Shown: one piece after another, positions 1-64,000 of the stretch
How positions within the stretch are numbered: the first letter of the stretch is position 1
Layout of the letters: the number at the start of each line of letters is the position of its first letter
Position numbers and translations under genes: made by a program
The notes under the pieces: model-generated
What the model saw: only the letters and a program-made list of their open reading frames with translations
Databases searched by the model: none
What the model was told of the DNA's origin: nothing
Assembly (NCBI GenBank): GCA_040754075.1
Contig: JBFMDH010000039.1
Location: 1 to 64,000 of the forward strand
DNA length: 64,000 nt
Source: Acidobacteriota bacterium
GTDB lineage: Bacteria > Acidobacteriota > Blastocatellia > UBA7656
Direction of reading: 5' to 3'

Positions 1-2
1 AG

Positions 3-110
3 CTTTTGGCTTTGGGAGCGATCTTAATCTACCAACTTGTCTTGCTCTATCAATACGAGCAAGGCAAGACGGTAGGTAAAGGAATCAAAGCACTTTTGAG
101 GGCGGCATGA
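3..110 (+). CDS. C-terminal end of a membrane protein (partial)
   Basis: The window opens inside a plus-strand reading frame that ends at a TGA at 108-110, so only about 35 codons are visible. They encode a hydrophobic stretch (ALGAILIYQLVLLY) followed by a basic, charged tail ending in KALLRAA. This is the look of a last transmembrane helix with a cytoplasmic tail. The family cannot be named from this fragment. It converges with glpD, whose stop lies 91 bp downstream. Confidence 0.5.
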   Translation, partial: LLALGAILIYQLVLLYQYEQGKTVGKGIKALLRAA

Positions 111-201
111 TTTATGACCACGCCTCAATTAAATGAATGAATCGGCTGTCGCTTCTTCAACCGCAGATAACATAGAAAACTGCAAAGCAACGCCTGGTGG
201 C

Positions 202-1764
202 TCATTCAATCAAATAGCCTTTCGCGAGTTGGTTAAACGATTCAATTTGCTGTTGCTGCCAATGTTGATCGAGACCAAGTTCGTTTGCCAGAATTTCCGC
301 CACGCGCGGAGCCATCTCGATTGCCGCACGCGCATTCAAAAACAGCGCCCGTGTACGACGCGCTAAAACATCCTCGACGGTGCGCGCCATCTCGCGTCGC
401 ACCGCCCAGATAATTTCCGCCAGCGTGTAAGGCAACGCCGTATGCAAAGGTTGACCGCGACTTGGGTCTGAACGAATCGAATCAAGTATGGCTATGGCAT
501 CCGAACCATAGACCGCAAATGCTGTGAATTTTTCAGGATTTCGGTGATAGCCGTGGATGTTCAAGCGTTCAGTGATGCACGGTTTATCAGGTAACTTCGC
601 AAGCATCGCCGCCTGATTGACACAATCTTCAGCCATCCGCCGATAGGTTGTCCATTTGCCCCCGGCGACGCTCAGCAACCCCGATTGTTCGATTAAAATG
701 GTGTGGTCGCGTGAAAGCGCCGCAGTGTTTTGCGCATTCGCAGCTTTCACGAGCGGGCGAATGCCGACAAAGACACTCAAGACATCTTCACGCGAAGGTT
801 TTTTATGAAGATACTTTCTTGCTGTCGAAAGGATGAATTCAATCTCTTCATCAAACGGATGCGGTTCAAGCGAGGGTTCGCTAATCGGCGTATCGGTGGT
901 GCCGACCAGAGTGTGATTATGCCAGGGAATGGCGAACATCACGCGCCCATCATCGGTGTGCGGAACCATAATGGCGCTATGACCAGGCAAAAACGAATGA
1001 TCGAAAACCAGATGCACACCTTGACTTGGGGCAATCATTGGCTTGGCATCGGCGGTCGCCATCTGCCGAATCGAATCGCAAAATGCGCCGGTGGCATTGA
1101 TGACGACTTTAGCTTCGACGCGAAACTCTTCGCCGCTTTCCATATCGGTAAAGGTCGCGCCATTAACGAAGCCTTCTTCGTCTTTCGTCAGGCTGGTCAC
1201 CGCCGTGTAATTGATGAGGGTCGCGCCCTGTTCGGATGCGGTAGTGACTAAATTGATGAGCAGACGCGAATCATCGAACTGCCCGTCAAAATAGACTACG
1301 CCGCCGCGCAAGCCTTCGGTGTTGATGGTTGGCAAACGTTCAAGGGTCTCTTCTTTGGATAAAATTTCCGATGAACCGAAACCGTATTTTCCCGAAAGCA
1401 GATTGTAGAGTTTCAAACCCAGCCCATAAAACGGCGCTTCCCACCATTCGTAATTGGGAACCACGAAAGCCAGGTCGTGAACCAGATGCGGCGCGTTTTG
1501 TCTGAGAATCCCGCGCTCTTTCAAGGCTTCCATCACCAGTGAGATGTTGCCTTGTTCAAGGTAACGCACACCGCCGTGAACCAGTTTGGTGCTGCGGCTG
1601 GATGTGCCTTTGCCGAAATCCGCTTGTTCAAGCAACAACACTTCATAGCCGCGCGAAGCGGCATCGACCGCACAACCGACGCCGGTTGCGCCGCCGCCGA
1701 TAATCAACATATCCCAGGCAGTGCTGCGTTGGGTGACGCGACTGAGCATTTCCGAACGATTCAT
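202..1764 (-). CDS. glpD: FAD-dependent glycerol-3-phosphate dehydrogenase
   Basis: Oxidises sn-glycerol-3-phosphate to dihydroxyacetone phosphate at the membrane and passes electrons through FAD to the quinone pool. The 520-residue length is normal for the GlpD family. A dinucleotide-binding motif GGGATGVGCAVDAASRG lies near residue 23, followed by the family signature HGGVRYLEQG near residue 64. The substrate-domain signatures (GTTDTP, FVGIRPLV) and a C-terminal helical domain are also present. The ATG at 1764 overlaps the stop of the upstream small gene by 4 bases (ATGA on the minus strand), so the two are probably translationally coupled. No glycerol kinase or facilitator gene lies nearby, so the physiological role (glycerol use or lipid turnover) is open. 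Confidence 0.95.
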   Translation of the reverse strand: MNRSEMLSRVTQRSTAWDMLIIGGGATGVGCAVDAASRGYEVLLLEQADFGKGTSSRSTKLVHGGVRYLEQGNISLVMEALKERGILRQNAPHLVHDLAFVVPNYEWWEAPFYGLGLKLYNLLSGKYGFGSSEILSKEETLERLPTINTEGLRGGVVYFDGQFDDSRLLINLVTTASEQGATLINYTAVTSLTKDEEGFVNGATFTDMESGEEFRVEAKVVINATGAFCDSIRQMATADAKPMIAPSQGVHLVFDHSFLPGHSAIMVPHTDDGRVMFAIPWHNHTLVGTTDTPISEPSLEPHPFDEEIEFILSTARKYLHKKPSREDVLSVFVGIRPLVKAANAQNTAALSRDHTILIEQSGLLSVAGGKWTTYRRMAEDCVNQAAMLAKLPDKPCITERLNIHGYHRNPEKFTAFAVYGSDAIAILDSIRSDPSRGQPLHTALPYTLAEIIWAVRREMARTVEDVLARRTRALFLNARAAIEMAPRVAEILANELGLDQHWQQQQIESFNQLAKGYLIE

Positions 1765-2099
1765 AACAACTTACCCGACATGAAAAAGTTGATACGCCGT
1801 GATAAGCATCGCTTCTTATGCAAAGCTTGTTGAACGACATCGCATAGTTCTTCGGCGTATTGCTCGATTATGACCTGGTCTTTATCCCAATCAAAAGGTG
1901 TGTCAGTAAAAAGAATATTGATTTTGTCTGGCAGAATAACCCCTGAATCCGAGCGGTATTTGCCTGCTGATGAAATCGCTGTACAACCACCGAAGGCATA
2001 ACTTAATTCGTCGCCTAATTCCTCAAGGATGCGAGCATAAGCCGGATCAGGCAGGTCTGGAATGAATATCTCAATGCGAACCTTCTTTGATAGCGGCAA
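1761..2099 (-). CDS. Conserved hypothetical protein, 112 aa, TTG start
   Basis: A soluble protein of 112 residues with no signal peptide. Its start has the run RIEIFIPDLPDPAY and it contains ELSYAFGGCT and ILFTDTPFDW, a pattern I associate with uncharacterised bacterial proteins of about this length; no function is known to me. The start chosen is the TTG at 2099. It is preceded on the minus strand by AAGGAG seven bases upstream, a strong ribosome-binding site. It overlaps the small upstream gene by 29 bases and glpD by 4 bases, making a three-gene coupled unit. The link to glycerol metabolism may be accidental. A toxin/antitoxin-like pairing with the upstream basic micro-protein is possible but only inferred. 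Confidence 0.6.
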   Translation of the reverse strand: MPLSKKVRIEIFIPDLPDPAYARILEELGDELSYAFGGCTAISSAGKYRSDSGVILPDKINILFTDTPFDWDKDQVIIEQYAEELCDVVQQALHKKRCLSRRINFFMSGKLL

Positions 2100-2208
2100 T
2101 CAGTTTCTCCTTGCGTTTGGCGAATGCCTTCACTCGTTTCAGGGCTTGCTCTCTATCAACCTTTTCACGTTTGGGACGCTCAATTTTGATTTTTTTTAGC
2201 GGTTTCAT
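2071..2208 (-). CDS. Small basic protein, about 45 aa
   Basis: A short lysine/arginine-rich protein (KIKIERPKREKVDREQAL, then AFAKRKEKLIAAIKEG) with a predicted helical charged pattern seen in small antitoxin-like or regulatory proteins. The frame is open upstream to 2370. The ATG at 2208 is preferred because TTGGAGAATGAA directly precedes it on the minus strand, giving a GGAG six bases from the start. The longer 99-residue version would start only 17 bp from argS. It overlaps the next gene by 29 bases. Function unknown; the antitoxin idea is an inference from size, charge and tight coupling. Confidence 0.5.
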   Translation of the reverse strand: MKPLKKIKIERPKREKVDREQALKRVKAFAKRKEKLIAAIKEGSH

Positions 2209-2386
2209 TTCATTCTCCAAGCCCATTATTGCAGAGGCGATTTCATCCCACAATTCAAATCCCGGCAAATCTAACAATATGCCGTCTCGTACAGGCTTAT
2301 CAAATTGTTTGAGGACTGCTATCATCAACGATTCATCAGGCGAGCCTGTAGCTTGCCACCCGCATATCAAACGGAGATTTTCTTTT

Positions 2387-4396
2387 ATGATGATTCAGGA
2401 AGTCGTGCGAGCGAAACTTGCCGACGCGATTAAAAATCTTTTTGAAATTGAACTGACAGACTTTTCAACCGAAGTGCCGCCGCGCACCGAACTCGGCGAC
2501 CTCGCTTTTCCAGTGGCTTTTGAACTCGCGAAACGTTTGAAAGCCGCGACCGGTCAAAAACAGAATCCCCGCGATATTGCGACAAAACTCGCCGATGAAC
2601 TTCGCGGCATTTCGGGCATCGCTCGTGTTGATGTAGCGGGCGCGGGATATTTGAATCTCTATTTCGACCGCGCGCAGTATTTGCTCGAAGCTTCAAGAAT
2701 TGATGAACCCGCAAGACCACAACTCGGCGGCAAACTTATCGTCGAACATACCTCCGTCAACCCTAACAAAGCGGCGCACATCGGGCATATGCGCAACGCC
2801 ATTTTAGGCGATACAGTGGTGCGCATCTTTCGCGCTGCCGGTGAGCAGGTCGAAGTGCAGAATTACATTGATAACACCGGCGTTCAGGTCGCCGACGTGG
2901 TTGTCGGATTTAAGTACCTCGAAAACAAAACCCTCGATGAAATCAAAGCGATTGAACCGGGATTGGGCGAGCCTTATACATCGGGCAGTAAAGATATGTT
3001 CGATTTTTACTGTTGGGATTTGTATTCCAAGGTCGGGCAGTTTTATGAAGAGGACAAATCGCGGCTCGAACTTCGCGCCAACACGTTACACGAAATCGAA
3101 GCCGGCGAAGGTGAGATTTATGAGATGGCTGATTACATCGCCATGCGCATTTTGCGTTGTCACTTGGCGACGATGTATCGTCTGGGAATCGAATACGACG
3201 TGATGCCGCGCGAATCGGATGTCCTGCATCTGCACATCTGGGATAAGGCGTTTCAACTGTTGAAAGAACGCGGCGCAATTGAATTTGCAACCGAAGGCAA
3301 ACTGGCAGGCTGCTGGGTGATGCGTTCTGTGGATGAAGCGAAAGAATCGGACGAAGAGAGCGAACACGAAGCCGATAAAGTCATTGTCCGTTCAAATGGA
3401 ACGGTGACTTATACAGGTAAAGACATCGCTTATCATCTGTGGAAACTCGGACAACTCGGATTGGAATTCGGTTATAAAAAATTCGACACCTACCCGGATG
3501 GTCATACGGTTTGGATTACCACTTCAAAAGCTGAAGAAAATGATTCGTCGCATCCGTCGTTTGGTAATGGCGCGGCGTATTTCAATGTCATCGACGTCGG
3601 GCAATCTTATCCGCAGCATTATGTCAAACTCGGCGTCAAAGCCATCGTGCATGATGAGCGCGTTGAACGCAGCGCCCATCTCGGTTATGAAAAAGTGGCG
3701 CTGTCGCCTGCCGCCGCCAAACAACTCGGCTATCAACTCACGGAAGAAGAAGAAAAGCGCACGGTGATTGGCATGTCGGGGCGTAAAGGTTTAGGGGTCA
3801 AAGTTGATGATTTGATTGACCAGCTCGAAGCCTCTGCGCTCTCGGAAGTAACCAGTCGCCATGCGGATTTGAGCGAAGCGAAAAAAAGAGCGATTGCTCA
3901 TATCATTGCAGTCGGCGCTTTGCGCTATTTTTTATTGAAATTCCTCAGAAATTCAGTGATTTCATTCGATTTTAAAGAAGCGTTGGCAATGACCGGTGAA
4001 ACCGGCGTTTATGTGCAAAACGCGGTTGTTCGCGCCAATTCGATTTTTAGAAAGCTCGAAGAAACCGGCATTGATACGCAAAAAGAGGAAGTGCATGAGC
4101 GTATGCCCGAGGTGTTGGCGCAGGAAGATGATTTGTGGTCATTGATCTATTTTGCCTTGCGCTTGGATGACGTAATTCGCAGTTCGGTAAACGCGCTTGA
4201 ACCGGCGCATGTTGCAAAATGGGCATTTCAACTGGCGCAAAAGTTCAATGGTTTTTACGACAACGATAAAAATCGCATCATCGCTGAAAAGGACGAAGCG
4301 CGACGCGATTTGCTCGTGATAATTACCGGCGTCGTGCGTCGCCAGTTGACGGCGGCGTTGGATGTGTTAGGTATTCAAGTGCCTGAGCGGATGTAG
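2387..4396 (+). CDS. argS: Arginine--tRNA ligase
   Basis: Class I aminoacyl-tRNA synthetase that attaches arginine to tRNA-Arg. The open frame extends to 2087, but the ATG at 2387 is preceded by GGAG at 2373-2376, and homology-like sequence (QEVVRAKLADAIKNL) begins there. This gives 669 residues. The order is an N-terminal Arg-tRNA-synt-N domain, then a catalytic domain with HIGH as HIGHMRN and the KMSKS region as MSGRKG. The C-terminal DALR anticodon-binding domain (VVRANSIFRKL to QLTAALDVLGIQVPERM) follows. A charged insertion, KESDEESEHEADK, sits in the catalytic domain. It is divergent from the small-gene/glpD operon, with 178 bp between starts. Confidence 0.95.
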   Translation: MMIQEVVRAKLADAIKNLFEIELTDFSTEVPPRTELGDLAFPVAFELAKRLKAATGQKQNPRDIATKLADELRGISGIARVDVAGAGYLNLYFDRAQYLLEASRIDEPARPQLGGKLIVEHTSVNPNKAAHIGHMRNAILGDTVVRIFRAAGEQVEVQNYIDNTGVQVADVVVGFKYLENKTLDEIKAIEPGLGEPYTSGSKDMFDFYCWDLYSKVGQFYEEDKSRLELRANTLHEIEAGEGEIYEMADYIAMRILRCHLATMYRLGIEYDVMPRESDVLHLHIWDKAFQLLKERGAIEFATEGKLAGCWVMRSVDEAKESDEESEHEADKVIVRSNGTVTYTGKDIAYHLWKLGQLGLEFGYKKFDTYPDGHTVWITTSKAEENDSSHPSFGNGAAYFNVIDVGQSYPQHYVKLGVKAIVHDERVERSAHLGYEKVALSPAAAKQLGYQLTEEEEKRTVIGMSGRKGLGVKVDDLIDQLEASALSEVTSRHADLSEAKKRAIAHIIAVGALRYFLLKFLRNSVISFDFKEALAMTGETGVYVQNAVVRANSIFRKLEETGIDTQKEEVHERMPEVLAQEDDLWSLIYFALRLDDVIRSSVNALEPAHVAKWAFQLAQKFNGFYDNDKNRIIAEKDEARRDLLVIITGVVRRQLTAALDVLGIQVPERM

Positions 4397-4473
4397 TCAA
4401 CGATTATCGGCAATCAGAGCAAATTTGCTTTGAGATTCTAACGGAAAGAGATCGTTTGCTTAATCACGGTGAA

Positions 4474-4504
4474 TTTCCCAGCGGATGCGGCGGATGCGGC
4501 GGAT
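4474..4504. repeat. Left terminal inverted repeat of the GxxExxY element
   Basis: 31 bp, perfectly inverted relative to 5014-5044. It is built of a TTTCCCAGC tip and GGATGC/GGC units. Confidence 0.7.
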
Positions 4505-4604
4505 TAGGACGGATTACCGGATAGGCGAACGATATTTTTAATGATTTAGGTGATTGTTGCAGATTTTTGAAATTTACATGCGTCATGAGAAACCGGAGGG
4601 TTTT

Positions 4605-5054
4605 ATGACGCAGGATTTACAACACCGAGATTTGACCGACAAGATTCTCAAGGCATTCTACAAAGTGTATAACGCGCTCGGTTATGGATTCCTTGAAACA
4701 GTTTACGAGAAATCGCTGTTGCTGGAGTTGAGAAATTCGGGGTTGCGAGCCGAAAGGCAACAACCCATCAAAGTTTATTATGCCGGAAATCTGGTTGGCG
4801 ATTATTATGCTGACTTGATTGTTGAAGGAGTAATCATCATCGAAGTGAAAATCGCCGATGCCATCTGCGAAGCACATATCGCGCAACTGAGAAATTATTT
4901 GCGGGCGACGGAAATCGAAATCGGCTTGCTGTTAAATTTCGGACCCGAACCAAAATTCGTGCGGAAATATTTTTCAAACGAGAATAAAAATCTTTCTGAA
5001 AAAATCCGCGACTATCCGCCGCATCCGCCGCATCCGCTGGGAAACCAACATTGA
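4605..5054 (+). CDS. GxxExxY family protein (PD-(D/E)xK-like)
   Basis: A protein of 149 residues carrying the family-defining motif GFLETVY at residues 28-34. Further on, DYYADLIVEG and IIIEVK (D70, E80, K82) have the spacing and hydrophobic strand expected of a PD-(D/E)xK nuclease core; that fold assignment is my inference. The frame is open from 4554, but the ATG at 4605 is preceded by CCGGAGGG five bases upstream. The C-terminus (DYPPHPPHPLGNQH) is a translation of the right inverted repeat, so the native end may be shorter. Its function is not established in the literature I know. Its position inside terminal inverted repeats suggests it travels with, or acts on, that DNA. Confidence 0.8.
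   Translation: MTQDLQHRDLTDKILKAFYKVYNALGYGFLETVYEKSLLLELRNSGLRAERQQPIKVYYAGNLVGDYYADLIVEGVIIIEVKIADAICEAHIAQLRNYLRATEIEIGLLLNFGPEPKFVRKYFSNENKNLSEKIRDYPPHPPHPLGNQH
5014..5044. repeat. Right terminal inverted repeat of the GxxExxY element
   Basis: 31 bp, perfect inverse of 4474-4504. It overlaps the 3' end of the GxxExxY reading frame and encodes a PHPPHP-like tail. Confidence 0.7.
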
Positions 5055-5175
5055 AAGAAGAATAATCAAGGCTTCCATCAACCGGATAAAATTGATGAGA
5101 AAAATCACAGGTGCGTTGCAATCTCTCTCTAAACTGACATTCAAAAAGATGAGAACTTAATTCAGGAATTCAGTC

Positions 5176-5685
5176 ATGAGTAAAAGTAAAATCCAGACAT
5201 TTGCAGCATTCTCGCTGATGTTACTGATTGTCGGTTTGGGATATGGGCAAACAAAAACCGGTCGCGTAGAGGGAACAGTGTTTGATCCAAACGGCGCAGT
5301 AATTCCAGGAGCCAAAGTTACTTTTGAAAATGCTCAATTCAGCCAGGTGACTTTTACTAATGAAGCAGGTCACTATGAGATTGAGTTGCCTGAAGATGTT
5401 TATACGTTAAAGATACTAGCCAATGGCTTTCTCCCACTTGAGATAATTTTGATTCGCGTTGAGGTTGGTAAAAATAATATCGAAAATTTGATACTAAAAC
5501 TTGAACCGAGATCTTATATGCATCCACCCATAACAGGAGAACATCAAGATATTATTCCTTCCGAAAGGATAATCATTCCACGCATCGAAAAAAGTGGAGA
5601 TTTAGTTAATGTTGCTGACATAAAAGGTCGGAAATCAAACAGAGAAGATACGAAAATTAAAAAGCGAAAACCGAAAGGACATTGA
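5176..5685 (+). CDS. Secreted carboxypeptidase-regulatory-like domain protein
   Basis: A protein of 169 residues with an N-terminal signal peptide (hydrophobic core FAAFSLMLLIVGLG, likely cleavage after GYG). It then has one carboxypeptidase regulatory-like/transthyretin-type beta-sandwich (GRVEGTVFDPNGAVIPGAKV to YTLKILANGFLPLE, residues about 28-100). The last 60 residues are polar and end in a lysine-rich tail (KIKKRKPKGH). An AGGA lies about ten bases upstream of the ATG. Such single-domain proteins are common in Acidobacteriota and are presumed envelope or surface proteins. No enzymatic role can be assigned. Confidence 0.75.
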   Translation: MSKSKIQTFAAFSLMLLIVGLGYGQTKTGRVEGTVFDPNGAVIPGAKVTFENAQFSQVTFTNEAGHYEIELPEDVYTLKILANGFLPLEIILIRVEVGKNNIENLILKLEPRSYMHPPITGEHQDIIPSERIIIPRIEKSGDLVNVADIKGRKSNREDTKIKKRKPKGH

Positions 5686-5806
5686 TACACCGAATCAAAT
5701 CCTAACTGAGATTGAATTGAATTTTAAGGGAATTAAAGAAGGAGAATTTGACTACACCCAAGAAACCCCTATCCTTGAATTGAAGAAATAATTTTGGAGA
5801 ATTTAT

Positions 5807-6832
5807 ATGTTAATCGTCATGAAACCGGAAGCCACTAACGAAGATGTGGCGAGAGTTTGTGAAGTCATTACCCAACTTGGATTTGTAGCGCATCCGATGC
5901 CCGGCGAATCGCGCACCGCCATCGGCATCACCGGCAACGCGGGCGCGATTGATTCAACTCACTTTGAAGATTTGCCGCAGGTCGCGGAAGCCATTCGCGT
6001 CACCAAACCTTACAAACTGGTCAGCCGTGACCTCAAACACGATGACACCATTATTCAAGTCGGCGATGTGGAAATCGGTCGCGGCGAACCGGCAATCATT
6101 GCTGGACCCTGCGCCGTTGAAACGCTGGAACAAACGATGGAGATTGCTGAAATCGTTGCCTCAACCGGCGTCAAACTCTTTCGCGGCGGCGCATTCAAAC
6201 CGCGCACTTCGCCCTATTCATTTCAAGGTCACGGACTCGAAGGGTTAAAAATTTTAGCTGCCGCGCGCGACGAGTTCGGACTGAAAATCGTCACCGAAGT
6301 TTTAGACACCGAGACCGCAGACCTGGTCGAAGAGTACGCCGATGTTTTACAAATCGGCGCACGCAATATGCAGAATTTTTCTCTGCTTCGCCGGCTTGGC
6401 AAAGCCAGAAAGCCGGTGATGCTCAAACGCGGAATGTCGGCGACGCTTGAAGAATTTTTACTCGCCGCCGAATACATCATGGCTGAAGGCAATTACAACG
6501 TGATGATGTGTGAGCGCGGGGTGCGCACCTTTGCCGACCACACGCGCAACACGCTGGATTTATCGGTAGTTCCGGCGGTACAGAATCGTTCGCATCTGCC
6601 GATTATCGTTGACCCTTCGCACGGCACCGGCAAACGCCACAAAGTGATTCCGATGGCGCGCGCCGCAGTGGCGTGTGGCGCGGATGGCATTATGGTTGAA
6701 GTTCACAATCACCCGGAACGCGCGCTTTCTGATGGGCCACAGGCGCTACTTCCTGAAATGTTTAAAGAACTGGTCGCTGATGTGAAAGCGATTTATCGGG
6801 TGATTGCCGAAAAAGAGACGGCAATGGTGTAA
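5807..6832 (+). CDS. aroF: 3-deoxy-7-phosphoheptulonate synthase (AroF type)
   Basis: First enzyme of the shikimate pathway: condenses phosphoenolpyruvate and erythrose-4-phosphate to DAHP. The 341 residues begin with a ferredoxin-like ACT-type regulatory domain ([10 protein letters not shown], residues 1-70), as in the Thermotoga-type enzyme. A TIM barrel follows with the signatures [47 protein letters not shown] and [13 protein letters not shown]. The C-terminal [12 protein letters not shown] carries late active-site and metal-binding residues. GGAG lies seven bases before the ATG. It is alone here, without other aro genes; feedback control by aromatic amino acids through the N-terminal domain is expected from the family. 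Confidence 0.95.
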
Positions 6833-6872
6833 AATCTAAAGCATATTTTTTAGAAATTGACGGGAGGCGAAA

Positions 6873-7421
6873 ATGTTTTTGTCTGCCCTGTTGGTCGGAT
6901 TTATTGGATTATTAGCTATCACGAGTTGGATAGGGCTTTCGCTTTACAGTAAGAGAAAGCCTGAATCCGTTGCCAATCATTTGAAAAAAGTTCTTTGTAT
7001 AGCCTGCCTGGCCATTGGGATTCCTGTAATTATTCTTATTGGCATTCAAACAATTTTAAATTTTTCTCCGGATTATGTTTTCGCATCGAGTTTTGGTTTT
7101 AAACCTCCGGCGGAAGTAAGAGAATTGCAAGGGCGTAAGTCGGCTTTCTTTGATTCGGGTGACATATACCTGCGATTTAAAGCGAATAAGCCGATACTGG
7201 ATAAAATAGTCGCCTCGAAATTTTTCCCGATTAAAGAACAATTTTTTAACTGGCCTTCCCCACAGCATCATCCGCCCGATTGGTGGAACCCTTCGGATAG
7301 TAAACCTAAGCTCTTTTATCAGGCATTAAATTTTAATCAGGAATATAGCTCGAACTCAGCTTTCCTTTGTTATGATGAAACCCGTGAAATTGTGTACTTT
7401 TACTATATTGGCATTGATTGA
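6873..7421 (+). CDS. Hypothetical two-helix membrane protein
   Basis: A protein of 182 residues with two hydrophobic segments (about residues 3-26, LSALLVGFIGLLAITSWIGL, and 42-65, VLCIACLAIGIPVIILIGI). A likely extracytoplasmic domain of about 115 residues rich in aromatic residues follows (FFNWPSPQHHPPDWW). GGGAGG precedes the ATG. Codon use is more AT-rich than in aroF. I do not recognise a family. It sits just before the candidate cassette boundary at 7443. Confidence 0.55.
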   Translation: MFLSALLVGFIGLLAITSWIGLSLYSKRKPESVANHLKKVLCIACLAIGIPVIILIGIQTILNFSPDYVFASSFGFKPPAEVRELQGRKSAFFDSGDIYLRFKANKPILDKIVASKFFPIKEQFFNWPSPQHHPPDWWNPSDSKPKLFYQALNFNQEYSSNSAFLCYDETREIVYFYYIGID

Positions 7422-7462
7422 TGTGACGGGCACATAAAACTGGATAGGCAGAGGAGACCGAG

Positions 7463-7963
7463 ATGATCAACAATCGTTCAATTAGCATTTGGGTTGCGAT
7501 TCTGGCTTTTGCTGTCACCCCGGGGTGCATCTCACGGCATTCGACATATCGTGCTGATGAATTCCTTATCGCCAAGTTCCAAGCGCATAAATCCGAATTC
7601 AACACACTTCTCGAAATGTTCCAAGTCGATAAGGGGCTGATCTACTTTGCATACGATCAAACCATCCCAGAGAATCCACAGTCGGTTGGCATTAGTCCTG
7701 ACAGGTTGGCGCAATATCGACGCTTGTTTTCAGTGCTGGGGCTGAATGGAATGGCTGCTGAGGACAGGCAAACAGGAGCCAGAGATGAGATTTGGTTCTT
7801 CACGTCTATCGAAGGAGCCAGACGAAGCACCTTCAAGCATTACGCCTATGTCATCAAGCCAGCGAAGGGGGTCATTCAAGATTTGGATAAGGATGGTTCA
7901 AAGGCGACTCCATATCGGCAAATTGAAAACAATTGGTATCTCGCTCTGGATGACGCCGACTAA
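7463..7963 (+). CDS. Putative lipoprotein, possible cassette gene
   Basis: A protein of 166 residues with a short N-terminal hydrophobic segment (ISIWVAILAFAV) ending in TPGC, a plausible lipobox with the lipidated cysteine near residue 22. The remaining globular part includes FLIAKFQAHKSEFNTLLEMF, WFFTSIEGARRSTFKHY and a C-terminal NNWYLALDD. I do not recognise a family. GAGGAG lies six bases before the ATG. The stop is followed within 11 bases by an attC-like site, which suggests it was acquired as a gene cassette. The membrane-associated, unknown-function character also fits cassette genes. Confidence 0.6.
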   Translation: MINNRSISIWVAILAFAVTPGCISRHSTYRADEFLIAKFQAHKSEFNTLLEMFQVDKGLIYFAYDQTIPENPQSVGISPDRLAQYRRLFSVLGLNGMAAEDRQTGARDEIWFFTSIEGARRSTFKHYAYVIKPAKGVIQDLDKDGSKATPYRQIENNWYLALDDAD

Positions 7964-7974
7964 CCGCAGCCTCT

Positions 7975-8067
7975 GCCTAACAGAGGCGTGCAGTGGAGCG
8001 CGGACAGCGAGTTTGGTATGGTTCCATCAGCGGCGTTACCCGCGCCCACTGACGCCGGTCGATAGGC
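7975..8067 (+). other. Integron attC-like recombination site
   Basis: A 93-bp imperfect palindrome with the architecture of attC. R'' is GCCTAAC (7975-7981) and R' is GATAGGC (8061-8067), one base off the GTTAGGC complement. The inner arms GGCGTGCAGTGG and CCACTGACGCC pair with one bulged G. They are extended by AGCGCGG pairing with CCGCGC, with a bulged A. One-sided extrahelical bases are a hallmark of attC. It lies between a gene stop and the next gene. Confidence 0.55.
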
Positions 8068-8099
8068 GAAATCGGCAAACGGCGCTGAATCACCGGCAA

Positions 8100-9674
8100 A
8101 TGATAAAGAAAATTCCCGATATTTTTTTAATTTCTGCGATAGCTTCGATTTTATCCATCACCGCATTTCTCTATTTCTACCATCACAATATGACCAATCT
8201 ATACGGCGATGGCATTGCCCATGTGAACATCGCTCGTAAAGTTGTCGATAGCCCTGACGATTCGCTCTGGCAGAGGTATATGCAAATCGGCTCGCCGTGG
8301 CTTCCATTGCAAACCGTGTTGATGTTGCCGCTGGTGGCTAATGATTGGCTTTGGCGCACAGGCGTTGCCGGAAGTTTGATTTCAATGTTTTTTTTCATCA
8401 TCACGGCGATTTCCATCTGGCAACTCGCGAGATCGCTTTATGCGAAAGAAGCCAACGGCTACAAAAATATTTTGCCCTTCGTGTCGTTCGGCATTTTCGC
8501 GCTTAATCCAAGCGTGTTGTTTATGCAATCGACGCCGATGACCGAGTTGGTGTTTATGGGCGCTTTGGCGTTTGCCATCTGGATGTTGCAACGCTGGACT
8601 GAGGAACAAACCTCTCGGCGATTAATGATTGCGGCGGTTGCAATGACCGTAGCGACGATGGCGCGATACGAAGCCTGGGCGGTTGCCGCAATTGCCTGCG
8701 CGTTGGCGCTTGGTTTATCAAAAGGCAACTGGCAACTGAAAATCAAAAACGCGATTTACTTTTCATTGATTGTGGCGATTTGCCCGTTGTACTGGCTCTG
8801 GCACAACCGGGCGATTTACGGCGATGCGTTGTGGTTTTTGAGAGGCCCGCATTCGGCGCGCGGTATCTATTTGCAGAATGCCGCGAATCTCGGATGGTCG
8901 CGGGTTTTTGTTGGCAATGCTTTTCTTGATGGGTTGTTGATGACCGTGACGGTGGCGGCTTGTGTCGGGATAATTACGATTTTGCTGGGATTTTCGGGGT
9001 TTTTAAGACTGGTTATCACCCGCAAACGAGCCTTAATCGAACACGCGCCTTTGTTGCTTTTCATTGTGCCGTTTTTCTTTCACTGCCTGAGTCTCTATCG
9101 CGGCGAGATTCAGATTTTTCCGTTGAGCGCCTTCGGACTTTTAAATGTGCGTTACGGGTTGCCGCATTTGATGGCGCTGGCGTTATTCATTCCGGCGTTG
9201 ATTCCGCTGTTTGTCCGCTTGGGTAAAATCACCTCGATTGTAATCATCTGCGCGATGGTCGCCTTTCAATATTTTTATTTGATTTCGGATGGCGTGTCGC
9301 AACTGGCGGTCTATCAGGAAGGCTACCGCAACGGGGTGAATTCCGAAGCGGCGCGGCAATGGGCGAAAGTTGCCGCGTTCACCAGCGCCAATCCGCCGCC
9401 GACAAAAATTTTGATGCAGACCGGGTCGCTTGGGCCAGTGGTTTCGCAAGGCAGATTGAAATACGCCGAGATTATTCACGAAGGCACTTCGCGGTGGCAT
9501 CAATTCGATAAGGCGATTCCCGAAGATATTGAAACGATTATTATTGAGAAGCGGGATGCGCTCGATGAACGGTTGAAAAATAATCCGGTGTTGATGATGG
9601 ATTTTTCGCAGAATTTTCGAGAACAGTTTGCTGCCGGTAATATCAGAATTTTTAAGCGAATTCCGAATCCATAA
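8100..9674 (+). CDS. Polytopic membrane glycosyltransferase-like protein (GT-C type)
   Basis: About 524 residues with around ten hydrophobic helices and the early extracytoplasmic motif YGDGIAHVNIAR after the first helix. This is the position where GT-C/GT39-like enzymes carry their catalytic acidic residue. It would use a lipid-linked sugar donor at the outer face of the cytoplasmic membrane, by analogy only. The frame stays open back to 7746, over the lipoprotein gene and attC-like site, so I chose the ATG at 8100, just before the first transmembrane helix (FLISAIASILSITAFLYFY). No clear ribosome-binding site precedes it; the cassette-like insertion may have replaced the native leader. C-terminal 130 residues are soluble. 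Confidence 0.65.
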   Translation: MIKKIPDIFLISAIASILSITAFLYFYHHNMTNLYGDGIAHVNIARKVVDSPDDSLWQRYMQIGSPWLPLQTVLMLPLVANDWLWRTGVAGSLISMFFFIITAISIWQLARSLYAKEANGYKNILPFVSFGIFALNPSVLFMQSTPMTELVFMGALAFAIWMLQRWTEEQTSRRLMIAAVAMTVATMARYEAWAVAAIACALALGLSKGNWQLKIKNAIYFSLIVAICPLYWLWHNRAIYGDALWFLRGPHSARGIYLQNAANLGWSRVFVGNAFLDGLLMTVTVAACVGIITILLGFSGFLRLVITRKRALIEHAPLLLFIVPFFFHCLSLYRGEIQIFPLSAFGLLNVRYGLPHLMALALFIPALIPLFVRLGKITSIVIICAMVAFQYFYLISDGVSQLAVYQEGYRNGVNSEAARQWAKVAAFTSANPPPTKILMQTGSLGPVVSQGRLKYAEIIHEGTSRWHQFDKAIPEDIETIIIEKRDALDERLKNNPVLMMDFSQNFREQFAAGNIRIFKRIPNP

Positions 9675-9880
9675 ACCGGTTGGCTTGCTTTAAACAATGA
9701 CACAGGAGGTTGATGGAAAAGACCGGGATTGGGTTGCAAGTTGATTTTGAGCTTAATGGTTTTCCATATTAACCATCCTTTTAAACCTCCATCAAAATAT
9801 CCGTATCTTTAAAGAATACTTCATTCAGTGATGACAATTTTTTGCCTTATAGGTATGCTTATCGGGAATCTGAAAAACGC

Positions 9881-12046
9881 ATGTCGAGAATAGACAAATA
9901 TTTAATCATTGAAGAAATCGGACGTGGCGGGATGGGTGCGGTTTATAAAGCCTTACATCCGCAATTTAAAAAACTCATCGCCATCAAAGAAGTCCGCGCC
10001 GATTTAGCCAATGACCCGGAAATCCGCCGTCGTTTCGAGCAGGAGATTGAACTGCTCGCGCAACTGCCGACCCATCCGAATATTGTTACCGTCCGTGATG
10101 CGCTGGTTTGGGAAAGTAAACTTTATATCATCATGGATTACATCGAAGGGCGCACGCTCGGCGACGTCATCAAAGAAGGCGCGGTGACCGCAGACCGCGC
10201 CGCAACCCTGCTTGAACAGATTCTTTCAGGGCTTGAAGCCATCCATTCACGCGGCATTGTGCATCGCGATTTGAAAAGCGGCAATATCCTGCTTGATAAA
10301 GAAGGCAATGCTTACATCACTGATTTCGGAATTGCCGAATATGCGCATCGGCAATCGAGCGGCGCGGTCATGGCAACGCCGCGTTATGCCGCGCCCGAAC
10401 TGCTTGACCCCAGCCTCAAAGGCACCGACCAGCAGATTGATATTTATGCAACCGGCATGCTCGCTTATGAAATGATACTCGGCGAGCAGGGGTTTCGCCG
10501 GGCGTTTCCCGAAGTCTATGACGGCAACAAAGGCAATGAAGCAGAGAAGTGGTTGCGCTGGCATAAAAATCGTGCCCTTTCTGCAAGAAACCTCTCGGAC
10601 ATCAATCCCGCAATCCCTTATCCGTTGGCAAGAATTGTGGCGCGAATGATGACCAAGGACGTCAATCATCGCTACAAAGATGCCAGTGAAATTCGCAGAG
10701 ATTTAAACAATTTTCTTGCTAAAAGGGCGACACAGGTTTTGCCTAAGGAAGGGATGCAAAATGCCTTTGTGCCGGACACCCAATACACCATTCCGATTTC
10801 GGTATCGGGAATTTCCAACTCAACTGCGCCCAACGTTCAGGAACCGCAAACCCCCAATTCATTTATCCCGAATACCTCTGTGACGCCGGGGCTACAGACT
10901 TCGCCAACTCCTGATGTGGCGATAACCGGCGTGACACCCACGAAAAATTATTTATGGTTGGGGATTGCGGCGGGCAGCGGCTTGGCGCTGATTGCGCTGC
11001 TGGTTGGCGTGTATCTCATCTTCTTTGCGGGTTCAACGACGCTCATTATTCAGAATGCGCCGCCTGAAAGCGCGGTTTATGTCGATGATGTCAAGCAAGG
11101 CGTAACCGATGCCAGCGGCATTTTGAAAATTACCAAAGTGAAAGATGGCAATGTGAATATCCGTGTCACCCACGAAGGCTACACGGAGTTCAATACCGTG
11201 GTTGCCTTGGAAAGCGGCGCGGAGCGAACCATTGCCGCGCGCCTTGAAAAACTCGGCGGAACCACCAAAACCTCAACTCCCAATGACAAAGAGATTGATT
11301 ATAACGGCGCGATGGTCTTAATTCCCGCGGGTGAATTTGCAATGGGCGATAACAATTACAATCAAGATGAAAAGCCTGTGCATACGGTCGATGTGCCGGC
11401 ATTCTACATTGATAAATTTGAAGTCACCAATGCCCAGTATAAAAAATTCTGCGAAGAAACCGGGCGACCAACGCCGACCATAACGGCATACCATAGCGAT
11501 TATTTTAATCAGAATCCCAATGCGCCGGTCATTGGCGTGAGTTATTCGGATGCCCTCGCTTATGCGAACTGGGCAGGGAAACGTTTGCCTACGGAAGTTG
11601 AATGGGAAAAGGCTGCATCGTGGGATGAGGCGACAAAAAAGAAACGCGCTTTTCCGTGGGGCGAGGCATCGGATACCGCCCGCGCCAATTTCGGGCAGAA
11701 GATGCGCACTCCAGCGCCCGTCGGGCAGTTCTCAAATGGCGCAAGCGCCTATGGGGTGATGGATATGGCGGGCAATGCCAGTGAATGGGTCGATAGCTTT
11801 TATCAGGCTTACCAGGGGAATACCTCGCAAAATGCCGATTTTGGCACCACCTATCGGGTGGCGCGCGGCGGCAGTTTTCGTTCTCCGGGGGCAGAGGTGC
11901 GCACCACCCATAGAGAAAAAGTTTTACCTGATACCAAAGAGGGCATCGACCCGCAGACCGGAAAAAATAGTTATACGGCATATGGCTTTCGTTGCGCGGT
12001 TTCCGCCAGCGACCCTAAACTGCAAGAGCGTCTATCGAAAAAATAG
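9881..12046 (+). CDS. Ser/Thr protein kinase with PEGA and FGE-sulfatase domains
   Basis: A membrane-anchored kinase of 721 residues. The kinase domain (residues about 7-285) has the glycine loop GRGGMGAVY (14-22), catalytic lysine K36, HRDLKSGN (D130) and DFG (148-150), all intact. A proline/threonine-rich linker follows, then one transmembrane helix (WLGIAAGSGLALIALLVGVY). A PEGA domain (TLIIQNAPPESAVYVDD) comes next, then a formylglycine-generating-enzyme-like domain (AMVLIPAGEFAMGD to YGFRCAVS). The frame extends upstream to a TTG at 9842, but the ATG at 9881 starts the conserved kinase region. The PEGA and FGE parts should be outside the membrane and may sense a ligand. The protease gene starts 22 bases downstream, so the two are likely co-transcribed. 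Confidence 0.9.
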   Translation: MSRIDKYLIIEEIGRGGMGAVYKALHPQFKKLIAIKEVRADLANDPEIRRRFEQEIELLAQLPTHPNIVTVRDALVWESKLYIIMDYIEGRTLGDVIKEGAVTADRAATLLEQILSGLEAIHSRGIVHRDLKSGNILLDKEGNAYITDFGIAEYAHRQSSGAVMATPRYAAPELLDPSLKGTDQQIDIYATGMLAYEMILGEQGFRRAFPEVYDGNKGNEAEKWLRWHKNRALSARNLSDINPAIPYPLARIVARMMTKDVNHRYKDASEIRRDLNNFLAKRATQVLPKEGMQNAFVPDTQYTIPISVSGISNSTAPNVQEPQTPNSFIPNTSVTPGLQTSPTPDVAITGVTPTKNYLWLGIAAGSGLALIALLVGVYLIFFAGSTTLIIQNAPPESAVYVDDVKQGVTDASGILKITKVKDGNVNIRVTHEGYTEFNTVVALESGAERTIAARLEKLGGTTKTSTPNDKEIDYNGAMVLIPAGEFAMGDNNYNQDEKPVHTVDVPAFYIDKFEVTNAQYKKFCEETGRPTPTITAYHSDYFNQNPNAPVIGVSYSDALAYANWAGKRLPTEVEWEKAASWDEATKKKRAFPWGEASDTARANFGQKMRTPAPVGQFSNGASAYGVMDMAGNASEWVDSFYQAYQGNTSQNADFGTTYRVARGGSFRSPGAEVRTTHREKVLPDTKEGIDPQTGKNSYTAYGFRCAVSASDPKLQERLSKK

Positions 12047-12067
12047 ATAGTCTGAGCGAGGCAGGAC

Positions 12068-13315
12068 ATGAAGCGACTATCGAAAATTCAATGCGCATCG
12101 GCGTTCCTATTTGCGCCGCTGGTGGTGGCGGGCGTGGTTTGCGCAACCCACACAAATTTATCCAAAGTCGGACAGAAAAAATCGCCGGTTTCGGCAGAAA
12201 CCCGCGTCCTTGCCCGACAAGCGGCGCTGGCGGTCGGCTTAATTTCGGTTCGCAATACCAATGAAGTCACCGCGCCGAAGCCGCGAGGCTCTGCGGTCAT
12301 CGTCAACAGCAATGGATTGGTGGCGACCAATTATCACGTCATCAGGCAGGACAATTTCGACAGGCTATTTGATGAGCTATTCATCACCTTGTCAACCGGC
12401 GATTTTGCCAGCGCCTCCGCGAAACGCTATCGCCTGAGAACGGTTTCCGTCAATAAAATCCAGGACCTTGCATTACTAAAAATTGTCGCAGATGGCGCAG
12501 GCAAACCGCTCGCCTCAAACGCTATCTTTCCGTCCCTGCCGATGGGCGATTCCAACAAAGTCAAATTGCTCGACGATATCATCATCATCGGCTTTCCCGA
12601 AAAAGGCGGCACCACGATAACGATTAATGCCGGCATGGTCGAGGGTCTCGATAACCTTGAAAGCTGGATAAAGACCGATGCGCGATTGATTCATGGCAAC
12701 AGCGGTGGTGCGGCAATCAACAGCGAAGGCAAATTGATTGGCATCCCTACGAAAGTGCTGGCGGATTCGCGCAAAGTGGATAAAGACGGCGATGGCTTTC
12801 CCGATGAAGTGACTTCGCTCGGCTCGGTCGGTTTTTTGCGACCCGCGAATCTTTTGGCGCGAATGATTGAACAACTGAGCAACAGCGACCGCGCGATGGC
12901 AAAAAATATTCCTTCAGGCAGCGGTAGCCAATCCACGCAAAGCCCACCTGCGCCTAAACCGAATGCGACGCCGAAAGTGACGATGCGACCGCCTCCTTCA
13001 ATGACGGAACCGGCGACGGGTCAATCAAGCGGTGAGTTGATCGTTCGCGGAACCATGCGGGCAACCAATAATGGTTCGCCGGTTGCCGGAGCGCGCGTGG
13101 GGATTGTGCCGCTTGGCGCGTCAACCATTACACCGGAAAATTTATTGACCTGGTGCAGCACCGACGCCAACGGCGCTTTCATTATGAATAAGTCGCTGCC
13201 CGCCGGTCGCTATACCTTAAAAGCCCGCGCCCTGGGTTATGAACCTTACTCGAAAGATATTGAAATCAGCGCAAGCAACAATCGCTTTATTATTGAACTC
13301 AGAAAGGCGCAATGA
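12068..13315 (+). CDS. Secreted trypsin-like serine protease with carboxypeptidase-regulatory domain
   Basis: A protein of 415 residues. The N-terminus is a signal peptide or anchor (SAFLFAPLVVAGVVCA). A trypsin/HtrA-type protease domain (about 55-275) has an apparent triad: H90 in TNYHVI, D133 in QDLALLKI and S212 in GNSGGAAI. A proline-rich linker (about 290-320) follows. A carboxypeptidase regulatory-like beta-sandwich (GELIVRGTMRATNNGSPVAGARV to RFIIELRKAQ) closes the protein. No PDZ domain is visible, unlike DegP. It directly follows the kinase gene, with GAGGCAGGAC before the ATG, suggesting the two act in one envelope pathway. Confidence 0.85.
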   Translation: MKRLSKIQCASAFLFAPLVVAGVVCATHTNLSKVGQKKSPVSAETRVLARQAALAVGLISVRNTNEVTAPKPRGSAVIVNSNGLVATNYHVIRQDNFDRLFDELFITLSTGDFASASAKRYRLRTVSVNKIQDLALLKIVADGAGKPLASNAIFPSLPMGDSNKVKLLDDIIIIGFPEKGGTTITINAGMVEGLDNLESWIKTDARLIHGNSGGAAINSEGKLIGIPTKVLADSRKVDKDGDGFPDEVTSLGSVGFLRPANLLARMIEQLSNSDRAMAKNIPSGSGSQSTQSPPAPKPNATPKVTMRPPPSMTEPATGQSSGELIVRGTMRATNNGSPVAGARVGIVPLGASTITPENLLTWCSTDANGAFIMNKSLPAGRYTLKARALGYEPYSKDIEISASNNRFIIELRKAQ

Positions 13316-13509
13316 TTCCGGTTTTCATCCGTCACCCTTCACGCGACTTTAGCCTGCATGATATTATCGCCTACTCAAAAATATGCTGATTGATAGTTGG
13401 CATTTCTAAACTTAAGCGAGCCGATTGATGCTGCGCCTCGGCGTTCACCGTTAAGAAATTGAGTTGGACTCAAAATTCAATATTGTCTCACCGGAAAGAG
13501 TAAAGCTTT

Positions 13510-16500
13510 ATGAAAAATAATCTGGCTAAATATTTACTTGAAAAACAACCGGGTAAACTTGCGATGGCAAATCGAAAAGTTCATGCCCGTAGGCTGATTA
13601 GCGTAGGATTTTTTGCATTTATCATTGTCAGTCTCATGACCGTTACGATGCGCGGACAGGCGCAATCCCCCTGCGATACGGGCATAATTACAGTTGCCGG
13701 CACACCCTGTAAAACCAACCAACCGACGAAAGTAGTTTTTTTAATTGACCGTTCGGGCAGTATGTCGCCGCGCGGTCAAACCTACAACGCGCAGATTGAA
13801 GGCATCATGAAAACGTTGCGCGACCCGACGATTATTTCGCGTGATGGTTCGGTTGAAGTCGGTATCGTGGTCTTCGCCGGTGGCGCCAACGTTTTGTTGG
13901 TTCAGGATAAAGCCTTAACCCGCATTGATTCCTTAACCGCCGCCGAAAATGTGGCACAGGCGGTCGGTAATTTGAAATGCGCGGATCTCTCAAGTGGCAT
14001 TGCGCCTTGCCCTGCCGGTGAAACCAGTATGACTTCGGCAATTTTTACGGCAGATGTTTTAGTCAGTCAAAATGGCGCGACTAATGCCAATCGTCTGTTC
14101 ATTCTGTCAACCGATGGACAGACTTCAACCGGCGATATTGCTGAAGCGGTCGGTCGGGTTGCGGCAGCGCAAAAGGCTGCGACGACGCTGGGTGTCGGTT
14201 TTGAACTGGATGTGATTTTAATGGGGCTTGACCCGGCGACGCCGGAATTTGCCATCAATAAAGCCAACGTCGATGCGTTGGTTTATCCGCCGCCGGTTGA
14301 TGCGCTTCCAGGCGCGACATTAGTTTTAGCCAATGGTGATTGCAATGTTTCAGCGACCGGCACAGCAAACCCCGATTGTCAGCGACAAATCAGTGATTTT
14401 GCGAGTGATGTTCGCGACATTTTACGAAGCGGGATTATCAGCACCAACTATGTGGTTAATACCGAAGTTGATACCGCGCCGGGGGCAACGCCGGGTACAA
14501 CTCTATCGCTTCGTCAAGCCATCGAAGCCGCAAATTGCAACGGTGGTGACGCGAACATTACTTTCGCCGAATCTCTACGCGGCACAACCATTCGCCCGCT
14601 GATTCCGCTTCCGGCGCTTGTCAGACCGAACATCAATATCAACGGTTGCGACGGTGAAAACTGCGCGCCGATTGTCACCATTGATGGCGTCAATACTGAT
14701 TCGGATGCCGGTGAAGCCCACCGCGATGGCATTTTAATTCGCTCGTACAATAACACGGTGCGTGGATTGCGCATCATCAATTTTGACCGCGCAGGGATTG
14801 CCATTGACCCGATTTGTCCTGCGGACGTGACGGTCAACAACACGGTTGCTCAGAATGTGCTTGAAGCCAATGATGAAGTGGGGGTATTGGTGCTTGACCC
14901 GGAAGTTGCCCGCGCCATTGCTCACAGCACCGGCAATACCATTTCGCGCAACAACATTTCCGATAGCCCGGTGTTGATTGATTTGGGCGGTGATGGTCTC
15001 ACGCCAAATGATGAAGGCGATGCCGACACGGGTCCTAATCTGTTAGTCAATTTCCCCGATTCAATTAATGTGGTCACCGGCGAAAACAACCTTGTCAATA
15101 TCACCGGACAGGTGAATGGCGCTGCGGCTGTGGGTTCCGTGGTGGAACTGTTTGCCGTAACCAACTTCACAGTGGTTTCCAACGTCATTGTGATTGGTGG
15201 GGTCAATCATATCGGCACTGCTGAAACCGACGGCACCGGCGCATTTTCAGCTACGGGGCTTGCAACTTCGCCGGTTGGCATTTACACGGCAACAGTGACC
15301 GACATTGAAGGCAACACTTCGGAATTGTTGATTGATGCAGCCAACACCAAGCCCGGTCGCTCGATAGCTGCCGCTGCCACTCCGATTGCTTTCGGTGAAG
15401 TGACGGTCGGCACGACTTCGCCTGCAAAGCCCGTGCAGATAACCAACAACGGCAATGCGCCGCTGGTGATTACAGGCTGTACGGTTGTTAAATGCGCGAC
15501 CGCTGACCCCGACAACACGGCGCGATTTGCGGTGACCAATTGCCCGACTGCGGCGATTAATCCGGGGCAGAGCGTCAATGTCAACGTGACGGTTACACCT
15601 AACGCCTGCGGCGCGATAAAAGCCTGTGTGCAATTTACGACGAACGATCCGCTCAGACCGCAAATCACTTCCGAATTGACGGCTACCGGCAATGCTGTCG
15701 GTCAGGGCAGAGTGACGATTGAAGGCGGCGGCACGACGGTTGATTTCGGCACTGTGGGGGCAAAAGGCAACGGGCTGAAATTGAAGAAACAGCCGCGTCG
15801 TCAATTCACCATTCAAAACACCGGTTGCCAACCACTGACTTTAACGCTCGCAGGATTTGTTCGCACCGGCGCGAATACGACGAATGGCAAAATCACAGGC
15901 ACCAATGACAGCGCGTTTTTCAGCATTGTGCGGTTGGCTGCCGGTGGAAATGAAACGGCGGTTACCAGCCCAATCACCTTGGGCTTTAATGAAACGGCGA
16001 CCTTCCGTGTGCGCTTCCGCCCGGCGATTCCTGCGGTGGTGAATGGCACAACCGGGCTTGCGGCGTCGAGCGTTTTACCGGACACAGTGACATCACAAGT
16101 CGTGTTTCAACAAGCTGGCTCAAGCCCGTTGATGGTTCCACTCATTGGACGGGTGACGACCGGCGTGAAGTTTATTAATCCATCGAACCCGGCAAATGAC
16201 CCGGTGGTGAATTTCACGCGCAATGGTGATGAATTCACGGTTGAGTTTTCCTTGTTCGATGCGAATTTGAATACCACGCGCGCGACCTTTGATTTTGTTG
16301 ACCGTAGCGGTCGCGCGGTGCAGACGGTTGATGTCGATCTGGCATCGCAGATTCAGGCGCGAGGCTTAGTCACAGGGCAGAGCTTTACGGTGACGCAGAA
16401 ATTCACCGGCGCGAAAGACAATCCCAATGTTTCACTGGTGCGCATCAACGTCACGGATGGCGAATCAAACGCCTCGGGCAGCGCCGATTTGGTGGTACTC

Positions 16501-16794
16501 AGTTCGCTCAAAGTTGAATCGCTCAAGGTCGAAGGCGGCGCGAAACTGGTGATGCCAGTCGTCAGGCTTGAGAATAAAAAATCGCTTTCGTTGAGAGGCG
16601 GTCTCCGACCGCGAACCTTAGCAGAGGGAACTCTTCTTCTGACTTTTGCGAGAGCCGCTTATCAAGAGTCCCCTGAATTTTTTACTGATGGTTGTAATAC
16701 GTGTTTTGATGCTAAGGGGCGATTAGCTGGAAATTATTTAGAAGAAAATAGGCTTCTCATAAATGTGAATCGCCTAACAAAGGAGAAACGCTAA
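13510..16794 (+). CDS. Large secreted VWA / CSLREA / choice-of-anchor-D protein
   Basis: A protein of 1094 residues. A signal-anchor (LISVGFFAFIIVSLMTVTM, 29-47) is followed by a von Willebrand factor A domain with the MIDAS motif DRSGSMS (80-86), which binds a divalent metal. A CSLREA-like region (TLSLRQAIEAANC) leads into a parallel-beta region. A choice-of-anchor-D type Ig-like domain (PIAFGEVTVGTTSPAKPVQITNN) and a further beta-sandwich follow. Residues from about 1025 on change character at a palindrome (GCGGTCTCCGACCGC, 16598-16612). From there the sequence is AT-richer and has no recognisable domain, possibly repeat-driven replacement of the native end. GGAAAGAG precedes the ATG. The stop overlaps the next start (TAATG). 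Confidence 0.85.
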   Translation: MKNNLAKYLLEKQPGKLAMANRKVHARRLISVGFFAFIIVSLMTVTMRGQAQSPCDTGIITVAGTPCKTNQPTKVVFLIDRSGSMSPRGQTYNAQIEGIMKTLRDPTIISRDGSVEVGIVVFAGGANVLLVQDKALTRIDSLTAAENVAQAVGNLKCADLSSGIAPCPAGETSMTSAIFTADVLVSQNGATNANRLFILSTDGQTSTGDIAEAVGRVAAAQKAATTLGVGFELDVILMGLDPATPEFAINKANVDALVYPPPVDALPGATLVLANGDCNVSATGTANPDCQRQISDFASDVRDILRSGIISTNYVVNTEVDTAPGATPGTTLSLRQAIEAANCNGGDANITFAESLRGTTIRPLIPLPALVRPNININGCDGENCAPIVTIDGVNTDSDAGEAHRDGILIRSYNNTVRGLRIINFDRAGIAIDPICPADVTVNNTVAQNVLEANDEVGVLVLDPEVARAIAHSTGNTISRNNISDSPVLIDLGGDGLTPNDEGDADTGPNLLVNFPDSINVVTGENNLVNITGQVNGAAAVGSVVELFAVTNFTVVSNVIVIGGVNHIGTAETDGTGAFSATGLATSPVGIYTATVTDIEGNTSELLIDAANTKPGRSIAAAATPIAFGEVTVGTTSPAKPVQITNNGNAPLVITGCTVVKCATADPDNTARFAVTNCPTAAINPGQSVNVNVTVTPNACGAIKACVQFTTNDPLRPQITSELTATGNAVGQGRVTIEGGGTTVDFGTVGAKGNGLKLKKQPRRQFTIQNTGCQPLTLTLAGFVRTGANTTNGKITGTNDSAFFSIVRLAAGGNETAVTSPITLGFNETATFRVRFRPAIPAVVNGTTGLAASSVLPDTVTSQVVFQQAGSSPLMVPLIGRVTTGVKFINPSNPANDPVVNFTRNGDEFTVEFSLFDANLNTTRATFDFVDRSGRAVQTVDVDLASQIQARGLVTGQSFTVTQKFTGAKDNPNVSLVRINVTDGESNASGSADLVVLSSLKVESLKVEGGAKLVMPVVRLENKKSLSLRGGLRPRTLAEGTLLLTFARAAYQESPEFFTDGCNTCFDAKGRLAGNYLEENRLLINVNRLTKEKR

Positions 16795-17804
16795 TGATGA
16801 AACATAAATTTACTGCAACCACGCTCAGTGTTTTATTGGGTTTTTGTCTGGTCGTTTTATCGTTGCCGAAAGCTGTTGCGGCGAAATCAGGTGACGATGA
16901 ACCGGTGATTCGTTTGCGCGCTAACCCTGGCATTGCGCCGCTTGGCAAACTCTATTCGCTTGGCGCAATTTCCATCAATGGCAAACCGACAAGCGGTGAA
17001 CAGTTCATCTGGGGCGGGGAACTCTTGCAAGCGTTTTCTCAAAGCGCCAACGTGAGGGTTGAGGCGGTTGCCGAGCTTACCTTGAAACGCGGCGCTATGG
17101 TGCGACTGGCAACCTCGAATACTTATCAAAACGAGTCATCGCGCGGCGTGTTGGTGGCATCGCTGCTTACAGGCGATTTAAATATTCGACTGGAAGACGG
17201 GGTGAGCGCCTACATTCAAGCGGGCGCATCCATCATCACCGCATCAAACGGCGCAGCTTTTAAAGTCACCACCCGCGAAGGTCGCGCGACGGCTGAAGCC
17301 TCACGCGGCACAGTTGAAATTGCGCAAACCACTCAACCCCGATTTACGGTTAAGCCTATCGGTATGGGCGCGACCAACAGTGTGGTGGCGCGCAGCACAC
17401 GCCAATTGCAGGTGCAGGTGACCGACGAAAACGATAAACCGGTTCCCGACATTCCGATTATTTTTGCTCTGGGCGCTACCGGTTCGGGAACGCTCGGTTC
17501 CGGTTCAAGCGCCGGAACGACGTTGACGGTGCGAACCGACGCGCAGGGCATGGCGCGGGCGCAATTTAATGCGGGCGATGCCGGAACTTCGACCGATATT
17601 TCCGCAACCGTCGAAGGCACACGTTATTCGTGGACGGGAACGTTCAGCGCCGTGAAAGCCGCAGCCGGGTTCTGGAATCCGCTTACCACCACGCTGGTTG
17701 TCGCAGGCGCGGCTGTGGGAGTCGGGCTTGGGGTTTATTACGGCACACGCGACAACAACAACGACCCGATTCGCCAAAGCGGTAATCCTGATGTCAGACC
17801 TTAA
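16794..17804 (+). CDS. Secreted FecR-like / bacterial Ig-like protein
   Basis: A protein of 336 residues with a signal peptide (LSVLLGFCLVVLSLPKAVAA). A FecR-like beta-rich region (ELTLKRGAMVRLATSN, GVLVASLLTGDLNIRL, IITASNGAAFKVTTREG) is followed by a Big-1/invasin-type Ig domain (QLQVQVTDENDKPVPDIPI to TSTDISATVEG). Close to the end there is a transmembrane helix (TTLVVAGAAVGVGLGVYYG). Its ATG overlaps the stop of the VWA gene by one base, so the two are translationally coupled and probably form a surface assembly. FecR-type domains are also found in proteins signalling to ECF sigma factors; one lies 2.7 kb downstream, but a direct link is inference. Confidence 0.75.
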   Translation: MMKHKFTATTLSVLLGFCLVVLSLPKAVAAKSGDDEPVIRLRANPGIAPLGKLYSLGAISINGKPTSGEQFIWGGELLQAFSQSANVRVEAVAELTLKRGAMVRLATSNTYQNESSRGVLVASLLTGDLNIRLEDGVSAYIQAGASIITASNGAAFKVTTREGRATAEASRGTVEIAQTTQPRFTVKPIGMGATNSVVARSTRQLQVQVTDENDKPVPDIPIIFALGATGSGTLGSGSSAGTTLTVRTDAQGMARAQFNAGDAGTSTDISATVEGTRYSWTGTFSAVKAAAGFWNPLTTTLVVAGAAVGVGLGVYYGTRDNNNDPIRQSGNPDVRP

Positions 17805-18009
17805 GGTTGATTGAAAGGATTGGTTAGATTCACACCCATAGAGGCTCTGTTTGTTGCAACCGAACCCAACGGTTTGAGCGAACTGGCTATCTATGGGTTT
17901 TTATTTTTTTGATTTTGTGGTTGATTGTTTTCGCCACAACAAAGAAAATGTTTATGTTTTAGCCACCTTTGCTCTTCCACGATTGCATCACAAACCTTGC
18001 GAGGTTTTT

Positions 18010-20400
18010 ATGAAAAAGCGTTTAACAGTTAAATTTGGTTTTTCAATATTCCTACTTTCAATTTTAGTTTTCTCTATTCACTCGATTAATGCTCAAGACG
18101 CGCGCGACCGGCGCATTAAAATTAAAGTCGGTGAAACCCCTGATGAAGCCAGCAAAAATACCGAGGTTCAATTGTGGGGCGTCATCATTGGTGTTTCGCA
18201 ATACAAATATGGCGATCAAACCACCAAAGAAGGCGAGATTCCCAATCTGAAAAATGCCGGGGATGATGCGCAGGCGATGTACGATTTTTTGCGTAGCCCG
18301 AACGGCGGCGGCTTCCGCGATGTCAGTGACGGCGGACGTTTGATTCTGCTTAAAGATGAAAACGCCACCAAAGCGAATGTTGAAAAAGCTTTGAATACCT
18401 TGCGGCAGACGCGACCAAACGACTATTTCATCATTTACATTGCGGCGCACGGCGCGCTGGTGCCACAAGCCAATCCGCAAACCCGCGCCACTGAAGAAAT
18501 CCCTTATTTCGTTTTGCACGACACTAACCTTGGCGATATGTCGAACACCGCGATTCGCATGGATGCTTTTCGCAAACTGGTGAGCGAAATTTCTGCGAAA
18601 AAAGGCTTGGTGATATCCGACACCTGTCACAGCGCCGGTGTGCAATTGCAGGGGCGCGGCATCAACATCACCAAACGCGCCAATTCGCGTTACCTTGAAG
18701 AGATGAGCAAAATTCCAAGCGGCGTCGGTTTCCTTTCAGCCGCCGACCAGACCGAACTTTCCTATGAACTCGATACCTTGAATGCCGGGGTGTTTACCTA
18801 CTCGGTGCTCGAAGGTTTGCGCGGGCTTGCCGATACCAACAGCGATAACGTCGTCAATTTTAAAGAGCTGAAAGATTACGTTAGCGATAAGGTTGCCGAG
18901 ATGACCGAACGCCGCCAGCGTCCGCAGGGCAATGTGACCTCGGTTGAAGCCAATTATATTCCGATTTCAATCGTCAATTATGCGAGCGAAAAAACTGCGC
19001 CTGCGAGTAACTATGGATTGCTGGTGATTCGCACGCCGGATGTTGATGGCGTCGAAGTCGCAATCAATGGCAAGCCGGTCGCTACGCTCGATAGTCGCAT
19101 TCCGAATACCGTGAAGGTCGAAGCCGGAACCCAGACGCTTTCATTTTCAAAAGGCGCGATGAAGCGCAGCATTCAAGCCAGTGTCGAACCCGGCAAATCG
19201 AAACTTGTGGAAATCAATCTCAGTTTCAGCGAAGGCGATGAGGATTCGTTGATTGAATCTGCGAATAAGCAGATCAACGTCTTCTTGCGTGAAGACCGCG
19301 AGCCATCCAAAGACGCCAAAGATTTATTCCAAAAAGGCGTCGATAGTTTCAACAAACAACGATTCGCTGAAGCGATTGCGACGCTCAACAAAGCGATTCA
19401 AAGCAATGGCGGCGCGTATGCTGATGCCTTCGTGTATCGCGGACGGGCACAACAATCGTTGAGCGATAATCGCGGGGCGGTTGAAAGTTTTCGCCAGGCG
19501 ATTGCGCTTCGCCCGACTGATTTTGAAACCCGAACCTTGCTTGCCGAAGCGCGGTTCAATATCGGCGATAATGTTGACGAAATCGTTACGGAACTTCGCG
19601 AGGTCATCAAACGTCATCCGAATTTCGGTTTTGCCAGAGTCGTGCTGGCAGATGTGTTATTGTGGCGCGGCGAGGCGATTGGCGCGGAGTTGCAACTGAA
19701 AGCCGCGATTCGCAGCAATCCCAAACTGCCGCCCGCGCATATGATTCTGGCGGATGTGCTCACCTATCAGGATTCGTTTGAAAAACAGAAAGAGGCGACG
19801 GTCGAAGCGCAAAAGGCGCTGGAATTGTTTGATGAGGTTGCCAAAAAACAGGTATCGGCGGCGCGCGGTCTGAAACGCCTTTCGCTTTCGCATATTCTTT
19901 TCGGCGGCGCGCGTTACGAAAACAAAAAAGCGATGGCTGAGGTCAACTATATTTTGGGCAAGACCAAAACCCGTCTGGTCGAATATGCTACGAATAACGC
20001 CAAATCGCTGCCCGAAAGCGCGACGCTTTTACAACAATCCAATGGTCATTTGCAGGAAGCCATGAAACTTGCCCAGGCAAGCGGCGATAAACGCCGCCAG
20101 GTTCTGGTAATGGCGACCCTGGCACAGAACGATTTTTTGCGCGGCGATGTGGCGCTGGCAGTTAAGAACGGCGAAGCGACGTTAAAAGCTGCGGAAGCGA
20201 CCCCCGAACTCAGTATGTGTGAAGTCTATTTGACGCTTTCAAATGCCTACAACAGTGACCAGAAGTACCCGAAAGCGGCAGAGCAGCTGCAAAAATTTAT
20301 TAATTCCTGTGGCAATCAATTGACCGCCGACGAGCGTCAAAGATTTGAGGAAGATTTAGCGCAACTCAAGAAACAAAAGGAAGCCAATCGCAAGAAGTAA
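18010..20400 (+). CDS. Secreted caspase-like (C14) protease with TPR repeats
   Basis: About 796 residues. A signal peptide (FSIFLLSILVFSIHSINA) is followed by a caspase-like p20 domain (about 52-310). Its catalytic dyad is intact: H147 in IYIAAHGA and C206 in SDTCHSAG. A PEGA-like segment (NYGLLVIRTPDVDGVEVAINGK) follows, then at least six tetratricopeptide-type helical repeats (from KDLFQKGVDSFNKQRFAEAI) to a lysine-rich end. The frame is open to 17893, but the ATG at 18010 has GAGG five bases upstream and begins a proper signal peptide. Metacaspase-like proteases usually cleave after basic residues; the substrate is unknown. It sits between the FecR/Ig gene and the sigma/anti-sigma pair. 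Confidence 0.88.
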   Translation: MKKRLTVKFGFSIFLLSILVFSIHSINAQDARDRRIKIKVGETPDEASKNTEVQLWGVIIGVSQYKYGDQTTKEGEIPNLKNAGDDAQAMYDFLRSPNGGGFRDVSDGGRLILLKDENATKANVEKALNTLRQTRPNDYFIIYIAAHGALVPQANPQTRATEEIPYFVLHDTNLGDMSNTAIRMDAFRKLVSEISAKKGLVISDTCHSAGVQLQGRGINITKRANSRYLEEMSKIPSGVGFLSAADQTELSYELDTLNAGVFTYSVLEGLRGLADTNSDNVVNFKELKDYVSDKVAEMTERRQRPQGNVTSVEANYIPISIVNYASEKTAPASNYGLLVIRTPDVDGVEVAINGKPVATLDSRIPNTVKVEAGTQTLSFSKGAMKRSIQASVEPGKSKLVEINLSFSEGDEDSLIESANKQINVFLREDREPSKDAKDLFQKGVDSFNKQRFAEAIATLNKAIQSNGGAYADAFVYRGRAQQSLSDNRGAVESFRQAIALRPTDFETRTLLAEARFNIGDNVDEIVTELREVIKRHPNFGFARVVLADVLLWRGEAIGAELQLKAAIRSNPKLPPAHMILADVLTYQDSFEKQKEATVEAQKALELFDEVAKKQVSAARGLKRLSLSHILFGGARYENKKAMAEVNYILGKTKTRLVEYATNNAKSLPESATLLQQSNGHLQEAMKLAQASGDKRRQVLVMATLAQNDFLRGDVALAVKNGEATLKAAEATPELSMCEVYLTLSNAYNSDQKYPKAAEQLQKFINSCGNQLTADERQRFEEDLAQLKKQKEANRKK

Positions 20401-20499
20401 TTTTTAGCAAATAAGGCTTTTATTTGTTCTGGTTATTTGAACTAAGTGATATATTTTTGAAGCAACCGAACCGGAGATGACCGCATCACAGCGCGTGTC

Positions 20500-21096
20500 A
20501 TGAACTTGATAACCCAAACTTTAACGATGCCAGTGATTGTAGAACGGACTGAACCTGCGCCCGATGCCGATTTGGTGAAAGCCGCAGCCGAGGGCGATGT
20601 CGATGCCTTCGAGCAGCTTTATCATTTACACAACCGACGTGTCTTCTCGCTGTGTATGCGCATGCTTGGCAGCACCACCCAGGCAGAAGACCTCACGCAG
20701 GAAGTCTTCCTACAGGTTTTCAGAAAATTGAGCAGCTTTCGCGGTGAATCGCAATTTACCACCTGGTTGCATCGCTTGACGGTCAATCAGGTGTTGATGC
20801 ATTTTCGCAAACGCGGCGTAAAGCTGGAACATACTAGCGGAGAAGGCGATTTTACCAATGTCACGGATACGCCCATACAAAGCACCCGGCGCGTATCGAT
20901 GGTTGACCGGATTGCTCTTGAAAAAGCCATTGCGGAATTGCCACCCGGTTATCGCACGGTATTCGTTTTGCACGATGTCGAAGGCTACGAGCACGAAGAG
21001 ATTTCACATATCCTGAAAGTCAGCATCGGGACATCGAAATCGCAACTCCATAAAGCGCGAATGCGGTTGCGAGAATTATTGAAGGTTCAAAATTAA
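20500..21096 (+). CDS. ECF RNA polymerase sigma factor (SigW/RpoE type)
   Basis: A sigma-70 family factor of 198 residues with only regions 2 and 4. Region 2 (about 33-105) includes [31 protein letters not shown] and the promoter-melting stretch [14 protein letters not shown]. Region 4 (about 135-195) includes [20 protein letters not shown] and the helix-turn-helix [20 protein letters not shown]. It is followed 73 bp later by a zinc-finger anti-sigma factor, the usual arrangement in which the membrane partner holds the sigma factor inactive. The 100-bp upstream gap may carry an autoregulated promoter, but I cannot assign boxes with confidence. Confidence 0.92.
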
Positions 21097-21169
21097 CCAG
21101 AAGGGTTGAGGGTATGACAGACTATGGCATCGCTGAGTGCCCGGCGATTTTCGACAAGAGTTAAAAACC

Positions 21170-21850
21170 ATGAATTGCAATGAGTGTTTAGAAGTAATTT
21201 CAGAATATGTGGACGGCATGCTGGAACTGGGCGCGCAGACTAAAATCGAGCGCCATCTGGCAGATTGCGAAAGTTGTCGCGCGGTGCGCGATGACTTGTT
21301 GCAAATCGTTCATTTCAGCGGGCAATTACCCATGCAAGCGCCCACCAGAGACTTATGGGTAGGCATCAAAACCCAGATCGAAGCTGACCGTCCAAAGACC
21401 TATTTAGCACGGGCGAAACACTGGTGGCAGCAACTGCATAACCGCGATTTGTATTTTACGGTGCCGCGAATGGCAGCCCTTGCGGCTTCGTTTATTTTAC
21501 TCGTTGTCGTCGGTGTCACGATATTTAAAAACTTTTCACCCAATGCGAATCAAGTGGTGAATGGAAATGTTTCGCCAGCCCAGCAAGAGCATCTTGGATT
21601 TAAAGATTTGGAACCTTATGAAAAACGCATCGGTGAGTTGAAAGAAGCGGTTGAACAGAAGAAAAAAAACTGGGATGCCAATTTACAATTATCGTTTGAA
21701 CGCAGCATGATTTCGGTTGAAGACTCATTGAACGAAAGCCGCCGAGAATTTAACAATAATCCGTCGGATGAAAATTGTCGCGAATTGCTCATCAATGCTT
21801 ATCGCGAAAAAGTCCGGGTTCTCGAAGGTTTCGCTGATTTCAAGCAATAA
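21170..21850 (+). CDS. Zinc-finger membrane anti-sigma factor
   Basis: A protein of 226 residues. The N-terminal zinc-binding anti-sigma domain (residues about 1-40) has MNCNECLEVISEYVDG followed by HLADCESC, the HxxxCxxC ligands of zf-HC2 proteins. One transmembrane helix (MAALAASFILLVVVGVTIF) is followed by a glutamate/lysine-rich, probably coiled-coil periplasmic part (ELKEAVEQKKKNWDANLQL). The frame opens at 21137, but the ATG at 21170 begins the zinc-finger. It should bind and inhibit the sigma factor encoded just upstream. Release probably requires proteolysis or an envelope signal, by analogy with the family. Confidence 0.88.
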   Translation: MNCNECLEVISEYVDGMLELGAQTKIERHLADCESCRAVRDDLLQIVHFSGQLPMQAPTRDLWVGIKTQIEADRPKTYLARAKHWWQQLHNRDLYFTVPRMAALAASFILLVVVGVTIFKNFSPNANQVVNGNVSPAQQEHLGFKDLEPYEKRIGELKEAVEQKKKNWDANLQLSFERSMISVEDSLNESRREFNNNPSDENCRELLINAYREKVRVLEGFADFKQ

Positions 21851-21858
21851 TAAAATCT

Positions 21859-22638
21859 ATGGTAGTGTTTATGCTCCGCTCTGAATTCGCATGGAATAAA
21901 AAAAATATGGGCAATGTGATTGAACGTGCAGGAATATTTTTTATCCTCACGAGTTGTTTATTACTGCTCACGAGTGTTGGTTATGCATCCGAACCGCCCG
22001 CGAAATTTGAACGCACCTATAACACTACCGGTCGTGCGCATCTGACCATTTCAAATATCAACGGCTCGATTAATGTCACGGCGTGGAATCGCAAAGCGAT
22101 TTCCGTATTCGCTAAAAATGACGCCTCAGCGCCGATTTCTGAACAGGTCACCGGCGATAACATTTCACTGAGCGTAAGAAAATCACTGACCCCCGGAAGA
22201 GCCGATTTTCAAATCTATGCGCCTGCCGAGACCTCCATACAGCTTAATAATTACATCGGGCAAATCGAAGTGCGCGGAGTGCGCGGCGATGTGAAAATCA
22301 AATCCTTCGATAGTGAAATTCGTTTGATTGAAGTCCGCCTTCCTTCGGCGGATGTCAGTGTCACGACCGGCGACATTTTTTTTGATGGAGAACTTGCGGG
22401 CGATGGTCCTTACACGTTTCAAACCCTCAGAGGCGATGTCGATGTCAGTCTGCCATCGGGCACGTCGTTTCAACTTTCGACCCGCGCCTTGAGTGAAAAT
22501 ATCAATCTGGGTGATTTCATGAATTCGTTGACCGGAACCAATCGCGCGCCGAAAGGCATCACCGGAACCCATCTGAAAGGTGGACCACGATTGAATCTGA
22601 TTACCTTTAACGGAAGAATTTTGCTGCATAAAAAATAG
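21859..22638 (+). CDS. DUF4097-like secreted beta-helix protein
   Basis: A protein of up to 259 residues; the likely working start is the ATG at 21907, which directly begins a signal peptide (GIFFILTSCLLLLTSVGYA). The rest is a repetitive beta-strand pattern (LTISNINGSINVTAWNRK, IEVRGVRGDVKIKSFDSEIR, DVSVTTGDIFFDGEL). This is typical of the DUF4097/putative adhesin family. Genes of this family commonly sit in sigma/anti-sigma operons, as here (9 bases after the anti-sigma stop). It is probably the third gene of the operon and an envelope component. Molecular function is not known. Confidence 0.8.
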   Translation: MVVFMLRSEFAWNKKNMGNVIERAGIFFILTSCLLLLTSVGYASEPPAKFERTYNTTGRAHLTISNINGSINVTAWNRKAISVFAKNDASAPISEQVTGDNISLSVRKSLTPGRADFQIYAPAETSIQLNNYIGQIEVRGVRGDVKIKSFDSEIRLIEVRLPSADVSVTTGDIFFDGELAGDGPYTFQTLRGDVDVSLPSGTSFQLSTRALSENINLGDFMNSLTGTNRAPKGITGTHLKGGPRLNLITFNGRILLHKK

Positions 22639-22662
22639 CCATTGCTTGATCCTCCAAACTGC

Positions 22663-22698
22663 AAAAGCCGCAAGAGCTAAAACCCTTGCGGCTTTTTT
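22663..22698. terminator. Bidirectional intrinsic terminator
   Basis: A hairpin with arms AAAGCCGCAAG and CTTGCGGCTTT followed by a T-run on the plus strand and preceded by an A-run. It can serve both the sigma operon (plus) and the convergent DUF5666 gene (minus). Confidence 0.8.
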
Positions 22699-22784
22699 AT
22701 TACTGAGGTTGAGGAGGCGGTCTTCGATGCATCTGGTAATTCGTCGCGGTCAAAGACTGCTTCCTCAACGAGTTTTCAATCCTT

Positions 22785-24062
22785 TTAGAAGCTGTCGCGA
22801 AGGATGACTTTGGTTGCCAGCACTGAACCATCGGCTAAGGTCAAGCCTTTGACTTTTACCGATTTGCCGACTGAAAAAGCGCCGTGTTCGGTTGACAGTT
22901 TGGTCGTCGTCGTGACGTGAATGGTGCGGTCTTTGACTTTCCAATCGCCAATTAAGGTTGGGTCGCCTGGCAAGGTTTGAATCGCGCCTTTGACGCTTAA
23001 TGAATCGCCTTCACCCGAACGGCTGCTGCTGCCAACCGAAGAGGCTGTCTTCACTTCGATAGTCGCAGCATCCAGAGACCCATCCGCGCGTGTGGTGCCT
23101 TTGACTTCGACGAGAACGCCAACCGCTACTTGCCCGTGTTCGAGATTGATAATAGTCGAACTGGTGACGTGAACCGTGCGTCCGCTGACACTCCAATCGC
23201 CGATTAAACCGCTTGGAAAACTCTGAACGATGCCGTGCAATTCGTTGCGGTCATCATCCTGCCCGCCGCCGCCGCTGCCACTGCCACTGCCGCCGCCGCT
23301 TGAACTGCCGGATTTCACTTCGATGCTGGTGGCATCCATTGAACCGTCGGTTCGCATACTGCCTTTGACTTCGACGAGTGCGCCGACCACTGCCGCGCCA
23401 TGTTCTAAATTGATCATTGTTGATGAGGTAACGTGAATCGCGCGTCCGCCAACCTGCCAATCCCCTATGAGTCCGCTGGATGGCAATTGTTCGATGATCG
23501 CGGTAATTTCACTTCGCCCGTCACCCCCCGTTGCACTTGATTGAATTTCAATTTTGGTAGCATCCATCGACCCATCGGCTCGCAACGTGCCTTTCACTTC
23601 GGCAAATGCGCCGACAGCAACCGGCCCGACTTCGGCTTCAATACGGGTTGAAGCGGTCGCGTGAATTACTTTACCGCCGATTTGCCAGTCACCCACAAAC
23701 GATGAGGGGAAACTTTGAATGGTGCCTTTAAAGCTGATGTCGCCCGGTGAAGGATTGGGCGATGCCTGACGCAATTCGATTTCGGTTGCATCGATTGAGC
23801 CGTCGCTGCGCGGGAAACCTTCGACCTTGACGGTCGCGCCAACGGTGATGACGCCGTCTTCGTGATTGATAATTGTCGAACTCGATGCGTGCACCACTTT
23901 ATCGGCAACGCGCCAATCGCCAATGAATCCGCCGCTCGGCAAGGCTTGCACGATTCCCGTGAATTTAACATCTTCAGTAAAAGTTAAAGCGGATGAATGA
24001 ATCGGCAATAAACTTAAAACCAGAATCAATAAGCTTGATAATTTAACAAAACTACTTCTCAT
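22785..24062 (-). CDS. Secreted protein with five DUF5666-like repeats
   Basis: About 425 residues: a signal peptide (SLLILVLSLLPIHSSA) and five tandem units of about 70-85 residues. Each unit opens like FTGIVQALPS, continues IGDWRVADKVVHASSSTIIN and closes like VKVEGFPRSDGSIDATEIEL. This matches the DUF5666 pattern of OB-like beta domains. A glycine/serine linker (SGSSSGGGSGSGSGGGGQ) separates units three and four. The start is uncertain: ATG at 24071 or 24062; GGAGG is better placed for 24062. An envelope or extracellular role is likely; no binding partner is known. Confidence 0.75.
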   Translation of the reverse strand: MRSSFVKLSSLLILVLSLLPIHSSALTFTEDVKFTGIVQALPSGGFIGDWRVADKVVHASSSTIINHEDGVITVGATVKVEGFPRSDGSIDATEIELRQASPNPSPGDISFKGTIQSFPSSFVGDWQIGGKVIHATASTRIEAEVGPVAVGAFAEVKGTLRADGSMDATKIEIQSSATGGDGRSEITAIIEQLPSSGLIGDWQVGGRAIHVTSSTMINLEHGAAVVGALVEVKGSMRTDGSMDATSIEVKSGSSSGGGSGSGSGGGGQDDDRNELHGIVQSFPSGLIGDWSVSGRTVHVTSSTIINLEHGQVAVGVLVEVKGTTRADGSLDAATIEVKTASSVGSSSRSGEGDSLSVKGAIQTLPGDPTLIGDWKVKDRTIHVTTTTKLSTEHGAFSVGKSVKVKGLTLADGSVLATKVILRDSF

Positions 24063-24195
24063 AAATTGCATGACCTCCAAATTGTCGTGACTGTAATTTT
24101 CTCCGGCCCTCACTCTCACAAAACAGTAGAGCGATGGGGGTGGAGAAAAATACCGGAAATTTATGGCTTGAATTTTTTAGTGAACAAATAAATAA

Positions 24196-24214
24196 GGGCA
24201 GGTGATGCCTGCCC
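24196..24214 (-). terminator. Intrinsic terminator of the amidohydrolase operon
   Basis: Arms GGGCAGG and CCTGCCC around a five-base loop. On the minus strand they are followed by TTATTTATTTG, 28 bp downstream of the last amidohydrolase stop. Confidence 0.6.
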
Positions 24215-24242
24215 ATTGAAGTAAATAAATTGGAAAGCCGGA

Positions 24243-25562
24243 TTACGGTCGGGCTTTGTATTTATCGTTCAACTCGGTGTGCTTGCTTGTAAGCGGCACC
24301 TGTTTTCCGTTAATGAAGAGGTATTTGATTTGCGTGAGGATTTCCAGCGGGTCGCCATCAGTGACAATTAAATTGGCGATTTTGCCGGTTTCAATGGAAC
24401 CGATTTTATCGGCGACGCCCCAGATTTCCGCTGCATTGATGGTCACGGCTTTGAGCGCGTCCTCTTTCGATAAGCCGAAAGCCGCAGCCATGCCTGCGTG
24501 ATAGGGCAGGTTGCGCACATACGCCGAATCCGCAGTTTGAAACGCAATCTTGACGCCCGCTTTGACCAGCAATCCGGGATTGGTGAACGGCGCATCGTAA
24601 CCGTCGTCTTCGTTCGACGGGAAACGCAGAATCGGTCCAACAATGACCGGCACGTTATTCGCTTTGAGCAACTCGGCAACCTGATTGGCTTCGACGCCGC
24701 CGGAGATGATCAGTTTCAAGCCCAACTCTTTGGCGAATTCAACGGCGCGTTTGATGTCGCGGGCGCTGTTGGCATTAACCACCACGGGTATTTGCCCGCG
24801 CACCACGGGAATCAAGGCATCCTTTTTCAAATCGACATCGAGTTTCGGAAGACTGGCATCTTTGGCGCGGGCGTCTTTGGCATCGCCATAGGCTTTGGCG
24901 TCAAGCAAGGTTTTTTTCAATCCTTCGATTTGCCGGTCTTGTTGACGGCGCAACTCGGTAATCGAACGTTGCCCGCCGCCGAACCCGCCGAATCCGCCAC
25001 CGCGTCCACCACCTGCGCCGGGCCAGTTGATGTGCATTGCCACAGGGGTTTTCAAAGTCAACTCTTTCCATGTCCAACCATCGAGATTGATGAGCGCGCT
25101 TTGCCCGGCAATGGTGCCGCCTTGCGGAGCGCTGAGCGTCGTGGTGATGCCGTTCACGCGAGCCACCGGAATGTGTGAGCTTTCGGCGTGAATGGACACA
25201 TTGACGTGAACGTTGGCATTGTTGTCGCTGATTTCCGAAGTGTCTTGACCGCCGGCAACCGAACCGATTTCTTCAAGTCCCATTGTGGTGCCTGAATCAA
25301 TCATGCCGGGGTAAACCGAAAGCCCTGTGCCGTCGATGACTTTGGCTCCCGATGGCACGGCAACGCCTGCGCCAACTGCCGCGATTTTACCGTTCTGAAT
25401 AACCACAGTGCCTTTTTCAATGGTCGCGCCGGTGACCGTGACAATCCTGGCATTGCGAATCGCATAGGTATCATTCGCTTGCGCAGCAGTTTGAAACGGC
25501 GCAAGGCAAACGGTCATCAAAAACATTGCGAGTACGAAAAAAGCCTTGATTTTATTGGTCAT
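24243..25562 (-). CDS. Amidohydrolase-superfamily protein lacking the HxH motif
   Basis: A protein of 439 residues with a signal peptide ([22 protein letters not shown]) and the imidazolonepropionase-like fold. The N-terminal beta-domain ([20 protein letters not shown]) and C-terminal [26 protein letters not shown] are clear. Where the family has the metal-binding HxH after YPGMID, this protein has SGTTMG, and later histidine positions are also replaced (VVNAN, IISGG). It is therefore probably not a classical metal-dependent hydrolase. A glycine-rich loop ([14 protein letters not shown]) is inserted. Its start overlaps the stop of the upstream, metal-competent paralogue by 4 bases, suggesting a paired active/inactive complex. 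Confidence 0.8.
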
Positions 25563-27049
25563 TTCGCACCTCCATCTTCCGGGTGGTGATGACCGTCAAT
25601 GATTTCTTCGTCATTCGGCATCGGCGTCGTCGGTTGCGGTCTGCCGACAGGCGTGGTGCCGCGAGTCTCGCGCTCTTTCTTCTTCAACTCTTCTTTTTCT
25701 TTCTTTATCGCCTCGCGCATTTCCAAATCTTTTTGACGGTCGAAATAAACTTCGCCTTCGATGATGGTCATTTCAACTCGCGAATAGACCGAGAACGGAT
25801 GACCGTTGAAAATCGCGAAGTCGGCATCTTTGCCAACATCAATCGAGCCTGTACGCTTATCGATTTTGAGTTGCATCGCGGGATTGAGGGTGATGGTTCT
25901 GAGCGCCTGTTCTTCCGTGAGTCCGCCATACTTCATGGTCTTTGCGGCTTCGAGGTAAAGGCGACGCGCATGTTCGTCGGAATCCGAATTGATGGAAACG
26001 ACGACGCCTTTGTTGGTCATAATCGCCGCGTTGTAGGGAATCGCGTCGTAGGCTTCGAGTTTATACGCCCACCAATCCGAGAAGGTCGAACCGCCTGTGC
26101 CGTGCGCGGCAATCTCTTTGGCAACTTTGTAACCTTCGAGGACGTGTTGCAAGGTGGTGACTTTGAAACCGAGTTCGTCGCCGAGTTCCAGTAACATCTG
26201 AATTTCATCGGCGCGATAGCAATGCGAATGGAGCAAGCGTTTGCCTTGCAGAATTTCTACGAGGGCTTCAAGTTGTAAATCGCGACGCGGCGCAACCGCA
26301 TTCGGGTCTTTGCCTTTCGCGGCTTCGTATTCCTGCCAGTCGCGCATATATTCTTTGGCGCGAATGAAGGCTTCGCGAATAACCTCCTCAACCCCCATGC
26401 GGGTGCCGGGATAACGACGTTGTTGACCGGGAATGATGGCATTACTGTTCGAGCGTTTGGGATTTTCACCGAGCGCGAATTTGATGCCTGGCAACGCATC
26501 TTTAATGAACCATTCGTCAACCGGTTTGCCTTTTTTCAATTTGATTACCGCGTTTTGTCCGCCGATGGCATTCGCCGAACCGTGCAACACATTGCAGGTT
26601 ACGAGTCCGCCAGCGAGTTCGCGATAGACGTTGACTGCATAAGGGTCAATCACATCCTGTATGCGAACCATTGAAGTCACGGACAATGAGCCTTCGTTGA
26701 CGCTGCCTTCAACGGCAGTGTGTGAGTGGCAATCGATGATGCCCGGCGTAACATATTTGCCGGTGGCGTCAATGACCACTGCGTTGGAGTCTGTGGAGTT
26801 GACATTGGCGCCGACCGCCGCGATTTTGCCATCGCGCACCAGTATCGAACCGTTTTTAATGGTGCCGTGCGAAGCGGTCATAATCGTGGCGTTTTTAATC
26901 AGCATTTCACGCGAACCGCTGCGTTGCATCGTAGCTGTATTGGGCTGCGCTGTGCGGGTCGCTTTACGTTTGGTGGTTTTAGCAAACACCGGAAACGCCA
27001 TCACCAAAATCAGTATGAGCGATATGCCTGCATAAATTTTTGTTTTCAT
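25559..27049 (-). CDS. Secreted amidohydrolase (imidazolonepropionase-like)
   Basis: About 496 residues. The signal peptide ([16 protein letters not shown]) begins at the ATG at 27049, which has GGAGG seven bases upstream; the longer frame to 27115 is not needed. The metal-dependent hydrolase core is intact: [15 protein letters not shown] (HxH), HSHCYRADE and TLQHVLEG (His), and [12 protein letters not shown] (Asp). The C-terminal [20 protein letters not shown] is typical. It should hydrolyse C-N bonds in cyclic amides, peptides or related compounds outside the cytoplasm; the substrate cannot be read from sequence. It is the only one of three clustered paralogues with a full set of metal ligands. 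The C-terminal tail is lysine/glutamate-rich and ends with histidines (GHHHPEDGG). Confidence 0.88.
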
Positions 27050-27101
27050 AAATCCTCCGTTCGATTGCAGATTAGCGTTACTTGAATTGCGCATCTGGAA
27101 A

Positions 27102-27129
27102 TCCGCAATTCGCAATCCGCAATCCGCAA
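27102..27129. repeat. Tandem heptamer repeat (TCCGCAA x4)
   Basis: Four head-to-tail 7-bp units (TCCGCAA, TTCGCAA, TCCGCAA, TCCGCAA) directly after the stop codon of one amidohydrolase and before the leader of the next. Confidence 0.7.
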
Positions 27130-27130
27130 T

Positions 27131-28882
27131 TTACTTGGGTCTCGTGCCGGTGAAATCGAATGCGCCCATCGCGCCAAGCGCCAGCACGCCTTTAATCGCA
27201 TCGCCATCAATGGTCGCGGTCATCGTCGCTTCCATATTGTTGCCGCCCGCAGGAATGGTTACCCGCGCCGTCAGGCGATTGCCCTCCATTGCGATGTCGC
27301 GCACATCGGCATTGCCCATTGGGGTTGCCAGTGAGCCACTGTAGTTGTTGCCGTCTTTGCGAATGTTCATTTTGACGTTCAAATCGCCTTGCGGAGAATT
27401 GACCATTAAACTCCATTCGCCTGAGGGGTCAGCGATTCTAGCTTGTTGGGGTGGCGCACCTGGTCCGCCGGGTCTGCCTTGCCCGCCGCCAAAGCGTTGT
27501 TGTTGAGGCGGTGTATTTCTGACCTCGAATTGTAAGCCGTCGATGAAGACGTGGCGAACCCGCGATTCTCTTGCAAACAAATCGCCGCTCATTACCACAA
27601 GATTGGCAATCTTTCCGGCTTCGATGGTGCCGAGTTGTTCACTGACGCCAAAAATTTCTGCGGCATTGATGGTCAAGGCTTTCAAGGCTTCGTCTTTCGA
27701 TAGACCGTTTTCAACCGCGCGGCGAACGCTGCTCAGGAAATCGGCAGGACGCTGGGTTCCGGCAGTGAAAGCGAACTTGACGCCCGCTTGATTGAGCATT
27801 GCCGCGCCCTTAGGGGTTTCGGCGCGCATCCGCAAAACTCTGATGGGTTCATCTTCATCATCGGGTAAATCGGTGGCGCGGGCAGGGAAGTCAACCGACA
27901 GCACGACGGGAATATTTTTCGCTTTCAATCTGTCGGCAATACGATAGCCATAAAGCGCGCCGCCGATGATCGGTTTCAGTTTGAATTCATCGGCAATCAT
28001 CAATGCGCGACGAATATCCTGGTCGGAATTGGCGATGAACATCACAGGCATTTCGCCGCGCAAAGCGGGTTGCAATGCCGCCAGCTTTTTATCAGTTTGC
28101 GGGCGCGCGATGCCGCGTTTGATGCGATTATACCTGTCCCACTCATCGCGATAATGCACCGCGTCATAAAAGGTCTGGCGGATGTAAGAGACAGTGCCCA
28201 TCAGTGAGCCTGGATAGCCGCCGCCGAAAAATGAGCCGGTTGAAAATTGGACGGTGAGCGCCACAGGCGAACGCAAAACCAGTTTTGCAGCGTCATCGCC
28301 TGCGAGATTAATCAGCGCGCTTTGCCCTGCAAATATTCCCTGACGCGCCGAAGTAAGTGCCGTGGTGATGCCGGCGTTGCGCGCGTCTTCGACATTGGTG
28401 CCGCCGGGTTTGACCTGTTCAGCGGCGGAGTTCGACGGGTCGCCGGTGTTGGATTCAGGTTGCTGACCTGCGGCAGCGGCTGCGGCAATCGCTGCCTGTC
28501 TGCCACCTGCGCCACCCGCGGCGGGAGTCGCCGGTTGTTGCGGTGCCGGAAGTCCGAGGTTGGTGTAACCATCAATGAAGCCCGGATAGACGACCATACC
28601 TGCGCCATTGATGATGCGGGCATCAGCCGGGATTTTGACATTTTCGCCAACCTCTGTAATCAGGCCGTTGCGAAACACAATGGTGCCTTTGGCAATCGTC
28701 TTGCCGGTGCCGGTGACGATCTGCGCATCTTTGATGGCATAAGCATCTGCATCATCGAGCCGCGCCGTTTGGCTACTATTGAGTACAAATGCCAACCCCG
28801 CGACCAGCGCCAAAAAGATATAAAATTTGGCGCGATGAACAGCAGCCTTTCGCATCAGACGCGAAAAGGTTTTGTCTGACAT
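27131..28882 (-). CDS. Amidohydrolase-superfamily protein lacking HxH, with C-terminal beta-domain
   Basis: A protein of 583 residues. The N-terminal membrane segment (FYIFLALVAGLAFVLNSSQTA) leads into an amidohydrolase-like fold (AYAIKDAQIVTGTGKTIAKG to INAAEIFGVSEQLGTIEAGK). The sequence after VVYPGFID is GYTNLG instead of HxH, so the first metal pair is missing. An alanine/glutamine-rich insert (about 125-155) and a roughly 100-residue C-terminal beta-domain (GEWSLMVNSPQGDLNVKMNI) are extra. GGAGG lies nine bases before the ATG. It is the first gene of a three-gene minus-strand run with the two other paralogues. Confidence 0.8.
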   Translation of the reverse strand: MSDKTFSRLMRKAAVHRAKFYIFLALVAGLAFVLNSSQTARLDDADAYAIKDAQIVTGTGKTIAKGTIVFRNGLITEVGENVKIPADARIINGAGMVVYPGFIDGYTNLGLPAPQQPATPAAGGAGGRQAAIAAAAAAGQQPESNTGDPSNSAAEQVKPGGTNVEDARNAGITTALTSARQGIFAGQSALINLAGDDAAKLVLRSPVALTVQFSTGSFFGGGYPGSLMGTVSYIRQTFYDAVHYRDEWDRYNRIKRGIARPQTDKKLAALQPALRGEMPVMFIANSDQDIRRALMIADEFKLKPIIGGALYGYRIADRLKAKNIPVVLSVDFPARATDLPDDEDEPIRVLRMRAETPKGAAMLNQAGVKFAFTAGTQRPADFLSSVRRAVENGLSKDEALKALTINAAEIFGVSEQLGTIEAGKIANLVVMSGDLFARESRVRHVFIDGLQFEVRNTPPQQQRFGGGQGRPGGPGAPPQQARIADPSGEWSLMVNSPQGDLNVKMNIRKDGNNYSGSLATPMGNADVRDIAMEGNRLTARVTIPAGGNNMEATMTATIDGDAIKGVLALGAMGAFDFTGTRPK

Positions 28883-29123
28883 TGGTGCATGCCTCCTGCA
28901 AATTATGGTTTATTAGTGAATGAAATCGTGAATTACGCCGTGTCCACTGTAGCGGCTGTCAATTTATAGCAACCGAAGCCATACTGCAAGGCAACACGGT
29001 TCAGGATAATTGGGTTTGATTGCTGAAAAACCTTTTTATGTGAATGTAGAGGAGTTTACAAAGATTTAAGTGCGGGCGATTGATGCATAAATTTCTCGTT
29101 TTTTCATATGAGACGTTGAAACT

Positions 29124-30869
29124 TCAAGGTGTTGAACCTTCGGGAATCTTTTCAAACGCATAGGGGCTTTCAGCGATTGAGCGATTCTCATCAAGCCAAG
29201 CTTTTACGTTTTCCGCTGAATGAAGCTGATTGCGCAACAAAGTTGCGATAAAGTTTCTGGTCAGCACCGTATTAAATGCCGGCTCATACTCCATAGAGAC
29301 TTTCTGACCCGGCAGTTTCACCATAAATGGTATGCGATGATCGACATTCTCAACCGATTCAATCACCTCATCATCGGCTTTTGTCCAGTATGGCGTAGGT
29401 TTCCAAATGTAGGGTCGCCACCAATGGTCTGAACTGACAATCACTGTGCTTTTATCCCATTCACCCGCATCTTCCATCGCTTCTCTTACCGCCCCCAATG
29501 CCTTGTCGGCAAGCGCCAGATTATCAAGATAACAACTCTCTTCATCCAGCTCAAAGGCTGCCTTCTCGCGGTCGTAAATGCCCGGCGGATGAGGAACCGG
29601 CAGGTGAATGAACACCAGACCATAATCGGAATTAGCCGCCATAGGCTTTGCCGCTTGCAAAATGTTTCGATAGCCGTTGCAGTGTTCCTGCCGTTCCCAT
29701 TTGTTTTGCATACTGTCCATAGCTTTCAACCCGGGAAACCCGGGCAAATTCTCTATCGCCCGTCTGAAATGACCCCACATATTATGTAGGAGATTTTCGT
29801 CCCTTACTTCCTGACCAAAGCCGCTGGTCAATTGCTTGCCAAATATTCGGTGATAGGGAATCGCCCAACCCGCAAGCGCCGTTCGGTAATTTAATTCATA
29901 CGCATCGGAAAAGACTGTCGATTCTGCCGCGAGACTTTGTGATTCATTTGCTCCATCAAAATTTATCAACATATCCGCAGGGCTAGCCGGACGAACCTTT
30001 GAAACCAGACGACCAGTAAATAATGCTGGAATTGACATCAACGTGAAGCCCGCAGGCGGATAGGCATTCTTCGCTGAAACGGCTTGTTGACGCAACCCAT
30101 CAAACGCCGGGAGATTCAGCGTTGCCGCTCGCTTGCCAAAAGACTGAGAATAATCCAGACCGTCAAAAACAATCCACACGACTCGCTGCGACGAAGGCGC
30201 TGCCGCATTTCTGGTCGCCTGCGGGTGGGTGAAGGATTTACTCATCAGATAAATTCCCTGAGCCGATGTCCAGATAAAAAAAGGAAACAGAATCAAAGTT
30301 AAAACTGGCGTGACTTTAACGATATGATGGCGCAACCAAATAAACACCAGCGAAACGGCAATGAGCAAAATGGTTAGGGCGATGAGGAATTCGGTTTTAA
30401 TGGCTAGCCAGAAAATCGCGCCCGCAAAGATGCCGATTCCATATCGCAAACGGTGTTTGAGCAATAAGGCTGTGGAAGCGGTAATCAAGGTTCCCAGGGC
30501 GCGAAGTTCGGTTAAGTTGAAATACCCGACCGATCTCAGTAAAGCCGTTTGAAAGCTAAAATCTTTTCCGAATAATTGCGGCAAAATCGCAACAGCCGCA
30601 AACAGAAAAAAGAGCAGCGAAAAAAGTAAGCGTCCGGTTTGCAACAGGCGGTCATTTTTAGAGCGACGAAAGAGTTGCATTGCCGCGAAAAGCAGGGCAC
30701 CGAACAGGCATACATTAACCAGTAATGCCAGGATGTTTTTAAAACTGAAAAGCGAAAACTTGCCAAACCAGAAATGATTAATATCCAACAAAGCGATCCA
30801 TTGGCTTGTAAAAAACAGATTCGCGAGTGACAACGCTCTTGCTGCATCTTTGAGAATTTGGTTTCGCAT
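29124..30869 (-). CDS. Membrane-anchored alkaline phosphatase/sulfatase-superfamily protein
   Basis: About 581 residues. The N-terminal half has around five transmembrane helices. The extracytoplasmic half has the alkaline-phosphatase-superfamily pattern: VVWIVFDGLD (metal-binding Asp near 235), GFTLMSIPALFTGR (candidate nucleophile Thr), LVFIHLPVPHPPG and VIVSSDHWWRP (metal-binding Asp/His). It resembles membrane phosphoethanolamine/phosphoglycerol transferases and sulfatases; the exact activity is unknown. The ATG at 30869 forms TAATG with the stop of the methyltransferase gene. The three genes (small membrane protein, methyltransferase, this one) look like a surface-glycan modification unit. 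Confidence 0.75.
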   Translation of the reverse strand: MRNQILKDAARALSLANLFFTSQWIALLDINHFWFGKFSLFSFKNILALLVNVCLFGALLFAAMQLFRRSKNDRLLQTGRLLFSLLFFLFAAVAILPQLFGKDFSFQTALLRSVGYFNLTELRALGTLITASTALLLKHRLRYGIGIFAGAIFWLAIKTEFLIALTILLIAVSLVFIWLRHHIVKVTPVLTLILFPFFIWTSAQGIYLMSKSFTHPQATRNAAAPSSQRVVWIVFDGLDYSQSFGKRAATLNLPAFDGLRQQAVSAKNAYPPAGFTLMSIPALFTGRLVSKVRPASPADMLINFDGANESQSLAAESTVFSDAYELNYRTALAGWAIPYHRIFGKQLTSGFGQEVRDENLLHNMWGHFRRAIENLPGFPGLKAMDSMQNKWERQEHCNGYRNILQAAKPMAANSDYGLVFIHLPVPHPPGIYDREKAAFELDEESCYLDNLALADKALGAVREAMEDAGEWDKSTVIVSSDHWWRPYIWKPTPYWTKADDEVIESVENVDHRIPFMVKLPGQKVSMEYEPAFNTVLTRNFIATLLRNQLHSAENVKAWLDENRSIAESPYAFEKIPEGSTP

Positions 30870-32332
30870 TATTTTTTTCTCAGCCAATAAAGCCAGCGAT
30901 GGGTTCCGTCGAGGTGTTGTGAACCGCTAATTGCAAAATGGCGTTTGCAGGTTTCTTCAAAAAATTCGCGCGTGAGGTATGAAAATAGATGTTCTCTGCC
31001 ACGCATCAACCGGCGAAACATCGAATCGGCAGGAGCAATAAATTCGACAATCAATTGCTCGGTACAAAGTTCGGCGGCAAGTTGCAGGATTTCTGCGAGC
31101 GGAATGCGTTCGGTCACTAACATATGATGGATGACCGCCAGCATCAGCACGGTATCGAATTTGCCCTTTGCCCGCTCAAGAAATGATGGACATTCGTGAT
31201 TGCGCCAACCCATTGCCGGCGTCGGGCGCGTCAGATTGACGACCAGTGGCAGAATATCGAGATGCTCGGCTTTGGCGCGAACCAGTGTCTGATCGACAAC
31301 CACCGGATCATAATCAATGGCAACGACGCTTGCGCCGGCGCGCGCGGCAATGGCGCTGAAATGACCTGTGTTACACCCGACATCCAACACCTTTCGGGGA
31401 TGCGAGGTTTCTACGACTTCCCGAACAAACTGCTCTTTGGTTTGAAAATGTTCTTGGGTGTAATTGTTATTGGCGTCGAGATAATCCGACCAGGTTGATT
31501 TCTGATTGCTCGCGGGTTTTAGCTTAACCAGCACCTTGCGTAAACGTTTGAATGAAGTTTCCAGAATAAACCGGGCTTTTTCAGGATTATTCAACATCTG
31601 CTTTTGATAGATGGTCACATCATCCTGATGATGGCGGCGACCGAGCCAGGTCGGAATTGACACGCAGGTTAAAAATGGCGGTCTGAGTTTTTGCAGGGTT
31701 CTGCAAAGTTTGTAAACCTCTTCGGGTTCCAATCCCTCACGCCTTGTGGTGAGCAATTGTTCAAGCGCAATACCGAAATATTTATTGGTCAGTAGCGGTA
31801 ACAAAAAGGTGCGTTCAAATTGCGCCAGCGCCATCCATATCGGGTCATTCGCCTGACGGTTTTCAAACGATAAAACATCGACAAAAACCGGTTGGGTGGC
31901 GCGGAAGAGAATGTTATAGGGCGTTGCGTCTTTTAATCCCATTCCTTCTGCAAGCAAACTTTCGGCTAAATCCAAGGTCAGATGTGCCGCTTCATATAAC
32001 ATTCCCGGAGACCATTCATACGGGAAATTTTGAAAGGGGATTTTTTCATGTTCCGCTAACGTAAAATCACCAAAATCGGAAAACGTTTTTCCCGATTCAC
32101 GATATGAGAAAAGCGCAAGAGCCGCATCTTCATTCGGAAACTCTGTATTGACGATAGCGCCTTGTTGATGGAATTGGCGAAACGTTGAAGACGCCAAAAA
32201 GCTTTTCAGTTCCTCCATTGCTTCCGCTTTAACTGCCCGTAAAACGCGAGCATTGGTAAGCAACAGGCAGCCTGCCGGGTCACGAAACGACCGCATAAAA
32301 GAAGGCGATTTTATTTCTGTGTGTCGCAACAT
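30869..32332 (-). CDS. SAM-dependent methyltransferase with kinase-like N-terminal region
   Basis: A protein of 487 residues. The C-terminal 180 residues are a class I methyltransferase: motif I VLDVGCNTGHFSA (315-327), AIDYDP, and a post-I region. The N-terminal 300 residues hold LKDATPYNILF (133-143) and PVFVDVLSFE (148-157). Their D...N...D spacing recalls the catalytic loop of aminoglycoside-phosphotransferase-like kinases; whether it is active is unknown. No good ribosome-binding site precedes the ATG. Its stop overlaps the next gene by one base. A role in modifying a surface polymer or lipid carrier is inferred from the membrane neighbours. Confidence 0.8.
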   Translation of the reverse strand: MLRHTEIKSPSFMRSFRDPAGCLLLTNARVLRAVKAEAMEELKSFLASSTFRQFHQQGAIVNTEFPNEDAALALFSYRESGKTFSDFGDFTLAEHEKIPFQNFPYEWSPGMLYEAAHLTLDLAESLLAEGMGLKDATPYNILFRATQPVFVDVLSFENRQANDPIWMALAQFERTFLLPLLTNKYFGIALEQLLTTRREGLEPEEVYKLCRTLQKLRPPFLTCVSIPTWLGRRHHQDDVTIYQKQMLNNPEKARFILETSFKRLRKVLVKLKPASNQKSTWSDYLDANNNYTQEHFQTKEQFVREVVETSHPRKVLDVGCNTGHFSAIAARAGASVVAIDYDPVVVDQTLVRAKAEHLDILPLVVNLTRPTPAMGWRNHECPSFLERAKGKFDTVLMLAVIHHMLVTERIPLAEILQLAAELCTEQLIVEFIAPADSMFRRLMRGREHLFSYLTREFFEETCKRHFAISGSQHLDGTHRWLYWLRKK

Positions 32333-32363
32333 CGCTGATTGATAAACTGCCAGGTACTTGCCA

Positions 32364-32585
32364 TCAGACGGATGTCCGATCTGTTGATGTAGTGGAAGAT
32401 TTACGTGGCTTTAAGGCGCGAAACCAACTGATAATTTTTCGCAAATAAAACGCCAATCCGAATGATGCTGCCAGTAACATCTGCCAGATTAAGGTGCCGG
32501 AACCCGGATCGGTATAGGCGTGTACCTGGGTTTGAGTAGCAATTAAAAGAATGAGAACCCAGAAAAATAATTTTGAAACTTTCAT
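32364..32585 (-). CDS. Small membrane protein, 73 aa
   Basis: A signal-like first helix (LFFWVLILLIATQTQVHA), then the short motif YTDPGSGTLIWQ and a second helix (MLLAASFGLAFYL) followed by a basic tail (RKIISWFRALKPRK). The strong site GGAGG lies eight bases before the ATG. I recognise the DPGSG plus membrane-helix pattern as recurring in small proteins next to AlkP-superfamily and glycan genes, but no function is established. It is 31 bp upstream of the methyltransferase and likely opens the operon. Confidence 0.65.
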   Translation of the reverse strand: MKVSKLFFWVLILLIATQTQVHAYTDPGSGTLIWQMLLAASFGLAFYLRKIISWFRALKPRKSSTTSTDRTSV

Positions 32586-32908
32586 GAGTTACCTCCTTAA
32601 TTGAGGAGCGTGATCAAAAATAGTTGGGGAGATTAAAACGCAACTGCTCAAAGAGGGGTGAGACCACTATGGTTGAATTTATTATTGTTCTGATTACGAC
32701 AGGGCAAATGCCAAAGGTGAGTACCGAAGGGACATTGCAATTCAAATAAAAATCAATCAACAGTTTTTATTTGCCCAATTATCATAACAAAAGAGAAAAG
32801 CAGTTCAATACTTTTTTAATGATCCGCCAGTGAAGTAACTGTGATGGAATGTCGCCAATGAATAGCCGTCAACTTTAGTTGACAGCTATAAGGCTGGATG
32901 AACCTTTA
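32586..32908. other. Intergenic region, no gene seen
   Basis: 323 bp between two minus-strand units. It holds the promoter area of the small membrane protein operon, and near 32864-32887 an imperfect palindrome (AGCCGTCAACTT/TAGTTGACAGCT). On the minus strand this lies 22 bp after the hybrid-kinase stop; no U-run follows, so a terminator function is uncertain. Confidence 0.4.
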
Positions 32909-35581
32909 TCAGGTTGCCTGGTTTAACAGTAACTCTTTTACCTTGCGGGTCAGGGCGTCCGGTGTGAAAGGCTTTTGCAGAAAGGGAATATCGGCATCGA
33001 GAATGCCGTGATGGACAATGGTATTTTCGGTGTAGCCTGAAACATAAAGCACTTTCATTTGATAACCAAGCCCTTTAAGCGTTTCAGCCAATTCGCGTCC
33101 ACTGGCTCCGGGCATCACCACATCGGTAATCATTAAATCAATGGTTCCCTGATAGTGCTGACAGACTTCCAGCGCCTCACGGGCGTTTTTCGCTTCGAGG
33201 ATGATGTACCCGCTGCTTTCGAGAATGATTCGCGCAAGTCCGCGAATCATCTCTTCATCTTCGACCAGTAAAATCGTTTCAGACCCTTTTAACGAATCAA
33301 CTGCCGAAATTTGAGTCTTGGTAGTTAGGGATGCTTCAGGGGTTCGTGGAAGATAAATTTTAAATGAAGTTCCTTTATCCACTTCACTGTAAACCCAGAT
33401 ATTTCCGCCGGTCTGTTTGACAATGCCATAAACGGTTGATAATCCGAGTCCGGTTCCTTTACCAGTCTCTTTGGTGGTAAAGAAGGGTTCAAAAATGCGT
33501 TCCTGAATCTCTTTGGGAATCCCGGCTCCGGTATCGCTGATGGCAAGCATGACATACGCGCCGGTGGTCACGGCGATATGATTGCGCGCATAGGTTTCGT
33601 CCAGGTCAGCATTGTGGGTTTCAATAATCAGTTTGCCGCCCTGCGGCATGGCATCGCGGGCATTGACCGCAAGATTAAAGATGATTTGTTCGATTTGACC
33701 GGGATCGGCTTTCACGACGCCCAAATCCGCAGCCAGTTTAATGATCAGTTCAATATCTTCGCCAATTAAGCGGCGCAACATATTTTCAATATTGGCAACC
33801 GTGTCATTCAAATTAAAAACTATCGGTTGCAGAATTTGCCGGCGCGAGAACGCCAGCAATTGTCCCGTCAACGAGGCGGCGCTGCGACCGGCTTTTTCAA
33901 TCATCTCAAATTTACTGTAAAGCGGGTGGCTGCTATCGAGAACATCTTTCCCTAGCTGGCTGTAGCCGATGATGACCGTCAGCAGGTTATTAAAATCGTG
34001 CGCCACACCGCCCGCGAGTTGACCGATGGCTTCCATTTTTTGTGACTGGCGTAACTGTTCTTCGAGGCGTATGCGTTCGGTAATATCCAGCGAAGAGCCT
34101 ACCCATTCGCGCACCGTGCCAGTTTCTTCGATGATCGGCACGGCGTTGGCAATATAGGTATGATAGGTTTTATCCAGGTGGATTTGCCGGTATTCGACAT
34201 CAAACGGAACCTGATGCCGGAGACCCTCTTCAAATTTTTTGGCGACGCGCTCGCGGTCGTCCGGGTGAATACTGATGAGCCAGTTAAACGGGTCATATTC
34301 ATCGCCCAGCGTATTTTCGATATTGGTGATGCTGGTGAGATTGCCCTGCGGGTCGAGCGTCCAAACGATTTGAGAAGTCGATAGCGCCAGTGAACGATAA
34401 CGCTCTTCGCTCCTGCGCACCTCCTCTTCGGCGCGTTTCCGATTGGTAATATCCTGAACGATTGCCAGTACGCTGTGAATTTCCTGCGCCGCGTTGTGTT
34501 CCGGCACGAGCCTCGCCGACACATAACGAAGTCCTTTACGTCCTTGATAGTCGTATTCCAACAGCTCAGTATTGCCCGAATCGAAAACCTCTTGAATGGC
34601 GGTTTCCCATAACTGCCCCTGAGTCAAATTCACGATTTCTGTTGGCTTGCGCCCAATGATTGCGGAACGCGGTTGTTTAAACGTTGCTTCGACAGCGGCG
34701 TTGATGTATCGAATGCGCAAATCCCTGTCGTAACGGACAACCACCACGGGAAGATTATCCGCCAGGGTGCGGAACTCTTCTTCGCTCTTTCGCAAAGCCG
34801 CATCCGTCAGTTTGCGTTCATTGATGTCATGCAGGATGCCTTCGTAATACAACTCGCCGTGTTCGTTGCGAAAGGCGCGGGTGTGTTCGGCAATCCAGAT
34901 CAAACTGCCGTCTTTACGTTTCGCTTGAATTTCAAAGTTCGTGACCGAACCGGCGATTTGCAGAGCTTCGATAAACTGAGCGCGTCGCGCCGGGTCAACA
35001 TAGAGTTGTTCTTCGATGTTGGTAATGTGTGAGATTAAATCATTGGGCGAATCATAGCCAAAAATCCGCGCCATTGCCGGATTTACCGTAATAAAGCGAC
35101 CGTCGGGAGTGCTTTGATACAGCCCTTCTATGGCATTTTGAAAAATCGAACGATAACGCGCCTCAGCCTGTCTGATCGCTTCATCCATCAGCCGATGCGC
35201 CAGACGCAGGCGGCTTTGTTCTAACACCTGGGTGACCGAAAGCCCCAGACGCGCCAGGCGGTCTTTGAGCAGATAATCGGCAGCGCCAAGTTTCATTGCG
35301 GCAACGGCAAGTTCTTCGCCAATCGTTCCTGAAACGATAATGAACGGCACGTCGGGTTGGTGTTGTTTGGCTAATTCCAAAGCCCGCAAGCCGTTGAATT
35401 GCGGCAACTGATAATCTGAAATAATCACAGCTAAATCAGCATGAAGTTTTTCAAGGTAGGCTTTTTCAGTATCCACACGATGCCACTCAGGCGCAAACCC
35501 TGAGCGGTTTAGTTCGCGAATAATCAGTTCGGCATCATTGGGGTTGTCTTCGACAACGAGGACGCGAATGGCTTGGGGCAT
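32909..35581 (-). CDS. Hybrid sensor histidine kinase (REC-PAS3-HisKA-HATPase-REC)
   Basis: About 890 residues. An N-terminal receiver domain (phosphoacceptor D56 in IISDYQLP) is followed by three PAS domains (about 140-255, 265-385, 390-505). HisKA has H528 in GGVAHDFNNLL. A HATPase domain (GQIEQIIFNLAVNARDA, GTGLGLSTVYG) and a C-terminal receiver (DLMITDVVMPG) follow. No membrane helix is visible, so it is cytoplasmic. The ATG at 35581 has GGAG upstream and sits directly after the response-regulator stop; the longer frame to 35662 reads into that gene. It is the last member of a coupled phosphorelay operon and could take phosphate from the upstream kinase through its first receiver. Confidence 0.9.
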   Translation of the reverse strand: MPQAIRVLVVEDNPNDAELIIRELNRSGFAPEWHRVDTEKAYLEKLHADLAVIISDYQLPQFNGLRALELAKQHQPDVPFIIVSGTIGEELAVAAMKLGAADYLLKDRLARLGLSVTQVLEQSRLRLAHRLMDEAIRQAEARYRSIFQNAIEGLYQSTPDGRFITVNPAMARIFGYDSPNDLISHITNIEEQLYVDPARRAQFIEALQIAGSVTNFEIQAKRKDGSLIWIAEHTRAFRNEHGELYYEGILHDINERKLTDAALRKSEEEFRTLADNLPVVVVRYDRDLRIRYINAAVEATFKQPRSAIIGRKPTEIVNLTQGQLWETAIQEVFDSGNTELLEYDYQGRKGLRYVSARLVPEHNAAQEIHSVLAIVQDITNRKRAEEEVRRSEERYRSLALSTSQIVWTLDPQGNLTSITNIENTLGDEYDPFNWLISIHPDDRERVAKKFEEGLRHQVPFDVEYRQIHLDKTYHTYIANAVPIIEETGTVREWVGSSLDITERIRLEEQLRQSQKMEAIGQLAGGVAHDFNNLLTVIIGYSQLGKDVLDSSHPLYSKFEMIEKAGRSAASLTGQLLAFSRRQILQPIVFNLNDTVANIENMLRRLIGEDIELIIKLAADLGVVKADPGQIEQIIFNLAVNARDAMPQGGKLIIETHNADLDETYARNHIAVTTGAYVMLAISDTGAGIPKEIQERIFEPFFTTKETGKGTGLGLSTVYGIVKQTGGNIWVYSEVDKGTSFKIYLPRTPEASLTTKTQISAVDSLKGSETILLVEDEEMIRGLARIILESSGYIILEAKNAREALEVCQHYQGTIDLMITDVVMPGASGRELAETLKGLGYQMKVLYVSGYTENTIVHHGILDADIPFLQKPFTPDALTRKVKELLLNQAT

Positions 35582-35582
35582 T

Positions 35583-36029
35583 TCACTTCTCCAGCTTTGG
35601 CAATTGGTTGAGCAGCAGCCAGTACATTCCCAGATTGTGAACGGCTGCCGAGAAGCTTTCAAAATTTACCGGCTTGACGATATAGCTGTTGACGCCGAGT
35701 TTGTAACTTTCAATGACATCTTCCTGTTCTTTTGATGAGGTCAACATGACGACGGGAATCGAAGCAGTGCGCGGGTCGCTTTTAATGCGTTGCAACACTT
35801 CCAGCCCGTTTACCTTGGGGAGGTTTAAATCCAGGAGGATGACCTTGGGTTGATCTTCGATTTGCCGATGAGCAAATGCCCCTTCGCAGAAAATAAACTC
35901 CAGGGCTTCGACGCCATCGCGAGCGACTTGAATATGGTTGGCGAGATGCGCCTTTTTTAACGCTCTAATGGTTAATTCCCGCTCGTGCGGATTATCTTCG
36001 ACAAGTAGAATTTCAATGGCTTCATTCAT
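35583..36029 (-). CDS. Single-domain response regulator (Rcp1-like)
   Basis: A receiver-only protein of 148 residues. It has the acidic pair in LLVEDNPHE, phosphoacceptor D67 in [13 protein letters not shown], the conserved VVMLTSS and the lysine in YIVKPV. The Rcp1-like type has an extended loop ([10 protein letters not shown]) as in phytochrome-coupled regulators. It lacks a DNA-binding domain, so it probably shuttles phosphate. The ATG at 36029 has GAGGAG eight bases upstream; an alternative GTG at 36035 overlaps the upstream kinase by four bases. It lies between the two kinases in the operon, with one base to the next start. Confidence 0.9.
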
Positions 36030-36031
36030 CG

Positions 36032-38398
36032 TCACGGCTCCTCGTGCAAGGTGAAATAAAAAGTCGCGCCCTGATCAACAATTGATTCTGCCCAGATTTT
36101 GCCGCCATGCCGATCAATGATACGGCGCGCGATTGAAAGCCCGACTCCGGTTCCTTCAAAATCTTCTGCACGATGCAACCGCTGAAACACGCCAAATAAT
36201 TTACCGGCATAAGCCATATCGAACCCGACCCCGTTATCGCGGACGAAGAAGGTATCTTTACCGGCTTCCTGCACACAGCCAATCTCAACGATGGCCGGGG
36301 CGCATCCGCGTGTGTATTTCAAGGCATTGGATAAAAGATTAATCCAGACCTGCTTGAGTAATTGCGCATCGCCTGTGCATTCGGGTAAATCCCGGAGTTG
36401 AATTTCAAGCTGTTGCCGCTTTTCGGCGCTTAATTCATCAAGCGCCATTTGCACAAGCTCTCGGCTATTCACTGTTTGTTTGATTAAGGTGTGACGGCTG
36501 ACTTGCGAAAACTGCAATAAATCATCGATCAACTGCCGCATGTGGTTTGCCCCATCACAAATGATGTGCAGATAGCGTTGACCTTCTGCCGGTAAAAGCG
36601 ACCCGTAATCTTCAAGCACGGCTTGCGAAAATCCGTCGATGGTGCGCAGCGGCGCGCGCAAATCGTGCGACACCGAATAGCTGAACGATTCGAGCGCCTG
36701 ATTGGCAGCCTCCAGTTGCGCGGTTCGTTGTTTGACGCGGGCTTCGAGTTCAAGGTTGAGTTGATGTACCGTCTCTTCCGCCTGTTTTCTTTCGGTAATG
36801 TCATAGCCCAGACTCAACACATAGGCTTGACCGGCGAGGTCAATGATTTCTGCCGAAAGTAAAATATCGCCAAGCTCTCCGGAGAGCTTACGATACCGGG
36901 TTTCAAAATTGTGGATGTACCCTTGCTGACGCAGCCGTTCATACATTTCGGTGTGGTGAGCGGGATTTGCCCACAAGCTCAATTCTGTTGAGGTTCGACC
37001 GATGACCGCTTCGCGGGTCAACCCATAACGTTTCAAGAATGCGTCATTGACATTGAGATAGGTGCCGTCTTCGAGTTTGGTGATAACGATACTCACGGGG
37101 CTGACGCGAAAGACGGTTGAAAACAACGCTTCACTTTCGCGCAAGGCTTTTTCGGCGCGCTTCTGTTCGGTGATGTCGCGCGTTCCAATAACCGCGAGAA
37201 TTTGTTCGCCTTGTTGATCAAACACCGGTTCGCCGCTGAAGCTGAAAACCCATTGTTGTCCGGTATCTTTTCGCCGTCCAAGCAATTCCCAGTCTTTAAT
37301 CGCTTCGCCTCTGAGCACACGATTTAACGGCCAATTTTCAAAGGGCAGAAGGTCTCCGTCAGGAGTCCGCAGTTCGTAACGTTCGGCATAAAACGCCAGG
37401 CTCTGCTTCATCTCATCGACGGAAGCAAAGCCGTTGATACGGGCTTCGGCTTCATTAATCATGAACAGATTGCCGGTCATATCGGAAACCACCAATCCTT
37501 CTTGAATCGCCTGAAATACCGCTTCAATCTGGGCGCGTTCACGGCGGAGATTTTCCTCAGCTTGTAAGCGTTCGGTGACATCCCGGTAATTGGTGACGAT
37601 GCCGCGCACTGCCGGATTATTCAATAAATTAGTGGCGGTTCCTTCCAGCCATAACCAGTTGCCGTTTTTATGACGCCGCCGCCAGAGCACCGGCATCGGG
37701 GTTCCGGGATTGGCGATTAATCGCTCAATAATCTGTTGAACGTAAGGGATATCGTCGGGATGGGTATTCTCTAATCCGTTGCGCCCAAGCAGTTCTTCTG
37801 CCGAGTAACCTTCGACGCGAACCGCAGAAGGGCTGACATAGTTGATATGGTTATCGGCGGCTATCACCACGACACTATCCTGACTGTGTTCGATGATGGC
37901 GCGATACCACTCGTCCTGATGTGGTAATGGCGTTTCCGCCGGTTGGCTGTTGGTGATGGCGGTTGCGCTTTGAATAACCTCCGAAGGGATTTGTTCAAGT
38001 CTCTTTTTTTCAATAAACGGTTGATGCTGATGCGCCCAAGCGTCGTTTGATTGTGCGATTGCAAAGGGTTCTGTGGGAGATTCCAGGGTTTCCGAAAAAC
38101 TGACAACCTCGCCTGCCCGATTTTTGATTACCGAATAAGTGCCCTGAACGGCAATGGATTCTCCGTTTTTATCAAGGCGCACCGTGGGTATTGAAATGGT
38201 GGACTGGCATTGTTTGAGACATTGGAAAATTTGCCGGACTTTTTCCAGATGATTTTCGGGAGTCAGGCGGGTAAATGAGGAACCTAATATTTCCGTTGCC
38301 GCGTAACCGAAAAGCTTTTCCGCATCCTTGTTCCAGCCAATTATTTCACCCGTCAAATCATAAAAGATAATGGGGGTAACTACCGCTTTCATAAACAT
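36032..38398 (-). CDS. Multi-PAS sensor histidine kinase (phytochrome-type core)
   Basis: A cytoplasmic kinase of 788 residues. Four PAS domains (about 1-110, 165-280, 290-410, 420-540) are followed by a coiled linker ([15 protein letters not shown]). HisKA has H578 in [12 protein letters not shown] HATPase domain has its N box [23 protein letters not shown] and [12 protein letters not shown]. The HisKA/HATPase type is the one found with Rcp1-like regulators, which is what is encoded next. The signal is unknown; no chromophore or haem-binding residues can be assigned to the PAS domains. GGGAG lies just before the ATG, and a perfect 16-bp palindrome lies 25 bp upstream. Confidence 0.92.
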
Positions 38399-39048
38399 AC
38401 TTCTCCCACCCCCCGCTGAAAATCACTATTAATAGTGAAAACACCGCGTTAGCCACAGATGCTTGTGGTCTTTAACATTAACCCGTACTTCATACCGCCA
38501 TTTCGATTAGCATCTTCGGGGAGTCGGATGCTCATTTTGAAACTGTCAATTAAGAGACGGAGATCGTCACCCTATACAAAATGTTATTTACCGATAACCC
38601 GAAAGGTTCGCTAGAAACAAGCTCATATTACGTTCGGGGCTTTTAAAAAGCAAGATATTGTATCTATTCTGAAAGCAGAATTCCCCAGGAGTATCGGTTC
38701 GTAATATGGCATCACCATCGTGCAACCATAAAATATATAAAACCGCTTAAATGCGATTCACCATCAAGATCAGGCGACCCTTAACATCCGATGTTTGAGT
38801 TAAAAGAATTTTATGGTCTGAGCCGGATGACAATTTAGTTTAAATGGTCAGTTGGTTTCTTGAACGCCGGTTAAATAAATCGATTTATATCTCAAGAATT
38901 TGCGCAATTCCGAATATATGAAATCCGGCGAATGCCGTTGAATACGACCGGATAAAAATCACCAGTAACCCCACCGGGGGAACTTGCCGGACTTTATGGC
39001 AACGCGGGTTTGGGGCGCACACACGATTTGATACCGGCGGTTATTTTA
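38399..39048. other. 650-bp intergenic region without genes
   Basis: No open frame with coding character on either strand. It contains a 16-bp perfect palindrome at 38423-38438 close to the kinase operon start. The far part (38900-39000) is mixed sequence before the MOSC stop. No RNA gene or riboswitch could be recognised. Confidence 0.5.
38423..38438. promoter_or_regulatory. Perfect 16-bp palindrome, candidate operator
   Basis: TCACTATTAATAGTGA, uninterrupted dyad symmetry, 25 bp upstream of the first kinase start codon of a three-gene two-component operon. The position and symmetry suit a dimeric regulator binding over or near the promoter. Confidence 0.4.
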
Positions 39049-39510
39049 TTAGATTTTTGGGTTGAGAGGTTCGCTCTCCATAATCACCGCGTCACCCACA
39101 GCGATTTCACCATCGTCCAAAACCTCGCCGAATACCCCGCCGCCCCAATCGGTTTTTAATGCTTCGCGCAAACCTGAAAGGGCTTCATCCATCCGTTCAC
39201 AGGGGCGGGTTTCGCCATAAATTTGAATGCGACAATTGCCGATGCGCAAAATCTGCCCGCGAGTTTTTGCCAGCAAAATTCCCGTGACCATTAAATTGGC
39301 GCGTCGCGTCGCCGGCGATAGCTCGGCGTTCAACTGCTGCATGACCGCTTCCCAGGTTTCTTGAGCGATGATTGTGACCTGACGTTTGCCGCCTTGATTG
39401 GCATTGCCTCTCAAGCCGCGACCGGCAACCAATAGAGCCTTTTCAACCGCATCCATCGGGCCGCGTTTCGCTCGTTTAATCCAAATCGCTGCGAGTTTTC
39501 CGGTGCTCAT
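39049..39510 (-). CDS. MOSC domain-containing protein
   Basis: A protein of 153 residues consisting of a MOSC domain only (the C-terminal module of molybdenum-cofactor sulfurase). Signatures are GRGLRGNANQGGKRQVTII near 31-49, RRANLMVTGI, QIYGETRPCERMDEA with the conserved cysteine, and WGGGVFGEVLDDGEI. Family members transfer or bind sulfur, or act in detoxifying N-hydroxylated compounds through a molybdenum centre. The stand-alone short form has no confirmed activity. GAGG lies seven bases before the ATG. It starts 13 bp after the RidA stop, so the two probably share a transcript. Confidence 0.85.
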   Translation of the reverse strand: MSTGKLAAIWIKRAKRGPMDAVEKALLVAGRGLRGNANQGGKRQVTIIAQETWEAVMQQLNAELSPATRRANLMVTGILLAKTRGQILRIGNCRIQIYGETRPCERMDEALSGLREALKTDWGGGVFGEVLDDGEIAVGDAVIMESEPLNPKI

Positions 39511-39523
39511 CTCAATGCCTCGT

Positions 39524-39913
39524 TTAGTCGTTGACTACGGCGACGGCTTCGATTTCAACCAGCATTTCAGGCGAAATCAGACGTCTGATTTCAACCATCG
39601 ACGTTGCCGGTCTTATGTTTGAGAAAAACTCGCCATGCGCTTTGCCGATTTTCTCCCATTCAGCAATGTTGGTTACATAGATGCGCGTGCGCACGACATC
39701 CGCAAGTTGCGCACCGGCTTTGTGCAAGGCGCGTTCGATATTTTTGATGGTTTGAATGGTTTGCGCATAAGCATCATTGATGCCGACAATCGCGCCCGCT
39801 TCATCGGTTGCGGTGGTGCCGGATACATAAATCGTATTGCCGATGCGCACGGCTCGCGAATAGCCGACCACCGGTTCCCAGGGCATTCCGCTTGAAATAT
39901 TTTCTCTTTTCAT
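39524..39913 (-). CDS. RidA family deaminase
   Basis: About 129 residues from the ATG at 39913 (the frame is open to 40006 but the extra part reads into an inverted repeat). The YjgF/YER057c/UK114 fold signatures are [44 protein letters not shown] with the substrate-carboxylate arginine, and [21 protein letters not shown]. Typical RidA proteins release ammonia from reactive 2-aminoacrylate-type imines. This larger subgroup ([16 protein letters not shown]) may have another substrate. It is followed by the MOSC gene. Confidence 0.85.
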
Positions 39914-40325
39914 AGGTTGCATTGTAGCGTCAGGCATCAAGGTCTGGAAAATACTTTCGGCGGGATTTCCTGTTGCCATTAAAAACCCCTGCCGCCAATT
40001 TATCACAATGCCATACCCCGATGCGTAAGTGATAAATTGGCGGCATTGCTGAATCGGGTTTTCGCCAACCGATATAGCGGTTGAGATTGATGGAACCGTT
40101 TAAACGCCCCATAGGGGTATAATCCAAAAGCTCAACGCATCGCGTTGGGTACAAGTCAAGCAATGGTTCAACCCCTGAAGGGTAGCGGCAATTTTCGTCG
40201 AAGACTCCTTGAAATTTTGAGGACGGACTTTCATAAATCGGCGCAGACTCGACAGTCTGCGCTACCGTTTTCCTTAACTTCATGCCATTGCCCTGTGGGG
40301 CTTGATACAACGATTAAATTACTGT
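39914..40325. other. Intergenic region rich in hairpins
   Basis: About 410 bp between RidA and the SDH-type protease. It holds the 17-bp inverted repeat at 39990-40045. Short hairpins occur at 40107-40117 (CCCC ATA GGGG) and 40133-40147 (CAACGC/GCGTTG). A 9-bp one with loop CGAC (GCGCAGACT/AGTCTGCGC) lies at 40241-40262. No open frame with coding character is visible. These look like dispersed intergenic repeats. Confidence 0.5.
39990..40045. repeat. 17-bp perfect inverted repeat upstream of RidA
   Basis: Arms TGCCGCCAATTTATCAC (39990-40006) and its exact complement (40029-40045) around a 22-base spacer; located 77 bp upstream of the RidA start codon. Confidence 0.65.
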
Positions 40326-41366
40326 TTAGCGAATGTGCAAGGTTGAACGAACTTTTTCACCGTTAATTACTTCAAGGGTTCGCCACGAGCTTTCATCATT
40401 GAGGGTTTGCCAACGCCGCTCTTCGCGAATGTAATTCCAGTCCTTGTCATTCTGGTAATAGATTTGAATGTTGCCGGCTTCCAGAATGTTGAGAATTTCA
40501 TTGTCGTGATAGTTATACTCATCGAAATCGGTGATGGCTTTTTGCGCCATTCCCGAATAGAGTTTGTTCAAATCGAGCAGCGATTCATTGACTGTTTCAT
40601 CAAGCGTTGTGACTTTCAAACCGATGCGTTTGGCTTCGCGCGCGGTAATCGGATAACTGTGCGAAGGATAATTGGCATTCAAATGCTGACTGATGCGCTT
40701 GCATTCCTGTTCGTCGTTGATGTGATAAGACAAAATCTCCTGACAGATTTTTATTGACAGCGAACTCGACCGATCAATCGCGCCCACGACCAGCGGGTGA
40801 ATGTATTTGAAGACTTCCGCATAAGGATTTTCGTGATGGTCTTTGGCATTGTGATTCCACAGGTTCACAATGCGGCTCATGACGTCTTGACTGACGCTGA
40901 CGCGGCGATTGTCTATATGGTCAACCGGCGACAGGTCGTGGGTGAGCGATGAATCAATCGCCGTCAAATGGGCAAGCGGACCCATACGAATTTCGTTTGC
41001 GCCAAGCGCCATCATGGTCGCTGCCGAAGCGCATTCCAGGGGAACCAGAGCGATGATATTTTTGTAATATTCGCGAATGAGGTTGACGATTCTCAATGCC
41101 GCTTCGACATCGCCGCCGCCTGATTTGATAAAGACGGCGAGGGTTTCGCCCTGTCCGATTTTTTTAAATATTTCGTAAAGCGCCACGACATCGTTATCGC
41201 AAACATTGCCTCTGAATGAGGTCCAGTAGACCAGCGTTTTATATCCGGTGATCTCTTCGAGGCGGGAAATAATCATCTGGGTGTGGTCAAAAAACAACGG
41301 CGGTTGTTTGATGCGTTTCGGTTCGACGACTTCTTTGGGAGAACTGATTTCGATTTCCTGATTCAT
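40326..41366 (-). CDS. SDH/SppA-type serine protease (ClpP-like fold)
   Basis: A protein of 346 residues, soluble, of the serine dehydrogenase proteinase family (SDH_sah), related to ClpP and SppA. The crotonase-like core has IKSGGGDVEAALRIVNLI (81-98) and LECASAATMMALGA with the predicted nucleophile S114. The oxyanion GGG and the MGPLAHLTAIDSSL strand are also visible. The C-terminal 100 residues are charged and specific to this type (EYNYHDNEILNIL). AAAGG precedes the ATG. Substrate and partner are unknown. Such proteins differ from SppA in lacking a membrane anchor. It is 113 bp from the BtuF-like gene. Confidence 0.85.
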   Translation of the reverse strand: MNQEIEISSPKEVVEPKRIKQPPLFFDHTQMIISRLEEITGYKTLVYWTSFRGNVCDNDVVALYEIFKKIGQGETLAVFIKSGGGDVEAALRIVNLIREYYKNIIALVPLECASAATMMALGANEIRMGPLAHLTAIDSSLTHDLSPVDHIDNRRVSVSQDVMSRIVNLWNHNAKDHHENPYAEVFKYIHPLVVGAIDRSSSLSIKICQEILSYHINDEQECKRISQHLNANYPSHSYPITAREAKRIGLKVTTLDETVNESLLDLNKLYSGMAQKAITDFDEYNYHDNEILNILEAGNIQIYYQNDKDWNYIREERRWQTLNDESSWRTLEVINGEKVRSTLHIR

Positions 41367-41479
41367 ATTTAATGCCTTTCAAAAAATAGTGCAAAGCCGA
41401 TTATATGACGGCTGCCCGACCAAACAAGCATAATGTTTTCGCTTTTTAAATCAGGCTATTTTTTATAAGAAATGTGCGC

Positions 41480-42406
41480 TCATTCACTATATCGCATCCA
41501 ACCGCTGCCTTCGTGGTTGAATTGAAAAATTTCGGGATGCAGAATTTCCGCGAAAATTTCCAGAGATTCGACCACACGCGGACCCGGACGATTGAAATAC
41601 TGATTGCCGTCTGCAACAAAAACGCGCTGCTGTTGCACGGCGCGCAAACGCTTCCACTCCGGTTTCGTCGCCAGCAACGCCATCTCTTCAAGGGTTCTCG
41701 CTATATCGAATCCGCAAGGCGTCACGACTATCACTTCGGGGTCTTTGGCGACCAACGCTTCCCAACTCATCCACGGCGAATGTTTTCCCGCTTCGCCAAA
41801 CAGGTTGGTGCCGCCCGCCATCTCCACAAGTTCAGGCATCCAGTTGCCCGCCGCCATGAGCGGCTCTATCCATTCGATGCAGGCAAGCGTCGGATGATGG
41901 TCAAGTTGTTGGGCGCGTTCGGCAATCGTCTGCAGGCGGGCTTTTGCCTGTTCGATAAACTGTTCACCGCGTTCGGAAATATTTAAGGCATCGGCGACTT
42001 TTTGAATATCGCGCCAGATATCCACGAGGGCGTTCGGTTCAAGCGAAACGATTTGCGGATGTGAACTGGTGAGTTCGCATACAGCCCGTTCAACATCTTT
42101 CAAAGAGACCGCACAGACTTCGCATTGCGCCTGCGTGATGATGTGCGTCGGTTGCAATTTTTCCAAAAGTTCGGCGTCAACCCGATAAACGCTCAAGGCT
42201 TCCTGCAACACGGCTTTGACGCGCTGGTCAATTTCGTAACTGCTGCCTTCGACATTGAATTTCGGCGCGGTGCAAACCGGCAGCCGTTTGACGGTAGCGG
42301 GGAAGTCGCATTCGTGCGAACGTCCGACTAAAAATTGCTGCATTCCCAAAGCGCAAACGATTTCAGTTGAACTGGCGATGAGTGAAATAATTCTCGGGTG
42401 AGTCAC
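41480..42406 (-). CDS. BtuF-like cobalamin/corrinoid-binding protein
   Basis: Periplasmic-binding-protein type III fold of the helical-backbone group: PRIISLIASSTEIVCALGM near the start, SHECDFP, ITQAQCEVCAVS, HPQIVSLEP, CIEWIEPLMAAGNWMPELVEMAGG and FNRPGPRVVESLEI. These match the cobalamin-binding protein group that often lacks a signal peptide, as here. About 308 residues from the GTG at 42406; the frame is open to 42466. No transporter genes (btuC, btuD) and no cobalamin riboswitch are visible, so it may work in the cytoplasm or with a distant transporter. Confidence 0.8.
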   Translation of the reverse strand: MTHPRIISLIASSTEIVCALGMQQFLVGRSHECDFPATVKRLPVCTAPKFNVEGSSYEIDQRVKAVLQEALSVYRVDAELLEKLQPTHIITQAQCEVCAVSLKDVERAVCELTSSHPQIVSLEPNALVDIWRDIQKVADALNISERGEQFIEQAKARLQTIAERAQQLDHHPTLACIEWIEPLMAAGNWMPELVEMAGGTNLFGEAGKHSPWMSWEALVAKDPEVIVVTPCGFDIARTLEEMALLATKPEWKRLRAVQQQRVFVADGNQYFNRPGPRVVESLEIFAEILHPEIFQFNHEGSGWMRYSE

Positions 42407-43022
42407 AGAATATAATGAACCCTTTCTAAAAAACTTCGTTAAGCGTCCGCACGAATTAAACTTCAATGATTGTTCGATAGGTCTAATGCAGGCTCCACGA
42501 ACCGATTGAAGTCCAGCGTTTGCTACGGAAAGTCATTGTGCCACTACTCAAGGTTGGCTTCCCAGCGGATTTTGCGGATGCGGCGGATGAGGACGGATAA
42601 AATTATTCAGGGGTTAGCAATGATGAATCGAATTTATCGATTAAAAAATCCGCACTCATCCGCTTAATCCGCCGCATCCGCTGGGAAATTCAATTTGAAA
42701 ATCAGCCAGGTCTTTTTCCGTAAGCCCATCACCAATTCATTAATTGTTTTTATGCCATGCAAACAAAATTCAAACCAGCAAAAGGGTTTTATGAGTTTGC
42801 GCTGATTTGCAGAAGCTGAAGACCGGATGCTGACAGCTTCAAGCAGCCATTTTTATGAAAATGTGACACCGAGAGGTTGGCACCAATGAGCGGTATATAA
42901 AACTATCAACGCTTGAACCCAAAGAAAAAATCTGAAACATCATTTGGCAGATTCGACGTAATGCAAGCCTGAGATAAAATATCTGGCAACATAATTCATT
43001 TGAATATTAAGGACACTTTAAA
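42407..43022. other. Intergenic region with a MITE-like element
   Basis: About 615 bp between divergent genes. It holds the 129-bp element at 42559-42687. The remaining 335 bp up to the DUF5694 gene has no coding frame and no RNA motif that I recognise. Confidence 0.5.
42559..42687. mobile_element. 129-bp MITE-like element related to the GxxExxY element
   Basis: Imperfect inverted ends TTCCCAGCGGAT...ATCCGCTGGGAA with GCGGATGCGGCGGATGAGG-type subrepeats, as at 4474-5044, around a short AT-rich centre. It carries no gene. It shares the tip and repeat units of the 571-bp GxxExxY element, so it is best read as an internal-deletion derivative. Confidence 0.55.
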
Positions 43023-43850
43023 ATGAGAAAATTGATGCTACCGATTTTGACCTTGCTATGTAGTTTGACTGCCTATGCCCAAGAGCTTCCCAAAACCATT
43101 CCCGGACTCGACACCGATGCGCCGAAACCCAAGGTGATGATTTTGGGCACCTTTCATTTCGCCAATCCCGGACTCGATTACACCAAAGCTGAACGCGACA
43201 GTATTTTAAGCGCCAAACGCCAGCAGGAAGTCCGCGAATTGATTGATAAAATCAAAGCCTTTAAACCGACGAAAATCGCCATCGAAGTTCCTTACGGCAA
43301 CACCACGGTCAACGACAATTACAATCTTTATCTGCAAAATAAATTTGAATTGAAAGAGAGCGAAACTTATCAAGTGGCATTTCGTCTGGCGAAAGAATTG
43401 AATCACCGGATGCTGTACCCGATAGATTGGAAAAAAGACATGGATTTCGACGCTTTGTTGAAATCGGCGCAGACTAACGGGCAGCAGAAATTTCTGGAAC
43501 GCTTTCAACAGGCGATGGGCTTTGTTACCAAAATGCAAGCCGAAGCCAATAAATACACGGTGCTCGAACAACTCCGTACCATGAATGATTCGGCAGCGCA
43601 GGCGAGATTGCATCGCCTCTATCTGCTGCTTGCCGAAGCCGGGAAGGGAGCAGATTACACCGGCGCGGATGTGGTTGCCGGTTGGTACGAACGCAATTTA
43701 AAAATAGCGATGAATGTGGTGCGCGCCGCCGATTCACCGGACGATAGAATTTTAGTGCTCATCGGCGCAGGTCACGTAAAACTGTTGCGCGAATTCTTGA
43801 AAGAATCGCCAAGCGTCGAATACGTTGAAGCGAGCGAGTACCTAAAGTAA
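43023..43850 (+). CDS. Secreted DUF5694 / TraB-like protein
   Basis: A protein of 275 residues with a signal peptide (LMLPILTLLCSLTAYA). A fold related to the TraB/GumN/erythromycin-esterase-like group follows: PKVMILGTFHFANPG (37-51) and KAFKPTKIAIEVPYG (81-95). The C-terminal ILVLIGAGHVKLLREFL gives a second conserved histidine. The two histidine motifs (GTFHF and GAGHV) suggest a metal- or substrate-binding site; no activity is proven for DUF5694. AAGGA lies nine bases before the ATG. It appears to be monocistronic. Confidence 0.8.
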   Translation: MRKLMLPILTLLCSLTAYAQELPKTIPGLDTDAPKPKVMILGTFHFANPGLDYTKAERDSILSAKRQQEVRELIDKIKAFKPTKIAIEVPYGNTTVNDNYNLYLQNKFELKESETYQVAFRLAKELNHRMLYPIDWKKDMDFDALLKSAQTNGQQKFLERFQQAMGFVTKMQAEANKYTVLEQLRTMNDSAAQARLHRLYLLLAEAGKGADYTGADVVAGWYERNLKIAMNVVRAADSPDDRILVLIGAGHVKLLREFLKESPSVEYVEASEYLK

Positions 43851-44105
43851 TAAGCGATACTTCAATGTGGGGAACGTTACTAAATCGAAACTTAAGGGAT
43901 TGGTACAAATGTCTAAACCGGAATGCAGAAGCTTGGTACACTCCATATTGTGATAAAGCCTTGTTTATGGGTATGCTCGCAACCTCGAGTGTGCCAATGT
44001 CTTAATTTCTGGTTTAGTGCGAACTATTCAAAATTACTAATAAATTCACGTTACATTAGATATATAACGCTACTTGGTTAATGTACTAATCCTTTACTAT
44101 CTGAT

Positions 44106-46544
44106 TTAGATTCGTATTCGAGTTCTTTGGCTGATACGTGTCTGTTGATATACGTGAGCGTATATATCAACAGTTGGATTTTCATGAGATAGCGAGACAA
44201 CAACAGCGAATCGCTGACTCGTAATATCAACAGGTGCCCATTTGCGTTGGCAGATTACAGCTAAATACAATGAGTTGCCGTCATATTGCCAATTTGCATT
44301 TGAAATATGGAGGCTTCCTCGCTGTAGGGTTCCTTTCTTTCTTAAAGTGGATCGAGGATTGAGTTTGAGCCGATTTCGATTAATATCTCCTAAAATAGGT
44401 ATATCGGCGTTTCCTCCAATATTTTCTATCTCATCACGGTTCCAGGCGCGAAGAGCTTCTGTGATAGATTCCGGTTCAATATTTCTGAAAAGACAAAATT
44501 CCATAGTTACACCTAGATAGCTGTCGCCTCTGGTATGGCGCGTAGGAGGATCAAAAGCAAGTGAAACAGAAATGCAACCCTTCCCTTGAGCAGTAAGGAA
44601 CTCTTGCGGCAAAGATGGGACTTGGAATATTTGAAAAGAATCAATGTCAATTAGCCCATCTGTCATTAAAAGGACTTCATTATTATCTGACCACCGAGCT
44701 CTTGCAAAATCGGGGTGACCATACCCGTAGACTCTTAATAAATCCTTATCCCAAGGTTGCCTATCAGAAAAAAGTAATGGTCGATTTTGAGGGATTCTCG
44801 CTGAATCTGCAATCAATGCTCTTATCAGGTTAGAAGAAGCGGTTGGGAATTCTCCGAATAATTGAGCCGCCAAATTAGCAACGCGAGGGGCTGCAAAACT
44901 TGTGCCTGCAACTGTCCTAAATAATTTACCATCTGGTGGTGCAAAGTTTTTAGCAGTTGAAGGTAAACCCGCATAGGCTGGTTGAGGATTTATATTATGC
45001 AATTCAGAAATACGACCTCTTTCAAACTTCCAGTCTCCGGCAAAATCCACCACATCTGGTTTAATGGATCCATCAACGCCTAATCCTGTTCGAGTAAATG
45101 GAGATGGCCAGCCTTCCTCTCCTGCAACCAGTCGTTCGATGCCTCGGTCATAATGTCTTTGTATATCTCTACCTGAACCATATGATAGACCACCAACTGT
45201 TAGTGCTAATGCTGATGTAGCCGGGTCAATCAAACGAGCCTTTTCATCCAGCAAATATGTAGGGTATTGTTGAAAAATCTCTTCATCGCTTAGTTCGGTG
45301 GGAAAGAAATTTCCTGTTGATATAACAAAGATAATCTCACGATCACGATAACGATGTGCAAGTTCGTCAATAGTGGAGGCAAAACGAAATTGATAGTTGC
45401 CACTTGAGTAAACAAGCCTGCTATCCCCTAAAGAGATGTTAATGACTTTAATGGCAGGATAGTTATTCAAGAAGTAATCAATGGCTTCTTCTAATTGGTG
45501 TTCAACTAATTCATTCTCATCATATTCATTTTGATCATCCGTCACCCTAGCAGAAAAAAGGCGAGCAGAAGGAAGAAAAGTTCTGTTGGAGATACATTCT
45601 CCAACATTGTTGTAAAGAGCAATACCAGCGACTGCTGTCCCATGTCCGCCTGACCGTTGATCACCATCCTCTGCCCCACCTGCAATTCGTTCGCGCAAAC
45701 TATCTGGAAAAACTTGTGCATCTCCTAACGCTAACCCAATTAGAGGATGCTTTTGCATGACACCACTATCTATAATCAATATACCTACCAAATTGCCTGG
45801 AATTTCTTGCTCTACCTGAAGTTGGGCTATTTCGAGTCTGGCAACATCAAGCATTTCAAAAGTTGGTGCTGGTCTGCGGTCTATTTCTTTGATGTAATCA
45901 ATCTCGAGTAATAAGGCCAACATCTCCGCATTAACTTTAGCGCGTATTAGGCATATGTTTTCGCCTATCCATGAATCTGTGACAGCCGCTCTTCCCAAAA
46001 AATTCTGAATTTCCCCTATGTTTTGCTGACATTTTTGACGATTTCCTGTATGCCAAAGCTCTATGTCCAAAGAGGCAAATTCGTCATTTTCCAAGGGTTG
46101 AATTCTTAACATTGATCCTAAACGATCTCCAGAACTGAGTTCTTGAATCGCATCAATCGCTGCTAAACCTTGATATTGTTCCTCCTGAGCATAACTTCTT
46201 AACCGACGGCGTAGCTCGTTTAAAGTGGACTCATCAGGGAATACCACGACTGCACGACGAGAGTCTCTTGCTAACATTTGCAAACCCATTTGCTCAAGTT
46301 GTCTCTCGTCCAGATAACCTTTGGGGTTCAATTGAAGTTTGAATATAAGTTTTGGATTGATGCCCTGCGGTGCAGTTTGTTGCCGTTGTTGCAAGCGGTT
46401 GGCAATCTGTTCTGCCTGCTCAATTAGCATTTGCCCATGCTCTTGGCGGCTGTCTCTTTCGACATATCTTCCTCTGCTTTGTCTACGCCTTTGCAATGGT
46501 TGTTCCCAGCTAGGTAGTTCCAAGTGTTCTAAATTCCTAGCCAT
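44106..46544 (-). CDS. Subtilisin-like (S8) protease, IetS-like
   Basis: A protein of 812 residues without a signal peptide, hence cytoplasmic. A 250-residue N-terminal region is followed by an S8 protease domain with the full triad: D259 in IIDSG, H301 in GGHGTAV and S549 in AGTSFAAP. Oxyanion N412 lies in STGNF. A C-terminal region of about 200 residues completes it. GAGG precedes the ATG. The AAA ATPase gene ends 12 bases upstream, giving a two-gene operon with the architecture of the IetAS anti-phage/plasmid-stability system (protease IetS with ATPase IetA). The region is more AT-rich than its neighbours by eye, consistent with horizontal transfer. Its targets are unknown. Confidence 0.82.
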   Translation of the reverse strand: MARNLEHLELPSWEQPLQRRRQSRGRYVERDSRQEHGQMLIEQAEQIANRLQQRQQTAPQGINPKLIFKLQLNPKGYLDERQLEQMGLQMLARDSRRAVVVFPDESTLNELRRRLRSYAQEEQYQGLAAIDAIQELSSGDRLGSMLRIQPLENDEFASLDIELWHTGNRQKCQQNIGEIQNFLGRAAVTDSWIGENICLIRAKVNAEMLALLLEIDYIKEIDRRPAPTFEMLDVARLEIAQLQVEQEIPGNLVGILIIDSGVMQKHPLIGLALGDAQVFPDSLRERIAGGAEDGDQRSGGHGTAVAGIALYNNVGECISNRTFLPSARLFSARVTDDQNEYDENELVEHQLEEAIDYFLNNYPAIKVINISLGDSRLVYSSGNYQFRFASTIDELAHRYRDREIIFVISTGNFFPTELSDEEIFQQYPTYLLDEKARLIDPATSALALTVGGLSYGSGRDIQRHYDRGIERLVAGEEGWPSPFTRTGLGVDGSIKPDVVDFAGDWKFERGRISELHNINPQPAYAGLPSTAKNFAPPDGKLFRTVAGTSFAAPRVANLAAQLFGEFPTASSNLIRALIADSARIPQNRPLLFSDRQPWDKDLLRVYGYGHPDFARARWSDNNEVLLMTDGLIDIDSFQIFQVPSLPQEFLTAQGKGCISVSLAFDPPTRHTRGDSYLGVTMEFCLFRNIEPESITEALRAWNRDEIENIGGNADIPILGDINRNRLKLNPRSTLRKKGTLQRGSLHISNANWQYDGNSLYLAVICQRKWAPVDITSQRFAVVVSLSHENPTVDIYAHVYQQTRISQRTRIRI

Positions 46545-46556
46545 CTACTTTTTACC

Positions 46557-47609
46557 TCAACTGTTTTTTTTATTATTTCTGTTAGCCTGTTTATTACAGT
46601 TGTCTGCGATTTGCGAAAGCTGTCGGGAAATAGTCATACGTTCCCGAAATGAACTCAGAGCAGCTTGTGCATCTTTCTGATAAATTTGGTTGCGACTTTC
46701 TAATAATGCTAATCGTACAGACTCGAGACATAGTCGTTCAATATCTGCACCAGTTGCGTCTCTCATTTGTTTGGCAATCGCTTCAAGGTTTAAGTTTGAA
46801 TAATCAAAACCTCTAAGAAATTGACGCAACATCAAAATTCGATCTTGCAAAGATGGTAAAGAAAACTGAACAACGGATTCAAATCTACGCCAAACAGCCT
46901 TATCTAGCAACCCTTCATGATTGGTAGCTGCAATAAGTAAGCTTTCGCCGCGAAAAGCATCCATTAACTGAAGAAGTGTGTTTACTACACGCTTCAGTTC
47001 ACCATGCTCAAAAAGATTATCGCGATCTTTGCCAATGGCATCGAACTCATCAAAAAGAACTACCCATTGTCCACGTCGAACGAAATCAAAAACCCTTCTA
47101 AGATTTGCGGCAGTTTCTCCTAGATATGAAGATACTACTGCATCAAATCTTACTGTTACTAAGGGAAAGTATAAGATTGCTGAAAGCACCTGAGCCGCAA
47201 GTGTTTTTCCGCACCCAGGTGGCCCAAAAAAGAGTACTTTTTGAGTAGGTCTAACCCCTCCACTTGCTAATAAATCTTTATGATGATGCTCTTTGGCAAT
47301 TCGCTTGAGAATGTTGAGAGATTTTTCTGCGAGGACAATACGCTCCCAATCAAAGGCATATTCTGCAATATCAAGGAGTGGAAAGCCACGTTCTCGATCT
47401 TTGGGAACTTCGTATGGATTTATGGCATTCTTTTTTTCAATGTGAGTACCATTTCCATTGAGTAGAATTCTTTCTAAATCGTCTGCTAACAAACGATGGT
47501 TTTTTTCTCTTTCTTCTTTAATCAGTTTTTCGGCAGCAGTACGAAACGCAGAATCATCACGCTGTGCAAATCCTCGAAAAAGTTGGCGTAATATTTCTCC
47601 ATTTGTCAT
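46557..47609 (-). CDS. AAA ATPase, IetA-like
   Basis: A protein of 350 residues with one AAA module. Walker A is GPPGCGKT (129-136), Walker B VVLFDEFD (183-190), sensor 1 N230 in AATNHEG, and RRF (241-243) marks the arginine-finger area. The N-terminal 90 residues are charged and helical. It is classic AAA (FtsH/katanin-like), not MoxR. AGAGGA precedes the ATG. It is the first gene of the operon with the subtilisin-like protease. In the IetAS model the ATPase gates or activates the protease on phage or plasmid challenge; that is taken from the family, not seen here. Confidence 0.85.
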   Translation of the reverse strand: MTNGEILRQLFRGFAQRDDSAFRTAAEKLIKEEREKNHRLLADDLERILLNGNGTHIEKKNAINPYEVPKDRERGFPLLDIAEYAFDWERIVLAEKSLNILKRIAKEHHHKDLLASGGVRPTQKVLFFGPPGCGKTLAAQVLSAILYFPLVTVRFDAVVSSYLGETAANLRRVFDFVRRGQWVVLFDEFDAIGKDRDNLFEHGELKRVVNTLLQLMDAFRGESLLIAATNHEGLLDKAVWRRFESVVQFSLPSLQDRILMLRQFLRGFDYSNLNLEAIAKQMRDATGADIERLCLESVRLALLESRNQIYQKDAQAALSSFRERMTISRQLSQIADNCNKQANRNNKKNS

Positions 47610-47672
47610 ATTGCCAATCCTCTATTTACCTAACGTAAATTAACAGATTTGCCGTGGGGCAATCTACATTAA

Positions 47673-49723
<2,051 letters not shown>

Positions 49724-49725
49724 TT

Positions 49726-49766
49726 AAAAACGAAAGCCGTTCCGCCTGCGAGAGAACGGAACGGCT
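49726..49766 (-). terminator. Intrinsic terminator downstream of the TPP aptamer
   Basis: Hairpin arms AGCCGTTCCG (49735-49744) and CGGAACGGCT (49757-49766). On the minus strand they are followed by TTCGTTTTT. It lies 10 bp after the aptamer, consistent with transcription attenuation. Confidence 0.75.
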
Positions 49767-49775
49767 CAATAGCGT

Positions 49776-49866
49776 TTCCTGAGTTCTCCCTGCGTCGGCA
49801 TTATCCGCATCAGGTTCTTAGGGTCTCCCGCTGTGGGACTCTCAGCCTCCGTTGAAGCTCCCCTGA
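49776..49866 (-). promoter_or_regulatory. TPP riboswitch (THI element) for thiC
   Basis: On the minus strand: GGGGAGC at the start, CTGAGAG in the pyrimidine sensor helix, ACCC then GAACCTGAT, and GATAATGCCGACGCAGGGA. All conserved THI-box segments are in order, with closing P1 arms CAGGGG and CTCAGG-side bases. It directly precedes the terminator and thiC. Confidence 0.93.
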
Positions 49867-49891
49867 AAAAATTCATTGAACCAAAGATCGG

Positions 49892-50443
49892 TTATAAAAA
49901 CAAATCATCAACCGCCATTGTCCAACCGGGCAGAGCCGGTTCAGCATTCGCCCTTTCGCCGCGCCGAAAAACCGTTGCCTGATGGGGCATATCGAAACGA
50001 TAAACGCTGATCAACTCGCCTCTGAGCACATCAACATCCCAGACGACCTGTGTCCCTGCCGCAAAGTAATCGGCAAGCTTTTCGATAATCTGTTGTTCGG
50101 CTTTCGCGCCATAATCATTTTCGCTTCTGACTTCAACAGCAAAAATCGGCGCGCCTTCGGGGAATTTACCGCCTGTTGGGCGACCTGTATAAAACGAAGC
50201 GTCGGGGCTGATGGATTGGCGATTGGGCAAATTGACGATAAAGCCGATGTTATCGGTTAAAGCATAGCCGCGTTTGGTTTTTCGCGCATAATCTCTGAGG
50301 CTGGCAAAGATTTCACCGGCTGCGTAGTTTGGCAGAAATCCTGTGGGACTCATATAGACTAACTCTCCATTGACGATTTCAGCTTTGCCGTTATCCCGAA
50401 CCTTGTACAAATTTTCGATTGTCGCCTCGACTTTGCTGCTCAT
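49892..50443 (-). CDS. Uma2 family putative endonuclease
   Basis: A protein of 183 residues of the Uma2 family (restriction-endonuclease-like fold). The core is visible as ISPDASFYTG (Asp), FAVEVRSENDYG (Glu plus following residues) and the preceding strand; the classical lysine is replaced by R/S in EVRSEND, as in many Uma2 proteins. AAGGG precedes the ATG. These proteins are common in cyanobacteria and Acidobacteriota in many copies and no biological role is proven. It is divergent from ligD. Confidence 0.8.
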   Translation of the reverse strand: MSSKVEATIENLYKVRDNGKAEIVNGELVYMSPTGFLPNYAAGEIFASLRDYARKTKRGYALTDNIGFIVNLPNRQSISPDASFYTGRPTGGKFPEGAPIFAVEVRSENDYGAKAEQQIIEKLADYFAAGTQVVWDVDVLRGELISVYRFDMPHQATVFRRGERANAEPALPGWTMAVDDLFL

Positions 50444-50818
50444 AAAATTTCAAACCCTTATGAAACGCGAAGCGCGTTTTTATTTCCAGATTGCGTTAAT
50501 TCCCGTTTTGCCTGAATCATTGGTGCATCAACAATCAATTCAAGCAGTGCCATCCATCGCTCATTGATTTTTGTTGCAGGCAAACTTGAGATTAACAATC
50601 AATCTATCTGTGAGCAAGGTTTTAAAAATGTCTTTCAGCGCCTTGCAGGCGATTAATCACACACAGCGATGCGGCATTCGTCTTGCATTTCTGATATTGA
50701 AAATAAATGATGAAGAAAAGTGAGTTGAAATCGAACGACAGATCATTTTGACTTGATTGCAAAATATACAAGGGGTCGATGGGATTGCGGAAAAAAAGCG
50801 AGTGAAGGAATCAGCAAC
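50444..50818. other. Divergent promoter region between Uma2 and ligD
   Basis: 375 bp with no supported gene. A short hairpin AACGCG AAG CGCGTT followed by TTTATTT lies at 50463-50484 on the plus strand and could terminate or attenuate transcription. The rest is unremarkable. Confidence 0.4.
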
Positions 50819-52411
50819 ATGGGATTGAGGCTTTATAATAAGAAAAGGAACTTTCAACAGACCAGTGAACCTCGCGGAGAAATCTCAAAGAGCAAACATC
50901 ACCGCTTTGTTGTGCAGGAACATCATGCTTCCAATTTGCACTTTGATTTTCGCCTGGAAATGGGCGGCGTTTTGAAATCCTGGGCGATTCGTAAAGGTCC
51001 GTCGCTTGACCCGGATGTCAAACGGCTGGCAATTACCACCGAAGATCATCCTGTCAGTTATTTGAAATTTCAGGGCACCATTCCTGAAGGCAGTTATGGC
51101 GCGGGTGAACAATTAATCTGGGATACGGGGACTTATGAACCGCTTACCGATGAAAATCCGATGCAGGGGTACGAAGACGGAAAACTTAAATTTATTTTGA
51201 ACGGTGAAAAGTTGGGCGGCGAATTCAATCTCATTCGCTTGACCGATCAGGTGAATCACTGGCTGCTCATGAAAGCGAAAGATGATTATGCAAAATCCGG
51301 CTGGCAACTTGAATTAATTCTTCCCGAAAAACAGAGCAAGAGCGCTATCGAAAGCCAATCGGAAAAATCTGCTGCTTCAAAAAAAACAGCAGTCGAAAAA
51401 GAAGTTGCAACTCAGCCCGGTCGCCGGTTGATGACCGTTAGACGCGCGTTTACGGCTGAGAAACTGGAAGGCAATGTCGATCTCAAAGTTGGCAAGCACA
51501 TCGTCGCTTTAACTCATCTCGACAAAATTTATTACCCGGATGATGGCATCACGAAATGCGTTTTGGCACGTTATTACTATGAGATTGCCGATACCATTTT
51601 GCCTTACCTGAAAGACCGCCCGATGATCATGAAACGTTACCCGGAAGGCATCAACGGTTTTTCGTTTCATCAACACGATGTCGATGAAGTCCCCGATTAT
51701 GTGCGCACCGTCAGGCTTGATGTTGCCGAGGGGCACACCGTGGATTATTTGATTTGTGATAATCCCGCGACTTTGCTTTATATGACGAACCTCGGCGCGA
51801 TTGAACGCCACCCCTGGCATTCGCGAATCAAACATCTCGATAATCCCGATTATTTGGTTTTCGACCTCGACCCCGGAACCGGCGTGGAATTTCCGATGAT
51901 TTGTGAAGTTGCTCTTACGACCAGAAAAGTTCTGGAAAACCTCGGACTCGAAGCTTACGCGAAAACCTCCGGTTCAAGAGGTATTCATATCTATGTGCCG
52001 ATTAAAACGATTTATACCTATGAACAGGTCGCCGGGTTTGCCGAGCAGGTTGCAAAACTCGTAGTTAAAGAAAACCCTGAACTCGCAGCCGTTGAACGAA
52101 TGCTCAGTAAACGAAAGCAGCAGCAAATCTATGTCGATTATTTGCAGAACGCGCGCGGCAAATCGGTGGTTGCGCCCTATTCCGCGCGACCTAAACCCGG
52201 AGCCACGGTTTCTGCGCCGCTCAAATGGGAAGAAGTCAGCCGCAAAAAAATTACGCCACAGGATTTCACGATTAAAAATATACTCAGGCGTGTGGACAAA
52301 GTCGGCGACCTGTTTGAAGGCGTGCTTGGTAAACCGCAAAAATTGCACGAAGCATTCGTAAAACTTGAAAATCTCCAGGAGGTGCAAATATCCCGACAGC
52401 GCAACGCTTAA
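50819..52411 (+). CDS. LigD-type protein with PE and POL domains, no ligase domain
   Basis: About 530 residues. The N-terminal 3'-phosphoesterase domain (about 20-150) has HHRFVVQEHHASNLHFDFRL and SWAIRKGPSLDP. A basic, low-complexity linker (about 165-210, SAASKKTAVEKE) follows. The LigD primase-polymerase domain (about 225-525) has LTHLDKIYYPDDGITK, the catalytic DLDPG near 350 and ASGSRG-like KTSGSRGIHIYVPI. The ATP-dependent ligase domain found in Mycobacterium or Pseudomonas LigD is absent. The order PE-POL is that of Pseudomonas LigD without its middle. AAGGA lies nine bases before the ATG at 50819; the frame is open to 50753. It would serve end processing and fill-in in non-homologous end joining; Ku and a ligase are not in the window. 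Confidence 0.85.
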   Translation: MGLRLYNKKRNFQQTSEPRGEISKSKHHRFVVQEHHASNLHFDFRLEMGGVLKSWAIRKGPSLDPDVKRLAITTEDHPVSYLKFQGTIPEGSYGAGEQLIWDTGTYEPLTDENPMQGYEDGKLKFILNGEKLGGEFNLIRLTDQVNHWLLMKAKDDYAKSGWQLELILPEKQSKSAIESQSEKSAASKKTAVEKEVATQPGRRLMTVRRAFTAEKLEGNVDLKVGKHIVALTHLDKIYYPDDGITKCVLARYYYEIADTILPYLKDRPMIMKRYPEGINGFSFHQHDVDEVPDYVRTVRLDVAEGHTVDYLICDNPATLLYMTNLGAIERHPWHSRIKHLDNPDYLVFDLDPGTGVEFPMICEVALTTRKVLENLGLEAYAKTSGSRGIHIYVPIKTIYTYEQVAGFAEQVAKLVVKENPELAAVERMLSKRKQQQIYVDYLQNARGKSVVAPYSARPKPGATVSAPLKWEEVSRKKITPQDFTIKNILRRVDKVGDLFEGVLGKPQKLHEAFVKLENLQEVQISRQRNA

Positions 52412-52480
52412 ATGAAGGTTGAGACGAATAGATTTTTGCGAAAGGTGGCAGCAGCGGCGCAATGAAGCTAAAGATTTCGC

Positions 52481-53479
52481 TCAGCCGCCGATGAATACCA
52501 TAGTGCGTGGCGGTTGAATGAAGTCGGGTTCATTGATGCGATGCCCGGCTTCTTTTTTCATGACCGTATCGATCATAAATTGGGCGAGCGCTGCGCGTGT
52601 ATCGTCGCGTCGGATGCGGTCGCGAATGCTGTGGTCAACCATCGAAAACAGGCAGGTTCGCAAATTGCCATCGGCAGTTAGTCTGAGCCTCGAACACGCG
52701 CCGCAAAAAGCCTGAGTGACCGGTGCGATGATGCCGATTTCTCCCTTTGCGCCATCCGCGAAAACATATTTCAAGGCGGTTTCGCTTGGATTATCGCGTT
52801 TGATGGGAACCAGTTTATGCCGGGCTTCGATGCGCTCCAGAATTTCGCGACCGCTCACCATCATGGTTCTATCCCATTGGTGCGCGTTATCAAGCGGCAT
52901 ATATTCGATGAAGCGCATGGCAACGCCGGTCTGTCTGGCGAAATCTGCGAAATCCGCAACTTCCGTTTCATTCATTCCACGAATCACCACACAGTTAATC
53001 TTGGGCGGCGCGAAACCGGCTGCCATAGCCCCTTCTATGCCATCGAGCACCGATTGCAGCGCATCACGACGAGTGATTTGTTTGAAGACTTCGGGCTTTA
53101 AGGAATCACAACTGATGGTTAAACGTGAAAGTCCCGCATCACGCAAACTTTTAGCGCGTTCTTTCAAACCATCGGCGTTGGTCGTCAGCGCCAGGTCTTT
53201 GACACCTTCGATTTTTGCCAGCCGTTCGATTAAAAATTCAATATCTTTGCGAAGCAGCGGCTCGCCACCCGTGAGGCGGAGTTTTTCGACGCCAAGGCTT
53301 ACGGCGATTTCGGCAATCAGAATGATTTCTTCGTAAGTGAGAATATCCTGACGACGTTTCCACACCACATCTTCATCGGGAATGCAATAAAAACAACGGA
53401 AATTGCATTTGTCGGTCACAGAGATGCGCAGGTCACGAATCACTCGCCCGAATTTATCCTGTAAAAGTGTTTGTGTCAT
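52481..53479 (-). CDS. moaA: GTP 3',8-cyclase (molybdenum cofactor biosynthesis)
   Basis: A radical-SAM enzyme of 332 residues that rearranges GTP to a 3',8-cyclo intermediate in the first step of molybdopterin synthesis. The N-terminal cluster motif is CNFRCFYC (C25, C29, C32), and LRLTGGEPLLR binds the SAM side. The second cluster lies in FCGACSRLRLTADGNLRTCLF near the C-terminus, and the protein ends with the conserved GG. The ATG at 53479 is preferred over the TTG at 53497. It stands alone; a MOSC gene lies 13 kb away. Confidence 0.95.
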   Translation of the reverse strand: MTQTLLQDKFGRVIRDLRISVTDKCNFRCFYCIPDEDVVWKRRQDILTYEEIILIAEIAVSLGVEKLRLTGGEPLLRKDIEFLIERLAKIEGVKDLALTTNADGLKERAKSLRDAGLSRLTISCDSLKPEVFKQITRRDALQSVLDGIEGAMAAGFAPPKINCVVIRGMNETEVADFADFARQTGVAMRFIEYMPLDNAHQWDRTMMVSGREILERIEARHKLVPIKRDNPSETALKYVFADGAKGEIGIIAPVTQAFCGACSRLRLTADGNLRTCLFSMVDHSIRDRIRRDDTRAALAQFMIDTVMKKEAGHRINEPDFIQPPRTMVFIGG

Positions 53480-53635
53480 GTTCAGAATGTCGCCCAATGA
53501 ATTAAATCAAATTCTAACAGTCGTACAAGAGGGGAGCAACAAATTGGGTTGTGCCATCACAAGGTAAAGCAAGTGCGTGCAAGTCACCAGCATCGCGTAC
53601 TCAGTGAAAATTAATTGAATGGATAGGCATAAATA

Positions 53636-53673
53636 AAAATGCGCCGTAACCATTCAGGTAAACGGCGCATTTT
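53636..53673 (-). terminator. Intrinsic terminator after the CBS gene
   Basis: 12-bp arms AAAATGCGCCGT and ACGGCGCATTTT (perfect complements) with a 14-base loop. On the minus strand a T-rich tail (TTTTATTTATG) follows. It lies 19 bp after the CBS stop. Confidence 0.8.
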
Positions 53674-53691
53674 GGTGAACGAGATGAAAAG

Positions 53692-54783
53692 CTATCGATT
53701 CCCTCGCCAGTATTTTTTCGGTTGTGAGATGCGTTCGAGGGCGCGTGCGAGTTCTATGTTGCGTTCGGCTTCAAGGGCAATATCTCGGGTGGCAACCATG
53801 CCGCGAAGTCTGCCGTTTGCGTCACAAACCGGAATGCGGCGGACTTGATATTCGCCCATTTTATTGATGGCTTCCATTACCGATTCATCCGGGTGGCAGG
53901 TGATAATATCTTCGGTCATGGCATCTTTGGCGGTTGTCAGGCGCGTATCTTTGCCTTCTGCCAGCACGCGGCAAACGATGTCTCTATCGGTCACGATGCC
54001 CACCAGGCGACCATTTTCAACGACAGGAATTGACCCGACATTTTCATCATCCATCATTTCTGCCACCACTCTTAAATGGGTGTCGGGTGTGCAGGTGGTC
54101 ACGTCTCTGGTCATAATATCCCGGCAATTGAGCTGATAGCTTTGACCTTGCCAATTTCTGGTTCCCAAGGCTCCGTAAGTCTCGTACTCCATGCCATAAG
54201 GTTGATAGCCGAATTCGCCTACATAAGGGTTTATGCCGTACTCGTAATCATCGCGGGTTTGATAGCTTTCCTGATTGCGGTAGCCTTCGCGATTGATTCG
54301 GGATTCATGGACATTGCGGCTTGCGTTATAGTCCCTGACTTGTTGCGAAGATTGTCCGCCCTGTTGACGAAAGCGACCTTGATAGCCACGAGTTTGTTGT
54401 GAGCCGCGATTGGCTTGCTGGCGGTCATACTCATCCAATCGCTGACCTTCACGAATGCTTCGTGAATAGAAATCGCCGGTGTCTTCTTCGCGGTCTGCGA
54501 GATTTGCCTGGTCATATCTATCGGGTTGACGGGTTAGCGAGCGACCGGTGGATGCGCCTCTATTGAAGCGGTTCGCCCAGTCCCTATCGGCAGAGGATTG
54601 CCAGCGGCTTTCGTTTTGATACCGCTGAGAACGCGACCGTCTCGGAAAATCGGTCACGCTTTCCTGCCCGCTGCGATATGCAGTATTGAACCCGATGTCG
54701 GATTGTGTGGTCGGTTTTTCGGTAATGGATTGATGCTTTGCTTGATTTTTCTCTTTTTCAATCGCTTCTTTGCTCTTACTCAT
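53692..54783 (-). CDS. CBS-pair protein with long disordered N-terminus
   Basis: About 363 residues. The first 230 are low-complexity and rich in Arg, Gln, Tyr, Asp, Gly and Ser (YQTRDDYEYGINPYVGEFGY-like). Two CBS motifs follow, each shaped like DIMTRDVTTC... GSIPVVENGRLVGIVTDRDIV and then DAMTEDIITC... RRIPVCDANGRLRGMVATRDIA. CBS pairs bind adenine nucleotides; the target protein is unknown. GGGAGG lies five bases before the ATG at 54783. The disordered tail may mediate condensation or interaction; this is inferred from composition. It lies downstream of the second CBS gene on the same strand and is likely co-transcribed. Confidence 0.85.
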   Translation of the reverse strand: MSKSKEAIEKEKNQAKHQSITEKPTTQSDIGFNTAYRSGQESVTDFPRRSRSQRYQNESRWQSSADRDWANRFNRGASTGRSLTRQPDRYDQANLADREEDTGDFYSRSIREGQRLDEYDRQQANRGSQQTRGYQGRFRQQGGQSSQQVRDYNASRNVHESRINREGYRNQESYQTRDDYEYGINPYVGEFGYQPYGMEYETYGALGTRNWQGQSYQLNCRDIMTRDVTTCTPDTHLRVVAEMMDDENVGSIPVVENGRLVGIVTDRDIVCRVLAEGKDTRLTTAKDAMTEDIITCHPDESVMEAINKMGEYQVRRIPVCDANGRLRGMVATRDIALEAERNIELARALERISQPKKYWRGNR

Positions 54784-54876
54784 AATTGCCTCCCTATGGC
54801 GATTCACCAGATGAATGTAGTGAACCTGAAAATTCACCTACGGTTGCGCAGTGAACATAAAAATGATTCTGGTAAC

Positions 54877-55623
54877 TTAAAACCCCAGGTAGTAAGCCAT
54901 GCGACCAAACCAGGATGAAGGTTTGCTGATCTCTTCGAGCGACTCACCGAGTTCTTTATCGCGATTGGTTTGGGTTGCCACATCCGCCATCGAGATGATG
55001 CCGACGAGCCGGTCGCGCCGATCAACAACAGGAATCCGTCTCACCTGATGGTCGCCCATTTCACGAATGACATCGACAATCCGGTCATTCTGGTTGGCGG
55101 TGTATAAATCCCTGCTCATGCAATCTTCGGCAGTAATTTCCGCGTCATTTTTATCTCCGGTTAATCCGCTTACGATAATGTCGCGGTCAGTGACGATACC
55201 CTCGAGTTTGCCGTTTTCATCAAGCACCGGAATTGACCCAATGTCTTCGGTGCGCATCAATCTGGCGATTTCCTGAACCGGCGTGTTTTTATGACAGGTG
55301 GTCAGGTTGCGCGTCATGATTTCGCGACACCTGAGATGCGAGCGCGTTGCGCCCTGACGAAAATAACTTTCCTGATCGCTATAGTTTTCCTGCGCGTAGG
55401 CGCTTCCGGCGGAATAGCGATCCGGGTAATCTAATCCTCTATTCTGAAAACGTCTCTCGCCACTGTAACCCTGATTACCATGTGAAAAATTTCTGCCTCT
55501 TTCGCGCAAATTTCTTTCATCGTAACCTTGCGTGCGATAATCTTCCGATGACCGGTGGTTACGGTAATCATCATCGCCTTCATAGGCATCCTTATAAGAA
55601 TCGTACGCTCTTCTGTAATCCAT
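54877..55623 (-). CDS. CBS-pair protein with short disordered N-terminus
   Basis: About 248 residues. An N-terminal Arg/Tyr/Asp/Gly-rich region of 95 residues is followed by a CBS pair (REIMTRNLTTC to GIVTDRDIIVSG and CMSRDLYTANQ to GIISMADVA). The end (SLEEISKPSSWFGRMAYY) matches the paralogue's end (ERISQPKKYW). AAAGGAG precedes the ATG at 55623; the frame is open to 55674. It is a paralogue of the next gene and the first of the pair. The pair most likely arose by duplication and divergence of the disordered part. Confidence 0.85.
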   Translation of the reverse strand: MDYRRAYDSYKDAYEGDDDYRNHRSSEDYRTQGYDERNLRERGRNFSHGNQGYSGERRFQNRGLDYPDRYSAGSAYAQENYSDQESYFRQGATRSHLRCREIMTRNLTTCHKNTPVQEIARLMRTEDIGSIPVLDENGKLEGIVTDRDIIVSGLTGDKNDAEITAEDCMSRDLYTANQNDRIVDVIREMGDHQVRRIPVVDRRDRLVGIISMADVATQTNRDKELGESLEEISKPSSWFGRMAYYLGF

Positions 55624-55995
55624 GTGACTATGCTCCTTTAGATTTGGATTTAAATGACGATTGAAACAGAGCAAAACGGTTTACGGTTGTAATGCAAAGA
55701 ATTGTCGAGATGGTTTGAATCAATGGTGTTCTGTTTCAATCGCCGGATTTGAACGATTTCTTATCGCAATCTCTATGCCGAATATTGATTGATGGGAAAG
55801 TGAAGCCTGTAGATGGGAGATACCGGAAAACCCCTATGAAAATCGGGCTGCAAGCCATTTTTCAGGAAAGCGATTTTGCTCAGGTTAAATTCGAGTGTGC
55901 ATATTTTACTTGAGCCGTGTTTGCTTATAAAACAATCGTCCGATTGAAAGAGTTCGACATTCGTACAAAACAATTAGCGAGAAGTCATCGGTTGA
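55624..55995. other. Intergenic region, no gene seen
   Basis: 372 bp between the GH-A-type hydrolase stop and the CBS start, both on the minus strand. It should contain the promoter of the CBS pair. No open frame with coding character and no RNA motif recognised. Confidence 0.4.
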
Positions 55996-57165
55996 TTAAC
56001 CGTAAGCGATTGAGCGGCTCTTTTGATGTGTGGTCTTTTGCCATTCAACATGGTTTTCCAAACGTTGCGCAGCTTTGAACGCTTCCAGCATCGGCGGGAA
56101 GGGAACCCGTTTTAAACCATCCTCAACTTCGACCAAATCCCAAAGCCCCAGGCGCGTCCATTCATCGCGAAAATGCCATTCGGGCATTCCGAGAATCGGA
56201 TACAGGCAAACGCCTCGCAAGGGAATCTCTTCGTTGAGCACCGCTTCCACTTCGCCGGTCATTTCGTTTAACCACACCGGTCGCATGTCATTGACGTGAC
56301 TGGTTTCGGTTACGAGCATCTCTGTGCGATAGCGCTCCCAGACAATGGCGATAAGCTGGCGTAAAGATAAGCGGCGCGGGTCTGTATCCGCTAACGGTTT
56401 ACCGGTTTTTCCCCACTCCCATTGATTCGTCCAGTAATAATTGATGCCGACGATGTCCAGATGTTTCGGACTGCCGCCAAGTTCGGGAAATAAACGCCCG
56501 CTCAATATATCCCAGGATTGAAATACCGACTGGTCATTAAATGACTGTACGGCATCAGCCATTTCCGGGCGATTCGGCGGCAGCGCGACTCTGCACAACG
56601 GGTCAACACTGACCATGCGGGATTGCGAGTTCGCTGCGCGGATGGCTTCAATCCCGGCAATCGCCGCTTTGATAAGTTGCATCTTTAATTCAAAACCGCG
56701 CCCGATTTTATGCGGCGCGAAAAGTCCCATCTCGCCGGCAGCCCAGGAAAAAAAAGAGGGTTCATTGACCGGCGTGTAATAACCTCTACCCGGAATTTGT
56801 CGCGAAATATAGCGCGTCACGGCATAGCAGTAATCCGCAAAGCGTTTGGGAAATTCATCGGAAAACAGATTGATGTGTTGCGGGTAGCCGAAATGGAAAA
56901 GGTCAAAAATGATTTCGATGCCGTGGCGTTTGCCGGCTTCGATAAACGGTTGAAGCGAAGAAAAATCATAGGATTTTTCCCGATCAATGAGGGGCCAGCG
57001 AACCGCTTCGCGAACCGCGCGAATGCCCAGACTTTGCAATCGCGCATAATCTTCATTAACAAACCGGTCGTGCTGGGTGGCTTCGATTTGATCGAACCAC
57101 TGATGATGAATGTTGTATCCGGTACTACCTTCAAATCCGCCTAAAAAAAAGCTCTGAAACATCAC
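55996..57165 (-). CDS. GH1-like glycoside hydrolase (clan GH-A)
   Basis: A protein of 389 residues with the GH-A barrel pattern. The catalytic acid/base is E135 in YTPVNEPSFFSW and the nucleophile candidate is E287 in MLVTETSHV. IFDLFHFGYP and INYYWTNQWEWG are further barrel signatures. It resembles beta-glucosidases but is shorter than the usual 450. No signal peptide, so it is cytoplasmic. AAGAGG lies five bases before the ATG. It is 52 bp downstream of glf, in the same direction. Substrate specificity cannot be read; a galactose-containing glycoside would fit the cluster. Confidence 0.75.
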   Translation of the reverse strand: MMFQSFFLGGFEGSTGYNIHHQWFDQIEATQHDRFVNEDYARLQSLGIRAVREAVRWPLIDREKSYDFSSLQPFIEAGKRHGIEIIFDLFHFGYPQHINLFSDEFPKRFADYCYAVTRYISRQIPGRGYYTPVNEPSFFSWAAGEMGLFAPHKIGRGFELKMQLIKAAIAGIEAIRAANSQSRMVSVDPLCRVALPPNRPEMADAVQSFNDQSVFQSWDILSGRLFPELGGSPKHLDIVGINYYWTNQWEWGKTGKPLADTDPRRLSLRQLIAIVWERYRTEMLVTETSHVNDMRPVWLNEMTGEVEAVLNEEIPLRGVCLYPILGMPEWHFRDEWTRLGLWDLVEVEDGLKRVPFPPMLEAFKAAQRLENHVEWQKTTHQKSRSIAYG

Positions 57166-57217
57166 TACCTCTTACCGGCAACCTGTTGATGATTGATGGC
57201 TGATTCAGGAAACCGGC

Positions 57218-58315
57218 TCAGCGCAGGTGGCTGCGAATTTTGCTATAAACCGACAGCGCCTGCGCCACGACCTGATCCTGATTGTAATATTTATAGGTTG
57301 CCAATCTTCCTACGAAATGAACGGTCTTGGTGGCATTTGCCAACTCTTGATACTTTTTATAAAGCTCCATATTTTCAGGACGCGGGACGGGATAATATTG
57401 ATCCCCCTTTGCCTGAGAAAATTCATAAACCACACTGGTTTTTTCATGCTGTTGTCCGGTCAGATATTTGAATTCGGTGATGCGCGTATAAGGGTGTTCA
57501 TTCGGATAATTGACGACCGGTGCCGGTTGATAAACCGGTTTGTCATAAGTTTCGTGTTTGAATTCCAGTGAACGATACGGCAGTTCACCAAAGCGAAAAT
57601 CGAAATACTCATCCACAGGACCCGTGTAAATCATCTCTTTGAACGCAACTTCGCGTTCAATTTCACGGTAATCGGTGTTGAGTAAAATTTTGATATTCGG
57701 ATGGTCGAGCATATTCTCGAACATTCGCGTGTATCCGTGAAGCGGCATTGCCTGATATTTATCGGCAAAATAGCGGTCATCGCGATTGGTGCGAATCGGC
57801 ACCCGCGAGGTTACGGTGGCATCCAGTTCCGATGGGTCAAGTCCCCATTGTTTGCGCGTATAATTGCGGAAAAATTTTTCATATAACTGGCGTCCGACGC
57901 GACTGACAATCACATCTTCAGAGGTTTTAATCTGCTCTCGCGGCTCGGCAACCGAAGCGAAAAAATCTTCCAGTTGAAATGCCGTCAGGCTGAGTCCATA
58001 CAGACGATTGACGGTGTCGAGATTGATGGGAATCGGTAAAAGTTGACCGTCAACGCTTGCCAGAACCCGATGTTCGTAAGGCCGCCACACGGTAAATTTC
58101 GATAAATAATCGAAAACCTCTTTCGAGTTGGTGTGAAAAATATGCGGGCCATATTTATGAATCAAGATGCCCGCGTGGTTATAACAATCATACGCATTAC
58201 CGGCAATGTGCGGGCGTTTGTCAATCAATAACACGCGCTTTTTGGCGTCAGCCGCGAGACGCTCGGCGAGCACACTACCGGCATAACCTGCGCCAACGAT
58301 TAGGTAATCAAACAT
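57218..58315 (-). CDS. glf: UDP-galactopyranose mutase
   Basis: A flavoenzyme of 365 residues that interconverts UDP-galactopyranose and UDP-galactofuranose. The N-terminal FAD site is IVGAGYAGSVLAERL (6-20), followed by IDKRPHIAGN, KYGPHIFHTN, the substrate-binding region FFRNYTRKQWG, IPIRTNRDDRYF-like RTNRDDRYF and the C-terminal GRLATYKYYNQDQV. All the usual mutase signatures are present. AAGGA lies eight bases before the ATG at 58315. It follows the glycosyltransferase by 19 bp. Confidence 0.95.
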   Translation of the reverse strand: MFDYLIVGAGYAGSVLAERLAADAKKRVLLIDKRPHIAGNAYDCYNHAGILIHKYGPHIFHTNSKEVFDYLSKFTVWRPYEHRVLASVDGQLLPIPINLDTVNRLYGLSLTAFQLEDFFASVAEPREQIKTSEDVIVSRVGRQLYEKFFRNYTRKQWGLDPSELDATVTSRVPIRTNRDDRYFADKYQAMPLHGYTRMFENMLDHPNIKILLNTDYREIEREVAFKEMIYTGPVDEYFDFRFGELPYRSLEFKHETYDKPVYQPAPVVNYPNEHPYTRITEFKYLTGQQHEKTSVVYEFSQAKGDQYYPVPRPENMELYKKYQELANATKTVHFVGRLATYKYYNQDQVVAQALSVYSKIRSHLR

Positions 58316-58334
58316 CTCCTTACTTCCTTTCGTG

Positions 58335-59666
58335 TTAATCGCCGGTGACCTGTGAAACAACCGCAGATTTCAGCAACGAACCCGTAGAAGTCGAGAGTTG
58401 ACGATTCAGGGTTTTATATTCGGCATAACGTTCAACCAGAACCGCGTTGATTAACTGGAGCATCCGTCCCCAAGTCCGATCCCAGGAATTATAAAGTAAT
58501 GCTTCATTCACTTGACGCAACCAGTTGGCGCGATTGAATTCTGCGCTCAAGTAATATTCCGTGGCGGCGATAAATTCATCGGCGGTATCGGCAATTTTGA
58601 CTAACCCTTGTTGACCATATGGGCGCACCACATCTCTGATTGAAGTTGAAATCACCGGGACCCCGGCTGCCAGATATTCAGGCGTTTTCGTCGGGCTGAT
58701 ATAGCGGGTCGATTCGTTATGCGCAAATAACAACATCGCAATATCCCAGCCGCTCAAATAGGTTGGCAGTTCCTGATAAGCTTTGCCGCCAAGGTAGTGA
58801 ATGTTTTGACGTCGGGGTAAATCTGCCGAATCAATTTTGACCACCGGACCAACAATTACAAAATGCCAGTCCGGGCGTTTTTGCGATAACAGATCAAGCA
58901 GGGCAATATCGAAACGTTCATCAATGACGCCATAAAAGCCGAGTCGCGGATGGGGAATATCGGCTTGATCGGCGGGGGCGTTCACTCCCAATCGCGCCTG
59001 TTTGAAATGCCTGGCATCGATGCTGCTCGGAAACGGATAAATGCTCGAATGCAAATGGCGTTTGGCTTCGTAAAGCGAGAAGCCTCCGGTAAAGACCAGA
59101 TCGGCGCGATTCAGTAATTCGCCTTCAAGTTCGCGCAAACCCGGAGGCGGATTTTTAAACGCCGATAACTCATCCATACAATCGTAAATCACCGCCAGCG
59201 GTTCCAGATGTTGGGTGAATTTGAAAGCCATCGGCGTGTAATACCAGCAGATATATTCTTTGATTTCGTGTTCAAAAATTAACTCATCAATCAACAGCGA
59301 TTGCTGAATAGCGGTATATTCATTTTCTGTCATGCCTTGCGGTAAAAAAGGGACAACTACATAAACTCCGCAATCGCGTGGGCTGATTTCCAGTCGCGCC
59401 TGGGTTTCTGAAAAAATTGGCTCCTCAATAAAAAATACGCGACGATCTTTTGCGCAACGACTCAACAGGTGTTGGGGACGTTGATAAACAAAATCCCATC
59501 GAAGATGTGAAAAACAGATTAAGTCCGGTGTTTTGAGATTAGAACTTTTTTGACTTAAAACTGATAAATCTTTTGTTGCCTCATTTTTTCTCAGACTCTC
59601 AAGCTCGTTAGTTTTAGGGGTGGGTTCTTTATTGATTAATTGCTTAAGGTTTTTGATTCTTTCCAT
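58335..59666 (-). CDS. Glycosyltransferase (GT-B, family 4-like)
   Basis: A protein of 443 residues. An N-terminal charged stretch of about 45 residues is followed by a GT-B fold: FSHLRWDFVYQRPQHLLSR, VIYDCMDELSAF, RADLVFTGGFSLYEAKR, RLGFYGVIDERFD, VIVGPVVKIDSADLP and the donor-binding STRYISPTKTPEYLAAGVPVIST-type region. No membrane helix. Such genes often lie next to glf, so it may transfer a galactofuranose or another cluster sugar; this is inferred from context. AAGGAAGAGG precedes the ATG. Confidence 0.82.
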   Translation of the reverse strand: MERIKNLKQLINKEPTPKTNELESLRKNEATKDLSVLSQKSSNLKTPDLICFSHLRWDFVYQRPQHLLSRCAKDRRVFFIEEPIFSETQARLEISPRDCGVYVVVPFLPQGMTENEYTAIQQSLLIDELIFEHEIKEYICWYYTPMAFKFTQHLEPLAVIYDCMDELSAFKNPPPGLRELEGELLNRADLVFTGGFSLYEAKRHLHSSIYPFPSSIDARHFKQARLGVNAPADQADIPHPRLGFYGVIDERFDIALLDLLSQKRPDWHFVIVGPVVKIDSADLPRRQNIHYLGGKAYQELPTYLSGWDIAMLLFAHNESTRYISPTKTPEYLAAGVPVISTSIRDVVRPYGQQGLVKIADTADEFIAATEYYLSAEFNRANWLRQVNEALLYNSWDRTWGRMLQLINAVLVERYAEYKTLNRQLSTSTGSLLKSAVVSQVTGD

Positions 59667-59961
59667 AATCCTCTTCCTTGGAAAAATTTAAAAACTAATT
59701 GATTGTAAAAAAACGTGTTGGTAGACGAGTCACTCTGGATACTGCAATGGATGTGCCAACCCTTGACTTTTCAGGAGAACGAAAGTGTCGAATAACGCTT
59801 GCTATAACATAGCGTCAGCCGCCAAAGCGCGCGGATGGCAAAGGTAAAAATTGCGTATATCAAAAATACGTGCCCGTATGTAGATAATGCGCCCTGATTT
59901 CAAACAGACGGTTCAGTGGTTCAAGCTTGAAAATGGATTTATTCGCAAGCAATAAAGCGCC

Positions 59962-61122
59962 TTACGCTTCTACTTCTTCAACGCCATTGCCGGTTTCGAC
60001 TACATAGAGGGTGGGTGTAAGTTGAAAATTTTTTTGATAAGCGGTTTCAATGGTTTTCCGAAACAGTTGAATCGTCTCATTGCGCACGAAATTGACAGTG
60101 CAGCCGCCAAATCCGCCGCCGGTCAGGCGCGCGCCAAATACCCCGGAAATATTGGCGGCAGTATCGACCAGTAAATCCAACTCTGCACAACTAACCTGAT
60201 AATCATTTTTCAAAGATTCGTGCGATTCAAACATCAATTTTCCCATGACATCGATTTCACTATTGCGTAGTGAATAAGCTGCCGCGAGGGTTCTCGCATT
60301 TTCTGTGATGACGTGACGGCAACGCTTTTGAAGGGGTTCCGGCAGATGAATTTTCAAGCGTTCAAAATCTTCGAGCGTTACATCGCGCAGCGCCTGAATG
60401 GATGGAAGATGAACCTTTAAAATTTCTACCGCCTGTTCACATTCTTTGCGTCGCGTGTTGTACTCGGATGCTGAAAGTTTATGTTTGACATTGGTATCGC
60501 AAACCACGATGGACAGACCGGGATAGGTGAGCGGTATCTGCATCATTTCGATTGAACGACAATCAATTAACAAAGCCGAATTGCGATGACCGAACACCGA
60601 AGTCAGTTGATCCATCAATCCGACATTGGCACCGACATAGAGATGTTCAGCCTGCTGCCCGGCTTTGGCAAGCGCCAGGCGATTGACCGGCAATCCGGCG
60701 AGATTTAAAAGCGCAAACCCGGTTGAAATTTCCAGCGCCGCCGATGATGAAAGCCCGCCGCCAATCGGCACTTCCGATTGAATCAATAAATCGGCACCGG
60801 ATAGTTGATTACCTTCGGCTTCAAGGCTTCGCGCTACCCCTTCGACATAATTCAACCAGTTGCCCGGATGCGGCGGTTGCGGATTGTCGAGATTGAATTC
60901 ACCCTGCTCATTGAAATCGAGCGAATGAACCCGCACCAATCGGTCATTGCGCGCCGCGCCTGCAACATAGGTTGAAAAGTGCAAGGCAATCGGCAATACA
61001 TAGCCTTCATTGTAATCGGTATGTTCGCCGATTAAATTGACGCGACCCGGGGCGCGAAATAGTCGCGGGCTTTTACTGAAGGTGTGATGAAAAGCCTGTT
61101 GCAGTTGAGTAATATCGACCAT
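59962..61122 (-). CDS. galK: Galactokinase
   Basis: GHMP-family kinase of 386 residues that phosphorylates galactose to galactose-1-phosphate. The galactokinase signature is GRVNLIGEHTDYNEG (26-40), the GHMP ATP loop is PIGGGLSSSAALE (about 115-127), and the third motif is GARLTGGGFGGCTVN near the C-terminus. GAGG lies five bases before the ATG. The galE stop is 7 bp upstream, so the genes form an operon. No galT (uridylyltransferase) is in the window. Confidence 0.95.
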   Translation of the reverse strand: MVDITQLQQAFHHTFSKSPRLFRAPGRVNLIGEHTDYNEGYVLPIALHFSTYVAGAARNDRLVRVHSLDFNEQGEFNLDNPQPPHPGNWLNYVEGVARSLEAEGNQLSGADLLIQSEVPIGGGLSSSAALEISTGFALLNLAGLPVNRLALAKAGQQAEHLYVGANVGLMDQLTSVFGHRNSALLIDCRSIEMMQIPLTYPGLSIVVCDTNVKHKLSASEYNTRRKECEQAVEILKVHLPSIQALRDVTLEDFERLKIHLPEPLQKRCRHVITENARTLAAAYSLRNSEIDVMGKLMFESHESLKNDYQVSCAELDLLVDTAANISGVFGARLTGGGFGGCTVNFVRNETIQLFRKTIETAYQKNFQLTPTLYVVETGNGVEEVEA

Positions 61123-61129
61123 ATACGCC

Positions 61130-62110
61130 TCAGTCTGTGTAGCCTGCCGGATGGTTTTGTTTCCATTTCCAAGCCGATTCGATGATCAATCGTAAATCCT
61201 GAAAAGCTGGTTTCCATCCCAGTTCGCGTTTGATTTTATCGGGACTGGCAATCAATACCGCCGGGTCGCCGGCGCGCCGGTGATCGACGTGAACCAGAAA
61301 ATCTTTATCGGTAACTCGCCGAGCAACTTCAATCACCTCTTTGACGCTGTAACCATCACCGCCGCAGCCGAGGTTATAAATGGCGCTATGTTCGCCGAGA
61401 ATGTTCAAAGCGAGAATATGCGCTCTGGCAAGGTCAACAACATGTATGTAATCGCGCACACAGGTGCCGTCACGCGTCGGGTAATCATCACCGTAAATTT
61501 CCACTTGAGCGCGTGTGCCCTGTGCCGCCTGTAAGATGATCGGAATCAAATGGGTTTCCGGGTCGTGATGTTCACCACAATGTTCGGTAGCGCCTGCGGC
61601 ATTGAAATATCGCAAGGACGCATAGCGAATTCCATAAGCCTTTTCGTACCAGTGCAGGGCTTTTTCAAATGCCAGTTTGCTTTCGCCGTAGGGGTTGGTC
61701 GGCGCAGTCGGGTCGGTTTCTTCAATCGGTTGTTTTTGGGGTTCGCCATAGGTTGCGGCAGTCGAAGAAAAGACAATTTTTTTAACGCAACACTCAACCA
61801 TCGCATCAAGCAGCGCAAGCCCAACCGTGACATTGTTACGAAAATATTTTGCGGGATTTTGTACCGATTCGCCGACCAGAGAATCCGCCGCCATATGAAT
61901 CACCGCTTCGACATCATTGGCGCGCAGCGTTTCGCAAAGCGTTTGACGCTCAGCCAAATCGGCATGCACAAACGTTGCCCCTTCGACAACCGCTTGCCGA
62001 TGACCTTTGTAAAGGCTGTCGTAAACCACCACGTCATGACCGTCTTTGACCAACTCTTCGGTCACGACGCTGCCGATATAACCTGCTCCTCCGGTAACCA
62101 GAATTCTCAT
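61130..62110 (-). CDS. galE: UDP-glucose 4-epimerase
   Basis: A short-chain dehydrogenase-fold epimerase of 326 residues interconverting UDP-glucose and UDP-galactose. NAD motif GGAGYIGS (7-14), catalytic Y141xxxK145 in YGESK, and the preceding SSTAATYGEP. The C-terminal substrate region has YNLGCGGDGYSVKEVIEV and RRAGDPAVLIASP. It supplies UDP-galactose for Glf, and 19 bp further upstream lies an SDR gene in the same direction. Confidence 0.95.
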   Translation of the reverse strand: MRILVTGGAGYIGSVVTEELVKDGHDVVVYDSLYKGHRQAVVEGATFVHADLAERQTLCETLRANDVEAVIHMAADSLVGESVQNPAKYFRNNVTVGLALLDAMVECCVKKIVFSSTAATYGEPQKQPIEETDPTAPTNPYGESKLAFEKALHWYEKAYGIRYASLRYFNAAGATEHCGEHHDPETHLIPIILQAAQGTRAQVEIYGDDYPTRDGTCVRDYIHVVDLARAHILALNILGEHSAIYNLGCGGDGYSVKEVIEVARRVTDKDFLVHVDHRRAGDPAVLIASPDKIKRELGWKPAFQDLRLIIESAWKWKQNHPAGYTD

Positions 62111-62134
62111 AATTGTTTCTCGTTTCGCTAAAAA

Positions 62135-62890
62135 TTAAAGACGGTCTAAGCGTCCACCATCCACGCGCAGGGCAGCGCCTTGCACGAAATCGGCATCCGC
62201 AGATGCCAGGAATGCAATCACCGCAGCGATGTCATCGGGTTTGCCTACATCACCACTGATAATTTGTTCTTCGCCCGATTTCACATTCGGATTATTCCAT
62301 AACATCGGCGTATCAACCGCGCCCGGCAGCACCGCCGTAACCCGTATGCCTTTGGGTTTGCCTTCCAATGACGCCGAACGGGTGAGCGAAAGCAAAGCCG
62401 CTTTGGCAGCCGCGTAAGGCGCAACCAGCGGGTCGGTTTCAACCGCGTGAATGCTCGACACATTAACGATTGCGCCGCCGGGTTTCATCGTTAAAAAAGC
62501 CTGTTTGATAAAAAAGAACGCGCCGAGTAAATCGACATTTAAAACTTTCAGCCAGTCTTCGAGAACCAGTTCTTCAATCGGTTTGAAGACCATCAACCCG
62601 GCGTTGTTGACGATAATATCCAATTGCCCGAAACGATTTAAGGTGTCGCGCACGGTATTTTCGACATCGTTTTGATTTGCCACATTGCACAAGCTGATCA
62701 GGATTTCCGTCGTCCCGGCATCGCGAATGATTTTTGCCGCCTTTTCTGAATGCGCTTGATTTATATCGGCAATCACAATGCGCGCGCCTTCAAGGGCGAA
62801 ACGTTTTGCAGTCGCTAGTCCAATGCCGCCGCTGCCGCCTGTAATAATTGCAACTTTATCCTTGAATCGCACGTCGCTTTCAACCTCCAT
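62135..62890 (-). CDS. SDR-family oxidoreductase
   Basis: A classical short-chain dehydrogenase of 251 residues. Cofactor motif TGGSGGIG (17-24), NNAG (95-98), catalytic S145/S146, Y159 and K163 in the order SS...YAAAK, and the C-terminal VQGAALRVDGG. Acidic D42 after the second strand (VIADI) suggests NAD preference. The ATG at 62890 is preceded by AAGGATGAGTGACT; a GTG at 62896 is an alternative. It overlaps the GH-A gene end by 11 bases. Substrate unknown; sugar dehydrogenase is possible. Confidence 0.88.
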   Translation of the reverse strand: MEVESDVRFKDKVAIITGGSGGIGLATAKRFALEGARIVIADINQAHSEKAAKIIRDAGTTEILISLCNVANQNDVENTVRDTLNRFGQLDIIVNNAGLMVFKPIEELVLEDWLKVLNVDLLGAFFFIKQAFLTMKPGGAIVNVSSIHAVETDPLVAPYAAAKAALLSLTRSASLEGKPKGIRVTAVLPGAVDTPMLWNNPNVKSGEEQIISGDVGKPDDIAAVIAFLASADADFVQGAALRVDGGRLDRL

Positions 62891-64000
62891 AGTCACTCAT
62901 CCTTGGCTCCGCAGATTGCGAAATATTATGCAAACGAGCTTCCCTTTTCTGTTTTTGCGCCCACCTCTTTTTAAATTCGCTCGGCAAAACGATGGGAACC
63001 CGCAGGCAAACACTTTGCGTCGGCAAAACTTCCCGCCAGTCTCTAATCAATTGTTTATAGGCTTTGCCTACCGGACGAATGTTGCGGTCGAGATCAAAGA
63101 GACCAAGCGGATTGACCTGCCCCTGATTTTCACGCAAAGCCGAATCCCAATCGACCTGGTCGGTCAATGAGTACCAGGTGAAACCGACAACCGGAACGCC
63201 ATTATTGCGAACCCGCAAAACATTTGCCCATTCCTTCCATAACCAGTTTACGGCTTCGTCGCCTGCCGCCCCCTGATTGAGATTGGTCTCCGTATGCATG
63301 ACCGGCAAACGATAACGGTCATAATATTGCCTGGTGATTTCATCATAGCCGAACACTTCACCGGCGGTTCGGGTGTTGCCATCCGAGGACACTCTATGTT
63401 CATTGGATACATAATAATCGTTTCCCATAATGCAATGTTGTTTGAGACTTCTTCCGAGAAAGAAATGATATTCTTCGCGCGTCATGCCATGATCCATCAG
63501 GTATTCATACATCTCTGAATCAACCCGTCGTCCGTAATTTAAATCAAGCGACAGGAATCTTCGGGAATTCATCAGTTCCGCGAAATGAATCGCGGCAGGG
63601 TTTTCGGCATGAAAATATTCGCTCGATTCACTTTGAATAAAAATGGCATCGGGGCGAACTTTCAAGATTTCCTGCATCGCTAAAACATTGGCTTTGACGA
63701 TGTGTTTCAAAGCGGTAACAAAAGCTTTGTCGGATGTCAGTTGTTCATTCCACCAACCATAAAGCGCAGAAAAGGTCGCGCAGATAAACATCTCATTGAT
63801 GGGTGTGTAAAGTTGTACCCATTGAAAACGACGGGCAAAAGCCAGGCAATAGCTTGCAAACAATTCGGGAAATTCGGGATTTTGAAAATTGCCAATCCAA
63901 TCCGGCACCCCGAAATGACAGAGATCGACAATCGGCACAATGTCACATCGTTTGAGAGCGGCAAAGGTTTCATCGGCAAATGACCAGTCAAACCGGTCAG
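62880..64000 (-). CDS. GH-A-type glycoside hydrolase, partial (5' end outside window)
   Basis: The frame continues without a stop to the window edge, beyond the internal GTG at 63938. The upstream reading WSFADETFAALKRC fits the family, so the gene is cut by the window. About 373 residues are visible. The acid/base is E in LYTPINEMF and the nucleophile is E in VMHTETNLNQG. YYDRYRLP, FTWYSLTDQVDW and INEMFICATFSALYGWW match GH1-type barrels. It is a distant paralogue of the hydrolase at 56-57 kb, with the same LCHFGVPDW-like strand. Its 3' end overlaps the SDR gene. Confidence 0.75.
   Translation of the reverse strand, partial: DRFDWSFADETFAALKRCDIVPIVDLCHFGVPDWIGNFQNPEFPELFASYCLAFARRFQWVQLYTPINEMFICATFSALYGWWNEQLTSDKAFVTALKHIVKANVLAMQEILKVRPDAIFIQSESSEYFHAENPAAIHFAELMNSRRFLSLDLNYGRRVDSEMYEYLMDHGMTREEYHFFLGRSLKQHCIMGNDYYVSNEHRVSSDGNTRTAGEVFGYDEITRQYYDRYRLPVMHTETNLNQGAAGDEAVNWLWKEWANVLRVRNNGVPVVGFTWYSLTDQVDWDSALRENQGQVNPLGLFDLDRNIRPVGKAYKQLIRDWREVLPTQSVCLRVPIVLPSEFKKRWAQKQKREARLHNISQSAEPRMSDYGG

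Follow-up and report, generated by a model that had tools for sequence, protein, structure and literature searches.

The founding member of the IetAS family, ietAS of the Agrobacterium plasmid pTiC58, combines an AAA-ATPase antitoxin with a serine-protease toxin. The title of Yamamoto 2009, a paper cited by PMC5006074, links it to plasmid stability, and the accessible portions of PMC5006074, PMC8562856 and PMC3874152 cite it as a toxin-antitoxin system. For sgiAT of the integrative mobilisable island SGI1, which is built from the same two protein families, the available text of PMC5006074 reports that the protease is toxic, that the ATPase neutralises it, and that no post-segregational killing was seen when the operon was driven by its native promoter. 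The chromosomal T133/A132 pair of Mycoplasma mycoides subsp. capri (AAA-ATPase and subtilisin-like protease, 353/757 aa) also comprises a toxic protease and a neutralising ATPase according to the sections of PMC8562856 open to us; the pair did score in E. coli, although its authors describe the data from E. coli and B. subtilis as limited or inconclusive. The IetAS mechanism is said to be not yet described in the accessible part of PMC9958689, and not fully elucidated in that of PMC12755874. Among the papers listed in the literature we searched, mostly without subscription papers, there was no mechanistic IetAS study.

Locus organisation

The window analysed here is a 64,000-nucleotide stretch of an Acidobacteriota chromosomal contig (JBFMDH010000039.1, positions 1 to 64,000). 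A preliminary description placed an IetAS-like pair within it, on the minus strand with the ATPase first and a 12-bp gap, and the sequence bears out each of these details:

43023-43850, DUF5694 gene, convergent with ietS, composition normal
43851-44105, no strand, low-GC non-coding tract 3' of ietS (sequence composition)
44106-46544, minus strand, ietS, S8 (subtilisin-like) protease of 812 aa (PADLOC IetS, PF00082)
46545-46556, minus strand, 12-bp gap from the ietA stop to the ietS start; operon presumed (sequence)
46557-47609, minus strand, ietA, AAA ATPase of 350 aa (PADLOC IetA, PF00004, PF17862)
47610-47672, minus strand, 63-bp gap from the thiC stop to the ietA start (sequence)
47673-49679, minus strand, thiC, flanking vitamin B1 gene, mechanically called frame (Pfam ThiC_Rad_SAM, E 1.6e-186)
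47786-47814, minus strand, stretch of thiC (bases 30-58 of its tail), candidate crossover site (second-copy starts in relatives)
49770-49874, minus strand, TPP riboswitch 5' of thiC (Rfam RF00059, 66.7 bits)

Adjacent genes on one strand with the ATPase first constitute the IetAS layout. DNA and IetS searches of the 7.58-Mb genome indicate that ietAS is single-copy; the only further match is a weak one, to a subtilase. Judged by eye, the likelier start of thiC is the ATG at 49568. The TPP riboswitch might affect ietAS if thiC transcription reads through. No terminator-like site was reported in the 63-bp gap, and promoter-like matches there did not exceed regional chance; because the counts lie near expectation (promoter-like sites 5 against 8.6 expected, terminator-like sites 4 against 3.4), we give them no weight.

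Protein features and family membership

Both PADLOC models match strongly and over nearly the full length of the proteins: IetA (PDLC02196) with E 4.3e-96 across residues 3-335 of 350, and IetS (PDLC02198) with E 3.5e-115 across residues 6-812 of 812. The same IetS model matches 18/18 IetS homologues. The profile search that the preliminary description had called for thus upholds the identity of the pair as IetAS. Its word 'defence' is family knowledge for this copy, since the portions of the literature open to us also present this protein pair as a toxin-antitoxin system stabilising mobile DNA. The NCBIfam equivalog cut-offs were missed (103.3 of 900 bits for IteS NF042956; 254.9 of 510 for IteA NF042959), so we do not file the pair as IteA/IteS equivalogs, and the behaviour of the characterised pairs may not hold here.

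In IetA, both of the Walker motifs named previously are found. Residues G129, G132, G134, K135, D187, E188, N230, R241 and R242 are invariant in 16/16 aligned sequences; we name these positions by presumed role, taking Walker A to be 129-136, Walker B D187/E188 and the sensor-1 position N230, followed by R241/R242. The predicted structure (pLDDT 86) has an N-terminal three-helix unit followed by a PAN/FtsH-like AAA module. Among the matches listed, this module lies closest to PAN (3h4m: Z 26.4, rmsd 2.1, 251 aligned), with PAN, Rpt and FtsH (4ww0: Z 25.3, rmsd 2.0, 239 aligned) as the best matches and p97 next at Z 24.

The catalytic triad attributed to IetS (D259, H301 and S549) is present and, together with Asn412 at the oxyanion position, invariant in 18/18 aligned homologues. 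Neither protein has a hydrophobic start, consistent with the reported absence of a signal peptide from the protease. Both ends of IetS had been described as lying outside known domains. This holds for the N-terminal part, where a Pfam scan of 18 homologues found no domain, but not for the C-terminal part, as the predicted structure (pLDDT 76) aligns with KP-43/SubHal-type subtilases up to residue 785 and includes a beta domain at about 620-787. The VIA-align rows mostly cover residues 241-661, some reaching 785-804. At about 65-225, predicted secondary structure alone suggests two strand-helix-strand-type halves.

Composition, relatives and distribution

The pair is compositionally alien to its surroundings, as previously proposed from its GC content and codon use. 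The reference, 44 mechanically called window ORFs that include ietA and ietS themselves, has a mean GC of 0.490 (sd 0.040) and a GC3 of 0.514 (sd 0.074); the corresponding values are 0.424 and 0.311 for ietS, and 0.394 and 0.259 for ietA. In codon-usage distance the two genes rank first and second among the 35 window ORFs that reach 250 aa. GC is depressed between about 43.85 kb and a point near the thiC stop (47.67 kb), a tract in which ietAS are the sole ORFs of at least 150 aa; SGI1, by comparison, carries an integrase, according to the available part of its description. Elsewhere in the window, two shorter ORFs are equally GC-poor (5176-5685, 0.380; 6873-7421, 0.392).

A first scan of genome contigs with IetS alone as query found no relative. 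A single IetS model run across the class matched 140/162 genomes and 5/14 control genomes; since it also draws ordinary subtilases, we counted long matches with an adjacent IetA. Close full-length IetS occurs in 1/57 relatives searched, namely G015, which belongs to another family of the same class, and in 0/6 same-family genomes, which hold distant IetS homologues or none. This patchy distribution and the alien GC do not describe a conserved housekeeping pair of normal composition. They support the earlier suggestion of a recent arrival, and ietAS was probably transferred recently from a lower-GC source.

The G015 copy, the nearest found, also lies directly behind thiC (IetS about 67-68% and IetA 72% identical). 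Aligned proteobacterial and viral-contig copies of IetS are only 27-34% identical, so that the window pair shares gene order, both domains and near full-length model matches with PADLOC IetAS while being divergent from those copies. Whether the tree is built from IetS or from IetA, the window and G015 form a supported pair with the viral contig L199 as supported sister, and class members require at least three changes on each tree. The trees are largely congruent, L204 being placed differently between them. In a first set of relatives ietA precedes ietS on one strand at 13/13 loci, and in a second the genes are neighbours at 17/19, convergent in one of these (L204). IetA went undetected at L141, where 36 bases separate the locus start from the beginning of the ietS ORF, and at L147, which holds a 505-aa fragment.

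Proposed mode of action and alternatives

We consider this segment a new, divergent and, from its sequence, apparently intact copy of a known two-gene system. Our preferred reading, to which we give a probability of roughly three in four, is a recently acquired chromosomal toxin-antitoxin or phage-defence module in which IetA restrains a toxic IetS until infection releases it. What we observed directly is the order of the genes, their intact active sites, their match to the family models, largely congruent trees, alien composition and patchy distribution; from here we infer a mechanism. When free, IetS would act as a toxic subtilisin-like protease in the cytosol, and IetA, whose AAA module resembles the PAN/Rpt and FtsH unfoldase motors, would bind and restrain it, with the N-terminal region of IetS a candidate inhibitory or docking part. 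Infection or loss of the module would lift this restraint, whereupon freed IetS may cut cell or phage proteins and the infected cell would die or stop, giving abortive infection or post-segregational killing. The restraining role is drawn from the toxicity and neutralisation described for sgiAT and T133/A132 in the accessible parts of PMC5006074 and PMC8562856. T133/A132, for which function was shown, comes from a different lineage. Unlike plasmid-borne pTiC58 ietAS, the window pair lies on a chromosomal contig beside thiC.

An unlikely alternative is that ietAS is a selfish stability module without a defence role in its host. The stabilisation of pTiC58 by the founding member (again from the Yamamoto 2009 title cited in PMC5006074) speaks for it, as do the terminase and portal genes that follow the sister copy in L199 and the 379 plasmid records that match IetS, of which 276 are predicted to be conjugative. 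Only 42 of the 379 records have a place that covers at least 80% of IetS, however, so many may hold incomplete matches or different S8 proteases. Furthermore, stabilisation and defence are compatible, and PADLOC classes the family as defence.

It is slightly less probable that ietAS has long resided behind thiC in this class and did not arrive there recently, having been inherited vertically and lost from most lineages, or carried along with thiC. Its one close homologue, found in another family, does sit at the same thiC address, and DNA similarity extends over thiC and ietAS. Five same-family genomes give ThiC identities of 78.7-82.1%, a range that includes the identity to G015 (79.7%), so that ThiC itself is compatible with co-transfer. 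Against this, 0/6 same-family genomes carry ietAS in the examined stretch behind thiC, the IetS and IetA identities between the window genome and G015 (67/72%) exceed that of MoaA (56%), and composition is alien in the window, while in G015 the GC3 of ietAS is 0.46-0.50 against 0.63 for thiC.

Equally improbable is an ATP-dependent two-component protease in which IetA is an activator, unfolding substrates and passing them to IetS in the manner of FtsH or the PAN-proteasome, with defence consisting in degradation of a phage protein: among the matches listed the IetA fold is closest to the motors of such proteases, and the genes are paired at 30/32 loci over both sets, but p97 follows at Z 24, a shared fold shows no function, and subtilisins are not known to form closed chambers. 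In the two relatives described in the available text of PMC5006074 and PMC8562856, moreover, toxicity comes from the protease by itself and is relieved by the ATPase, the opposite of an obligate activator.

The thiC 3' end as a candidate insertion site

At the DNA level, thiC is 74-81% identical to its counterparts in six same-family genomes. Across the class, a second thiC 3' end lies 0.4-5 kb downstream of thiC in 8/135 genomes with a ThiC match; extra matches in G110, G085, G121, G023 and G145 were excluded for sitting at the start of a contig in front of an incomplete thiC, for lying on other contigs, or for being split at contig edges. Five of the eight copies enclose toxin-antitoxin- or methylase-like genes, and the starts of six fall in one eight-base stretch of thiC, a clustering that looks site-specific. 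The MoaA C-terminus, used as a control, had at least one nearby copy (G024) in 143 genomes with a match, the place of a further match in G091 not being among the matches listed. The difference between 8/135 and 1/143 gives a one-sided Fisher p of 0.015 (0.028 with G004/G006 as one event), or 0.042 (0.073) when G091 is also counted as a MoaA case. As the genomes are related, this excess is suggestive only, and we regard the common start point as stronger evidence.

Neither in the window nor in G015 was thiC found to be followed by a second copy of its 3' end above shuffle level. One of 32 comparisons beat the shuffles, a 26-column match between the G001 tail and 43000-44110, which we take as chance. 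A tRNA or tmRNA as insertion target was rejected, ARAGORN finding none in the window. Behind thiC genes without a second copy (40 loci, 37 long enough and 32 scanned, including G121, whose second thiC match lies elsewhere), the first ORF matches toxin-antitoxin or defence-type Pfam families in 5/32: L301 (below the curated cut-off), L309, L314, L331 and L333. Two PDDEXK_3 matches and one KilA-N match are arguable, and as there was no matched control we draw no rate.

We tentatively suggest, while thinking it doubtful on balance, that the thiC 3' end is a class-wide, site-specific point that captures small defence and toxin-antitoxin cassettes carrying no recombinase, ietAS being one occupant that would have lost its distal thiC copy and would lie within the thiC transcription unit under the TPP riboswitch. 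In the literature searched, mostly without subscription papers, we found no description of it as an integration site. Nobusato in 2000 and Furuta in 2010 reportedly described restriction-modification genes inserting with long target duplication. Those insertions, like the thiC arrangements in relatives, bound small cargo with duplicated host sequence; the shared eight-base start of 6/8 thiC copies sets the latter apart.

Significance

The ietAS of this window adds a divergent, apparently intact and phage-linked lineage to the family, which may aid work on IetAS structure and mechanism. The thiC address may matter more than the pair itself. If the thiC 3' end does capture minimal cassettes, the question arises as to which recombinase moves them, and a single thiC query would list cassettes across many genomes, among them cassettes that belong to no known family, such as the 250-aa protein behind thiC in G131 and G057.

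Identity and integrity of the ietAS pair

The two genes behind thiC are a divergent, apparently intact and probably recently acquired IetAS system, ordinary in kind. They lie on contig C39, the window, from a source genome of 7.58 Mb in 68 contigs.

Features of the window at the ietAS locus
46557-47609, minus strand: ietA ORF, 350 aa, Pfam AAA and AAA_lid_3
44106-46544, minus strand: ietS ORF, 812 aa, Pfam Peptidase_S8 over residues 255-609
41480-42466: periplasmic-binding-protein gene

The preliminary description had read the pair as IetAS with a 12-bp spacing. Both points hold: the ORF coordinates leave 12 bp between ietA and ietS, and the PADLOC models cover nearly the whole of each product (IetA, 4.3e-96; IetS, 3.5e-115). 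Matches to the NCBIfam equivalog models IteS and IteA fall well under their cut-offs, which marks the pair as a divergent member. A search of the source genome found no further close copy of either protein. The protease triad D259, H301 and S549, described earlier as kept, is indeed identical throughout the 18 aligned IetS sequences, as is N412, and IetA residues G129, G132, G134, K135, D187, E188, N230, R241 and R242 are identical throughout 16 IetA sequences. These alignments comprise the window and chosen loci, with the first nine of 59 and the first ten of 20 returned loci inspected; the incomplete loci L141 and L147 were excluded, and L199 and L205, where ietA starts at the locus edge, were also omitted for IetA. 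Both window proteins lack a hydrophobic stretch at the N-terminus, in agreement with the earlier reading of a protease without signal peptide, and IetS should therefore act inside the cell. Gene order varies elsewhere: at L204:5995-9419, ietA does not precede ietS but converges with it.

Predicted folds and proposed function

In the IetA model (pLDDT 86), three helices at the N-terminus are joined by a low-confidence linker to an AAA module. The top-ranked structural match of that module is PAN (3h4m; Z 26.4, rmsd 2.1, 251 aligned); FtsH, Rpt and p97 score nearly as well. The IetS model (pLDDT 76, built from the alignment of 18) resembles subtilases. Among several ties near Z 27-29, KP-43 (1wmd, against model residues 249-785; Z 27.4, rmsd 3.0, 384 aligned) and SubHal (5fax; Z 27.6, rmsd 3.0, 380 aligned) both reach through the C-terminal beta domain. 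The last 200 residues, previously placed outside any known domain, thus look like the beta domain of these enzymes in the model, where the KP-43 alignment reaches residue 785. In the 60 listed of the 139 solved sequences that match the IetS profile, the best-matching stretch always falls inside residues 234-574.

Subtilisin propeptides have the element order strand-helix-strand-strand-helix-strand. The same order is predicted for IetS residues 157-223, and residues 68-135 show a roughly comparable run. The first Foldseek match to the model is a pro-form, ProN-Tk-SP (3afg), but with an rmsd of 20 over 690 columns. We hypothesise from the model that the N-terminal part may have a propeptide-like inhibitory role.

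By analogy with the related pairs of SGI1 and Mycoplasma, described in passages of PMC5006074 and PMC8562856 as a toxic protease and a neutralising ATPase, IetS would be the toxin and IetA its neutraliser. A phage-defence role is given by the PADLOC classification and by parts of PMC9958689 and PMC10286901; according to a passage in the former, the mechanism still awaited description as of 2023. A table on phage escape in the latter, a review, groups ietAS with the systems listed for 'functional phage proteins', a heading that spans DNA polymerase, ssDNA-binding protein, helicase, terminase and others; sensing of a phage protein would fit with this.

Origin and spread of the pair

Codon use separates the pair from the 33 other window ORFs of at least 250 aa, as had been proposed. 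Elsewhere in the window, two shorter ORFs are equally low in GC. An IetS search of 58 genomes (57 relatives and G000) returned matches in 17. G015, from another family, carries a close IetS (68%); in G019, G001, G054, G046 and G004 the match is long but the sequence distant (26-31%), and in the remainder it is mainly the protease domain that is covered. Trees of 31 pairs join the window and G015 with support for both IetS and IetA, and L199, a viral contig with terminase and portal genes downstream of its IetAS, is their supported sister in both. The nine class members require at least three changes on each of these trees. Some IetS match occurs in 379 plasmid records, extending over at least 80% of IetS in 42, the best being from rhizobia (34%); eight phage records hold partial matches only. 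As judged from sequence, this distribution is what a travelling module would show, and together with the codon use it supports the earlier suggestion that the pair probably arrived recently.

On another viral contig (L198:8627-12041), IetAS is succeeded by AbiEii (PF08843), by a DUF6577 protein that takes the place of AbiEi and by a resolvase-type recombinase, together a small mobile defence cluster.

The thiC 3' end as a candidate integration point

ietA starts 63 bp past the stop of thiC (Pfam ThiC_Rad_SAM) on the same strand. A TPP riboswitch precedes thiC (49770-49874) and no terminator-like site is reported between thiC and ietA, so thiamine level might influence ietAS expression. In G004 and G006, both of the same family, the periplasmic-binding-protein gene is the next window gene to be matched beyond thiC on that side, an arrangement that, by gene order, appears close to an empty site.

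Several other features lie nearby. A query around a ~200-bp repeat (42524-42729) matched 57 times in the source genome and gave 13 short hits in G001; both strands are represented. Short repeats of GTCCTCAGTCC / GGACTGAGGACTGAG type at 49582-49724, between the likely thiC start and the riboswitch, have further copies across G000 and G001. A 346-aa ClpP-like SDH-type serine proteinase (40326-41366; PF01972, E 2.8e-10) sits between RidA-like and periplasmic-binding-protein genes; in G004, nothing between the homologues of these two genes matches it.

A second thiC 3' end occurs 0.4-5 kb downstream of thiC in eight relatives (G003, G004, G006, G131, G148, G161, G090 and G118).

Loci with second thiC 3' ends, downstream of thiC
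L084, L085, L087, L119, L121, L122, L123, L124

Numbering tail bases from the codons of a 14-residue protein stretch, six of the eight copies start within the same eight bases (30-37); that of G131 starts at base 17, and G118 duplicates a longer stretch. The start point common to the six probably marks a site-specific capture point. Five of the eight loci enclose toxin-antitoxin-like or DNA-methylase genes: a protein with a DndB domain, an unknown one and a D12 DNA methyltransferase in G003 (with the PADLOC candidate-defence protein PDC-S02 after the copy), MqsA-like proteins in G004, G006 and G148 (none of the three reaching the Pfam cut-off; in G148 the copy is followed by a type IIG restriction enzyme) and a HicA toxin in G161. 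Two loci depart from this pattern: the genes enclosed in G090 are unassigned or of ordinary metabolism, and those in G118 encode a TPR protein and one product without assignment. Behind thiC in G153 and G091 lie genes for DUF4258 and PIN proteins, where the ThiC search shows no second copy. In G131 the enclosed protein (251 aa) is identical at 165/249 positions to one behind thiC in G057, and neither Pfam nor PADLOC matches this ~250-aa protein, which lies directly behind thiC in two genera (L119:2307-3059 and L321:2500-3249). The MoaA control gave at least one case in 143 genomes against 8/135 for thiC (p 0.015, rising to 0.073 when counted least favourably, the genomes not being independent).

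Vertical inheritance of ietAS at thiC, or its transfer jointly with thiC, is an unlikely alternative explanation. In G015, too, the pair comes immediately after thiC, at a distance of ~290 bp. Between the two genomes, similarity at the DNA level extends over thiC and resumes at the ietA start, running to near the ietS end, with none reported between these blocks or beyond the second. ThiC is 88.6% identical to that of G001, 79.7% to that of G015 and 78.7-82.1% to those of the five remaining same-family genomes, values that decide neither for nor against joint movement.

The window pair matches the capture pattern by position and kind of cargo. The window has no second thiC end, so that route of entry is only a possibility for its pair. 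We put at roughly one in three the probability that the thiC 3' end serves as an integration point for small defence and toxin-antitoxin cassettes across the class, with the window IetAS an occupant whose distal thiC copy was lost. The thiC end merits a survey of its own.
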